DNA from: an uncultured Traorella sp.
GTDB taxonomy: Bacteria > Bacillota_I > Bacilli_A > Erysipelotrichales > Erysipelotrichaceae
Assembly (NCBI GenBank): GCA_944324265.1
Contig: CALUVS010000019.1
Location: 1 to 42,192 of the forward strand
Direction: 5' to 3'
DNA length: 42,192 nucleotides
In this document: in pieces, positions 1-42,192 of the stretch
Layout of the letters: each line of letters begins with the position of its first letter
Position numbering within the stretch: the stretch's first letter is position 1
Position numbers and translations under genes: made by a program
The notes under the pieces: generated by a model
Databases searched by the model: none
Seen by the model: only the letters and a program-made list of their open reading frames with translations
Told to the model about the DNA's origin: nothing

Positions 1-499
1 AAATCAAGGCAAAAACTCTTAAAACTATTGAATCTAACTATTTTCTAATAGTTATTGACATTTAATAGTTTGTCTTTTTTTACAGTATATCACTCATATC
101 AATCATTTTCAACATTAATGTATCTTTTGCATACACTTTTATGATGCTTATCAAATGATTATATGATACACTTTAACGAATTAATGATATTTCTTATAAA
201 TAGATGATCTTCTCTCCTGTTTAATAAAAAAATAAGAGCTAGTGTACATTTTCAATCTGTACTTAGCTCTTACTATTCTGAATAGAAAACCTTTTTTAAT
301 TTTAAGATATATATGAAGCATTTGATATTTAATGTGGATTTTCGCTCTTGTTTTGATCATATAATAGAGAAATTATAACTATTCATCATAATTCACAATT
401 GTATTGTCATCATTTGCGGTATTAAGTTGTTTTTTTATCTCGCCTCAATCAATGAAATTCAAATGAATTTCTCTTAATGATCGTTCTAAACTATTTGAT
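1..499. other. AT-rich left-edge region without a gene
   Basis: No reading frame with a convincing start and ribosome binding site is visible in these bases. Two hairpins stand out. Nested AACTATT/AATAGTT inverted repeats at about 22-73 are followed by a T run at 74-81 and could be a plus-strand terminator of a gene outside the window; this is weak. A clear minus-strand terminator is listed separately at 223-272. The rest is unassigned. Confidence 0.5.
223..272 (-). terminator. Rho-independent terminator of the small membrane-gene cluster
   Basis: An inverted repeat (233-248 with 258-272, core TAAGAGCTA/TAGCTCTTA, one bulge) is followed on the minus strand by a run of seven T. It would end transcription of the small minus-strand genes at 500-1183. 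Confidence 0.7.
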
Positions 500-571
500 C
501 TATAAGATATAACGAAGTAGCACGATTATCAATACACCGATAAAATAACTCCTGCTTAATTGATTGCACAA
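500..571 (-). CDS. Possible 23-residue membrane peptide (TTG start)
   Basis: A short frame begins with TTG three bases after the stop of the 575-772 gene. The AAAGGTGA around that stop can act as its ribosome binding site, the same layout seen between the two genes upstream. The peptide is essentially one hydrophobic helix (SYFIGVLIIVLL) with a short polar N-terminus and ends in RYIL. The function is unknown. The length and non-ATG start make this tentative; the repeated coupling pattern is the main support. Confidence 0.28.
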   Translation of the reverse strand: MCNQLSRSYFIGVLIIVLLRYIL

Positions 572-574
572 TCT

Positions 575-772
575 TCACCTTTCCCATCTTTTATCCCATT
601 CTTCATCAAAATTTTCAACACATTCCTGCCAGTTTTCACCGTATTTTCTTGTACAAAAAGATATTTTACTAGATATACTTTTTGGTTTATAAAACATCAT
701 GATCAGCTGCACAAGAATTATAAAAACTATGAGCATAATGGTGATTTCTTTTCCTAATTTATTCTTTCTCAT
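575..772 (-). CDS. Small single-span membrane protein, 65 aa
   Basis: I do not recognise this protein. Residues about 10-28 form one strongly hydrophobic segment (ITIMLIVFIILVQLIMMFY) after a basic N-terminus (MRKNKLGK). A polar, charged tail follows, with one Cys and many Trp/Glu (ENWQECVENFDEEWDKRW). The topology would be N-in with the tail outside. The start has a good ribosome binding site (AAGGTGAGG, 6-8 bases upstream) that overlaps the stop of the preceding gene, so the two genes are probably translationally coupled. It lies next to a broken secreted-protein gene in a low-complexity accessory region. Confidence 0.6.
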   Translation of the reverse strand: MRKNKLGKEITIMLIVFIILVQLIMMFYKPKSISSKISFCTRKYGENWQECVENFDEEWDKRWER

Positions 773-778
773 AGTGCC

Positions 779-1183
779 TCACCTTCTCATAAATATAGAT
801 AATATATCAATTAAAAAATACGCAAGAATCAGTACAGAATAAGTACATTCATCCTTTGAAATAGGTTTTATCATTAAAATGATCACATGCATGAGAAGCA
901 GATCAATAAAGTGTTTCTCAATAAATAAGGCATAGCTGAAAGGAAGCAGAAGATAAGTAAGAATAAGCGCAAAAGATAGTCCTAATAAAAGACGATACTT
1001 AATTAAATGATTTGATTCTTTTGCATTATAAATATAAATGAAGATACATTCCGGTACAACTCTGAAAATACCAAAATGCGAAAGTAAATGCACTTTAGTA
1101 TCCGGAGTAAGCTGCTGCCCGATAAAAATGAGTAAGATAAATAATGCAATACCAATATATTTTCGTAAATCGTGATTATTCAT
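779..1183 (-). CDS. Hypothetical multi-span membrane protein, 134 aa
   Basis: I do not recognise the family. Three to four hydrophobic segments are visible: about residues 10-25, a weaker one at 43-52, 63-85, and the pair 91-105 and 115-131. Short charged loops separate them and the C-terminus is FMRR. It is the first gene of a compact minus-strand group with the 65-residue membrane protein six bases downstream. The ribosome binding site (CGGAGA) is about 12 bases from the ATG, so translation may be modest. It could be an immunity or small transporter-like protein, but nothing in the sequence shows that. Confidence 0.6.
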   Translation of the reverse strand: MNNHDLRKYIGIALFILLIFIGQQLTPDTKVHLLSHFGIFRVVPECIFIYIYNAKESNHLIKYRLLLGLSFALILTYLLLPFSYALFIEKHFIDLLLMHVIILMIKPISKDECTYSVLILAYFLIDILSIFMRR

Positions 1184-1206
1184 AACAATTATATCTCCGT
1201 AAATAT

Positions 1207-1863
1207 CTACAACCTTGCAGTTGAAAGAGTAGGTTCACTTAAAAAGAATACATCAAGACCACTTGAACGTTCAATTAATTGAGTACAAGCTTCATCAGCA
1301 TATGTTCTAATATTGCCTGCTTTTACATATCTAGAGCAAGCAGACCTGCTATAATAGTCCTCAACAGTATGAACTATTGTTATATCTTGTTCAAGTTGAC
1401 CTATAAATTCACATATTGTTAAAACAAAATCCGCACCAAAATTGTAAAAATCGCCAAAAGCTAATGCTCCTCTAAGAATTAAGAACATAGCATCAACTGT
1501 TAAATCTTCTCTATCAGCTCTGAAATGACCTGTAAGCTTAGTTGGCTCCTGCCAATAACCTGTAGCTCATATATTATGCTTTATGAAAATATCTAAAGTT
1601 AATTCAGGGCGGCAGACTTCACCTATCCATTTAAATTCACTATCATTTATAGTTTGATAATAAGTATTTCCAACCTATTTTACCATTATTTTATCATTTC
1701 CGTTATATGAAATATATATTATTTCTTCGTTTGTTTCAATTACTTCAAACCGTTTGTCACCCAATGTCATTATAGGAGTTGTTTGATTTGCAACTAGTAC
1801 ATTAAAAGAAAATGACTGAACCAGCATAAATATACTAGCTATAATAACAGCAAATTCTTTCAT
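1207..1863 (-). pseudogene. Secreted-protein gene disrupted by two in-frame stop codons
   Basis: One continuous frame of 219 codons runs from the ATG at 1863 to the TAG at 1207. It is interrupted by TAG at 1677-1675 and by TGA at about 1570-1568. The pieces before, between and after the stops read as one protein. It starts with a signal-peptide-like N-terminus (MKEFAVIIASIFMLVQSFSF) and continues through VGNTYYQTINDSEFKWIGEV to ATGYWQEPTKLTGHF, ending in a Cys-containing C-terminus. AGGAGG lies about 9 bases before the ATG, and the promoter at 1976-2004 matches consensus. UGA is a normal stop elsewhere in the window (for example the gene ending at 7570), so recoding is unlikely. I do not recognise the family. 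Calling the last 93 codons a separate gene would be wrong, because that piece has no ribosome binding site of its own. Confidence 0.75.
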
Positions 1864-2227
1864 TGTTTTGTGTAGCCTCCTATTGATTATTTAAATAGAA
1901 TCAAGCAAAGCAGCACAAATGAAACAATCAAACACTTCAATCTATGCCCATGGGTTTATGCTCCTTGTTAATTTAATTATATTATGTAATCTTACACATG
2001 TCAAAACAGAGATTTCTATAATTAAGCGCTGAATTCATTATAAATGTTGATAAAGATCAAGCAAAAATACCAAAACGATATTTGTAATATGCCTCCTTCA
2101 AAGAAATAGGAAGTTTGGCAAGAATGATGTCCTGTTCATGATATACTCTTGTTTTCTTGATTTGTTGAAAGATAATATCGCCATTTCTTTTCTGTCTACT
2201 TTATAGCTTCATTAAATTAAAAAGTAC
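1864..2227. other. Intergenic region upstream of the broken gene, with a possible gene remnant
   Basis: This 364-base stretch holds the consensus promoter at 1976-2004. It also has a four-codon frame (MGID, ATG at 1951) behind an AAGGAG motif, which could be a tiny upstream ORF. A frame at 2057-2200 on the minus strand reads QKRNGDIIFQQIKKTRVYHE and on to LAKLPISLKEAYYKYRFGIF without a start codon. It looks like the tail of a decayed gene of unknown family. None of this is a supported intact gene. Confidence 0.3.
1976..2004 (-). promoter_or_regulatory. Consensus SigA promoter of the broken secreted-protein gene
   Basis: TTGACA at 2004-1999, a 17-base spacer and TATAAT at 1981-1976 form a perfect consensus promoter on the minus strand. 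Transcription would start near 1969 and leave a leader of about 105 bases before the ATG at 1863. Confidence 0.85.
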
Positions 2228-2243
2228 CTACTTATCGGTACTT
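2211..2243 (-). terminator. Terminator overlapping the dut stop codon
   Basis: AAGTACC/GGTACTT (2222-2228 with 2237-2243) is followed on the minus strand by TTTTTAATTT. The dut stop codon lies at the edge of the loop, so coding sequence and terminator overlap. Confidence 0.6.
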
Positions 2244-2737
2244 CCAAATCCGCCATTTCTGATTTCTTCCACATCATCATCCACTGTGATGCCGAATGGA
2301 AGGAAAATGCCTTGAATAATCGCCATTCCTGCTTTTATTTTCAATGTTTTATTTTCTATTGAAGCATTGGTCAATTTTATAAACATATGACCTTCATTAT
2401 CAGAATCAAAATAATCGCTGTCAATAATACCTACCGTATTATTCAGTTGAATACGATATTTAAATCCTAAAGAAGAACGCGGAACACATTGCAGTACCCA
2501 GCCTTCATCCATTCTCACTCGGATACCAGAGGGAATTTTGATTTGTTCATTGGGCTTTAATGTAAAATCAATTGGTGAAAAAAAATCATAGCCGGCAGAA
2601 CCTTTGGTGGCTCTTTTCGGCAATTGAATATTTTCATAGATTTTTTTACATTCTTCCAATGTACAATCAAACTCGCTCATGAAATCTTTGATAAACTGTT
2701 CTTCACTGACTTTCATGAATTGAGCTATACGCATCAT
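2228..2737 (-). CDS. dut: dUTP diphosphatase (dUTPase)
   Basis: Hydrolyses dUTP to dUMP and pyrophosphate, keeping uracil out of DNA and feeding dTMP synthesis; a cytosolic trimer in this family. All five motifs are present in order: AGYDF (motif 1), PRSSLGFK (2), NTVGIIDSDYFD (3, with the catalytic Asp and the Tyr that excludes ribose), GMAIIQGIF (4) and GGFGSTD (5). At 169 residues it is slightly longer than typical because of an N-terminal extension of about 35 residues (EEQFIKDFMSEFDCTLEECKKIYENI). The ATG overlaps the stop of the upstream membrane-protein gene by four bases (ATGA), so the two are coupled. A second ATG follows immediately and cannot be excluded as the start. Confidence 0.93.
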   Translation of the reverse strand: MMRIAQFMKVSEEQFIKDFMSEFDCTLEECKKIYENIQLPKRATKGSAGYDFFSPIDFTLKPNEQIKIPSGIRVRMDEGWVLQCVPRSSLGFKYRIQLNNTVGIIDSDYFDSDNEGHMFIKLTNASIENKTLKIKAGMAIIQGIFLPFGITVDDDVEEIRNGGFGSTDK

Positions 2738-3243
2738 TTCTCTTTTTTCCTTTCTTTATATTGAGCTAATTTTTCTTCTAAAATAACTTTTCCTTTTTTT
2801 GAAACATAGATTTCTTCATTATTGGTTAAACGAACTGTATATCCTTTCCAAAAAGAATGCTTATCCCCGATTTTTAAGATACTGCGATATTTTTTATGTT
2901 CAAGGTTGTAAAATAATCCCGTATCATAAAATACAGTTGTTCTCTGTACAATTGTATCCAATGCAAAAGTAATAGAAAATAAAGAAAACAATAACATGAT
3001 CAAAGCATAAATAATCTGATTTGTCGAAAAGTAATATATACTATAAAAGAAGAGAAAAAGACTTACAATGGCATAACCAGCCAAATATATTTTATAGTCT
3101 TTCTGAATCACACAGCCGGATCTTTTCTCTAAAGTTTCCTTTAAACTTGCTTTATATCCCATAAACTTTTTCACTGACTGAATCCCTTCAAAAACGAATA
3201 CAGCTGTAAAAAATATCAAGATAATTAATTCTAAAATCTCCAT
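2734..3243 (-). CDS. Hypothetical membrane protein, 169 aa
   Basis: An N-terminal membrane segment (MEILELIILIFFTAVFVF) is followed by a basic stretch, two adjacent hydrophobic segments (YLAGYAIVSLFLFFYSIYYF and IIYALIMLLFSLFSITFAL), and a soluble C-terminal part of about 65 residues rich in Lys/Glu (SILKIGDKHSFWKGYTVRL). That tail resembles the PH-like ends seen on small Firmicute membrane proteins, but I cannot name the family. I chose the internal ATG at 3243 because AGAAGGTG sits 8 bases upstream; the longer frame from 3294 runs back toward the ptsH terminator and has no good site. It overlaps dut by four bases. Confidence 0.6.
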   Translation of the reverse strand: MEILELIILIFFTAVFVFEGIQSVKKFMGYKASLKETLEKRSGCVIQKDYKIYLAGYAIVSLFLFFYSIYYFSTNQIIYALIMLLFSLFSITFALDTIVQRTTVFYDTGLFYNLEHKKYRSILKIGDKHSFWKGYTVRLTNNEEIYVSKKGKVILEEKLAQYKERKKEK

Positions 3244-3293
3244 AAACAACACCTTCTCAACTATTATACTCCAGTTCTTAAAAATAAGGTACA

Positions 3294-3317
3294 TAAAAAA
3301 ATGGCGAATGCCATTTT
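3294..3317 (-). terminator. ptsH terminator
   Basis: AAAATGGC/GCCATTTT with a GAAT-type loop is followed by seven T on the minus strand. It lies 17 bases after the HPr stop. Confidence 0.8.
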
Positions 3318-3333
3318 TCCATGTTCTTGGTTA

Positions 3334-3600
3334 TTATCCAATGATTTTTTGAGCACGTAAGATGTCTTCAATCGCTGCGATTGCTGCATCTTCGTCATCA
3401 CCGTTACAAGTAATAGTAATTTCAGATTGAGTAGGAATACCTAAAGACATAACTCCCATAATAGATTTCATGTTAACTTCACGGCCTTTAAAAGCTACGT
3501 TTACATCACATTTAAATTTACTAGCTGCATTAACTGCTACAGTTGCAGGGCGTGCGTGTAATCCTACTGGATCAATAACTGACACTGTGATTTGTTTCAT
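3334..3600 (-). CDS. ptsH: Phosphocarrier protein HPr
   Basis: Carries phosphate from enzyme I to the sugar-specific IIA domains of the PTS. In Firmicutes it is also phosphorylated on Ser46 by HPr kinase for carbon catabolite control. The active-site histidine is in GLHARPAT and the regulatory serine region reads MKSIMGVMSLG, both canonical. With the ATG at 3600 the protein is 88 residues, the usual HPr length. AGGAGG lies 9 bases before that ATG, so the upstream in-frame ATG at 3624 is not used. No ptsI follows; the gene is monocistronic between its own promoter and terminator. Confidence 0.95.
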   Translation of the reverse strand: MKQITVSVIDPVGLHARPATVAVNAASKFKCDVNVAFKGREVNMKSIMGVMSLGIPTQSEITITCNGDDEDAAIAAIEDILRAQKIIG

Positions 3601-3628
3601 CTTAATAATCCTCCTAATAGACAATTAT

Positions 3629-3657
3629 ATTTTACCGCATTTTGATAGCACTTACAA
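3629..3657 (-). promoter_or_regulatory. ptsH promoter
   Basis: TTGTAA (3657-3652), a 17-base spacer and TAAAAT (3634-3629) on the minus strand. The transcript would start about 20 bases before the ribosome binding site. Confidence 0.7.
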
Positions 3658-3672
3658 GTTAGTTTTTCTGTT

Positions 3673-4089
3673 TTATTGAAAATCATCACTGCTCAAAATA
3701 CGAAAGCCATGCTCTGAGAGCAATCGGGCAGTGACTCCCTGACCGGCAATCATTTTCCCGCTGAAAGTACCGTCATAAACGACATGCGTACCGCAGCTAG
3801 GGGAACGATCTTCTAAGATAATCAATTCCGGCTGATATTTTTGGGCTAATTCTAAAGCTTTCCCGGCACCTCGCTGAAAATTCTCTGTTACATCTTTTCC
3901 TTCATTGTCGACTACCCTATCGCCGATCTGTTCACTGGGATTTCGAGGGCAGGATAATCCGCCCATCATCTCAGGACAAATCAGCCGATATTCCTTATCT
4001 TTTAAAAATTCCAGCACTTTTTCATTGCGGCGATGATTTCCGTCATAACGGCATTTTTCACCCACGACACAGGCACTTACTAAGATCAT
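3673..4089 (-). CDS. DUF523 family protein
   Basis: This 138-residue protein has the DUF523 signature at its N-terminus (ILVSACVVGEKCRYDGNHRR), then RLICPEMMGGLSCPRNPSE and EDRSPSCGTHVVYDGTFSG. The conserved cysteines (SAC, KCRYDG, CPE, CPR, SCG) suggest a metal or redox site. The molecular function of the family is not established to my knowledge. The ATG overlaps the stop of yaaA by four bases and both follow murB on the same strand, so they form one transcript. I see no clear terminator directly after it. Confidence 0.85.
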   Translation of the reverse strand: MILVSACVVGEKCRYDGNHRRNEKVLEFLKDKEYRLICPEMMGGLSCPRNPSEQIGDRVVDNEGKDVTENFQRGAGKALELAQKYQPELIILEDRSPSCGTHVVYDGTFSGKMIAGQGVTARLLSEHGFRILSSDDFQ

Positions 4090-4787
4090 TTATTTTCCTC
4101 CTTTACAAAGACAAACTGGTGATCATCAGATAAAGTTTCCTCATAATGATATCCCAGACTGTCAAAAGCTTTCATTTGTTCCGGTGAGTTGATTTTATTT
4201 TTGATGCAATAATGCACAAATTGTCCTCGAGCCATTTTACTGGCTGTAGCTTCTGTTTTCAGCTTGCCGTTTTTATTGACCTTAAATTCAATATGCAGAC
4301 AATTCTTTGGCAGCCATGCGCCATATTCCTTTGAACAGCAGTCAACCACAATTTCATCTTTCAGATATTCCAAAATCTCTTGATGATAATAATCAAAAAG
4401 ATTCACTGAAATTGAATTCTCTAAATCCAGCCGATAAGCAAATACCTCATCCATAGGTCTTAATAAACCATATAATCCGCTCATGATGCATAAATGATCC
4501 TGCGCATACAAAAGATCTTTCTCATTGAAATCTTCTGTCTGCATGTACTTAAACTGCAGACCGGTAAAACTGAAGATCGCATTGCCGTTTTCTTTCGGAT
4601 CTTGAAATCGCAGAAAATTTTCATGAGCAATTTTCTCATTGCATTTATAAATACTCATGAGCTGCTTTTCATCATATTCTTTCATGATCTGCATCAGATT
4701 CATAGCTTTTTGATAGAACATCGGCTGAGTGGCTTCAGCCTTATTGGTACATTTCATTGTTTTTGTTGGTGATACACATATTTTCAT
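4086..4787 (-). CDS. yaaA: YaaA family peroxide-stress protein (UPF0246)
   Basis: A full-length (233 aa) member of the YaaA/DUF328 family. In E. coli YaaA limits intracellular iron during peroxide stress, and its fold resembles DNA-binding helix-hairpin-helix proteins. Family landmarks are the start MKICVSPTKTM, LYGLLRPMDEVFAYRLDLE in the middle, VVDCCSKEYGAWL, and the C-terminal KMARGQFVHYCIKNKINSPEQMKAF. It sits between murB and the DUF523 gene, 7 bases after the murB stop and overlapping the next gene by 4. A peroxide-stress role in this organism is inferred only from the family. Confidence 0.88.
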   Translation of the reverse strand: MKICVSPTKTMKCTNKAEATQPMFYQKAMNLMQIMKEYDEKQLMSIYKCNEKIAHENFLRFQDPKENGNAIFSFTGLQFKYMQTEDFNEKDLLYAQDHLCIMSGLYGLLRPMDEVFAYRLDLENSISVNLFDYYHQEILEYLKDEIVVDCCSKEYGAWLPKNCLHIEFKVNKNGKLKTEATASKMARGQFVHYCIKNKINSPEQMKAFDSLGYHYEETLSDDHQFVFVKEENK

Positions 4788-4794
4788 AACTCTA

Positions 4795-5667
4795 TTATTT
4801 CAGAATCTTGACCTCCGGTTCAAGTACTTTTCCTGTTTTTTCTTCAACAATCTCTCTGACTTCTTCCATCAGCTGATAAAAATCCTGAAATGTCGCCTGA
4901 TTATCATTGATCAAAAATCCTGCATGCTTTTTCGAAACACTGGCGCCATTGACTCGATGTCCTTTCAGTCCGCACTCACTGATCAAGGCTGATGCATAAT
5001 AATCACTGCCTCTTTTAAAAGTCGAACCGGCACTGTATTGATCCAATGGCTGTTTTTCTAAGCGTTTCTGCCACAGTTCATCCATCTTCATTTGAATCTG
5101 TTTCTGATTGCCCTTATTCAATTGAAAGACAACGGATAAAATAATTGCATCATTTTCCATGAAACAAGAATGACGATAAGCAAAAGCCAATTTTTTTTTG
5201 GTCCATGTTTTGATTTCCTTGTTATGCCATACAACAACTTCTTTCACCACATCACACATTTCATTGCCGTATGCTCCGGCATTCATGTAGATAGCTCCGC
5301 CGACACTTCCGGGTATGCCATAAGCAAATTCTAAGCCGCTGAGTGTATGTTCCCTTGCTTGGAGACAGACATCCTTCAAAGAGGCTCCGGCTTCACAGAT
5401 GATCTTTTGATCCCAAGCTTCAATACGGTTCAAATGACGCAGAATCATAACAGGCTGACGAAGACCGCTGTCACTGATCAAAACATTGCTGCCGTTGCCT
5501 AAAACAATGGGCTGAACATGCTGCAGAATCAATTGTATTTCCTGAATGCTTTTCGGAAATAAGACCAGATCAGCATTGCCGCCAATATGCAGTGTTGTAT
5601 AAGGCTTCATTTCTTCGTTTTCTTTATATTCAATTTTGTTTTGCTTTAAAATTTCGATAAGTTCCAT
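4795..5667 (-). CDS. murB: UDP-N-acetylenolpyruvoylglucosamine reductase
   Basis: Reduces UDP-GlcNAc-enolpyruvate to UDP-MurNAc with NADPH and bound FAD, the second committed step of peptidoglycan synthesis in the cytosol. Landmarks are YTTLHIGGNADL (FAD domain start), LGNGSNVLISD, the PGSVGGAIYMNAGAYG flavin loop, the catalytic serine region YSAGSTFKR, and SKKHAGFLIN near the end. At 290 residues it matches the short MurB class. No Shine-Dalgarno sequence precedes the ATG, but a TATAAT box ends 7 bases before it, so the mRNA may be leaderless. It heads a tight operon with yaaA and the DUF523 gene. Confidence 0.94.
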   Translation of the reverse strand: MELIEILKQNKIEYKENEEMKPYTTLHIGGNADLVLFPKSIQEIQLILQHVQPIVLGNGSNVLISDSGLRQPVMILRHLNRIEAWDQKIICEAGASLKDVCLQAREHTLSGLEFAYGIPGSVGGAIYMNAGAYGNEMCDVVKEVVVWHNKEIKTWTKKKLAFAYRHSCFMENDAIILSVVFQLNKGNQKQIQMKMDELWQKRLEKQPLDQYSAGSTFKRGSDYYASALISECGLKGHRVNGASVSKKHAGFLINDNQATFQDFYQLMEEVREIVEEKTGKVLEPEVKILK

Positions 5668-5674
5668 TAATCTT

Positions 5675-5680
5675 ATTATA
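5675..5680 (-). promoter_or_regulatory. Candidate -10 box directly before murB
   Basis: TATAAT on the minus strand ends 7 bases before the murB ATG, placing the expected transcription start at or beside the A of ATG. No good -35 box is visible at normal spacing, so this is tentative. Confidence 0.4.
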
Positions 5681-5713
5681 TGGCTGAAATCCTATTTGGT
5701 CGCCTGATTTGCC

Positions 5714-5743
5714 TAAAAAACTGTGAGATTTGTTCCCACAGTT
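5714..5743 (-). terminator. Terminator of the ABC exporter operon
   Basis: AACTGTG/CACAGTT (5719-5725 with 5737-5743) is followed by six T on the minus strand. The stem includes part of the exporter stop codon. Confidence 0.75.
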
Positions 5744-7580
5744 ATTGAATGAATGCTTTTTGTTTTTCCTGCAGTGCCTGTGAAGTAAATAATTCATAAT
5801 AAGCACCTTTTTTATTCATCAGTTCATGATGAGTTCCCATTTCTTTGATCTTTCCTTTATCCAGTACAATGATCTTATCGGCATCGACAATCGTGGATAA
5901 ACGGTGTGCCACGACAAAACTTGTGCGATTTTTCAATAACGTCTGAATAGCATTCTGAATGAGTTTTTCACTCTCGGTATCAATGGAAGAAGTAGCTTCA
6001 TCTAAGATCACAATGCTTGGATTGGCCAATAAGGCTCTGGCAAAGGAAATCAATTGCTTCTGTCCGGTGGATAAAAGATCTCCGCCTTCTCCTACCTGAC
6101 TGTCATAGCCCTTGTCCAAGCGCATGATAAATTCATGGGCATGAATCAGTTTAGCAACTTCTTCTACCTCACTGTCGCTGGCATCCGGACGTCCATAGCG
6201 AATATTTTCTTTGATTGTCCCGGAGAAAAGATTCGGTGTCTGCAAGACATAGCCCAAATGAGAATGCAGCCAGCCGACACTGCGTTCCTTATAATTGCGC
6301 CCGTCAATCCGAATTTCTCCTTTTTTGGGTTCATAGAATCGGCATAACAAATTGACAATCGTGCTCTTTCCGCTGCCGGTTTCGCCGACAAGGGCAATCA
6401 TTTCACCTTGCTTGACATGCAGATTAAAATCGATGAGCACCGGTTCTTTTTCATTGTAATAAAAATCAACATGATTGAAATCCACATCTCCCAATAAAGG
6501 TTCATAATTCTCTTTTTTCGGATTTAACAAAGTACCGTATTTTGCTTCAACTTCCGGTGTATCTTTGATTTCAACTTCTTCTTCAATCAAAGACAAAACA
6601 CGTTCTGCATTTGCCTGAGCCACTTGAATTTCACTAAGCACACGAGCAATCTGACGCAGCGGTTCAAAAAACAGATCTGCATAGTTGATAAACATAGACA
6701 AAGTACCAAACTGAATGGTTTCCAGCAATACTTCTTGTCCGCCGATTGTCAGAAGCATGGCAATAACTACTCCGCTCAATAAGAAAATCAATGGCTGAAA
6801 GGTTGCATTGAGCTGTACAGCTCTTAATGAATAGTGACGCATACTGGCTGTTTTCTGACTGAATTCCGTATAGCTTTGTTCTTCAATGCCCAAAGCCTTT
6901 GTCGTTTTAGCACCGTTGATGCTTTCAGAAAAGCCGGCAGTCACCAGTGAATTGGCTTTACGGGCCTGTCTTTGTGCCTGCAGGATCCTTCTTTGAAAAT
7001 ATACCGAAATCAAAAAGACAAGCGGTACAACAGCCAATACAGCGAAAGCCATCCGCCAATCAGTAGCCAGCATAACAGCCGTAATGCCGATAATCAGAAA
7101 AACACCCCAGATCAGATCCACAAAGCTCCAGGCCAATGTTTCGGCCACACGGGAAGCATCACTGCCGATACGGGCAACGACCCATCCATTCGCTGTTCGA
7201 TCAAAGTAAGGAAAAGAAAGCTGCTGAACACGGTCAAAACACATCTTACGTAAGGTTTCGCCGAAATCACTTTCAATTTTTCCGGCAAATTTGAAATAGA
7301 AAAACATAGACAGTGATTTCAAGATAATACAGATAATATAGACAATGGAAAAATTCAGCAAACTGGCACCGACGCCTTTATCAATGACAAAGGTATTGAT
7401 AGCTGTACGATTCAATAAGGGAAAAACTACATCTCCGGCTGCAATAAATATATTAAAAAGAACTAAGCCAATCACGGCTGTTTTATGCAGCCATAGAATC
7501 TTAAATAAACGCAGCCATAATGATTTATCTATTTTCTTACTGGTATATTCCTTTTCCTGCAAAATGCTTTCACTCACCAT
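5742..7580 (-). CDS. ABC exporter half-transporter, BmrD/YheH-like, consensus ATPase site
   Basis: An N-terminal six-helix exporter domain (about residues 25-320) is followed by a nucleotide-binding domain with Walker A GETGSGKST (399-407), Walker B IVILDE (catalytic Glu at about 528) and switch AHRLST. The signature is LSTGQ instead of LSGGQ. The neighbouring half-transporter has a normal LSGGQ but Asp for the catalytic Glu. The pair therefore fits the asymmetric heterodimeric exporters (BmrCD, LmrCD, TM287/288), with this subunit in the BmrD/TM288 role. Substrates are probably hydrophobic drugs or lipids, an inference from the family. I chose the ATG at 7580 because AAGGGGGTGA lies just upstream. 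The frame overlaps the partner gene by 11 bases, so the two are coupled. A further in-frame GTG is the next codon. Confidence 0.9.
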   Translation of the reverse strand: MVSESILQEKEYTSKKIDKSLWLRLFKILWLHKTAVIGLVLFNIFIAAGDVVFPLLNRTAINTFVIDKGVGASLLNFSIVYIICIILKSLSMFFYFKFAGKIESDFGETLRKMCFDRVQQLSFPYFDRTANGWVVARIGSDASRVAETLAWSFVDLIWGVFLIIGITAVMLATDWRMAFAVLAVVPLVFLISVYFQRRILQAQRQARKANSLVTAGFSESINGAKTTKALGIEEQSYTEFSQKTASMRHYSLRAVQLNATFQPLIFLLSGVVIAMLLTIGGQEVLLETIQFGTLSMFINYADLFFEPLRQIARVLSEIQVAQANAERVLSLIEEEVEIKDTPEVEAKYGTLLNPKKENYEPLLGDVDFNHVDFYYNEKEPVLIDFNLHVKQGEMIALVGETGSGKSTIVNLLCRFYEPKKGEIRIDGRNYKERSVGWLHSHLGYVLQTPNLFSGTIKENIRYGRPDASDSEVEEVAKLIHAHEFIMRLDKGYDSQVGEGGDLLSTGQKQLISFARALLANPSIVILDEATSSIDTESEKLIQNAIQTLLKNRTSFVVAHRLSTIVDADKIIVLDKGKIKEMGTHHELMNKKGAYYELFTSQALQEKQKAFIQ

Positions 7581-9354
7581 GCTCACCCCCTTCACTCTGA
7601 ATTTCATAAATTTGTTTATAAAAGCCCTCTTGATGAATTAAGTCTTCATGCTTGCCGCACTGCACAATTCGTCCCTGATCCAATACAATGATCTGATCGG
7701 CATTGCGTGCTGTATTGATTCGATGAGTGATCATCAAGGTGGTCACCGGATAATCCAATTCATTCAAGGCTTTTTGAATCTGTGCGTCCGTCTTGGAATC
7801 CAAGGCACTCAATGAATCATCAAAGACGACAATCGGACTCTTTAACATCAAGGAACGGGCAATGGCCATACGCTGCTTCTGACCGCCGGATAAAGTAACT
7901 CCTTTTTCTCCTACTTCCGTTTCATATCCTTTATCAAATTCTTGAATCACATGGTCAATGCTGGCTGTCTGTGCCACTCGCTTCACTTCTTCCAAACTGC
8001 TGTAAGAAGCTAAACGCAGATTATCGGCAATAGTCTTAGAATATAAGAATGGTTCTTGCAGAACTACCTGCACATTTTTTCTTAAGTAAGTTTTATTGAT
8101 TTCTTTCAGCTCTACTCCATCAATTTTGATAGAACCAGACTGATAATCATAAATACCGTTCAGCAGATGCACCAAAGAGCTCTTTCCGCTGCCGGTTTTG
8201 CCCATGATGGCGACCTTGGTATTCGGATAAATATGCAGACAGATATCATGCAAAGTAGCCACGGAACTGTCATGATAGGCAAAATCCACATGATCAAACA
8301 CAATATCGCCATGAATTTCAGGTTTGCATCCGCTTTCCAGATCTTCACATTTTTCATTCAATATTTCTTCAATTCGATGAATAGAAACACTGATTTTTCC
8401 CATATCAGCGACAATTCTTCCCAATTGGCGAATCGGCCAGATAATCATCGATTCATATGAAATAAAGACAGAGAATGTACCGACCGTAATTTCTCCCTGC
8501 AGTGCAAAGTAAATGCCTGCCATGATCAAAATAAAGATCTGCAGAGTACCGATTAAATCACTGACATTCCAATAAACTGCCAATACATGCACCACCTTAT
8601 GAATACCATTGCGGAATTCATGATTCGCAGCATCAAATTTCTTGATTTCATTGATTTCCTGATTGAATGCTTTAACGACTCGTGTCGCATTCAGATTTTC
8701 CTGCAGCACCGCCATCATCTTTGCCTCATCTTCATCACATTTGGTAAAGACTCGTTTACTTACTTTATAGAACACCGCCGTTGCAATGAAGGTCAATGGC
8801 GTCAGACACAAAGCAATCAATGTCAAGGTTATATTGCGGGAAAATAATATGATTGCTGCCAAGAAAATGATCAGCACAGAATAAAACAATTCTGAAATAG
8901 AACCGGATAAAAATCTTCTGATCATATCAATATCCGAGGTGCTTCGCTGAATCAGATCTCCGCTGTCTTTCATCTTGTGATAGCTGAACGGCAGCTTCTG
9001 CATGTGATCATAAACCTCATTGCGAAGATTTTCCGCAAATGTCTCTGCTAATATCCCGCAGTTTTTTGTTCTGAGATGTACTCCTATCCCTACCAATGAA
9101 TACACCGCCAATACCATCAAACCGCCGATCCATAAATTATTTCTGAGATATTCAACACCGCCAAGCAGCTGGACAATGTTTTCGGCCCATGCTTCTTCAA
9201 GCGGCAGTCCATGAATAATATTATCGACCATATAAGATACAATGAGCGGTGCACAAAGCATTCCTGTGACATACAATGCCACATTCATCAATATCGAAAA
9301 TACTTTTTTATCATATGGCTTGGCATATTTTCTGATAAATGCTAAATCTTTCAT
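7570..9354 (-). CDS. ABC exporter half-transporter, BmrC/YheI-like, degenerate ATPase site
   Basis: This 594-residue protein has an exporter membrane domain (about residues 15-310) and an ATPase domain with Walker A GKTGSGKSS (385-393), signature LSGGQ (488-492), Walker B IVVFDD and switch THRINT. The residue at the catalytic-base position is Asp (about 513), the hallmark of the degenerate-site subunit in heterodimeric exporters. Together with the LSTGQ signature in its partner, exactly one of the two composite ATP sites would be fully active. The gene is preceded by a ribosome binding site (AGGGGAGA) and by a leader peptide and terminator hairpin (9371-9509), so expression is probably controlled by transcription attenuation. 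B. subtilis bmrCD is likewise controlled through the bmrB leader. Confidence 0.92.
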   Translation of the reverse strand: MKDLAFIRKYAKPYDKKVFSILMNVALYVTGMLCAPLIVSYMVDNIIHGLPLEEAWAENIVQLLGGVEYLRNNLWIGGLMVLAVYSLVGIGVHLRTKNCGILAETFAENLRNEVYDHMQKLPFSYHKMKDSGDLIQRSTSDIDMIRRFLSGSISELFYSVLIIFLAAIILFSRNITLTLIALCLTPLTFIATAVFYKVSKRVFTKCDEDEAKMMAVLQENLNATRVVKAFNQEINEIKKFDAANHEFRNGIHKVVHVLAVYWNVSDLIGTLQIFILIMAGIYFALQGEITVGTFSVFISYESMIIWPIRQLGRIVADMGKISVSIHRIEEILNEKCEDLESGCKPEIHGDIVFDHVDFAYHDSSVATLHDICLHIYPNTKVAIMGKTGSGKSSLVHLLNGIYDYQSGSIKIDGVELKEINKTYLRKNVQVVLQEPFLYSKTIADNLRLASYSSLEEVKRVAQTASIDHVIQEFDKGYETEVGEKGVTLSGGQKQRMAIARSLMLKSPIVVFDDSLSALDSKTDAQIQKALNELDYPVTTLMITHRINTARNADQIIVLDQGRIVQCGKHEDLIHQEGFYKQIYEIQSEGGEHGE

Positions 9355-9370
9355 ATTCTCTCCCCTCTTA

Positions 9371-9396
9371 CAAAAAAATAGGCACCTAGTGCCTAT
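9371..9396 (-). terminator. Attenuator terminator before the exporter operon
   Basis: ATAGGCAC/GTGCCTAT with a three-base loop (9378-9396) is followed by seven T on the minus strand, 17 bases before the exporter start codon and after the leader ORF. Nine bases of the hairpin (GGCACTAGG) are repeated exactly inside the leader ORF at 9447-9455, which allows mutually exclusive pairing. Confidence 0.85.
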
Positions 9397-9431
9397 TGAT
9401 ATGCGTATACGTCAAAGTACAAACAGATATT

Positions 9432-9509
9432 TTATCTGCCTAACTTCCTAGTGCCACTAAGAATTTGAGTTTCAAATGTAAAAAAGTTCAATAATAACAT
9501 CTTTTTCAT
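9432..9509 (-). CDS. 25-residue leader peptide controlling the ABC exporter
   Basis: A short ORF with an excellent ribosome binding site (AAGGAGG about 8 bases upstream) begins with MKKMLLLNFFTF and ends LSGTRKLGR. It lies between a strong promoter (9545-9573) and a terminator (9371-9396) in front of the exporter genes. Codons 17-21 (CTT AGT GGC ACT AGG) can fold into a six-pair hairpin. The same GGCACTAGG recurs in the terminator, so UUAGUG in the leader could pair with CACUAG of the terminator and prevent its formation. A ribosome stalled by an antibiotic would change which pairing forms. The arrangement resembles bmrB-bmrCD, but the peptide itself is not one I recognise. Confidence 0.75.
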   Translation of the reverse strand: MKKMLLLNFFTFETQILSGTRKLGR

Positions 9510-9544
9510 TTTGAATCCTCCTTTCTTGTGACATCGCCTTTTTC

Positions 9545-9573
9545 ATTATAGACCGATTGTTTATTAATTGCAA
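9545..9573 (-). promoter_or_regulatory. Promoter of the leader-exporter operon
   Basis: TTGCAA (9573-9568), a 17-base spacer and TATAAT (9550-9545) on the minus strand. Transcription would start near 9538, giving a leader RNA of about 185 bases. Confidence 0.85.
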
Positions 9574-9576
9574 TAT

Positions 9577-10104
9577 TTATTCACAATGGTTTGAGCATTT
9601 CCTTGCCATTTCAATGCGTATTTCCTTATTTTCAATATCAGAATTTGAATAACACAATGTATCAAAGCCAATAATTTCAAAGCCCATCGCCTGATAAAAA
9701 GAAATGGCTTTTGTATTGCAGCTCTGTGTTTCCAATACAACTGCTCGGCAATTCTGCTGTGCTGCTTCCTGAAAGGCTATTTCCATGAGCTGTGATCCCA
9801 AATGATTCCTGCGGTATTCTTTCTGCACATAAAGATTGACAATACGCAGACGCTGATTCCATTCTTTGTTTATTTCAATAAAACCAATCATTTTCTCTTC
9901 TTCAAATACACCATATAATACTGGATCTTCATTCCAATCTTCCAAAAGATGAAAGTCAAAGCCCTTTTTCATCGGTACATCACATTTTTTCTTGATGAAG
10001 GTAAATTGATTTTCTTTTATTTCCAGATCATAGTATTCATCGGTTTCATAGCTGAATGGAACACTGATTCCTTTATAGGAAGAATCACATTTTCTGATTT
10101 CCAT
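9577..10104 (-). CDS. GNAT N-acetyltransferase, streptothricin-acetyltransferase-like
   Basis: A single GNAT domain of 175 residues. The acetyl-CoA loop reads RRNHLGSQLM, followed by LETQSCNTKAISFYQAMGF and then DTLCYSN. The LETQ-N-A-FY-GF-DT-YSN pattern is characteristic of the streptothricin acetyltransferases (SatA/YyaR, Sat-4), which inactivate streptothricin by acetylating its beta-lysine amine. The Glu/Lys-rich N-terminal half also fits. Whether this enzyme acts on streptothricin or another amine cannot be decided from sequence. The start codon overlaps the stop of the DUF1146 gene (TAATG). It lies upstream of the attenuator-controlled exporter but has its own transcript. Confidence 0.8.
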   Translation of the reverse strand: MEIRKCDSSYKGISVPFSYETDEYYDLEIKENQFTFIKKKCDVPMKKGFDFHLLEDWNEDPVLYGVFEEEKMIGFIEINKEWNQRLRIVNLYVQKEYRRNHLGSQLMEIAFQEAAQQNCRAVVLETQSCNTKAISFYQAMGFEIIGFDTLCYSNSDIENKEIRIEMARKCSNHCE

Positions 10105-10295
10105 TAACTAACAACAAACAGCATTAAAAATTGGGCAATCGGATAAGCCAATGCTAATGAAAGACATAATAGTAAAGTTTGTACTTGAGCCGGTTTACGG
10201 ACATTGCAGAATTTTTCAAACTGAATACTGGATAATCCATAAAAACTAGCTGCAAATGACAGGATATATACTGCAACACTAATAATACGATACAT
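10104..10295 (-). CDS. DUF1146 (YwzB-like) small membrane protein
   Basis: A 63-residue protein with two hydrophobic segments (about 4-22 and 40-61) around a conserved polar turn, SSIQFEKFCNVRKPAQVQTLLL. SxxQFEKF and the QxQ motif before the second helix fit the DUF1146 family. In Bacillus the homologue ywzB lies just after the ATP synthase genes; here the atp operon is about 17 kb away. GAGGTGA precedes the ATG. The function is unknown. It is translationally coupled to the acetyltransferase gene. Confidence 0.75.
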   Translation of the reverse strand: MYRIISVAVYILSFAASFYGLSSIQFEKFCNVRKPAQVQTLLLCLSLALAYPIAQFLMLFVVS

Positions 10296-10327
10296 CTATT
10301 TCACCTCGAAAATTATTATACCATAAA

Positions 10328-10705
10328 TTACCATTGAAACCATTTTTGAAATAAAGATACCGGCTTTACTTCTTCGATGCAATAGCTGTTTTTTGTAAAA
10401 TTACCAGTAATTCTTTCTCCTTGACCATCACCTAATATAAATTTCAGATTACCGTTTTTATATTCTGCATGACGAGTTTCTGCTTCTAATTCCGATAAAT
10501 CATTTCTGAATAATATTTCTGTACTGGCCCAGTCGACATTATCAAAATAAGCTTGTGTCAATTCCACAATTTCTTCTTTGATTTCTACTAATTGTGTATC
10601 ATTGGAATCATAGATAATCGTATAAGTATATTCTTTCTTTTTAGCTTCTATCGGAATACTTAAGAAAATGCACCAGATCAATGCCAATAATATTGCTTTC
10701 TTCAT
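10328..10705 (-). CDS. Small secreted protein, 125 aa
   Basis: A signal peptide (MKKAILLALIWCIFLSIPIEA, cleavage probably after IEA) precedes about 105 residues with no further membrane segment. The mature part is mixed: YTYTIIYDSNDTQLVEIKEE, a helix-rich stretch LTQAYFDNVDWASTE, then GNLKFILGDGQGERITGNFT. Its place next to the DUF1146 gene recalls ywmB beside ywzB in Bacillus, but I see no clear YwmB motif. The start at 10705 has GGTGATG just upstream; the longer frame from 10759 overlaps the prmC terminator and has no site. Confidence 0.6.
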   Translation of the reverse strand: MKKAILLALIWCIFLSIPIEAKKKEYTYTIIYDSNDTQLVEIKEEIVELTQAYFDNVDWASTEILFRNDLSELEAETRHAEYKNGNLKFILGDGQGERITGNFTKNSYCIEEVKPVSLFQKWFQW

Positions 10706-10750
10706 TTCATCACCTGATTGCATTATGGACCGTTCTGAAAGTTTCAAACA

Positions 10751-10776
10751 AAAAAGCACGATTTTTATTCGTGCTT
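10751..10776 (-). terminator. Terminator of the tdk-prfA-prmC transcript
   Basis: AAGCACGA/TCGTGCTT (10754-10761 with 10769-10776) is followed by a T run on the minus strand. The prmC stop codon lies in the loop. Confidence 0.8.
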
Positions 10777-11622
10777 CAGATTGTTATAAATAAACAGCAT
10801 GCGATCTTTGCCGTTCATATCTTTTAATACTTCGATGAAAGCATTCGGGAAATAACGCTGTGCTTCTTTCATTAAAGCTTCCTTCTGATTATAGCCGATT
10901 TCAAAAGCAAGCATGCTCTTCTCTTTCAGAAACAGCTGTGAGCGTTCGAAAATAATGCGATAGAACTTCAATCCATCATCTCCGCCAAACAGCGCTACAT
11001 GCGGTTCAAAATCCTTGACAGAGTGTTCCATGACTTCATCATTGGGAATATAAGGCGGATTGGAAATCAAGATATCTACCTGAATCTTATTCTCAATAAA
11101 AGGTTCACACATATCTCCTATCAAAAATGTTACATCTGCTTCATTGTTGGCAGCATTTTGCTTGGCAACGGCAATCGCATCCTCTGAAATATCAGAAGCA
11201 AACATCTGCAGATTATCTTCTTCTTTTTTCAAAGTAATAGCAATAGCTCCGCTTCCTGTTCCGATATCACAGCAAGTGACTTTCTGATCAGCAAAATGCT
11301 CATCATAAGCTGCCAAAACATTCGCTACCAATTCTTCAGTTTCAGGACGAGGGATCAGCACATCTTCATTCACAATATAACGATAGCCATAGAAATATTC
11401 ATAGCCTAAAATGTGCTGCAAAGGCATACCGGTCAAAAGAATCTGCAGTTTTTCTTCAAATTCTTGAGCTAACGCTTCATCCATTTCATTTTCATAATCC
11501 ATGTAAAGATCATGCGCTTCTTTATTGGCTAATTCCATCATCAAAAGCATTGCGGCATTTTCTGATAAATCAGCTTCTTTCATCAATTTCTGCGCACGTC
11601 TCATGCATTCACGATACGTCAT
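10765..11622 (-). CDS. prmC: Release factor glutamine methyltransferase
   Basis: Methylates the glutamine of the GGQ motif in RF1 and RF2 using S-adenosylmethionine. It has an N-terminal helical substrate-binding domain (about residues 1-75), then the methyltransferase fold with VLIPRPETEELV, the SAM loop DIGTGSGAIAI and the catalytic ISNPPYIP. At 285 residues it has the usual length. It starts two bases after the prfA stop, the standard prfA-prmC pairing, and has an AGGAAAG ribosome binding site. Its stop codon lies inside the operon terminator. Confidence 0.95.
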   Translation of the reverse strand: MTYRECMRRAQKLMKEADLSENAAMLLMMELANKEAHDLYMDYENEMDEALAQEFEEKLQILLTGMPLQHILGYEYFYGYRYIVNEDVLIPRPETEELVANVLAAYDEHFADQKVTCCDIGTGSGAIAITLKKEEDNLQMFASDISEDAIAVAKQNAANNEADVTFLIGDMCEPFIENKIQVDILISNPPYIPNDEVMEHSVKDFEPHVALFGGDDGLKFYRIIFERSQLFLKEKSMLAFEIGYNQKEALMKEAQRYFPNAFIEVLKDMNGKDRMLFIYNNLKHE

Positions 11623-11623
11623 C

Positions 11624-12694
11624 TTACTTTCCTGCCAACTTTAATTTCTGATCATATTCTTCCAAAGCCGCTAACAGATCGCCCAGTTTTCCTTCCATGA
11701 TGCGATCCAGCTGATTGACAGTATAGCCAATACGGTGATCAGTCACACGGTTTTGAGGATAGTTGTAAGTACGGATCTTTTCACTTCGATCCCCAGTCCC
11801 GATCTTGCTTCTTCTTTCAGCTCCTGCTTCTGCCTCAACTTTGGCCATGTGATCTTCATACACACGGGCACGAATCAGACGCATGGCTGTCGCTTTGTTT
11901 TCATGCTGGCTTCTTCCATCCTGGCACTTCACCACAATGCCTGTCGGCTTATGCAGGATACGTACAGCAGAGTCTGTCTTATTGATGTGCTGTCCGCCGG
12001 CACCGCTGGCTCTGCAAGTATCGATTTCCAAATCATTTGGATCGATATCAAAATCATCCTCTTCAACTTCAGGAGATACCAAAACAGTCGCTGTGGAAGT
12101 ATGAATACGTCCTGCAGATTCTGTCTTCGGCACACGCTGTACACGATGACTTCCAGATTCATACTTCAATGCACCATAAGCATGCTGACCCTTGATCATG
12201 AAGCTGACCAAAGAGAATCCTCCGGCTTCAGCTTCCTGAACTTCCATCAGCTCAACCTTCCAGCCCATTGTTTCGGCATAACGTGTATACATACGATACA
12301 AGTCTCCGGCAAAAATATTTCCTTCATCTCCGCCAGCAGCCCCGCGGATTTCCACGATTGCGTTATTTTCATCCATTGGATCTTTCGGAATCAGTAAGAT
12401 TTCCAATTTCTGATGCAATTCTTCTTTCTTCGGCTCCAATTCTTCAATTTCCATTTTCGCCATTTCACGCATTTCTTCATCATGTTCTTTTAACAATTCA
12501 TGCGCTTCTTTCAATCCTTCATCTACTTTTTTATATTCGTCATATGTTTCCACGATCTGAGTCAAAGAAGCCTGTTCTTTGGCCAGTTTTGCCATCAAAC
12601 GGTTATCCGCCAATGTTTCTGGGGCTAAAAGCAAATCTCCTAATTCTTTATATCGGGCAACAATGCTTTCAAGTCTTTCGATCATTGCGTTCAT
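11624..12694 (-). CDS. prfA: Peptide chain release factor 1
   Basis: Recognises UAA and UAG in the ribosomal A site and triggers peptide release. The GGQ loop reads GAGGQHINKTDSAVRI and the codon-reading tripeptide region reads RVQRVPKTESAGRIHTS, so the RF1 P-x-T element is Pro-Lys-Thr. The C-terminal KIGTGDRSEKIRTYNYPQ and NRVTDHRIGYT are typical. With the start at 12694 it is 356 residues. I prefer this ATG because GAAAGGGTG lies 8 bases upstream, and the apparent earlier start is the GTG of that ribosome binding site. It sits between tdk and prmC. Confidence 0.96.
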   Translation of the reverse strand: MNAMIERLESIVARYKELGDLLLAPETLADNRLMAKLAKEQASLTQIVETYDEYKKVDEGLKEAHELLKEHDEEMREMAKMEIEELEPKKEELHQKLEILLIPKDPMDENNAIVEIRGAAGGDEGNIFAGDLYRMYTRYAETMGWKVELMEVQEAEAGGFSLVSFMIKGQHAYGALKYESGSHRVQRVPKTESAGRIHTSTATVLVSPEVEEDDFDIDPNDLEIDTCRASGAGGQHINKTDSAVRILHKPTGIVVKCQDGRSQHENKATAMRLIRARVYEDHMAKVEAEAGAERRSKIGTGDRSEKIRTYNYPQNRVTDHRIGYTVNQLDRIMEGKLGDLLAALEEYDQKLKLAGK

Positions 12695-12713
12695 AATACA
12701 CACCCTTTCTTTT

Positions 12714-13301
12714 TTATTTTAATTTTTTCTTGCCTGGCACATCGTGACAATGACGGCATCTTGCTTCATATGCCTCACTGGCACCTACCAGTACGATTGG
12801 ATCATTATAATGTGCCGGCTGTCCATTCACGATACGCTGTGTACGTGTTGCCGGAGCTCCGCATTTTGTACATACAGCCGTCAGTTTTGTCACAAATTCA
12901 GCCTGTGTCATCAAACGAGGCATCATGCTGAAAGGTTCTCCTCTGAAATCCATATCCAGCCCTGCACACATGACACGCACACCTCTGTCGGCATAATAAT
13001 TACATACATCGACAATACCTTCATCAAAGAACTGTACTTCATCAATGGCAATTACTTCTGCATCTTTCGCCAATTCCAATATTTCTTCTGATTTCGAAAT
13101 AGCATAGCTCTCAATACTGGTTCCTGCATGAGAAACTACTCTGTCAATACTATAACGATCATCAATGGATGGTTTAAATACAACAATTCTCTTTTTGGCA
13201 AACTGCAGTACATTGATTCGGCGAATCAATTCCTCTGTCTTGCCTGCAAACATACATCCTGTAATAACTTCAATCCAGCCTTCTCGATATTGCTTATACA
13301 T
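12714..13301 (-). CDS. tdk: Thymidine kinase
   Basis: Phosphorylates thymidine to dTMP with ATP (salvage). A type II enzyme of 195 residues with P-loop [14 protein letters not shown], Walker [12 protein letters not shown], and a zinc-binding lasso built from [13 protein letters not shown] and CRHCHD. The substrate loop [11 protein letters not shown] is intact. AGGAAGG precedes the ATG at good spacing. The gene lies between rpmE and prfA as in many Firmicutes, but the terminator after rpmE gives it a separate transcript with prfA and prmC. Confidence 0.95.
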
Positions 13302-13330
13302 AATACTATACCTTCCTGTTTAACATAACT

Positions 13331-13336
13331 ATTATA
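13331..13336 (-). promoter_or_regulatory. Candidate -10 box for tdk-prfA-prmC
   Basis: TATAAT preceded directly by TG lies 30 bases before the tdk ATG and just after the rpmE terminator. No convincing -35 is visible. Its position suggests it drives the operon. Confidence 0.45.
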
Positions 13337-13352
13337 CATAAATTCAGCACAA

Positions 13353-13374
13353 GAAAAAAGGACTTTCAAGTCCT
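13353..13374 (-). terminator. rpmE terminator
   Basis: AGGACTT/AAGTCCT with a tight loop is followed by TTTTTTC on the minus strand, 15 bases after the rpmE stop. Confidence 0.8.
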
Positions 13375-13388
13375 CATTCTTTGTTTTC

Positions 13389-13592
13389 TTATTTAAGTCC
13401 GTATTTTTTGTTGAATTTTTCAATTCTACCTTGCGCAGCTGCGAAACGTTGTCTTCCTGTGAAGAATGGGTGGCAATTTGAGCAAGTATCAATTCTTAAT
13501 TCTTTAGCAGTTGATCCTGTTTCAAATTCATTGCCGCATGAACTACATTTCACAATAATGCGATTGTATGTTGGGTGAATTCCTTTTTTCAT
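13389..13592 (-). CDS. rpmE: 50S ribosomal protein L31
   Basis: A 67-residue large-subunit protein. It has the canonical start [20 protein letters not shown] and the zinc-type cysteine pairs CSSC (about 16-19) and CSNC (about 37-40), followed by [20 protein letters not shown]. This is the zinc-containing paralogue class, so a zinc-independent L31 may exist elsewhere in the genome. AAGGAG precedes the ATG. It is monocistronic, with its own promoter and terminator, just upstream of tdk. Confidence 0.95.
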
Positions 13593-13647
13593 ATTTCTTT
13601 CTCCTTCCGCCTTGAATATTTGGTCTATCCAAAGTAAGTGCTCATAT

Positions 13648-13677
13648 ATGATAGCACAACACGTAAAGATTACGCAA
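13648..13677 (-). promoter_or_regulatory. rpmE promoter
   Basis: TTGCGT (13677-13672), an 18-base spacer and TATCAT (13653-13648) on the minus strand, about 55 bases before the rpmE ATG. Confidence 0.6.
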
Positions 13678-13743
13678 GTCCTTTATGCAAGAAAATTCGA
13701 AAAAATGCGATAAATTCAGTCTTATTGATGCTTTCAGTACAAA

Positions 13744-13770
13744 GGGAATATAAGTCAGACTCATATTCCC
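13744..13770 (-). terminator. Hairpin after the ABC permease gene
   Basis: GGGAATATAAGT and ACTCATATTCCC form a 12-base near-perfect stem with a three-base loop. It lies about 100 bases downstream of the permease stop. The following minus-strand bases (TTTGTACT) are a poor T run, so termination is possible but unproven. Confidence 0.4.
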
Positions 13771-13872
13771 TGCATTGTTCAAATTTGTAAAACCTTTCTT
13801 TCCCTTTTCTTTAAATATTTAACTGAATGATTGATCATTCTCAGCAGAACCTTTCTTTTTCCCTTTTCATTC

Positions 13873-15342
13873 TTATACTTCTATTGTTTCACCGTAAGCA
13901 TCAATTTCCTCAAAATCAAATTCTCCTATTATATTTTTCACTTTTGATTCTTGGAAAGAATAGTGACGTGAAGCTATTGTAGTCTCATGACCGTTTGGCA
14001 ATATATCGTGGTATTCCACTTGAATGTAATATTCTCTTCTTCTGGATACTGCACCATTCCAATCATAAGTATTGTATACACCCTCTTTGAATTCTTCCGC
14101 AGCAATATCCTGTAGCTCTTGAATAGCCTCCACAAACTTTTCTTCTTTTATTGAAGCACTGTCCATCTCTATTCTTTTTGTATCCATTGCTTCCTTATAA
14201 GAATAATCACCGCTTGGAGAAGTAGTTTCATCAAGGCGGTTGATTGTTATAAACACCACATCGACATTATACATATTGACATGCTGCTTATTGATACCGA
14301 AGAAATATGTTTCCTTTGATATGAGACGGAATCCGGTAAACAAGGCAACAATTACGGCATAACGAGCCACTAAGTGCCAATCAAAGGCAAAGCTGCGTTT
14401 CGCAATGAAGTTCATGATCATAAAGATAACAAAAGATAACGAGATATAGATGATCATGATAATTACATCGGAGTTCAATAAATCAAAGAATGAAACTATG
14501 CAGATGCTGGCCAAGTGAATCAAGAACGGATATGTCCAGAAATCAGTTGTCATCTGTTCAGCGTCTTCACCTTTGCGTTTGCAGAACTGACGATAGGCCA
14601 GATAAGCCAATATTGCACCTAAGATAATCTGGAAGACTGCCCAGAAAATATCTTCATGCCTAACAATCCCTTTTCCGCCCAGATTATATTGGTCCACACT
14701 TGAAAAACCGACCCAGATAGGTGAGAATATCTGCAGAATTATCCGAAAATTGAATGCTATTTCCAATCCTGTCCAAACCATTTGATCACTAACAAAGATT
14801 TGCACTGCGACATACACCAAATAAGGAGCTGCCGTATAGCCCAATACAATCAACGCAGAATCTAAGAAACTATTGGCTTTATTCACGGCCCATGTATTCA
14901 GTGAATATTGCGTTGTATTGATCAATATCAAGACAATGAATGAAAGAATGCGATTCACTAGACCCTGCTTGATGATTTCCGCAGGATATAATGCAAGGCC
15001 AAGCGCTGTGGCCAATAAAAACATCACAAGCATCGGAACAATCAGTGCCGCAAGCGGCGCTAAATAGTGCACAATGTATAATTCCTTTTTACTGATCGGC
15101 AATGAATAATACGTATCAACACTCTTTTTATTTACATTGAAGCGAAAGCTCATGACCGGCAAAACCATAACTGCAATGGTCATGATAATCTGATACCAAT
15201 AGATACCCATACCATCAAAATAGCTCCCGCCGACAATGACTGCTAATGGATAAATGATAAATAAGACAAAGGTATATAATGCAATGAGCTTTTTGTTTTT
15301 GAGAAGCAGTGATTTAAAATAGATTTTTGCTGTTTCACTCAT
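13873..15342 (-). CDS. ABC-2 type permease with large C-terminal extracytoplasmic domain
   Basis: This 489-residue integral membrane protein has about ten hydrophobic segments between residues 20 and 370, including paired helices ALYTFVLFIIYPLAVIVGG and YQIIMTIAVMVLPVMSF near the start. A final soluble part of about 130 residues (FFGINKQHVNMYNVDVVFIT onward) is probably extracytoplasmic. It is the membrane partner of the ATPase encoded just upstream and overlaps that gene by 8 bases. The early motif KKSVDTYYSLPISKKELY is typical of YtrC/YtrD-like and bacitracin-type permeases. I chose the ATG at 15342 because AAAGGGG lies 9 bases upstream. The substrate is unknown; cell-envelope stress or an acetoin-type role is only a guess from the YtrABC parallel. 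Confidence 0.82.
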   Translation of the reverse strand: MSETAKIYFKSLLLKNKKLIALYTFVLFIIYPLAVIVGGSYFDGMGIYWYQIIMTIAVMVLPVMSFRFNVNKKSVDTYYSLPISKKELYIVHYLAPLAALIVPMLVMFLLATALGLALYPAEIIKQGLVNRILSFIVLILINTTQYSLNTWAVNKANSFLDSALIVLGYTAAPYLVYVAVQIFVSDQMVWTGLEIAFNFRIILQIFSPIWVGFSSVDQYNLGGKGIVRHEDIFWAVFQIILGAILAYLAYRQFCKRKGEDAEQMTTDFWTYPFLIHLASICIVSFFDLLNSDVIIMIIYISLSFVIFMIMNFIAKRSFAFDWHLVARYAVIVALFTGFRLISKETYFFGINKQHVNMYNVDVVFITINRLDETTSPSGDYSYKEAMDTKRIEMDSASIKEEKFVEAIQELQDIAAEEFKEGVYNTYDWNGAVSRRREYYIQVEYHDILPNGHETTIASRHYSFQESKVKNIIGEFDFEEIDAYGETIEV

Positions 15343-16225
15343 ATTTAAATACCCCTTTCTTTTCCATTTCATATAAGAAGATTTCTTCTAAAGAAACACT
15401 CAGCACTTCCATTAAAAGCGGATTTGTTGCTTCAAGCTTTTCTTGGATTTCTTCCAGATTTCCTTCTACAACCAAATTAATCACTCGTGAGGTCTGTGAA
15501 TAATGAATGATATTGAAATCTGCAAAATCTTCTCTTGTTTTTTCTTCTGCATAAGCAAGCTGTATTTTATGAATATCATCTTTTTTCTCATCAATGATAC
15601 CGGCACTGCTGATGCTGTGATCTTCCAGTATGGCAAATGAATCACAAATATCTTCTAATTCTCTTAAGTTATGCGAAGAAATGATAATGGTCATGTTGCC
15701 GTCTTCAATGCATTCGGCAATCGCTCGTTTGAATAACAAGCGCATCATTGGATCTAAGCCATCAAAGGATTCATCCAAAAGCAATAATTTTGGTTTAATT
15801 GCTAAAGCCATTAGGATAAATGCCTGGCGTTTCATTCCTTTGGAGAAGTTATTCATTACTTTCTTTTCATCCAATCGAAATAATTTCAGATATTTATCAT
15901 ATGCTATTTCATCAAACTGTGGATAAAAGATCTTATAGAATTCTTTCATATCATGAATGGAAGCATTATGCATATAATATGGATCATCACTCAGAAGCAA
16001 GATCTCTCTCTTCAATTCCACATTTCCGGCAATCACTTCTTCATCCAATGTAATCTTCCCCTTATCACACTGATATACATCGCTGATACATCTTAATAGT
16101 GTGGATTTACCTGCTCCGTTAGGTCCGATCAATCCAGTCACCGTTCCTGTAATTACTTCCCAATTGCAGTCCTTCAGCACTTCTTTGCTGCCCAGAATTT
16201 TTGTTACACTTTCAATTTTCAGCAT
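15335..16225 (-). CDS. ABC transporter ATPase, YtrB-like
   Basis: A cytoplasmic ATPase of 296 residues with Walker A GPNGAGKST (34-42), signature NFSKGMKRQ in place of LSGGQ, Walker B LLLLDESFDGLD, and switch ISSHNLRELED. The FSKGMKRQ signature is common in ABC-2 type ATPases such as YtrB and BcrA. The C-terminal 80 residues form the accessory domain of this class. The start overlaps the GntR stop by a few bases and the end overlaps the permease start, so regulator, ATPase and permease form one operon. Confidence 0.9.
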   Translation of the reverse strand: MLKIESVTKILGSKEVLKDCNWEVITGTVTGLIGPNGAGKSTLLRCISDVYQCDKGKITLDEEVIAGNVELKREILLLSDDPYYMHNASIHDMKEFYKIFYPQFDEIAYDKYLKLFRLDEKKVMNNFSKGMKRQAFILMALAIKPKLLLLDESFDGLDPMMRLLFKRAIAECIEDGNMTIIISSHNLRELEDICDSFAILEDHSISSAGIIDEKKDDIHKIQLAYAEEKTREDFADFNIIHYSQTSRVINLVVEGNLEEIQEKLEATNPLLMEVLSVSLEEIFLYEMEKKGVFKYE

Positions 16226-16593
16226 GCTTCCACCCCCTTCTTAGCTGTTTCGTCCAATACCTTCTGCAGTTGTTCATAGGTGATGCCGTATTTCTGACAT
16301 TCGATGATGGAATATTTAAAGTCATGCAATTTTTCTTCAATGACCTTTTCACCTATTTCTGCTTTATTGACGAATACGCCTTTGCCTGCCATTGTATATA
16401 GGTATCCTTCTAATTCCAATTCTTGATAGGCTTTGGCCACAGTATTGGGGTTTATGCCTAAATCACTAGCAAGTGAGCGAACACTTGGCAATTGATCATT
16501 TTCTTTTAATATACCTAAAGCAATAAAATCAAGTATCTGTTTTTTCAGCTGTGAAAAAATTGGTGTTTTATCTTTTGGATTTAAAAGAAACAT
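16219..16593 (-). CDS. GntR family regulator, YtrA subfamily
   Basis: A winged helix-turn-helix (about residues 12-77, core PSVRSLASDLGINPNTVAKA then YQELELEGYLYTMAGKGVFV) is followed by only about 45 further residues. That length (124 aa) is the YtrA subfamily, whose short tail mediates dimerisation and which usually represses a linked ABC transporter. Here it is the first gene of such an operon, and direct TAATACA repeats cover the promoter just upstream, so autorepression is likely. AGGAGG precedes the ATG. The effector is unknown; in Bacillus such operons respond to cell-wall antibiotics. Confidence 0.9.
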   Translation of the reverse strand: MFLLNPKDKTPIFSQLKKQILDFIALGILKENDQLPSVRSLASDLGINPNTVAKAYQELELEGYLYTMAGKGVFVNKAEIGEKVIEEKLHDFKYSIIECQKYGITYEQLQKVLDETAKKGVEAC

Positions 16594-16626
16594 ATGAACC
16601 TCCTTTCTTTACTGCACTATTCCTGC

Positions 16627-16659
16627 TAATACACTAATACAGTTAATACAGTTTGTCAA
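16627..16659 (-). promoter_or_regulatory. Promoter and candidate operator of the gntR-ABC operon
   Basis: TTGACA (16659-16654) and a weak -10 TAGTGT (16636-16631) are 17 bases apart on the minus strand. Three TAATACA copies (16627-16633, 16635-16641, 16644-16650 on plus) overlap the spacer and -10, as expected for an operator of the linked regulator. Confidence 0.55.
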
Positions 16660-16688
16660 GTACAGTCTATGAAAACAAGTCGTTTAAT

Positions 16689-16717
16689 TTGCCTATTTAT
16701 TGAAAAGAAAGTAAACT
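16689..16717 (+). promoter_or_regulatory. Candidate promoter of the ZIP transporter gene
   Basis: TTGCCT (16689-16694), a 17-base spacer and TAAACT (16712-16717) precede the gene. It diverges from the gntR promoter. Confidence 0.4.
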
Positions 16718-16741
16718 AGAGGTTAAAGGATGTGAGTATGT

Positions 16742-17515
16742 ATGTTTGAAGATGTGGCTTTACGAGCACTATTCTTGTCAACACTTGCGGGTTTGTCGAC
16801 AATGATTGGTGCTTTGATCATATTTTTTACGAATGGGAAAAATGAAAAACTCATCAGTGCTTCTTTGGCTTTTGCAGGGGGCGTGATGATCTCCGTCTCT
16901 TATACAGAGCTGATTCCAAATGCTATGGCATATTTTGGAATAGATTCAAATAAACCATTGGCTACGATATTGATGGTTCTATTTTTGGCATTGGGCATTG
17001 TATTTGCTGCAATGCTTGATAAATTTGTTCCGCATGAAGAAAATAAGGAAACTCATGAAGCGAAGCATGAAAACTTATACCGTGTAGGATTTATCTCCAT
17101 GATGGCCTTAGCTCTGCATAATTTTCCTGAAGGAATTGCAACATTTATGGCTGGCTTTGATTCTATTGAATTAGGTCTGACAATTGCCTTGGCCATTGCT
17201 TTCCATAACATTCCGGAAGGAATTACTGTGGCATTACCAATTTATTTTTCCACTGGATCACGTAAAAAAGCTCTGGGATATACTTTCTTATCTTCTATCA
17301 CAGAGCCATTGGGAGCCTTGCTGGCATTTGTTGTATTAAGACCCTTTATCAATGATTTCATGCTTGGTATTATTTTCTCATTGATTTCAGGTATTATGTT
17401 ATATATTGCTATTGAAGAATTGCTTCCTTCTTCAAAGGATTATGGTTATCCGAAAATTGCTTTATACGCAACATTTGCAGGCATATGCTTAATGCCATTA
17501 ACAATGATGTTTTAA
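16742..17515 (+). CDS. zupT: ZIP family divalent metal transporter, ZupT-like
   Basis: The only plus-strand gene. Its 257 residues form about eight membrane helices. The two metal-site helices carry HNFPEGIATFMAG (about residues 122-134) and HNIPEGITVALPI (about 156-168), the ZupT signature for uptake of zinc and also iron, manganese or cobalt. A His/Glu-rich cytoplasmic loop (VPHEENKETHEAKHEN) precedes them, as in many ZIP proteins. AAAGGATGTGAG serves as ribosome binding site. An ATG four bases earlier opens a frame that stops after three codons, so 16742 is the start. No metal-responsive operator is recognisable. Confidence 0.92.
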   Translation: MFEDVALRALFLSTLAGLSTMIGALIIFFTNGKNEKLISASLAFAGGVMISVSYTELIPNAMAYFGIDSNKPLATILMVLFLALGIVFAAMLDKFVPHEENKETHEAKHENLYRVGFISMMALALHNFPEGIATFMAGFDSIELGLTIALAIAFHNIPEGITVALPIYFSTGSRKKALGYTFLSSITEPLGALLAFVVLRPFINDFMLGIIFSLISGIMLYIAIEELLPSSKDYGYPKIALYATFAGICLMPLTMMF

Positions 17516-17521
17516 GAAATA

Positions 17522-17547
17522 AGATGATGAACGTCATCTTTTTTTTG
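17522..17547 (+). terminator. zupT terminator
   Basis: AAGATGA/TCATCTT (17522-17528 with 17535-17541) is followed by a run of T on the plus strand, seven bases after the stop codon. Confidence 0.85.
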
Positions 17548-17550
17548 TAA

Positions 17551-17653
17551 AAGAAAAGTCCTTGTGGGGCAAGGACTGAATTGAATTCGGATCATTTCTG
17601 ACCCATAAAGTTTGTCATTCGTTGTAGTAGTTATCATAGAAAGGTGAATGACC
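17551..17653 (-). ncRNA. Candidate structured small RNA, about 105 nt
   Basis: An intergenic minus-strand unit with its own signals. An extended -10 box TGTTATACT ends at 17660, and a strong terminator (AGTCCTTG/CAAGGACT, 17558-17578) is followed by TTTTCTTTT. The transcript between them would fold into GUCAUUC/GAAUGAC closing a 25-base loop (17614-17652), then GGGUCA-GAAA-UGAUCC (17588-17603, a GNRA-type tetraloop), then the terminator. No ORF fits. I do not recognise a known RNA family. It lies between the convergent ends of zupT and the first surface-protein gene. Confidence 0.5.
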
Positions 17654-17659
17654 GTATAG

Positions 17660-17668
17660 AGTATAACA
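17660..17668 (-). promoter_or_regulatory. Extended -10 promoter of the candidate small RNA
   Basis: TGTTATACT on the minus strand (TATACT at 17665-17660 preceded by TGT). No clear -35 is present, which is tolerated by extended -10 promoters. The predicted start is near 17653, at the base of the first stem. Confidence 0.45.
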
Positions 17669-17814
17669 TATTTTTAAAAAATTTAAAGAATAAATATTAA
17701 AAAAATACGAAATTTTCAGGAGATAGCTTCTATGCCCGTGTTTTAATTATAATAACTTCTATCTTCGTGTCAGAATCAAAAATAGACCACTGTATTTTAA
17801 ATCGAATATTACAT

Positions 17815-17846
17815 AAAAAAGGATTTCTCGATTGGGAGAAATCCTT
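17815..17846 (-). terminator. Terminator of the first surface-protein gene
   Basis: AAGGATTTCTC/GAGAAATCCTT (17819-17829 with 17836-17846) is followed by six T on the minus strand. Confidence 0.85.
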
Positions 17847-17886
17847 TCTATAGATTAATGAGATTAATGAGTTTAATTAATTTAGA

Positions 17887-20160
17887 TTATGCGTGCCATT
17901 CACCGTTAGCATCGATAGTGCATCCATCAACTACAGTGTTAGTAACCATCTTACCATCAGCACCTACATAGTACCATACCTGTAAGCTAGAATCACGTGC
18001 GATCCAAGAGTTAGTTAACATAACTCCGTTAGCTCCTGCATAATACCAGTCATTGTTGTGGTCAGCTACCCAAACGTTAGATACTGTACGTCCGTCTTGG
18101 TAGAATACCCATTGACCGTTTTCAAATACCCACCAGTCTTTAGTCACGATGATTTCTGCTTCTGCATTTTTCACTCTGTTACTGATTCTTTCTAAACGAT
18201 CCTGTTCTGCTTCTAATGAACGTCTTTCACGTGCATTCAGTTCATATTTACTGTCTTTTGCAAGCAATTTTTCCAATGCATCCATTGCATTGTCAACTAA
18301 GTCAATTTCACCAGTAGTGTAAGTCCATTTCAATTCTACACCTTCAGCTTCTTCAACAATGGCAATCAAGTCTTCTTTTGTAACTACAGTTACATCAGTG
18401 TCAACCAATACATCATAAACTGTGTCTTCTGATTTCTGGTCAGCATCTAAGATTGTAGTTAAGATAGCTCTTACGTTTTCATCAATATCGTTGTTATCGA
18501 TATAAGCAGCTAAATCAGTAGCAGTTTCTCTTACATAATAACGTCCGCTTGATCTTTCTCTAGTTTCATAAGTATAGAATTCGCTTACAACTTCTTCTAC
18601 ATATGCCTGTACAGCTTCAATATCTTCTGCTGAGAAGTATTTGTCAATTACATCTAATGCAGCTTCATCATTCTTATTAGCTAAACGATTCACATCACTT
18701 CTTACTGATCTGTAAGCTTTGTTTACATCAGAAGAAGAATCTAACAATTCATCAACTGTTTCTAAATCAGCAATGACATTTTCTACTGCATCGATAATTT
18801 CAACTACATCAGCTTCTTCACCGTATAATGTATATTCATCAGATGCTTGAACTTCTTCTAATTTCTTAGTTAATGCAGCTAAAGATCTTCCTTGATATTT
18901 GTCATTCTTATCTAATTCTAATTCTTTAGCAAATTCTTTCTTTAAGCTTTCTACATATTCTTCAGCGTATACATCATAGAATTCATCTTTGTATACAGCA
19001 ACCATATCTTTGAATGCATCTGCATTGTCTTCGAATCTGCTTACTCTATTTTTATTCCATGTAGTATTGCCTAAATATTTTTCGTTTGCTAATAATCTGT
19101 TGTAAAGATCTTCGTAATTAGCTTTCCAATCTTTTTCATCTTTGATTTCTTCTGCTTTTACTGCAGCAGCTAAATCATCGAAAAGATCATCCATATCAGC
19201 TAATCCTTCTTTGAATCCAGCGATATATTTAACATCATCACTAGCTTCACGGCTTCCTGTACAGTTGTTTACACGTGCATCAAAGATTCCGTTCATTTCA
19301 TTCAGCATTGAATTGAATGTAGCACCTGCATCTTTGCCTTCTTCTAATAATGAATTCAAATTATGCCAATTAATTCTGTCACCTAATTGAACAGTTTCTA
19401 AATCTTTACCAGCGTTTTCTAAATCCATTAAGATAGCTTCCGCATAATCATCAACTTTTAATGTATTCAGATCACACACACCAGTATCTACTTCTTCTTC
19501 ATCATCTTTAGAAGGAAGTGTATCATAGATGACTAATTCTCTGTCTAATGCATAAGAACTAGGATCAGCACCTCTACCAAACGCCCACATATAACGAATT
19601 GATTCTACATCACCATATGTTGTAACATTTTCTACTTCAATAGTACCTACTAGTTCATCATAGTTTTCAACTGTAAATACTGCAGATAAGTTATTTTCTT
19701 CATCTTTTTTGAATGTCCAATTATATGTGTAAATACCATTTTCCTTTACATCAATTGTTTCTGGACCAAATCCAGTTGAAATAACATATCCATTATCTGT
19801 TTTTGTAGTTGTAGCATAAAATTCTGAAGCATATTGTGCACTCAAATCTTCAAGCACAACATCTAAAACAAATAATTCACCTGCTTCATAGCCTTCTAAT
19901 CCTACATGTGCAGAAATAGTAGTTCCGTTTGCAGTAATTCTTGAGTTGTTTTCTCTGTTTAAAGCTCCACCAGGTTCTGTACCGATGTATGCATTACCAT
20001 CTCTGTCAAAGCGAACACTAGCACCGTTTGATTCCCAGCCGCTAGCATCTACTGTGTTGGTAACAGCATTAGCAGCATGAACATGAGTGCTTGCAGGCAA
20101 CACACTAGCAACCATAGACAAAGCCATAGCACTAGCTAATAACTTCTTAAAGTTATTCAT
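17887..20160 (-). CDS. Secreted surface protein 1 with C-terminal cell-wall-binding repeats, 757 aa
   Basis: The signal peptide MNNFKKLLASAMAL...VASVLP is shared with three paralogues; cleavage is likely near residue 29-30. Unlike the others, this member has an inserted N-terminal domain (about 33-215) that looks beta-rich, followed by an acidic linker (PSKDDEEEVD). The family region then begins: Cys229, the LGDRINW motif, Cys300, long acidic helices with DAFKDMVAVYKDEFYDVY, and ERSSGRYYV about 540. The last 85 residues are aromatic repeats (GQWVFYQDG, DWYYAGANGVM, VWYYVGADGKM) like choline- or glucan-binding repeats. These would tether the protein to wall polymers without covalent anchoring. 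The leader upstream is nearly identical to those of the paralogues. The binding partner and function are unknown. Confidence 0.8.
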   Translation of the reverse strand: MNNFKKLLASAMALSMVASVLPASTHVHAANAVTNTVDASGWESNGASVRFDRDGNAYIGTEPGGALNRENNSRITANGTTISAHVGLEGYEAGELFVLDVVLEDLSAQYASEFYATTTKTDNGYVISTGFGPETIDVKENGIYTYNWTFKKDEENNLSAVFTVENYDELVGTIEVENVTTYGDVESIRYMWAFGRGADPSSYALDRELVIYDTLPSKDDEEEVDTGVCDLNTLKVDDYAEAILMDLENAGKDLETVQLGDRINWHNLNSLLEEGKDAGATFNSMLNEMNGIFDARVNNCTGSREASDDVKYIAGFKEGLADMDDLFDDLAAAVKAEEIKDEKDWKANYEDLYNRLLANEKYLGNTTWNKNRVSRFEDNADAFKDMVAVYKDEFYDVYAEEYVESLKKEFAKELELDKNDKYQGRSLAALTKKLEEVQASDEYTLYGEEADVVEIIDAVENVIADLETVDELLDSSSDVNKAYRSVRSDVNRLANKNDEAALDVIDKYFSAEDIEAVQAYVEEVVSEFYTYETRERSSGRYYVRETATDLAAYIDNNDIDENVRAILTTILDADQKSEDTVYDVLVDTDVTVVTKEDLIAIVEEAEGVELKWTYTTGEIDLVDNAMDALEKLLAKDSKYELNARERRSLEAEQDRLERISNRVKNAEAEIIVTKDWWVFENGQWVFYQDGRTVSNVWVADHNNDWYYAGANGVMLTNSWIARDSSLQVWYYVGADGKMVTNTVVDGCTIDANGEWHA

Positions 20161-20246
20161 AAATTTTTTCCTCTCTTTCTTTCTCTTTCCCTATTGGAAT
20201 TCTTGTTTTTCGGACACAATCATGTAAGTCATTGCATAACTGAATC
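20095..20246 (-). repeat. Shared leader plus signal-peptide repeat, copy 1
   Basis: 86 bases upstream of the ATG and about 66 bases of signal-peptide codons are nearly identical in four places. The leader runs from GATTCAGTTATGCAATG, through GTGTCCGAAAAAC, to a purine-only stretch and the GAGAGG ribosome binding site. Similarity stops abruptly at GATTCAG, just after the terminator of the upstream ATPase gene, so the block must contain the promoter. I see no canonical -35/-10 pair. Confidence 0.9.
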
Positions 20247-20258
20247 GCATGAAAGAGC

Positions 20259-20286
20259 AAAAAAAAGAGGACTTTTTAAATCCTCT
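20259..20286 (-). terminator. Terminator of the DUF234 ATPase gene
   Basis: AGAGGA/TCCTCT (20266-20271 with 20281-20286) is followed by eight T on the minus strand, 4 bases after the stop codon and 13 bases before the conserved surface-gene leader. Confidence 0.75.
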
Positions 20287-20290
20287 GGGA

Positions 20291-21697
20291 CTATATGCTA
20301 TATAAATTATCCAATGTAATCAAATGAACATGTGTATTCTCATCAGCAATTTGTATGAGTTTCTTATCAAAACCTTTTTTTGAGAATAAATAATATAATT
20401 TATGTTCTTGATGAAACATTTTCGCTCTTTCAGTTAAGATCATGAAATCTTCAACTTTAAAATTCTCGTTTTTAAACTTGCATTCTCCAAGCAAGCAATA
20501 ATCTTTGTTGTACATCAATATATCGATGTCATCTTGCATAGGATATCCTTTTTCGTTTTTCCGATAAGGATTTGCACCCCACCACTTTCCGATATGTTGA
20601 GGAATAAATGATAATTGACCTTTCTTTACCAGTCGAATGAGATACTCCATGCACATTTTTTCAAATATACTTCCCATATATTGATTTAAATTATTTTCGA
20701 TAAATTGATATCCAATTTCTTCACCAAATAATTCAATTTCCTGTTTGTGCGGAAATACAAACCGATACCAGAAATGAAAGAAATTGTCTTGAAATTGATA
20801 AAGTGTTTTTTTGCTTTGTGCAATTTCTTCTGTTGCTGGTACTATTTTTTCAGTAATTCTTAATTGATTTAGGACATTGATATATTTTGATGTTTTTGTA
20901 TTTTCTTCATGAATCTGATTAGCAATTTCACTTATTTTTGCATTGCCGTTTGCCAGTGCTTCTAATATCGAATTATAAACACTTATCTCTCTCAATTCTG
21001 TTTTCAGCAAATATGTAGGTTCTTCAAATAAATATGATGTGTTCTTTAATATTTGACTTTCTATGTTCTTTTTTAATGTGTCATCTGCATCATATAATTC
21101 AAGATATTTTGGTATTCCTCCAAATATTCCATATATATACGCTTTTGTTTCTGCACTCAAATTCTCTGTAAATAAAGAAGCATCATAATAATCAAAAGGT
21201 TTAATTTCCATTGAGCCTGTTCTTCTTCCATATAAAGGTGATTTAGAAGACAGTACTTCTTTTTCCATAAATGAAATTGAACTGCCGCATAATATAAGTT
21301 TAATATTTTTCTTTGACCAATTATGATCAATTATATGTTCAAGTATCGACATGATTGTCGGATTTTCTAATGCAATAAATGGAAATTCATCAATAATTAA
21401 TATAAGTCTTTCCTCCTCTTGATTGCCGATAAATTCAAATGCATTCTCCCAAGAAGAAAAATAAAAGCCTTTTCCTAAATGATAATATTCTGCTGTACGC
21501 TCAGAAAAACTCAATAGATTCATGGCATCATTTTTTTCTTGTGCAGAATAAAATAATGTTTTATACTTTTTTGCTAATTGATTCAATAATTCTGTCTTTC
21601 CTACACGTCTTCGTCCATAAATAACCATGAACTCAAATTTGTTGGATTCTGCCATTTGTATAAGCGTCTGCATTTCTTTCTCTCTTGCAATAAACAT
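20291..21697 (-). CDS. ATPase_2/DUF234 family ATP-binding protein with nuclease-like C-terminus
   Basis: This 468-residue protein has P-loop GRRRVGKTE (28-36), Walker B LILIIDEFPF (Asp103-Glu104) and LCGSSISFM after it, typical of archaeal-type ATPases (ATPase_2). A winged-helix-like middle (about 235-290) precedes the DUF234 C-terminus, where DIDILMYNKDYCLLGECKF gives the Asp...Glu-x-Lys pattern (D392, E405, K407) of the PD-(D/E)xK nuclease superfamily. The biological role of these ATPases is unclear. GGAGGTG precedes the ATG. A 37-base palindrome lies between the promoter and the gene, suggesting autoregulation. It sits directly upstream of surface-protein gene 1; a related arrangement recurs at 40660-41883. 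Confidence 0.82.
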   Translation of the reverse strand: MFIAREKEMQTLIQMAESNKFEFMVIYGRRRVGKTELLNQLAKKYKTLFYSAQEKNDAMNLLSFSERTAEYYHLGKGFYFSSWENAFEFIGNQEEERLILIIDEFPFIALENPTIMSILEHIIDHNWSKKNIKLILCGSSISFMEKEVLSSKSPLYGRRTGSMEIKPFDYYDASLFTENLSAETKAYIYGIFGGIPKYLELYDADDTLKKNIESQILKNTSYLFEEPTYLLKTELREISVYNSILEALANGNAKISEIANQIHEENTKTSKYINVLNQLRITEKIVPATEEIAQSKKTLYQFQDNFFHFWYRFVFPHKQEIELFGEEIGYQFIENNLNQYMGSIFEKMCMEYLIRLVKKGQLSFIPQHIGKWWGANPYRKNEKGYPMQDDIDILMYNKDYCLLGECKFKNENFKVEDFMILTERAKMFHQEHKLYYLFSKKGFDKKLIQIADENTHVHLITLDNLYSI

Positions 21698-21709
21698 AAA
21701 GCACCTCCA

Positions 21710-21746
21710 TTAGGGAATCAAAAGTATTATACTTTAGTTTCCCTAA
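21710..21746 (-). promoter_or_regulatory. 37-base palindrome before the DUF234 ATPase gene
   Basis: TTAGGGAA (21710-21717) and TTCCCTAA (21739-21746) flank a perfect inner palindrome, AAAGTATTATACTTT (21721-21735), all centred on 21728. It lies at the predicted transcription start and would be an operator or a 5' hairpin in the mRNA. Confidence 0.65.
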
Positions 21747-21775
21747 TTATAACATTTTTCGTCTTTGTTAATCAA
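21746..21775 (-). promoter_or_regulatory. Promoter of the DUF234 ATPase gene
   Basis: TTGATT (21775-21770), an 18-base spacer and TATAAT (21751-21746) with a TGT extension on the minus strand. A second TATAAT lies inside the palindrome at 21731-21726. Confidence 0.6.
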
Positions 21776-21790
21776 TATCCTATAACTGAA

Positions 21791-21820
21791 AAAGAAGACC
21801 TCTCATATTGAGAAGTCTTC
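21791..21820 (-). terminator. Terminator of the second surface-protein gene
   Basis: GAAGACCTCTC/GAGAAGTCTTC (21794-21804 with 21810-21820) is followed by TTTTTC on the minus strand. It is almost identical to the terminator at 24051-24081. Confidence 0.85.
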
Positions 21821-21865
21821 AATTAAAGATTAATGAGTTTTTATTGAAATAAGTTTTAATTTAGA

Positions 21866-23947
21866 TTATGCGTGCCACAATCCGTTAGCATCGATTGTAT
21901 ATCCATCTGGAGTTGTAGCTGGTCCGTATAACATAACACCGTCATTACCTACATAGTATGCAGATGTAGCATCTCTCCATACCCATGCATTTCTTAACAT
22001 GTGTCCGTTGCTTACATAGTACCAAACATCCTTAGCTGAGCATACCCAACCTGTGAATGCTGTACCATTTTCATCGTAGTAATCCCAGTTACCGTTACCT
22101 AAGTCAACCCAACCAGTTTGATTAGCTACAATACCATCTACCAACATCTTTGTATATAAGACATCGATTACCATATTTGCTTCTTCAACAGCATCTTCTT
22201 GTTCGTCAGTCAAAGTGTATTTTGCAACTCTGCTTGACGCTGCTTTTGCATTTAAAACTTTAGAAGCATTTGCTGAATTAAGATTATTTACTGTTACGCC
22301 ATCTAATCCATTTTCTAATGTATCAACATCTGCTAATACTTTATCTCTATATGCAACAAATGAGTCATAAACAGTTGTTCCATCTTCTCTATCTACTGCA
22401 AAGATACCATCTAAATCACCTTCAATACCGACGTATCCTAAATATTTATTAATCTGATTAGTTGTTAAATTACCATAGTATTCACTTGGTGTTAATCGTA
22501 AATAGTATTGAGCTGTAGATCCTGTTCTTCTTACTTCTGGAGTCACGATATGTTCAACTACTTCTTCTACATAGTTTACTAATCTATCAATTTCTACAGT
22601 AGTCAAATCAGCGATTTCTAATTCTGGTTCATCTTTTGACATTTCAGCTAAAACTGTTTCTACTTGTTTGTAGGCAATTGTTTTCTTGCCTGCTCCATTA
22701 CTCTGGCGTGTAGTAAATTCCTTAACAGCTTCATTTGATTTCTTAACAAAGTCTAATACATCTTCAATTCGCGTAATACTATCTTCAATAATTCCAACTA
22801 ATTCAACTACTTCTTCTGCTTCTTCAACGTCTGCATAGCGAGGAAGATTATCACCTGTAAGTTTGTTCTTTTGAACATCTTCTAATAAATCTTCCCATGC
22901 TTTTAAGTTAGAATTTGTAGCATCAACATTATCAACTACTTCATCTAATCTTGCATCAGTTGCACCAGTTTTATCGGCTAAATCCAAGATTGCTTTTTCT
23001 AATGCATCGATATATCTTTCTAAGCCTTCAATTTCAACATTTGTACCAAAAGCATCAAAGGCATCTTCATACATTTGAATTGTTGTTTCATAGATTGATG
23101 CATAATCTGAGCTTAAATTTCCTACATATGCATTTTCAATCAATTCGTAATAATCATTTTTCATTGCAGTGATCTTTGTACTGTCTAAATCACCATTTTT
23201 ATCTAGATAATCGCCTGTTCCCACTGAATGTACGTCTTCTGGGAATTCATCTGAATTTTCTTCTTTTGAATAGAATTTTAAGTTGTTTTCTTTAATTGTT
23301 TTTTCTAATCCATTTACTCCATCAACTAAACCGCCTAAATGTTTTGCAGCAGCTGATTCTGATAAGCAATCTGCATATTTAGCTAATCCTTCAGCAAAAG
23401 TCCATTCATTTGAAATTGTAACTGTTTCAAATTTGTAATAATTAAAACTTTCAGTATTAAATTGATCATTTTTATACCAATCCTTAGTTACAACGTCTGA
23501 TCCTAACATTTTGTCTGTTCCATCAGTAAATTCAGTATCTTTATCAACATCTACTGTGTTTTCTTTCCATCCTATAGATTTGTCTGGGTTTGCTGTTACA
23601 TAAGCTTTTAATTCTTCTAATGTATTAAACTTAACTGGCACTTCATAAGAAGCTGCATCAACTGATTCAGTAGTAAAAGTTAAATTCAATACTTCTTCTA
23701 CAGTTTTTTCACTGCCTTCCCAAATAATTTCATCGTCTAATTGTACATTTGTATAATCTCTTTCTGTATCTTCATCAGTTATGAGATTTAACAATTTGTT
23801 TAAATTAGTACGCATTAATGCTACATCTTCTGAATATTCTTGGCAAACAGTTACCAAAGAATCAGCACTAACTTGATTTGTTGGTAACACACTAGCAACC
23901 ATACTCAAAGCCATAGCACTAGCTAATAACTTCTTAAAGTTATTCAT
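21866..23947 (-). CDS. Secreted surface protein 2 with cell-wall-binding repeats, 693 aa
   Basis: The signal peptide is identical to that of surface protein 1 through VASVLP, with likely cleavage after VSA (residue 28). The family head follows: Cys35, VQLDDEIIW, TVEEVLNLT, and the second Cys at 194. The Cys-Cys distance is longer than in proteins 1 and 4 because of an insert of about 90 residues. Acidic helices follow, then RTGSTAQYYLRLTPSEYY about 515, and a C-terminal module from about 610 (GNWDYYDENG, VWYYVSNGHML, SAYYVGNDGVML, ending DANGLWHA). The module is close to that of protein 4. The gene directly follows the terminator of gene 3, so the two are tandem but separately transcribed. 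Function unknown; probably a wall-associated adhesin or structural protein. Confidence 0.8.
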   Translation of the reverse strand: MNNFKKLLASAMALSMVASVLPTNQVSADSLVTVCQEYSEDVALMRTNLNKLLNLITDEDTERDYTNVQLDDEIIWEGSEKTVEEVLNLTFTTESVDAASYEVPVKFNTLEELKAYVTANPDKSIGWKENTVDVDKDTEFTDGTDKMLGSDVVTKDWYKNDQFNTESFNYYKFETVTISNEWTFAEGLAKYADCLSESAAAKHLGGLVDGVNGLEKTIKENNLKFYSKEENSDEFPEDVHSVGTGDYLDKNGDLDSTKITAMKNDYYELIENAYVGNLSSDYASIYETTIQMYEDAFDAFGTNVEIEGLERYIDALEKAILDLADKTGATDARLDEVVDNVDATNSNLKAWEDLLEDVQKNKLTGDNLPRYADVEEAEEVVELVGIIEDSITRIEDVLDFVKKSNEAVKEFTTRQSNGAGKKTIAYKQVETVLAEMSKDEPELEIADLTTVEIDRLVNYVEEVVEHIVTPEVRRTGSTAQYYLRLTPSEYYGNLTTNQINKYLGYVGIEGDLDGIFAVDREDGTTVYDSFVAYRDKVLADVDTLENGLDGVTVNNLNSANASKVLNAKAASSRVAKYTLTDEQEDAVEEANMVIDVLYTKMLVDGIVANQTGWVDLGNGNWDYYDENGTAFTGWVCSAKDVWYYVSNGHMLRNAWVWRDATSAYYVGNDGVMLYGPATTPDGYTIDANGLWHA

Positions 23948-24033
23948 AAATTTTTTCCTCTCTTTCTTTCTCTTTCCCTATTGGAATTCTTATTTTTCGG
24001 ACACAATCATGTAAGTCATTGCATAACTGAATC
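23882..24033 (-). repeat. Shared leader plus signal-peptide repeat, copy 2
   Basis: Same block as copy 1. The leader differs at one base near the T stretch (TTATTTTTCGG against TTGTTTTTCGG), and the signal-peptide codons are almost unchanged. It ends at the same GATTCAG boundary. Confidence 0.9.
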
Positions 24034-24050
24034 TAGTGAAAGAATATAGA

Positions 24051-24081
24051 AAAAGAAGACCTCTCGTATTGAGAAGTCTTC
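24051..24081 (-). terminator. Terminator of the third surface-protein gene
   Basis: GAAGACCTCTC/GAGAAGTCTTC (24055-24065 with 24071-24081) is followed by TTTTTC on the minus strand. It differs from the terminator of gene 2 by one loop base, consistent with tandem duplication. Confidence 0.85.
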
Positions 24082-24136
24082 CATTTATAGATTAATGAGA
24101 TTAATGAGTTTAATTGATTAGTTTATGAGTGATAAA

Positions 24137-26128
24137 TTATCTGTGCCACAAACCGTTAGCATCCAATTCATATCCGTTAACAGTTGTTGGTCCGTAAACC
24201 ATAACACCGTCATCACCTACATAGTATGCAGAATTTGCATCTCTCCATACCCATGCATTTCTTAACATAACACCATTCTGTACATAGTACCAAGTGTTTG
24301 GAGCAGAGCAGATCCATTTAGTTGGAGCTGTTCCATCTGCTTCATAGTACTTCCAGTTACCGTTACCCATGTCTACCCATCCAGTAGTTGTTCCAACTGT
24401 ACCAAATTTAACACGATATGCTTCTAATAATTCGTCAATCTTACGTTCTGCATTTCTCAATTCACGAGTCTGAGCAGAAGTTAAATTGTCTTCAGAGTAT
24501 TCTTTCAAGTAGAATACTGCATCATCGATGCTATTTAATAAATCTCTGTCATTAGCTGTTAATGTAACTGCTTCTAATTTAGACAATTCATTTTCGATTA
24601 AATCTAAACTTGCGATTACTTGTTCCATGTGTTCAACAACATCATCGTAATACCAAGTTCCATTTACACGATCAAATGTCAATAATCCTTTATCGAATTC
24701 TGAACCGAAATCTGTCATAACAACATTTTTCTGTGCAGTTGTAGCAAATACATTTTTACCTGATTTATCAGTGTAGTTATTAGCATATGCTTTTGCTTCC
24801 ATAGTCCATACAACATCTACTACTTCTTCTTTGAATGCTTTCAATTTTAAATAATTTTCTGTTGTAATAGTTCCGATTAAATTTTCATCTTCACCTTTTG
24901 CTAATTCTTTTTTAACCCATGCTCTAGTTGATTTTGAACCACCATCGATATATTCTGCATAAGCTTCGTTATTCTTTGTATTCAAAGCATCAGTGATTTC
25001 ATCAATTGTAGTCAACATATTTTCATATTCTGCAATCAAATCTGCAACTACTGATTCATCTTTATAGAACTTATAAGAATTCAATGCTTTAATTGCTTTG
25101 ATTTGAGCATTAACTTCTGCTTTTGTAATTGTTCCATCTTTATCACCGCCAGTAGTATCTAAGAAATCTTCTAATGAAAGTACTCCATTAATTCCTTCGC
25201 CGTCAGTCAAAGCTTCAACAAAATCAGCTAATTCTTTTTCATAAGTTTCGCTTCCTTCACCTTTACCTAAACGGCCATAGATTTCTGACAATTTACCATC
25301 AACTAATTCTGCTTGATATTCTGTCAAATTTGAAGAATAATCTCTTACTAAATTTTCTAATTCATTTGCCCAACTATTCAGCATACTATCTGTTGTACTG
25401 TTAGTAATGATCCAGCCAGATAGTTTTCCATCTGTTGTTCCATCATAGTCCTTACCAAAATATGTTCTAATAGTATTTGCAACTTCTACTGCATATTCAG
25501 CTGCTTCACCATAGTAATAGCCGCCAACTGCACTTTGGCAATCTTTACCATCATACAAATCAGTGAAGAAACCTGCGCTCTTATTTTCTAATGACGTACT
25601 AGCTACATATTTGTAATTAACACTATCACCATCTACAGATAAACTTGCAAGCAGTTCGTCCACTGTAACACTTTTAGCAGAACCATCTGTACTTTCAACA
25701 ATAATAACATTGCCCGCTACAGGTTCAAGATCTGATTTAGTTTGTGCTAAATTTCCTTCTTTTCCGTCGATACTATATTTTGTATCTGCAGGGGTATCAT
25801 TATCAACGTCAATCAGTACGATCTTGTGTTCATCACCTGATAATGAATCATAATCAGTTTTTACTTCTCCTGAGTTTGCTAAAATGAAGTCCATGACATT
25901 TACTCGATCAATTGTCATATCAGAATTCATTGTGTAAATTGTTGCATTTTCGCCATCTAATGCTGTATTTGCCTCTAGTTTTCTTTCAAAGGCAACATAT
26001 TTTGCAGCAGCAATGTCACAGCTAGTTTCTGATGATGCAACAGCTGCATTTACACCAGTAACTGGTACAACACTAGTAACCATAGTCAAAGCCATAGCAC
26101 TAGCTAATAACTTCTTAAAGTTATTCAT
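24137..26128 (-). CDS. Secreted surface protein 3 with cell-wall-binding repeats, 663 aa
   Basis: The signal peptide (MNNFKKLLASAMALTMVTSV) is shared with protein 4; likely cleavage follows VNA or VNAA. Family features are Cys37, Cys197 and long acidic helices. At 323-338 there is a degenerate EF-hand-like loop (GGDKDGTITKAE) that lacks the usual first Asp. The C-terminal module from about 580 reads TTGWVDMGNGNWKYYEADG, TWYYVQNGVML and SAYYVGDDGVMV. This is the most divergent of the four in the middle region. Its leader is the copy with the 16-base T tract. It follows the terminator of the alpha/beta hydrolase gene. The function is not recognisable beyond probable wall attachment. Confidence 0.8.
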   Translation of the reverse strand: MNNFKKLLASAMALTMVTSVVPVTGVNAAVASSETSCDIAAAKYVAFERKLEANTALDGENATIYTMNSDMTIDRVNVMDFILANSGEVKTDYDSLSGDEHKIVLIDVDNDTPADTKYSIDGKEGNLAQTKSDLEPVAGNVIIVESTDGSAKSVTVDELLASLSVDGDSVNYKYVASTSLENKSAGFFTDLYDGKDCQSAVGGYYYGEAAEYAVEVANTIRTYFGKDYDGTTDGKLSGWIITNSTTDSMLNSWANELENLVRDYSSNLTEYQAELVDGKLSEIYGRLGKGEGSETYEKELADFVEALTDGEGINGVLSLEDFLDTTGGDKDGTITKAEVNAQIKAIKALNSYKFYKDESVVADLIAEYENMLTTIDEITDALNTKNNEAYAEYIDGGSKSTRAWVKKELAKGEDENLIGTITTENYLKLKAFKEEVVDVVWTMEAKAYANNYTDKSGKNVFATTAQKNVVMTDFGSEFDKGLLTFDRVNGTWYYDDVVEHMEQVIASLDLIENELSKLEAVTLTANDRDLLNSIDDAVFYLKEYSEDNLTSAQTRELRNAERKIDELLEAYRVKFGTVGTTTGWVDMGNGNWKYYEADGTAPTKWICSAPNTWYYVQNGVMLRNAWVWRDANSAYYVGDDGVMVYGPTTVNGYELDANGLWHR

Positions 26129-26213
26129 AAATTTTTTCCTCTCTTTCTTTCTCTTTCCCTATTGGAATTCTATTTTTTTTTTTTTTTTATGTAAGTCATT
26201 GCATAACTGAATC
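26063..26213 (-). repeat. Shared leader plus signal-peptide repeat, copy 3, with homopolymer tract
   Basis: Same block as the other copies, but 16 T (plus strand, 26173-26188) replace the five T and CGGACACAATC seen at the same place in copy 4. Total length is unchanged at 85 bases upstream of the ATG. On the coding strand this is a 16-A tract about 45 bases before the start. Confidence 0.88.
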
Positions 26214-26230
26214 TCATAGAGATATGAAAG

Positions 26231-26259
26231 AAAAAAGGACTTCTCTAATGAGAAATCCT
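26231..26259 (-). terminator. Terminator overlapping the end of the hydrolase gene
   Basis: AGGACTTCTC/GAGAAATCCT (26236-26245 with 26250-26259) is followed by a T run on the minus strand. The hydrolase TAG stop lies in the loop. Confidence 0.8.
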
Positions 26260-27594
26260 GTTGGAATCAATAAATTTTACAATGTCATCAATGACTCTGT
26301 TGTCAACTACAGAAGGCACACTATAACTTGCAGATCCTTCTTCTAAACTTCCTGCCTGCATCAGATGAGTTAACCCTGAGTAAGAATGGAATTCCCAGTT
26401 GATTGCATCACCGAATGCTTCCTGCCACATTTCAAATTCTCTCAACGGAACTTGGTAGTCTTCTTCACCTTGCAGAACTAATACTGGGGCACTGATACTT
26501 TCTGCAGTTGCAATTGGATCATAGTTTAATATACTTTCCCAGTAAGCTTTATATCCGCCATAGAATAATTGGTCTTCCGGCATACTGTCTAGATCATCCA
26601 ACATCTTGAATTCATTTGTCATGCCTTCTACCTGTGTTTTTTCTTCTTCAGTCACTGTGCCATCTAAATTAGCTAAGTAATTTACTTGTTCAATAATCAG
26701 ATCAGCCATGTTTGTCACAGGAGCTGCCATCATAATATATCCTCTGGCATTATAAGCCTGTGCAATGGCCGGAATCATCATACCGCCTAAACTATGTCCT
26801 AAAACATATACTTGTGTCGGATCAACATTTTCCTGTTCCTTGACCCAGTTGACAGCATCAATAGCATCATTGACTGTTTCATCATAAACTGTAAAATCAT
26901 AATCATTTAACAATTCTTCACCATACAAATAAGTTCGTTTGTCATAGCGATACGTTGCAACTCCCTGTTCAGCTAACAGCCAAGCAATATCTCTGAACAC
27001 TTTGTTCTGCGGTGTAATCTGTTCATCTCGGTCCAATGCTCCTGACCCATGCACCAATACAACGACAGGATAAGTTCCTTCTGTATCCGGCAAGGTCAAT
27101 GTTCCGCTCAATTCCTTTCCGTCTCTGGCTGTAAAACTCAACTCTTTTTCAATGCCGTGAAGTTCAATCAAAGCTTCCCCTGTATCATAAGCTCCTAAGC
27201 TTACTCCTGCAATTTGATCCGCATCATCAAATACAACATTTAAATTGATTTGATCATTTTCAAAAATCATCGGTACACTTTGAATCTCATATCCTTGCTG
27301 TTCCACTAAAAATGGTTCACTTATTTCCTGCAATTCTCCTAATAATTTCTGTGACATTTCCAGTGAAGCTCGGAATTGTCCATTTTCAATTGCACTGATC
27401 ATTGCTTCATCATAAGTAAAGGCTGTTTCCAGTGCATCAAAATTTCCTTCGGCAAAATACTGTGCATACGCTTGTGCAATTTCTGATTGAGTTCCTGTTA
27501 CTGTTTCAATTTCAGGTTCACTTTCTTGCTGTGGTGCTGAACATCCGCTTATGACAAGCAGAGCAGCTGTTAAAATACTTATCATCCTTTTCAT
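26245..27594 (-). CDS. Lipoprotein alpha/beta hydrolase with N-terminal DUF3887-like domain
   Basis: The lipoprotein signal (MKRMISILTAALLVISGCSA) has a lipobox ending in Cys, so the enzyme would be anchored on the outer face of the membrane. Residues about 35-135 fit the small DUF3887 fold (IAQAYAQYFAEGNFDALETA). The hydrolase follows, with oxyanion loop VVLVHGSGALDRDEQ, nucleophile VLGHSLGGMM, the Asp region VLVLQGEEDYQVP and His in SGLTHLM. It probably hydrolyses small esters or acylated compounds; the substrate is unknown. I chose the ATG at 27594 because AAGGAGAG lies 7 bases upstream. It is monocistronic between the atp operon terminator and surface gene 3. Confidence 0.87.
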   Translation of the reverse strand: MKRMISILTAALLVISGCSAPQQESEPEIETVTGTQSEIAQAYAQYFAEGNFDALETAFTYDEAMISAIENGQFRASLEMSQKLLGELQEISEPFLVEQQGYEIQSVPMIFENDQINLNVVFDDADQIAGVSLGAYDTGEALIELHGIEKELSFTARDGKELSGTLTLPDTEGTYPVVVLVHGSGALDRDEQITPQNKVFRDIAWLLAEQGVATYRYDKRTYLYGEELLNDYDFTVYDETVNDAIDAVNWVKEQENVDPTQVYVLGHSLGGMMIPAIAQAYNARGYIMMAAPVTNMADLIIEQVNYLANLDGTVTEEEKTQVEGMTNEFKMLDDLDSMPEDQLFYGGYKAYWESILNYDPIATAESISAPVLVLQGEEDYQVPLREFEMWQEAFGDAINWEFHSYSGLTHLMQAGSLEEGSASYSVPSVVDNRVIDDIVKFIDSNRISH

Positions 27595-27696
27595 ATCAAT
27601 CTCTCCTTGTATATCTCCAGTATAGCACAACTTCTTTCCTATACACTTACACTTTTGTCACTCATAATCCCTTTTTAGTTACATTTCATTCAAGAA

Positions 27697-27725
27697 AAAA
27701 GCCGATGATTTGCTCATCAGCTTTT
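27697..27725 (-). terminator. Terminator of the ATP synthase operon
   Basis: AAAAGCCGATGA/TCATCAGCTTTT (27697-27708 with 27714-27725, one mismatch) is followed by T on the minus strand. The atpC stop codon lies within the stem. Confidence 0.85.
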
Positions 27726-28115
27726 CAAGCTTTTTACGTGAATACGATTAACCGCTCTTTGCATAGCTACTTCTGCGCGGCGTATTGAAGTATTCGCATC
27801 TCTTTTTTCCAAGCGTTTCTGTGCCCTTTCTTTTGCGGCATTTGCTCGGGCCAAATCAATTTCCTCTTGCCCTTCAATACTGTCCACAAGTATTTCTGCT
27901 TGATTATCAGCTAAATGCAGAATTCCTCCAGATATCGCAAAGATCTTATCTTCTTTATCTATGATTAAGATCATCGGACTGATCTGAAGCATAGCTACCA
28001 TCGGCATATGATTGGAAAGCAGCGCACACTCTCCATCAGAAGTCGTAACATGGATTTTCTCCACTTCATACGTATTGTATAAACCTTGAGGAGTTACGAT
28101 TTTTACTTTCATCAT
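27717..28115 (-). CDS. atpC: ATP synthase epsilon subunit
   Basis: A stalk and regulatory subunit of F1 that couples rotor movement and can inhibit ATP hydrolysis. The N-terminal beta-sandwich carries VKIVTPQGLYNTYEVEKIHV, GECALLSNHMPMVAML and FAISGGILHLADNQAEILVD. The C-terminal helical hairpin (EIDLARANAAKERAQKRLE onward) is present. Length 132 is normal. It follows atpD by two bases and is the last gene of the operon. Its stop is embedded in the terminator. Confidence 0.95.
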   Translation of the reverse strand: MMKVKIVTPQGLYNTYEVEKIHVTTSDGECALLSNHMPMVAMLQISPMILIIDKEDKIFAISGGILHLADNQAEILVDSIEGQEEIDLARANAAKERAQKRLEKRDANTSIRRAEVAMQRAVNRIHVKSLKS

Positions 28116-28117
28116 AT

Positions 28118-29533
<1,416 letters not shown>

Positions 29534-29536
29534 TCA

Positions 29537-30373
29537 TTACAAGGCATTTGCCCCGCCGACAATTTCCGTTATTTCCTGGGTAATTGCCGCTTGACGTGCC
29601 TGATTGTATTCTAATTCCAATGTATCTCTTAATTCCTGAGCATTATCAGTAGCCGTTTCCATGGATATTCTGCGGCTTGCCTGTTCACTCGTCTTTGTTT
29701 CCAAATAATAGGAATAAATCAGTGATTTAATCGACATCGGAATTAAATCATTCAAAATAACTTCATCACTAGGTTCAAAGATCGTATCAACATTGTTTCC
29801 CTCTTTTTCTTTCTTTTCAACTGGAAGCAATGTAACTTTTTTTGGTTCAAAACGCATTGGATTAATAAACTCTGTATAAATGATCTGAATTTTTGATATT
29901 TCTTGATTCAAATATTTTTCCAATACCGTTTCTGCCAAAGAAGCCATCAAAGAATAATTATCATCCTCTACCTGTACCAAAGTATCAATGACATGAAATC
30001 CTTTATTTTTGATCCAAGATACCCCTCTTTGACCTACTACAATCAATTGTTCATCTGCTTCTGTTTCGCTCTGAAGCAATTTAAATACATTTGCATTATA
30101 TCCGCCGCACATTCCCATATCACTTGTGAAAACAATTGTACAAGCAGGTTTGCCTGGATTTTCCACTAAATATGGGTGATCACAATTGGTTAAGCTGGAT
30201 AAGATTTCATCTAAAATTTCTTTCAGATGCAATGCATATTCTTTATTTCTGCGCATTCTTTCTTTCTGACGCTGATATTTACTGGCCGCAATTAACTGCA
30301 TCGCCTTAGTAATCTTCATCGTAGAATCAATAGAACGAATACGATTTTTAATTGCTACCTTGTTAGCTCCCAT
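29537..30373 (-). CDS. atpG: ATP synthase gamma subunit
   Basis: The central rotor shaft of F1. The N-terminal helix (ANKVAIKNRIRSIDSTMKIT) with KAMQLIAASKYQ and the C-terminal helix (ASRRISMETATDNAQEL, then EITEIVGGANAL) are canonical. I place the start at the ATG at 30373 (278 aa), because AAGG lies about 9 bases upstream and the earlier GTG is too close to the atpA stop. It follows atpA by five bases. Confidence 0.95.
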   Translation of the reverse strand: MGANKVAIKNRIRSIDSTMKITKAMQLIAASKYQRQKERMRRNKEYALHLKEILDEILSSLTNCDHPYLVENPGKPACTIVFTSDMGMCGGYNANVFKLLQSETEADEQLIVVGQRGVSWIKNKGFHVIDTLVQVEDDNYSLMASLAETVLEKYLNQEISKIQIIYTEFINPMRFEPKKVTLLPVEKKEKEGNNVDTIFEPSDEVILNDLIPMSIKSLIYSYYLETKTSEQASRRISMETATDNAQELRDTLELEYNQARQAAITQEITEIVGGANAL

Positions 30374-30378
30374 AAGCA

Positions 30379-31899
30379 CTAACCTTCATTCGCTGCAATA
30401 AAGCTTTCTGTAAATGTTGTTAAAACTTCATTGATCTGTTTTGTTAATTCATCATCCAATGTTTGTTTTGACAAAATGCTTTCCAAGATATCTTTGTGAC
30501 TTGTCCGCATGTGACGCAGCATTTCTGCTTCATATTTCGCTACATGCTTCACATTGATTTTCTTTAAGAAACCATGTTTAGCCGCAAACAAAGAACAAAT
30601 CTGTTCTTCTACCGGCATTGGATCATACTGTCCTTGTTTCAATAACTCAGTCAGTTTTTCTCCATGTTCCAATACTGCTTTGGTAGATGGATCCAAATCA
30701 GAACCAAATTTTGCGAATGCCTGCATTTCACGATATTGTGCCAATTCCAGCTTCAATGAACCTGATACCTGCTTCATTGCTTTGATCTGCGCATTTCCGC
30801 CGACACGTGATACAGATAAACCGCTGTCTACTGCAGGACGAACCCCTTGATTGAAAAGTTCAGTCTGCAGGAAAATCTGTCCATCAGTAATTGAAATAAC
30901 ATTGGTTGGAATATAGGCAGAAATATCTCCGGCCTGTGTCTCAATGATCGGCAATGCCGTCAATGATCCTCCGCCATAATCGTCATTTAATTTCGCAGCT
31001 CTTTCCAGCAAGCGAGAATGCAGATAGAATACATCCCCCGGATAAGCTTCTCGTCCAGGCGGACGCTTTAACAGCAAGGACAGTGTACGATAAGCCACTG
31101 CATGTTTGCTTAAATCATCATAAATGATCAATACATCTTTTCCTTGTTCCATCCATTCTTCACCGATGGCACATCCGCTGTAAGGCGCAATATACTGCAG
31201 CGGAGCCAATTCACTGGCAGTTGCACTGACAACTGTTGTATAATTCATTGCACCATGTTTTCTTAATCTTTCAACGATTTGTGCAACTGTACTTGCTTTC
31301 TGTCCGATAGCGACATAAATACAATTCACATTTTTTCCTTTTTGGTTGATGATCGTATCCACAGCAATAGCTGTTTTTCCTGTCTGACGGTCACCGATGA
31401 TCAGCTCACGCTGTCCTTTTCCAATCGGAATCATTGAATCGATGATCTTCAGCCCTGTCTGTAATGGCTGATGAACAGATTTACGTGTCATTACCCCTGG
31501 GGCCACACGTTCAATCGGTCTGAATTTTGTTGCTTTGAAAGGACCTCTGCCATCAATCGGCTGCCCTAAAGCATTGACAACACGTCCCAGCAATTCATCT
31601 CCTACCGGTACTTCCACAATTCTTCCGGTACGTCTTACAACATCTCCTTCAGAAATTGCAGCATCACTGCCAAGTAAAACTGCTCCGACATGATCTTCTT
31701 CCAAGTTTTGAACCATTCCGTAGACATCATTGTCAAACAGAAGCAATTCCCCTGACATAGCATTTTCAAGTCCATGGATCAAGGCAATCCCGTCGCCTAC
31801 TGTAATAACAGTTCCTGTTTCGGCTTCTTCCAGTTTATCATCATATCTAAGAATTTGGTCTTTGATAATTTTACTAATTTCTTCTGGTCTTAAATTCAC
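30379..31899 (-). CDS. atpA: ATP synthase alpha subunit
   Basis: The non-catalytic nucleotide-binding subunit of F1, 506 residues, with P-loop GDRQTGKTA and the arginine finger region [17 protein letters not shown]. The start codon is GTG, preceded at 6 bases by GAGGTGA. It lies between atpH and atpG. All family regions are intact. Confidence 0.97.
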
Positions 31900-31914
31900 A
31901 ATAGCTCACCTCAC

Positions 31915-32454
31915 TTATTTAAGCGCAGCTTTGACAACTTCTTCTTTCAAGCGAGCTAACTGATTCGCCGCAGAGTTATCAAGAATCTGGTCATTTATAC
32001 GTACACGTAGACCGGCCAATAGACTTTCATCTACTTTCCATCTGCATTCAATTTTCTGTGACTGACTTTTTTCCAATACATCATGAATACGCTTCTTATC
32101 TTCTTCATTGAGCGGAAATGCACTGGTCACTTCTGCAATTTCAATGTGATGATAATTCAGATAATCAGCGATAAATTCATCAAAAGCCGCAAGAATGATA
32201 TTGATACGGTTTTTATCAATCATGACTTTCATAAAATTCAGAAACAAAGGGTCACATGCCTGTCCATAAACATTGACAAGACATTCTTTCTTTTCTTCTT
32301 TCTTAATCTTCGGATGAGATAACAAGCTCATAAATTCATCATTCAGCGTTGCTTTTACCAGATCACATTGCTTACGGAATTCCTCTAATTTATTTTGTTC
32401 AATTCCTATTTCAAACAATGCATCTCCATATCCTTTTGCCATTGCTTCTTTCAT
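31915..32454 (-). CDS. atpH: ATP synthase delta subunit
   Basis: Part of the peripheral stalk connecting F1 to subunit b. This 179-residue protein has an N-terminal helical domain (EAMAKGYGDALFEIGIEQNK) and the conserved C-terminal region SLLAGLRVRINDQILDNSAA typical of OSCP/delta proteins. It starts two bases from the atpF end and precedes atpA, the standard order. Confidence 0.94.
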   Translation of the reverse strand: MKEAMAKGYGDALFEIGIEQNKLEEFRKQCDLVKATLNDEFMSLLSHPKIKKEEKKECLVNVYGQACDPLFLNFMKVMIDKNRINIILAAFDEFIADYLNYHHIEIAEVTSAFPLNEEDKKRIHDVLEKSQSQKIECRWKVDESLLAGLRVRINDQILDNSAANQLARLKEEVVKAALK

Positions 32455-32456
32455 GG

Positions 32457-32957
32457 CTAGGCTCCTTTACGCTCAATGAAATCTTCCACGTATTTTTGCT
32501 GGCTTTCTTCATCAATTTCCTTTTCAAGAATCTTGCTGGCTGCCATAAATGCAACTTCTGTGATTTCCTTTTTAATTTCTTCTTCAGCTTTTAATTTTTC
32601 CTGAGCAATATCACGCTGTGCTTTTTCAACCTGCAATTTTGCTTCTTGTTTTGCTTTATTGACGATTTCATTGCCTTCACTCTTTGCAGCTGTTCGGGCT
32701 TCTTCAATAATGCCTCGAGCTTCTTCACGAGCTCCTTTCAGCTGCTGAGCATATTGCTGCTTATAAGCTTCACCTTCTGCCTGTGCAGCTTTGGCCGCAT
32801 CCAATTCATCTTGAATAATTTTCTTGCGATTATCAAAGTAATTTAATACATTTTGCCAAAAATATTTCTTCGCTAACAGACAGATAATTAAAGTTGAAAT
32901 CAGAACGAGTATCATATCCGTTGGATTTAGTCTTAAATAATTTGAAATATCAATCAT
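32457..32957 (-). CDS. atpF: ATP synthase b subunit
   Basis: A peripheral stalk protein of 166 residues with one N-terminal membrane helix (about 13-33, TDMILVLISTLIICLLAKKY) and a long charged coiled coil (about 45-150) rich in Ala, Glu, Lys and Gln. Length and composition are normal. It follows atpE by a spacer of about 30 bases. Confidence 0.94.
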   Translation of the reverse strand: MIDISNYLRLNPTDMILVLISTLIICLLAKKYFWQNVLNYFDNRKKIIQDELDAAKAAQAEGEAYKQQYAQQLKGAREEARGIIEEARTAAKSEGNEIVNKAKQEAKLQVEKAQRDIAQEKLKAEEEIKKEITEVAFMAASKILEKEIDEESQQKYVEDFIERKGA

Positions 32958-32987
32958 GCATGATACCCTCCTTACACTACAAAATAA

Positions 32988-33975
<988 letters not shown>

Positions 33976-33979
33976 GGTT

Positions 33980-34333
33980 TCACCTCCTGTCAGCGCGCTT
34001 GCTGTAAACTAACAGCGCTGCTTTATGACATAAAAAACCTACCAGCATAGCCAAGATATTAGCTCCTGCCATATAGCCTAATGCAAAGACACATCCATAC
34101 ATGATGTATCTCAAAAGATAATTGAAGGCTGCTGATTTACCGCCGCCTTCCCCTTCAATACGATATGCCATGCTGACAATCATATTGAATCCAATCAGAC
34201 CAGTCAGCGTTCCTATGACAATACCAATAGAAATTGATTTATCCCAGAAAAAAAGGGATATCAGCAATGCTATTGCCATTATAAGGAATGAATATAGCTG
34301 AACTTGTCGAATCATTTGTTTTTTAGCTTCCAT
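33980..34333 (-). CDS. atpI: ATP synthase assembly protein I
   Basis: A 117-residue protein with four hydrophobic segments (about 13-30, 34-54, 67-86, 89-108), matching the AtpI family that helps c-ring assembly. The N-terminus MEAKKQMIRQVQLYS and the last residues KRADRR are basic. It overlaps the preceding small gene by about 11 bases and precedes atpB by four bases. Assignment rests on position and topology; the sequence motifs are weak. Confidence 0.8.
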   Translation of the reverse strand: MEAKKQMIRQVQLYSFLIMAIALLISLFFWDKSISIGIVIGTLTGLIGFNMIVSMAYRIEGEGGGKSAAFNYLLRYIMYGCVFALGYMAGANILAMLVGFLCHKAALLVYSKRADRR

Positions 34334-34511
34334 GTTGTGTTTCCTTTATCAGTAGATAACCTGTGCCAATCAGCACATAAAGCAGAAAACAGATGAGAAA
34401 AAAGGGTGTCGTATGCAGAAATTCATCCAGCTTTGTTCCCAAAAACAAAGCCAACAGACTTCCTACAACAATGCGTGTAACAAAACGCGTGGCTATCTGA
34501 TAGCCTTTCAT
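34323..34511 (-). CDS. atpZ: AtpZ/AtpI family small membrane protein
   Basis: A 62-residue protein with two membrane helices (about 8-24 and 35-53). The first carries ATRFVTRIVVGSLLALFLG followed by TKLDEFLHTTPFF, the pattern of the ATPase_gene1 (AtpZ) family; in other bacteria AtpZ and AtpI form a membrane complex linked to ATP synthase and possibly magnesium or calcium transport. Its ATG overlaps the upp stop (TAATG), and it overlaps atpI, so the upp-atp genes form one coupled operon. Confidence 0.75.
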   Translation of the reverse strand: MKGYQIATRFVTRIVVGSLLALFLGTKLDEFLHTTPFFLICFLLYVLIGTGYLLIKETQHGS

Positions 34512-35131
34512 TATTTTGTACCGAAGATTCTATCTCCTGCATCGCCTAACCCTGGCAATATATATCCTTTCTCATTCAGTTTTTCATCTAATGCAGCTAA
34601 GTAAATATCTACATCTGGGTGCATATCTTCAACGGCACGTACACCTTCAGGCACACCGACAAGACATACCAGACGAATATTTTTTGCGCCTTGTTTTTTG
34701 ACCATTGTAATGGCTGCATTTGCACTTCCGCCAGTCGCCAGCATTGGATCTACAATCATGACAAAAGCATCTTCTAAATGTTTTGGATATTTTGCAAAAT
34801 ATTCATGAGGTTCTAAGGTTTCTTCATCACGATATAAACCAATGTGAGCAATTTTGGCATTTGGAATTAAGTTGGCAATTCCATTGACCATACCCAAACC
34901 AGCTCTTAAAATTGGAACAATTACAATATCTGTAGCTACTTCCCGTGTTTTGCATAATGCCATCGGTGTTTGAATCTCGATTTCACGCGTTGGAATATCA
35001 CGGGTAATTTCATAAGCCATCAAACCGGCAATCTCATCAAGATTCTCTCTGAAAACCTTTGTAGAGGCTTTTTCATCTCTCATCAAAGCCAATTTGTGCG
35101 TAATCAGTGGATGATTTAAAACTTTGAGCAT
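34511..35131 (-). CDS. upp: Uracil phosphoribosyltransferase
   Basis: Makes UMP from uracil and PRPP (salvage). This 206-residue protein has the PRPP loop [17 protein letters not shown], the early [11 protein letters not shown], and the C-terminal uracil-binding segment [23 protein letters not shown] precedes the ATG. It is the first gene of the upp-atpZI-atpBEFHAGDC transcript, a known Firmicute arrangement, with an extended -10 promoter upstream. Confidence 0.96.
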
Positions 35132-35164
35132 ATTATTCTTTTCTCCTTTACCTATATCGCCATT

Positions 35165-35173
35165 ATTATAACA
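35165..35173 (-). promoter_or_regulatory. Promoter of the upp-atp operon
   Basis: TGTTATAAT on the minus strand (TATAAT at 35170-35165 with a TG extension), about 35 bases before the upp ATG. The -35 match is weak (TTAAAT at 17 bases). Confidence 0.65.
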
Positions 35174-35236
35174 TTTATATTGTTAAAATTTAAGTAAATT
35201 ATACAAATTAAGACAATATAAAGATAATTCTATTAT

Positions 35237-35269
35237 AAAAAAATAGAAGCAGAAAGCCTGCCTCTATTT
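35237..35269 (-). terminator. Terminator of the DUF3137-lemA operon
   Basis: AAATAGAAGCAG/CTGCCTCTATTT (35241-35252 with 35258-35269, one mismatch) is followed by seven T on the minus strand. Confidence 0.85.
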
Positions 35270-35296
35270 CTCACTCTTTTGATTCATTTCAATTCA

Positions 35297-35830
35297 TTAA
35301 AATTTGATTTCTACATCTTTGCGTTTTGTTTCTTCTGCTTCGAAGAATTCTCTTTTCTCTGCATGAATCATATTGGCAACAATGCTTGTTGGAAAAGCCA
35401 CAATGCTTTGATTCAATGAAGAAACATTGGCATTATATGCACGTCTTGCAGCCTGTAAATGTTCTTCCACATCTGCAATCTGTTCCTGAAATTCTTTAAA
35501 TACATCACTGCTCTGCAATTCAGGATAGCTTTCAGCCAAAGCGAAAATTCTTCCCTGCAGGGCATTCATTTTCTGATCCGCAGTTTGTCTTTCTTTCATA
35601 TCCATGCCCTGACGCAATGAGATGACTTCACTCAGAATATCTTCTTCATGTTTGGCAAAGCCCTTCACCACTTCTAAGCTTTTAGTCAACACATCATATC
35701 TTTTTGTCAAAGCAACATCAATGCCGGACAAGGCTTCATCAATTTTAATTTCCTTTTGACGAAGACTGTTCATGGCTGCGATATACCAAACAACTACAAC
35801 AGCAACAATCACTAATACGATCCAAATCAT
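35297..35830 (-). CDS. LemA family protein
   Basis: A 177-residue protein with one N-terminal membrane helix (IVLVIVAVVVVWYIAAMN) and a long helical body: EIKIDEALSGIDVALTKRYD, then LAESYPELQSSDVFKEFQ and ARRAYNANVSSLNQSIVAFP, all LemA hallmarks. The domain after the helix probably faces outward. The function is poorly understood. It overlaps the upstream DUF3137 gene by four bases, and this pairing is common in Firmicutes. Confidence 0.92.
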   Translation of the reverse strand: MIWIVLVIVAVVVVWYIAAMNSLRQKEIKIDEALSGIDVALTKRYDVLTKSLEVVKGFAKHEEDILSEVISLRQGMDMKERQTADQKMNALQGRIFALAESYPELQSSDVFKEFQEQIADVEEHLQAARRAYNANVSSLNQSIVAFPTSIVANMIHAEKREFFEAEETKRKDVEIKF

Positions 35831-36693
35831 TTTGTTTCCTCCATTCTGTCTAAATCCAGACTATCAATAAGTTCGCATACAATATCTGCCTGACGCTGAC
35901 AGACAATTGCATTTTGCTCTGTTACTTCCTCCATCAAAGGAGCTTCAAATGCATTCTCATCCGTATATAACAGCAAATGCAGCTGGCTATTGATCAAGCC
36001 TACAGTCATTTTGCCGCCGTATCTTTTTTCGATTTCCATCAGTTTTTCCATAAAATGCGGTGTCAGAACATAAAAGGCATCATGCTCATTGGTTGTATAT
36101 ACACGGAATTGCTGATTGAATTCAGTGTTTTCCATTTCAATTTCATTGACATCAATTGAAAACATACTTGGTTTTCCTGAATTCAAAAATTCTCTTTCTA
36201 CAATCTTTGTATAAGATTGGAATGACTTTTCTAAATCAAATACCATCCATGGTCCGCGGAATAAAGTAACTGTATAGGAAGATTTTCCTGTACTTCTATG
36301 ATCCTGCATCGTGACATCACTTCTTTCAAAATGACATCCCTTGTATTCACCAGATACATAGTCATCACTGTAAAAGCGATTGCCTCGGCTGATCAGCAGT
36401 TTCTCTTCTACCCATTCTCGGCTGAATCCTTTATCCGGAGTATAGCTGACATGATCAAACATCTGTTCATATACCCCTCGGACAATTTTTTCCTTGTATA
36501 GCTTCATGTAATTCTTTTTTGATGGCAAAGATCTTCCAAACAAAAAAACAAGTATGATGAACACAATTCCCAGCACGGGCGAAAAGGCAACGCCAAACAC
36601 ACCAAGTACCATAACAGCTATCATGATTCCTTGATCTCGCAATGCTTTTTTCCGCATTGCATTAATTTCATTTAATGTTTCTTTCCCTATCAT
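35827..36693 (-). CDS. DUF3137-like membrane protein
   Basis: This 288-residue protein has two adjacent hydrophobic segments (about 21-37 and 39-52) and a large soluble domain of about 230 residues. Landmarks are KIVRGVYEQMFDHVSYTPDK, SGEYKGCHFERSDVTM and FRVYTTNEHDAFYVLTPHFM. The composition and the paired lemA gene fit the DUF3137 family. The role is unknown. It is the first gene of a two-gene operon. Confidence 0.75.
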   Translation of the reverse strand: MIGKETLNEINAMRKKALRDQGIMIAVMVLGVFGVAFSPVLGIVFIILVFLFGRSLPSKKNYMKLYKEKIVRGVYEQMFDHVSYTPDKGFSREWVEEKLLISRGNRFYSDDYVSGEYKGCHFERSDVTMQDHRSTGKSSYTVTLFRGPWMVFDLEKSFQSYTKIVEREFLNSGKPSMFSIDVNEIEMENTEFNQQFRVYTTNEHDAFYVLTPHFMEKLMEIEKRYGGKMTVGLINSQLHLLLYTDENAFEAPLMEEVTEQNAIVCQRQADIVCELIDSLDLDRMEETK

Positions 36694-36722
36694 AATATTT
36701 CCATATCTCCTCTGCTGTTTTT

Positions 36723-36765
36723 ATTTTAGCATGAAATTATCCCTATTTTACTGACAATGTTGTCA
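36723..36765 (-). promoter_or_regulatory. Promoter of the DUF3137-lemA operon with upstream palindrome
   Basis: An extended -10, TGCTAAAAT (TAAAAT at 36728-36723), lies about 30 bases before the ATG. A perfect 14-base palindrome, TGACAATGTTGTCA (36752-36765), sits at about the -35 region or just upstream and could be an operator. Confidence 0.45.
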
Positions 36766-36773
36766 TTATTCAA

Positions 36774-36813
36774 AGAAAAACAGAAGATCAAAATGATGCA
36801 TGATCCTCTGTTT
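36774..36813 (-). terminator. glyA terminator
   Basis: AAACAGAAGATCA/TGATCCTCTGTTT (36778-36790 with 36801-36813) is followed by TTTTTC on the minus strand, 9 bases after the glyA stop. Confidence 0.8.
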
Positions 36814-36821
36814 GTTTCATA

Positions 36822-38045
36822 TTAAAATTGTATCGGAAAGTTTTTAGTACATTCAATGACACTGTTTCGAATCGCTGCCAATTTCTCTTGATCATCACGA
36901 TTGACAACAGCTTCTTTGATCCAATGTGCCACTTGAATAAATTCTTTTTCTTTGAATCCGCGAGTTGTCATTGCTGCAGTGCCTAAACGGATACCGCTGG
37001 TAACCATTGGCTTCTGGGTATCAAACGGAATGGCATTTTTATTGCATGTGATGCAGACTTCATCCAAGATTTTCTCACATTGTTTTCCTGTAATGCCAAA
37101 GCTGGACATAACATCAACTAAGATTAAATGATTATCTGTACCGCCGGTTACGATACGGAATCCTTCTTGCTTCAAAGCTTCACAGAAAGCCTTGCAGTTG
37201 ATGACTATCTGTTCAGCGTATTCTTTGAATTCAGGCTGCATAGCTTCATGGAAGCAGACTGCCTTACCTGCAATGACATGCATCAATGGGCCTCCCTGAA
37301 TACCAGGGAAAAGATGCTTATCTAAGCTGGCAGCATATTTTTCTTTGCATAAAACAATGCCTCCTCTTGGTCCTCGCAATGTTTTATGTGTGGTACTTGT
37401 AACAAAATCACAGGAAGGAACTGGAGATGGATGAACTCCTGCTGCAACTAAACCAGCAATATGCGCCATATCTACCATTAAATAGGCCCCTACTTCATCT
37501 GCAATTTCTCTGAATTTTTTAAAGTCAATGAAGCGAGGATATGCACTGGCACCTGCCACAATCAGTTTCGGTTTTTCTTTTAATGCGATCTCTCTTACTT
37601 CATCATAATCGATCATTTCTGTTTCTTTATTTACTCCATAGCTGACAAATTGATACAGAGTTCCAGAAAAGTTCAAAGGATGACCATGCGTTAAATGTCC
37701 TCCGGCAGCCAAGTCCATACCTAAAACCTTATCACCTGGTTCCAGAACAGTGAAATATACAGCCATATTGGCTTGTGAGCCGGAATGAGGCTGAACATTG
37801 GCATGTTCGGCACCAAAAATCTGACATAGACGCTGACGAGCAATTTCTTCAACGACATCTACATTTACGCATCCGCCATAATAGCGCTTATTTGGATATC
37901 CTTCGGCATATTTGTTGGTCAAGATACTGCCGACAGCTTCCATAACATCATTGGATACATAATTCTCAGATGCAATCAGTTCAATATTCTGCAACTGTCT
38001 TTGCGCTTCTTTTTGAATGGCTTCTTGAATTTGAAGATCTTTCAT
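36822..38045 (-). CDS. glyA: Serine hydroxymethyltransferase
   Basis: Interconverts serine and glycine with tetrahydrofolate, the main source of one-carbon units; a PLP enzyme. The PLP lysine is in [15 protein letters not shown], with [15 protein letters not shown] near the N-terminus and [19 protein letters not shown]. With the ATG at 38045 it has 407 residues. I prefer it to the ATG two codons earlier because GGAGGG abuts that first ATG but is 7 bases from the second. It follows sua5, as in many Firmicutes, and ends at its own terminator. Confidence 0.96.
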
Positions 38046-38047
38046 TT

Positions 38048-38656
38048 TCATCCCTCCAGTACTTTTCTGATTTCTTCTTCAGCAATCGGTCCTTCTCTTA
38101 CAATTTTTACTTCATCAACAGCAGAAACTATCGTAGAACTCAGCAAGCCCTTGCATTCCCCTGATACAATCATATCAATGCGCCCATCAAAGCTTTGAAT
38201 GACTTCATCCGTTGTCGTTCCGGTTGGCTGTCCGCTTAAATTAGCACTTGTCACCAGCATAGGTCTGCCAAGGGCATCAATCATTTTTAAAATGAAATCA
38301 TCTTCCGGCATACGGCAGGCAATTGTATCAAAGCCATTCGTATATTCATCCTCCACACTTGCTTTTTTCTTCAGGATAATGGTAAAAGCTCCCGGCATAA
38401 ATGCTTGAATCAGCTTATGCGCCTGCGGACTGACATAAGCCACCTGTTCAAGCTGAGCAACACTAGAGATCATCATCGGAATCGGCTTGCTTTCAGGTCT
38501 TCCTTTCGATAATTTCAATCGATTCAAGGCATCTAAATTTCCATACATGACACCTAATCCATACACTGTATCTGTTGGGAAAGCAACAACACCGCCTTCC
38601 TTGACACAGGCAATGACATCTTCAATTTTTTCTCTTGTTATATATATCGTTTTCAT
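38048..38656 (-). CDS. ywlC: Threonylcarbamoyl-AMP synthase (Sua5/YrdC/YwlC family)
   Basis: Makes threonylcarbamoyl-AMP from threonine, bicarbonate and ATP for the t6A modification of tRNAs that read ANN codons. This 202-residue YrdC domain has [46 protein letters not shown] and [12 protein letters not shown]. It lacks the extra C-terminal domain of long Sua5 proteins. No strong ribosome binding site precedes the ATG. It lies immediately upstream of glyA and is probably cotranscribed. Confidence 0.92.
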
Positions 38657-38714
38657 AAATACAGTCTATCATAAAACAGTGCAGATTGAAATGATGAGAA
38701 TGCTTCATATACAT

Positions 38715-38749
38715 GAAAAAAGAACCCTCAATTATGAATTGAGAGTTCT
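38715..38749 (-). terminator. Terminator of the fourth surface-protein gene
   Basis: AGAACCCTCAATT/AATTGAGAGTTCT (38721-38733 with 38737-38749) is followed by six T on the minus strand. Confidence 0.85.
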
Positions 38750-38776
38750 TCTGAAATACTTATTTGTGTTGTCTAA

Positions 38777-40528
38777 TTAAGCATGCCACAATCCGTTAGC
38801 ATCTAATGCATAACCATCTGGAGTTGTAGTTGGCCCATAAAGCATCTTGCCATCGTTACCTACATAGTATGCAGAAGTAGCATCTCTCCATACCCATGAA
38901 TTTCTTAACATATGACCATTGCTTACATAGTACCAAGTATCCTTAGCTGTACATACCCAACCATTGAATGCTTGACCATTTACATAGTAATCCCAGTTAC
39001 CATTACCTAAATCAATCCATCCATCATTTACAACTGTACCTGATAAGATCAACTTGAAGTATAATGATTCAATTAAGTCAGCGTTACTTCTTACCATACG
39101 TTTTTCTTTTGATGTTAAGTGATATGGATCAGTTGCATCACTTCCTACAACATCTAATTCATTTAATGCTCTCTTAGCAGCTAAGATAGTTTCAGCTTCT
39201 GTGTTAGTGAATGAATCTCCAACATTTACTTCTTCAATTGCTTCAACTGCAGCTAATAAATCTTCAACTTCAGTTCTTCCTTCAGTCAGCACATCGTAAT
39301 ATGTTTCATCAGATTTAGCATCAACTAATGTTACCATTAAATATCCAACGCCAGAATTTTCTGAGAAATCAGCAGCGTCTTTTTCAGTTAAATAGCGTGC
39401 CATTTCTGCAGGTTCTAATTCAACTGCATATCTGCCGTTTGAACGTTCTCTGATATCCACTGTATAGAATTTACTAAATAATTCATCTACATAAGTAGTT
39501 AAATTTTCGATATCTTCTGCGCGGAATGCATTTGTTGCTCTATAAACTCTGTCTTCATCATTTGCTTTGATTGCTGATACTAATTCATTTACTTCTGTCT
39601 TAACAGCTTTCAAAGCTTTGTTTGCATCTGAAGTTGATTTTAATAAATCATTTACTTCTTTGATTTCTTCAACAACAGCGTCTAAGCCTTCCATGATTTC
39701 TGCAATCTCATCTTCATCAGCAACAGTTTCGTAATCAATCAAATCTGTGATTTCTGTTTCGTCTGCTTTTTTGAAAGTCCACTTATCTTCTTCAACTTTC
39801 TTAATAAAATCTTCTAATTTAGATAAATTTGTTCTTTCGAATTTATCTCCATCTAAGATATCTTCAACTGTTGTCTCACCTGCAACTTTTTGTGTTAATA
39901 ATGCATCTGCATATTTTCTGATGTAGCTGTCAAGATAAGTATCTTTATAATCAGCAACCATATCTTTAAAGCTATCTGCATTGTCAATGTATTCATCAAC
40001 ATTTGCTTCATCTACTTCTGAAGGAATATTTTCGATATAAGCTTCAAACGCAATAACTTCATTATACAAACTTTCTAAAGTTCTCCATTCTTCTTTAGAA
40101 ATTACTTCATTGTATAATGCTCCTCCTGATGCGAATTCTCTACGTAATCTTGCATTTAAACCATCATTACCACGGAAGTTTGCAATTTGTGCATTCAATT
40201 TTGCTAAGTGTTTTCCTTCATCACTTGTTGTGCATTTTAAATAATCTTTTACATTTCCTTTATCCAATACCTTTTCAACAGTTTCCTTACCATTAATACT
40301 TGATAAACTGTTCCATTCAATTGATTCATCAGCAGGAACATTGTAAACTGTGTATCCCGCTTGATCTAAATCATACACAATTTTACTAACTACTTCGTTT
40401 GCTTGTTCAACCTGTGAGTAACTGCAGCTTACTTCTTCATCAGCAGCATTTACACCAGTAACTGGCAATACACTAGTAACCATAGTCAAAGCCATAGCAC
40501 TAGCTAATAACTTCTTAAAGTTATTCAT
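38777..40528 (-). CDS. Secreted surface protein 4 with cell-wall-binding repeats, 583 aa
   Basis: The shortest paralogue. The signal peptide matches protein 3 (ALTMVTSV), with likely cleavage at VNAA-DEE. The family core is compact: Cys35, ADESIEWNSLS, Cys99, DNADSFKDMVADYKDTYLDS near 190-210, and ERSNGRYAVELEPAEMARYL near 370. Acidic helices run throughout. The C-terminal module from about 500 reads GWIDLGNGNWDYYVNGQ, TWYYVSNGHML and SAYYVGNDGKML, ending DANGLWHA, close to protein 2. It resembles protein 1 most in the middle. It is about 12 kb from the other three, between sua5 and an ATPase-nuclease-like gene. Function unknown. Confidence 0.8.
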   Translation of the reverse strand: MNNFKKLLASAMALTMVTSVLPVTGVNAADEEVSCSYSQVEQANEVVSKIVYDLDQAGYTVYNVPADESIEWNSLSSINGKETVEKVLDKGNVKDYLKCTTSDEGKHLAKLNAQIANFRGNDGLNARLRREFASGGALYNEVISKEEWRTLESLYNEVIAFEAYIENIPSEVDEANVDEYIDNADSFKDMVADYKDTYLDSYIRKYADALLTQKVAGETTVEDILDGDKFERTNLSKLEDFIKKVEEDKWTFKKADETEITDLIDYETVADEDEIAEIMEGLDAVVEEIKEVNDLLKSTSDANKALKAVKTEVNELVSAIKANDEDRVYRATNAFRAEDIENLTTYVDELFSKFYTVDIRERSNGRYAVELEPAEMARYLTEKDAADFSENSGVGYLMVTLVDAKSDETYYDVLTEGRTEVEDLLAAVEAIEEVNVGDSFTNTEAETILAAKRALNELDVVGSDATDPYHLTSKEKRMVRSNADLIESLYFKLILSGTVVNDGWIDLGNGNWDYYVNGQAFNGWVCTAKDTWYYVSNGHMLRNSWVWRDATSAYYVGNDGKMLYGPTTTPDGYALDANGLWHA

Positions 40529-40613
40529 AAATTTTTTCCTCTCTTTCTTTCTCTTTCCCTATTGGAATTCTATTTTTCGGACACAATCATGTAAGTCATT
40601 GCATAACTGAATC
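40463..40613 (-). repeat. Shared leader plus signal-peptide repeat, copy 4
   Basis: Same block as copies 1-3. It matches copy 3 except that it has the unique CGGACACAATC sequence where copy 3 has T. It ends at the same GATTCAG boundary, about 15 bases from the terminator of the upstream ATPase gene. Confidence 0.9.
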
Positions 40614-40626
40614 ACTGAGAAAGCAA

Positions 40627-40649
40627 AAGAAAAGATCGATTTCTCGATC
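40627..40649 (-). terminator. Terminator of the DUF4143 ATPase gene
   Basis: GATCGA-GAAA-TCGATC (coding strand; 40634-40649) is followed by TTTTCTTTT, 11 bases after the stop. Confidence 0.75.
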
Positions 40650-40659
40650 ATTATAAAGA

Positions 40660-41883
40660 CTATATACAATTTACTGATATTACTTTTATATTTCTTGTCA
40701 GTGAATAGTTTTCTTTTGTATTGCATATAATGCAAGATTCCCCAATTTCATATCTTGATTTTTCTAATTGCTTAAATGAACTTACATCTTTTAAATTAAA
40801 ACTTATACCTTTTTTTATTTCTATTAAATGAAGTTTTGCATTTTCTAACAGAATTAAATCAATTTCATTTTGATTTGAATCGCGATAATAATATCCGTTA
40901 AAATTTTTCCCGTTATTCAAATATGTCTTACGTATTTCATTCATAACATACGTTTCCATGAATGCTCCTGCAAATGCACTGACTTCCAATGTTGATGCAT
41001 CATTGATTTTTGCAAGATGTGCTGCTAGTCCTGTATCTGAGAAATATATTTTTGGCGTTCTTGTTATTCTTTTTACTATTGATACATCATTATAACTTTG
41101 AAGCAAGTATATTAATCCGCAGGTTTCAAGTACTGATATCCAGTCTCCTATTGTTTTTACTGTTACTCCTACTGCTTTTGATATGGTACTCATATTTAAC
41201 TGCTGACCAGTCAGTGAAGCTAATATCTGCATAAATGAATGAAATCGGCTTTTATCTTTCAAATTGATTAATTGATTTACATCTCGATCTATATATGTAG
41301 AAACATATCTCTGATAAAACATTTCTGAGTTCATTGCCGGATTGCTATAGATTTCTGGATAATTTCCTTGTATGATTCTTTCAAATAGTTCATGACTATT
41401 TAATTCATTTTTCTTTTTTTTAAAATCATTGGATGGCAAAAATGGTATTTCTTCTTCTCCATTTATTTCATTTTGACTTAATGGTTCCATTGTTAAAACA
41501 GCAGCTCTGCCTGCCATTGATTGAGATATATTATTCATTAATTCATAAGACTGTGATCCTGTTAAGATAAATAGCCCATTGGCTTTTTCCTGCTTTATTC
41601 GCTTTGAATTGACTATTTCTTCGATAACTTCCATAAGTATCGGTGCATATTGTACTTCATCAATAATCAATGGATATCCATGTCTTTCAATAAAATATTT
41701 TGGATCTGTATTGGCTAAATTACGTTCTTCTATATTATCTAAAGACACATAATGAAATCCATGAGATTTAGTAAAAGCATAAACTACTGTAGATTTCCCG
41801 ACCTGCCTTGCTCCTGTGATAACCGTTACCGGATACGCTTCTAATGATTGTTTGATAGTTGATGTTATGGTTCTTTGGATCAT
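40660..41883 (-). CDS. AAA_14/DUF4143 family ATPase with nuclease-like C-terminus
   Basis: This 407-residue protein has P-loop GARQVGKST (24-32), Walker B YPLIIDEVQYAP (Asp75-Glu76) and sensor-like LTGSQSYELM, all AAA_14. The DUF4143 region (about 180-345) includes MNEIRKTYLNNG and SNQNEIDLILLENAKLHL, followed by IEIKKG. This gives the Asp...Glu-x-Lys arrangement of the PD-(D/E)xK superfamily (D342, E355, K357). A helix-turn-helix-like segment (MSTISKAVGVTVKTIGDWIS) precedes it. Such genes are common and often multicopy in Firmicutes; their role is unclear. AAGGAGG precedes the ATG, and the promoter at 41905-41933 is good. It lies directly upstream of surface gene 4. Confidence 0.85.
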   Translation of the reverse strand: MIQRTITSTIKQSLEAYPVTVITGARQVGKSTVVYAFTKSHGFHYVSLDNIEERNLANTDPKYFIERHGYPLIIDEVQYAPILMEVIEEIVNSKRIKQEKANGLFILTGSQSYELMNNISQSMAGRAAVLTMEPLSQNEINGEEEIPFLPSNDFKKKKNELNSHELFERIIQGNYPEIYSNPAMNSEMFYQRYVSTYIDRDVNQLINLKDKSRFHSFMQILASLTGQQLNMSTISKAVGVTVKTIGDWISVLETCGLIYLLQSYNDVSIVKRITRTPKIYFSDTGLAAHLAKINDASTLEVSAFAGAFMETYVMNEIRKTYLNNGKNFNGYYYRDSNQNEIDLILLENAKLHLIEIKKGISFNLKDVSSFKQLEKSRYEIGESCIICNTKENYSLTRNIKVISVNCI

Positions 41884-41904
41884 ATATTTCCTCCTTGCAT
41901 TTCT

Positions 41905-41933
41905 ATTTTATCATTTTAATAACTATCAATCAA
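41905..41933 (-). promoter_or_regulatory. Promoter of the DUF4143 ATPase gene
   Basis: TTGATT (41933-41928), a 17-base spacer and TAAAAT (41910-41905) on the minus strand, just before the ribosome binding site. Confidence 0.6.
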
Positions 41934-41939
41934 TTTAAT

Positions 41940-42192
41940 ATTTATGTATATTTTTATTTAAACTATAAATTTGCATAATATTTTAATCGTAATTTATTTC
42001 TGTATGGACATATTGAATGAATGATTGATTCATCACATAATTTTAAGGATCATTTATTCTAATGACTTAAGTTAAACAACTTTCGTTTTCCCTGAATAGA
42101 AAAGAACCCTCAATTTAGCAATGTCATTTAGTTAATTTGTGGGCTTTAAGTGAAAACAGTATATGATGTTACCGAAAGTAATTAAATATACT
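41940..42192. other. AT-rich right-edge region without a gene
   Basis: No supported ORF. At about 42100-42115 the bases AAAAGAACCCTCAATT match the left arm of the surface-gene-4 terminator (38718-38733) exactly, but the right arm is missing. This may be a remnant of another surface-gene 3' end, or chance. Confidence 0.35.

Follow-up and report, generated by a model that had tools for sequence, protein, structure and literature searches.

The bmrCD genes of Bacillus subtilis, which encode a heterodimeric ABC exporter, are induced by lincomycin, erythromycin and chloramphenicol, and translation of the leader ORF bmrB is required for the induction by lincomycin (PMC4191407). According to a review (PMC8079631, citing Dar et al. 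2016), two conditional terminators of Listeria monocytogenes, Rli59-lmo1652 and Rli53-lmo0919, are reported to be relieved by ribosome-targeting antibiotics. In the leader of vmlR, another gene of B. subtilis, an antibiotic-stalled ribosome prevents formation of the anti-antiterminator (PMC9226507); in Streptococcus pneumoniae, an intrinsic terminator lies less than 50 nt from the ABC exporter pair patAB and is accompanied by a predicted antiterminator and anti-antiterminator (PMC4319486).

The window, by which the whole analysed stretch of 42,192 nt is meant, contains a comparable leader on the minus strand, the sole instance of this promoter, ORF and terminator arrangement in the scanned window. 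The sigma-70-type promoter (9545..9573; -35 TTGCAA, 17-nt spacer, -10 TATAAT) matches 10 of 12 consensus bases, and transcription is predicted to start near 9538. It is followed by segment 1, the putative anti-antiterminator strand (UGUCACAAGAA, 9523..9533), which ends one base before the Shine-Dalgarno sequence GGAGG (9517..9521, within AAAGGAGG) of a leader ORF of 25 codons and TAA (9432..9509) encoding MKKMLLLNFFTFETQILSGTRKLGR. Codons 16–20 of this ORF contain segment 2 (UUCUUAGUGGCA, 9452..9463), the core of which, CUUAGUG (9455-9461), is predicted to pair with segment 3. The intrinsic terminator (9377..9397), AATAGGCAC-TAG-GTGCCTATT followed by a T-run, begins 34 nt past the leader stop codon and has a 9-bp stem, a 3-nt loop and an energy of -11.1 kcal/mol; it consists of segment 3 (9397-9389), the loop UAG (9388-9386), segment 4 (9385-9377) and the U-tract, and one such terminator was found against 0.1 expected in shuffled sequences. 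The promoter, ribosome binding site, ORF and terminator noted in an earlier sequence-only reading of this DNA are confirmed at the coordinates given there.

The folding energy of the window leader RNA is 4.15 SD below that of its dinucleotide shuffles, and two further hairpins are predicted in this RNA. One, within the ORF, is UUCUUAGU-GGC-ACUAGGAA, and here the sequence-only reading was right about the existence of a leader-codon hairpin and wrong about its size, which is eight pairs (-6.0 kcal/mol) and not six. The other lies over the leader stop codon (9414..9447; AAGUUAGGCAGAUA-AAA-UAUCUGUUUG.UACUU, 15 pairs, about -10 kcal/mol) and is a possible pause hairpin, absent from the same place in the predicted folds of the relatives described below. 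The Rfam search revealed no family at the gathering score anywhere in the 42-kb window, and inspection of MKKMLLLNFFTFETQILSGTRKLGR found no basic-X-basic motif (Arg/Lys-X-Arg/Lys) of the kind associated with macrolide arrest (PMC8298421).

The exporter start (9354) is located 22 nt beyond the terminator stem. Subunit 1 (594 aa, 7570..9354, minus strand) has a degenerate Walker B motif, VVFDDS, in which Asp replaces the catalytic Glu; subunit 2 (621 aa, 5742..7607, minus strand), the ORF of which as listed overlaps that of subunit 1 by 38 nt, has the canonical Walker B motif VILDEA and a non-canonical signature motif, LSTGQ. These motifs indicate that the exporter is a heterodimer, as had been proposed, with one degenerate site, and the PDB matches of both subunits include ABCB-type exporters, among them TM_0288 and YheH (BmrD). 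Upstream of the leader, on the same strand, lies a GNAT acetyltransferase gene (9577-10104), which scores below every named NCBIfam cut-off and has RimI and the streptothricin acetyltransferase Sat4 as its best matches.

With bmrB-bmrCD this locus shares a leader ORF, a terminator and a heterodimeric ABC exporter (BmrB is translated, and translation of the window ORF is presumed); its putative antiterminator, weak in the window, and putative anti-antiterminator would correspond to the antiterminator and predicted anti-antiterminator of bmrB, and the analogy with bmrB drawn in the sequence-only reading is a fair one (PMC4191407). BmrB, however, has 53 codons and a terminator inside its coding sequence (PMC4191407), whereas the window ORF has 25 codons and a terminator after its stop; since leader length and terminator position differ, the window leader is not a homologue of BmrB. 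Rli59 and Rli53 can be likened to the window by their arrangement, with a short ORF and a conditional terminator before an ABC transporter gene, but the ORF of Rli53 has three codons, unlike the 25 of the window (PMC8079631). The vmlR leader has an intrinsic terminator, as the window does, and an antiterminator and an anti-antiterminator around the upstream ORF, to which the putative pairings of the window would correspond; it differs in its three-codon ORF, in an extra hairpin that hides the gene's own ribosome site, and in its downstream gene, which encodes an ABC-F protection factor rather than an exporter (PMC9226507). The patAB locus resembles the window in its terminator before an exporter pair and in the predicted elements named above, but PMC4319486 mentions no leader peptide. 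By analogy, then, the window leader appears to resemble bmrB-bmrCD, rli53/rli59 and vmlR in mechanism, and the locus is best read, with a probability of roughly 0.68, as a ribosome-sensing transcription attenuator controlling a heterodimeric multidrug-type ABC exporter.

A search with the 241-nt leader DNA in 196 genomes of the family found no clear homologue, only short A/T-rich or exporter-start matches, and relatives were therefore sought through the exporter in all 316 genomes of the order, 16 of which gave matches at E ≤ 1e-186. One scan of genome contigs revealed distant transporters only; among plasmids, the leader DNA had no match and the exporter matches were below 60% identity. One close orthologue (L038), cut off at the contig start, was excluded. 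All five remaining orthologues that are complete and at least 66% identical (L033–L037, 66–74%) carry a promoter, an ORF with a Shine-Dalgarno sequence and a terminator, and the leader-ORF attenuator that the sequence-only reading had proposed before the exporter gains support. The -35 TTGCA can be aligned in 6/6 leaders, each with a TAT-type -10 downstream, and the Shine-Dalgarno sequence reads AAAGGAGG or AGAGGAGG in all six. The ORFs of the relatives, which have 24–35 codons and strong Shine-Dalgarno sequences, are positional equivalents of the window ORF, and the terminator stems end 23–27 nt before the exporter. With only 22–27 nt between the stem and the exporter ATG across the set, exporter transcription from the leader promoter must read through the terminator. 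The window and these five loci span three genera, and the genes upstream of the leader differ among the orthologous loci; because the module is kept nonetheless, it belongs to the exporter, and comparison at the sequence level indicates that it is conserved. The leader peptides, in contrast, are nearly wholly different between loci, with little in common except an EV..H ending in L033–L035, and the six leaders are too diverged for reliable alignment within the ORF. A [Leu/Val]-Asn pair located 6–10 codons before segment 2 in L032–L036 (LLLN, NELN, MELN, VLLN and LVVN) may be due to chance.

A second, separate leader type was observed before more distant orthologues (48–50% identity), L044, L046, L047, L048 and L049, and also L045. 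In the first five of these, which represent five species of one genus, the leader starts with MIKLR..K, is located about 195–206 nt before the exporter start and overlaps the stop codon of the upstream gene (ATGA); L049 carries synonymous changes (ATC/ATT, TTG/TTA, GTA/GTT) with K-L-R kept. K-L-R, and R-T-K in L045, correspond to the basic-X-basic motif of macrolide arrest. In L044 and L046–L048 a terminator-like hairpin, GGTGT...ACACC with T5, overlaps the leader stop codon, and the main terminator, GGCAC..GTGCC, follows downstream; there may thus be two terminators in series.

Comparison of the six leaders, made by eye and then with RNAduplex, yielded a four-segment scheme with 1:2, 2:3 and 3:4 pairings, where segment 1 lies in the 5' UTR beside the Shine-Dalgarno sequence, segment 2 in the middle of the ORF, and segments 3 and 4 are the terminator arms. 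In the minimum free energy fold of the window, segment 1 pairs with UUCUU(A)GUGGCA; the 1:2 helix of L036 contains 16 continuous pairs, and L037 shows no 1:2 pairing (p 0.99, codon shuffles). The 2:3 pairing comprises about ten or more pairs in L033–L036 and seven in the window (CUUAGUG with CACUAGG). When the ORF of each leader was dinucleotide-shuffled 500 times for comparison, the 2:3 duplex energy was -21.6 in L033 (p 0.000), -21.6 in L034 (p 0.002), -16.8 in L035 (p 0.012), -15.9 in L036 (p 0.004), -13.0 in L037 (p 0.044) and -10.7 in the window (p 0.12). With tighter segments and energies summed over the six leaders, none of 1000 codon shuffles attained the 2:3 value and 1 of 1000 attained the 1:2 value; in 6/6 leaders the two pairings draw on overlapping parts of the ORF. 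The module, its conservation and the mutually exclusive pairings across the set are demonstrated computationally. The alternative pairing between ORF and terminator claimed in the sequence-only reading amounts to seven pairs in the window, and for the set as a whole such pairing goes far beyond chance; the window alone gives p = 0.12–0.16, or a joint p of 0.052 for 1:2 and 2:3. Since segments taken from different species often pair as strongly as those of a single leader, these data are evidence for complementarity and not for compensatory substitution, and the six leaders are not fully independent, because L033 and L034 are close.

The sequence-only reading was also correct that GGCACTAGG occurs both in the ORF (9455-9447) and in the terminator (9393-9385). 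A shared 9-mer is reached in 36/2000 codon shuffles and 3/2000 base shuffles of the ORF, and the repeat may follow from the near-palindromic segment 2; as a working element it was rejected, being present only in the window among the six leaders.

It is conceivable, at a probability well below that of the sensing attenuator, that the terminator acts as a fixed brake with low constitutive read-through and that the leader ORF is translated incidentally and plays no part in sensing. The weak antiterminator of the window and the pneumococcal patAB, where expression is set by terminator stability alone (PMC4319486), are consistent with such a brake, as are the distant homologues L039–L041 (53–58% identity), in which a terminator occupies the same place, some 25 nt ahead of the exporter, behind a larger gene and with no obvious short leader; there, too, the exporter would need terminator read-through. 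The retention of the Shine-Dalgarno sequence, the ORF and the ORF-terminator complementarity in six diverged leaders argues against it.

The ribosome-sensing attenuator would work as follows. RNA polymerase would start near 9538, and a ribosome would load onto the leader ORF; during free translation, the ribosome would mask segment 2, or segment 2 would fold back on segment 1. With segment 2 so occupied, segments 3 and 4 would form the terminator and transcription would end before the exporter. A ribosome held early in the ORF, within about its first third to half, would leave segment 2 free, so that it could pair with segment 3 while segment 4 was still untranscribed, and the polymerase would enter the exporter genes. 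We infer that the ORF is translated, that regulation is by ribosome occupancy, that the signal is an antibiotic and that the response is drug efflux, the pump probably being made only when ribosomes are hindered.

To model the ribosome position, a 32-nt mask was placed on every codon in turn and the transcripts, ending at the terminator loop, were folded; the model ignores kinetics, pausing, NusA and NusG. An antiterminator overlapping the ORF and the terminator was strong in L033–L036, weaker in L037 and weak in the window. It formed with the ribosome up to about codon 15 in L033, 15 in L034 and 9 in L035, mainly at codons 9–10 in L036, and up to codon 6 in L037; a mask over segment 2 abolished it, or in L033 reduced it. 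The truncated transcripts of L033–L035 also formed the antiterminator when no ribosome was present, so that the model gives no clear prediction for the untranslated state. No modelled ribosome position yielded a dominant antiterminator in the window, where, in the predicted folds, it loses out to segment 1 and to the hairpin within the ORF, UUCUUAGU-GGC-ACUAGGAA; the window antiterminator is weak and its exact form uncertain, and the switch there is either weaker or dependent on a detail missed by the model.

These comparative folds favour an early stall, and bear directly on the proposal of the sequence-only reading that ribosomes stall near the C-terminal GTRKLGR (codons 19–25). In that version of the attenuator, the ribosome would mask CACUAGG in the ORF and open the stop-codon hairpin, and CUUAGUG would pair with the CACUAGG of the terminator. 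Such a geometry is possible in the window, given its self-hairpin and its repeated CACUAGG, and in L033–L035 segment 2 can become available again when the ribosome is close to the stop codon, with the antiterminator re-forming. Nevertheless, a ribosome at the GTRKLGR codons sits on segment 2 or has only just moved beyond it, and the C-terminal stall lacks support because the antiterminator strand occupies codons 16–20, which a ribosome at codons 20–22 covers; in the strongly pairing relatives, a mask on the corresponding codons removes or weakens the antiterminator, and early positions leave it formed. With the window ribosome at codons 20–26 the folds show no antiterminator, and segment 2 is taken up by segment 1; moreover, neither GTRKLGR nor the direct repeat is conserved. 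The C-terminal stall thus seems improbable, slightly more so than the fixed brake, and the model suggests that an early stall fits better.

Two remaining explanations were rejected for lack of conservation. Amino-acid attenuation, in which Leu or Phe starvation would stall ribosomes at LLLNFF and switch the exporter on, accords with Leu5-7 and Phe9-10 of the window leader but is very unlikely, since L033, L034, L036 and L037 have no comparable Leu/Phe runs, bar FF in some C-terminal halves, and the operon product is an exporter and not a biosynthetic enzyme. Still less credible is the idea that the ABC pair exports the 25-aa product as a secreted peptide or toxin; this product is suitably short, partly hydrophobic and adjacent to the exporter, but the sequences are almost wholly different between orthologous loci where the RNA pairing is kept.

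A literature search combining Erysipelotrichaceae, leader peptides and ABC transporters found nothing pertinent, which is weak evidence of novelty; the type of switch is already known, and the ribosome-sensing attenuator would be a further example, in bacteria for which no published description was found. More tentatively, these loci could represent a family of antibiotic-sensing leaders, built of four segments and so far undescribed, within a single bacterial family; their peptides could drift freely because what is sensed is early ribosome occupancy rather than a specific arrest sequence, the same exporter family having acquired a second, separate Lys-X-Arg leader in another genus. If the attenuator reading is true, the antibiotic-sensing attenuators of ABC exporters would gain six leaders from three genera of a single bacterial family, the position of the ribosome stall would be corrected in a specific, testable way, the exporter would be marked as a likely drug-responsive pump, and RNA pairing could be seen to persist while the encoded peptide diverges.

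Follow-up and report, generated by a model that had tools for sequence, protein, structure and literature searches.

Does the 371-nt intergenic region between zupT and a surface-protein gene, in the stretch of uncultured Traorella sp. DNA analyzed here (42,192 nucleotides; hereinafter, the window), harbor a separate gene for a small RNA on its minus strand and, if so, what might such an RNA do? The sequence-only reading of this locus described a free-standing regulatory RNA, possibly directed at the leaders of surface genes. The site that it gave, between convergent genes (zupT on the plus strand and the surface gene on the minus strand), is correct, and the extended -10 box, the stem of 7 pairs with its 25-base loop, the GNRA hairpin and the terminator are all present on the minus strand (Table 1). 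The loop segment CACCUUUCU that it singled out is present as well, although its first C still belongs to the stem, as the last base there, rather than to the loop.

A discrete non-coding RNA is predicted to start at approximately position 17653, from the extended -10 promoter, which is preceded, with a spacer of 16, by a weak -35 element, TTTAAA (promoter total 9/12), in an A+T-rich tract; transcription would end at approximately position 17549, at the intrinsic terminator. The minimum free energy and the centroid folds both consist of exactly three hairpins, namely, the 5' stem-loop, in which GUCAUUC (17652-17646) pairs with GAAUGAC (17620-17614) and encloses 25 nt, the GNRA hairpin (1 of 200 shuffles equally stable), and the terminator, AGUCCUUG-CCCCA-CAAGGACU at 17577-17557 followed by UUUCUUUU (0 of 200 shuffles equally stable). 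The terminator-like hairpin of zupT adjoins the candidate RNA without overlapping it. The upstream surface gene has its own, stronger terminator and so does not need that of the candidate; a second terminator 270 bases beyond that of the surface gene calls for another transcript, most simply, a short one.

Table 1. Features of the zupT-surface gene intergenic region and its flanks (window coordinates)
Feature	Position	Strand	Basis or predicted energy
zupT, ZIP metal transporter	16742-17515	+	gene call
Terminator-like hairpin of zupT	17521-17545	+	-7.1 kcal/mol
Putative transcript, ~105 nt	17549-17653	-	ends inferred from -10 and terminator
Intrinsic terminator, 8-bp stem, CCCCA loop, UUUCUUUU U tract	17549-17577	-	-10.0 kcal/mol
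GGGUCA-GAAA-UGAUCC hairpin, 6 bp, GNRA loop	17589-17604	-	-6.3 kcal/mol
5' stem-loop, 7-bp stem, 25-nt loop ACCUUUCUAUGAUAACUACUACAAC	17614-17652	-	predicted fold
Extended -10 element TGTTATACT (TG-N-TATACT)	17660-17668	-	sequence
Surface gene's own terminator, 12-bp stem, upstream of the candidate RNA	17818-17847	-	-14.6 kcal/mol
Surface gene, choline-binding-type repeat at its end	17887-20160	-	gene call

Upstream of the candidate and pointing toward it, there is also a sigma-A-like promoter, CTGACA-16-TATAAT (11/12; window 17723-17773, minus strand), from which a longer, 187-nt transcript could originate; 3 of 1000 shuffles are as stable as this longer form. The promoter is overlapped by the best direct repeat of the region, the imperfect ACACGnnnATAGAAGyTAT (17770-17752 and 17741-17723, 15/19 identical), that has no other occurrence in the genome. 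Consideration of this repeat as an upstream operator was abandoned for lack of significance, since 15 identities are reached in 289 of 1000 shuffles.

The signals were compared with chance using 2000 dinucleotide shuffles of the 371-nt region and a joint rule that requires TG-N and a -10 hexamer in which no more than one position is mismatched, followed at 40-200 nt by a terminator whose stem has at least 7 pairs, three or more of them G-C, and that has 6 T in 8. A single shuffle complied with the joint rule; an extended -10 alone appeared in 281 shuffles and a terminator alone in 11. The -10 element alone is therefore weak evidence, and the joint rarity is owed mostly to the terminator. Across the whole window, the rule is satisfied at two further places besides the candidate: one combines a -10-like match within the surface gene with the terminator of this gene, and the other precedes an ABC transporter pair. 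As for the fold, 12 of 4000 shuffles are as stable as the 101-nt RNA, 82 of 4000 as the 77 nt that remain when the terminator is removed, and 64 of 4000 as the 39-nt 5' stem-loop. The better-than-shuffle stability is mainly due to the terminator, the remainder being only modestly unusual; a z score of -2.8 or below, found in 22 of 702 minus-strand windows of 77 nt, is not rare. On the plus strand, the fold stands out less (z -1.27, 24 of 200 shuffles equally stable).

Contrary to the claim that there is no ORF, a 41-codon ATG frame (17512-17637, minus strand) crosses the RNA together with its terminator. We consider it highly improbable that the RNA is a small mRNA from which this frame is translated. 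The frame does stay open through the RNA and past the terminator, and it yields weak matches to a phage-related family of 53-54 amino acids in two libraries (E 0.21 and 0.23); however, by eye, no Shine-Dalgarno sequence precedes the ATG, translation of the frame would require read-through of the terminator, and the phage-family matches are at the level of chance, no family match being better than E 0.2 and a tblastn search against phages being empty. The candidate is non-coding in the sense applied to intergenic small RNAs.

Searches for homologues, including the covariance model search of related genomes that the sequence-only reading had suggested as a check, yielded nothing convincing. None of the 4227 Rfam families matched within the window at the gathering score, and with E up to 5 there were only three matches in 17400-17900, all below threshold and on the plus strand. 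The RNA is present in a single copy in its genome, apart from one 15-nt chance match. By blastn, two of the five genomes of the genus, including its own, gave a match, the other one consisting of 29 nt over the terminator tail; in the family (E 0.01), 17 of 272 genomes matched, again including its own, and the 16 loci from other genomes were all 19-40 nt long. When these 16 loci were rescored with the covariance model, there were three matches, in L010 and L017. The surroundings of three loci (L017, L016 and L019) were read. L017, the most similar blastn match (E 0.0075) and reminiscent of the 5' loop, is part of a frame of 262 codons or more that would encode a secreted-type protein; it was rejected, as was L016, coding-like by eye, without a frame call, whereas L019 was left unassigned.

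With two identical rows of one sequence as its basis, the covariance model, R1, has a limited reach and could miss diverged homologues; chance matches at E 0.01 are expected among hundreds of genomes. In the family (272 genomes, E 0.05), R1 recovered the own genome and two others; one of these matches runs across the 3' end of a peptide deformylase-like frame (HELDHFKG..., by eye) into the terminator that follows, and the other has the appearance of coding sequence with a terminator after it, so both were discarded. With looser filters (36 relatives, E 2), seven genomes matched, the own one included. The best of these matches, in a congener (G001, E 0.0099), is devoid of the GNRA hairpin and falls in a promoter region between divergent genes; L157 was judged from the alignment alone, and the six other weak loci, all with E of at least 0.4, were left unread. 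Only the own genome was found among 315 genomes of the order (E 0.005) and among 395 of the class (E 0.001); the family, order and class sets overlap, and each contains the own genome. In the four congeners, the RNA was absent both by blastn and by the looser-filter model. A pattern consisting of both stems occurs in 108 stretches of genome contigs from many phyla, which is close to the number estimated for chance (2 x 257 Gb x 19 x 13 gap choices / 4^20, or ~115), and R1 matched none of the 80 such loci that were returned. Two exact patterns gave no match in viral contigs, and neither did a distant blastn search in phages and plasmids. Thus, by sequence comparison, there is no convincing homologue in the family, order and class sets, in phages, plasmids or viral contigs and, consequently, there is no covariation evidence and no sign of purifying selection. 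Synteny is of no help either because, although zupT is found in all four congeners (74-76% identity), the sequence and gene order behind it are unlike those of the window in each.

The explanation that we favor, with confidence that is about evenly balanced, is that the locus plausibly encodes an orphan intergenic small RNA of an ordinary kind, approximately 105 nt long, in this species, that is unrecognizable in relatives. In favor of a small RNA gene, the extended -10 and the terminator are spaced as in a short gene and the minus-strand fold is preferred over the plus-strand one; against it, the -35 is poor and extended -10 boxes are not unusual in shuffles (281 of 2000). The latter two points would suit the alternative that there is no separate transcript but only a leftover terminator and a chance -10 in decaying intergenic DNA; we deem this unlikely given that such a terminator appears in so few shuffles and both signals at the right spacing in just one of 2000. 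A more serious competitor, possible but clearly less probable than a small RNA gene, is a real but young or functionless transcript that stems from a chance promoter beside a spare terminator, the intergenic region having been rebuilt on the arrival of species-specific surface genes. The absence of the RNA from all relatives searched, the different gene order behind zupT in the four congeners, the lack of the surface-protein family in the same four genomes (0 of 4 at E 1e-5), and the only modestly unusual fold outside the terminator are all compatible with this scenario; however, three well-formed consecutive hairpins and a clean terminator exceed the minimum that noise would supply. Lack of conservation, for its part, is frequent among genuine small RNAs and is not a strong argument against one here: only 10 of the 30 intergenic non-coding RNAs of S. 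pyogenes are common to S. agalactiae (PMC6431027).

The proposed connection to the surface proteins has to be assessed against the properties of that family. At least 10 surface genes begin with MNNFKKLLAS/AGA and carry, before the start codon, a near-identical block of about 85 bases that opens with GATTCAGTTATGCAATGACTTACATG (window 20161-20270, 23948-24050, 26129-26230 and 40529-40640; L159/L160 on contig C5). The leader GGGAAAGAGAAAGAAAGAGAGGAAAA occurs in nine exact copies in the genome, four in the window and five on contig C5, the 26-nt purine leader being identical in nine surface genes; the tenth family member (C5 6769-8544) has a variant leader. The near identity of these blocks, together with the absence of the family from the congeners, suggests gene conversion or a recent expansion of a surface cassette. 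In one of the upstream blocks (window 26129-26200), a run of A replaces the conserved TGATTGTGTCCG, which perhaps reflects a promoter that is silenced or variable in length, or else an error of the assembly. In both clusters, ATPase genes are interspersed with the surface genes (window 20291-21697; L159 10856-12250 and 14181-15509) and match the PADLOC candidate-defence models PDC-S27 and PDC-S01; the ATPase at window 20291-21697 is ATPase_2/DUF234 by Pfam.

Pairing of the loop was compared across 66 gene starts picked from ORF lists, 40 in the window and 26 in the initial 40 kb of C5, with frames 1207, 3334, 10328 and 26245 excluded owing to doubtful starts; full-length duplex energies join the whole RNA, which is unrealistic, and only the results for the loop were used. 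The AGAAAG motif is present in 10 of 10 surface starts vs 11 of 56 others. Each of the 10 surface genes has a longest pairing run of 8 with the loop, and 21 of the 56 other genes have runs of 8-10; the mean duplex energy is -9.36 kcal/mol for the surface genes vs -9.45 kcal/mol for the full set of 66. In pairing with the leader, the real loop is equaled by 158 of 1000 shuffled loops. This is the pairing of any pyrimidine stretch with any purine-rich ribosome binding site, and neither the pairing with surface leaders put forward in the sequence-only reading nor the target prediction that it recommended sets the surface genes apart. Hence, it is quite improbable that the RNA is a trans-acting regulator of the surface-protein family: the shared AGAAAG and the exact leader, the position of the RNA beside a member of the family and the failure to find either of them in the four congeners would fit such a role, but the loop pairs no better with these leaders than with other genes, and no better than shuffled loops do. 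We assign the same low probability to a small RNA specific to this species that originated or was acquired along with this likewise species-specific family of at least 10 members, with near-identical promoters and leaders, and that tunes all of them together through sites outside the simple pairing test, for example, with the aid of a protein partner or inside the coding start AAGUUAUUAGC. The proposed regulatory RNA thus survives in part, a small RNA gene being the likeliest interpretation in view of the box, the hairpins and the spare terminator, and its surface target being unsupported.

Elsewhere in the window, two ABC exporter genes (7570-9354 and 5742-7607) are preceded at 9375-9509 (minus strand) by a frame of 25 codons, MKKMLLLNFFTFETQILSGTRKLGR, that has a strong Shine-Dalgarno sequence and is followed by the terminator ATAGGCACTAGGTGCCTATTTTTTT. 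This arrangement resembles a leader-peptide attenuator of the BmrB/BmrCD type.

If functional, the small RNA most likely would act as an ordinary base-pairing RNA. The ACCUUUCU stretch in the 5' loop and the CCCCA loop of the terminator are predicted pyrimidine- or cytosine-rich single strands that resemble anti-Shine-Dalgarno seeds and could cover the purine-rich ribosome binding sites of some mRNAs. In its promoter-like box, short length, hairpins, intrinsic terminator, lack of a likely ORF and single-stranded pyrimidine-rich loops, the candidate is similar to the trans-encoded intergenic small RNAs of Firmicutes; it differs in having no relatives. RoxS engages G-rich target sites by base pairing through its C-rich regions (PMC5419742). 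The candidate would be comparable to RoxS/RsaE in its mode of action only, as a short RNA whose single-stranded C-rich stretches could meet G-rich ribosome binding sites; unlike RoxS/RsaE, it matches no Rfam family even at a permissive threshold and has one CCCC stretch only, inside the terminator loop. Base pairing through ACCUUUCU or CCCCA at ribosome binding sites, in the manner of RoxS, is plausible by analogy and does not imply membership in that family.

A literature search on this gut-type Firmicute group yielded no paper that joins small RNAs with maps of transcription starts. If transcribed, the RNA described here would be one more orphan small RNA in this group. Orphan small RNAs are common, so, by itself, this one changes little; it would matter more only if found to coordinate the repeated surface-protein family.
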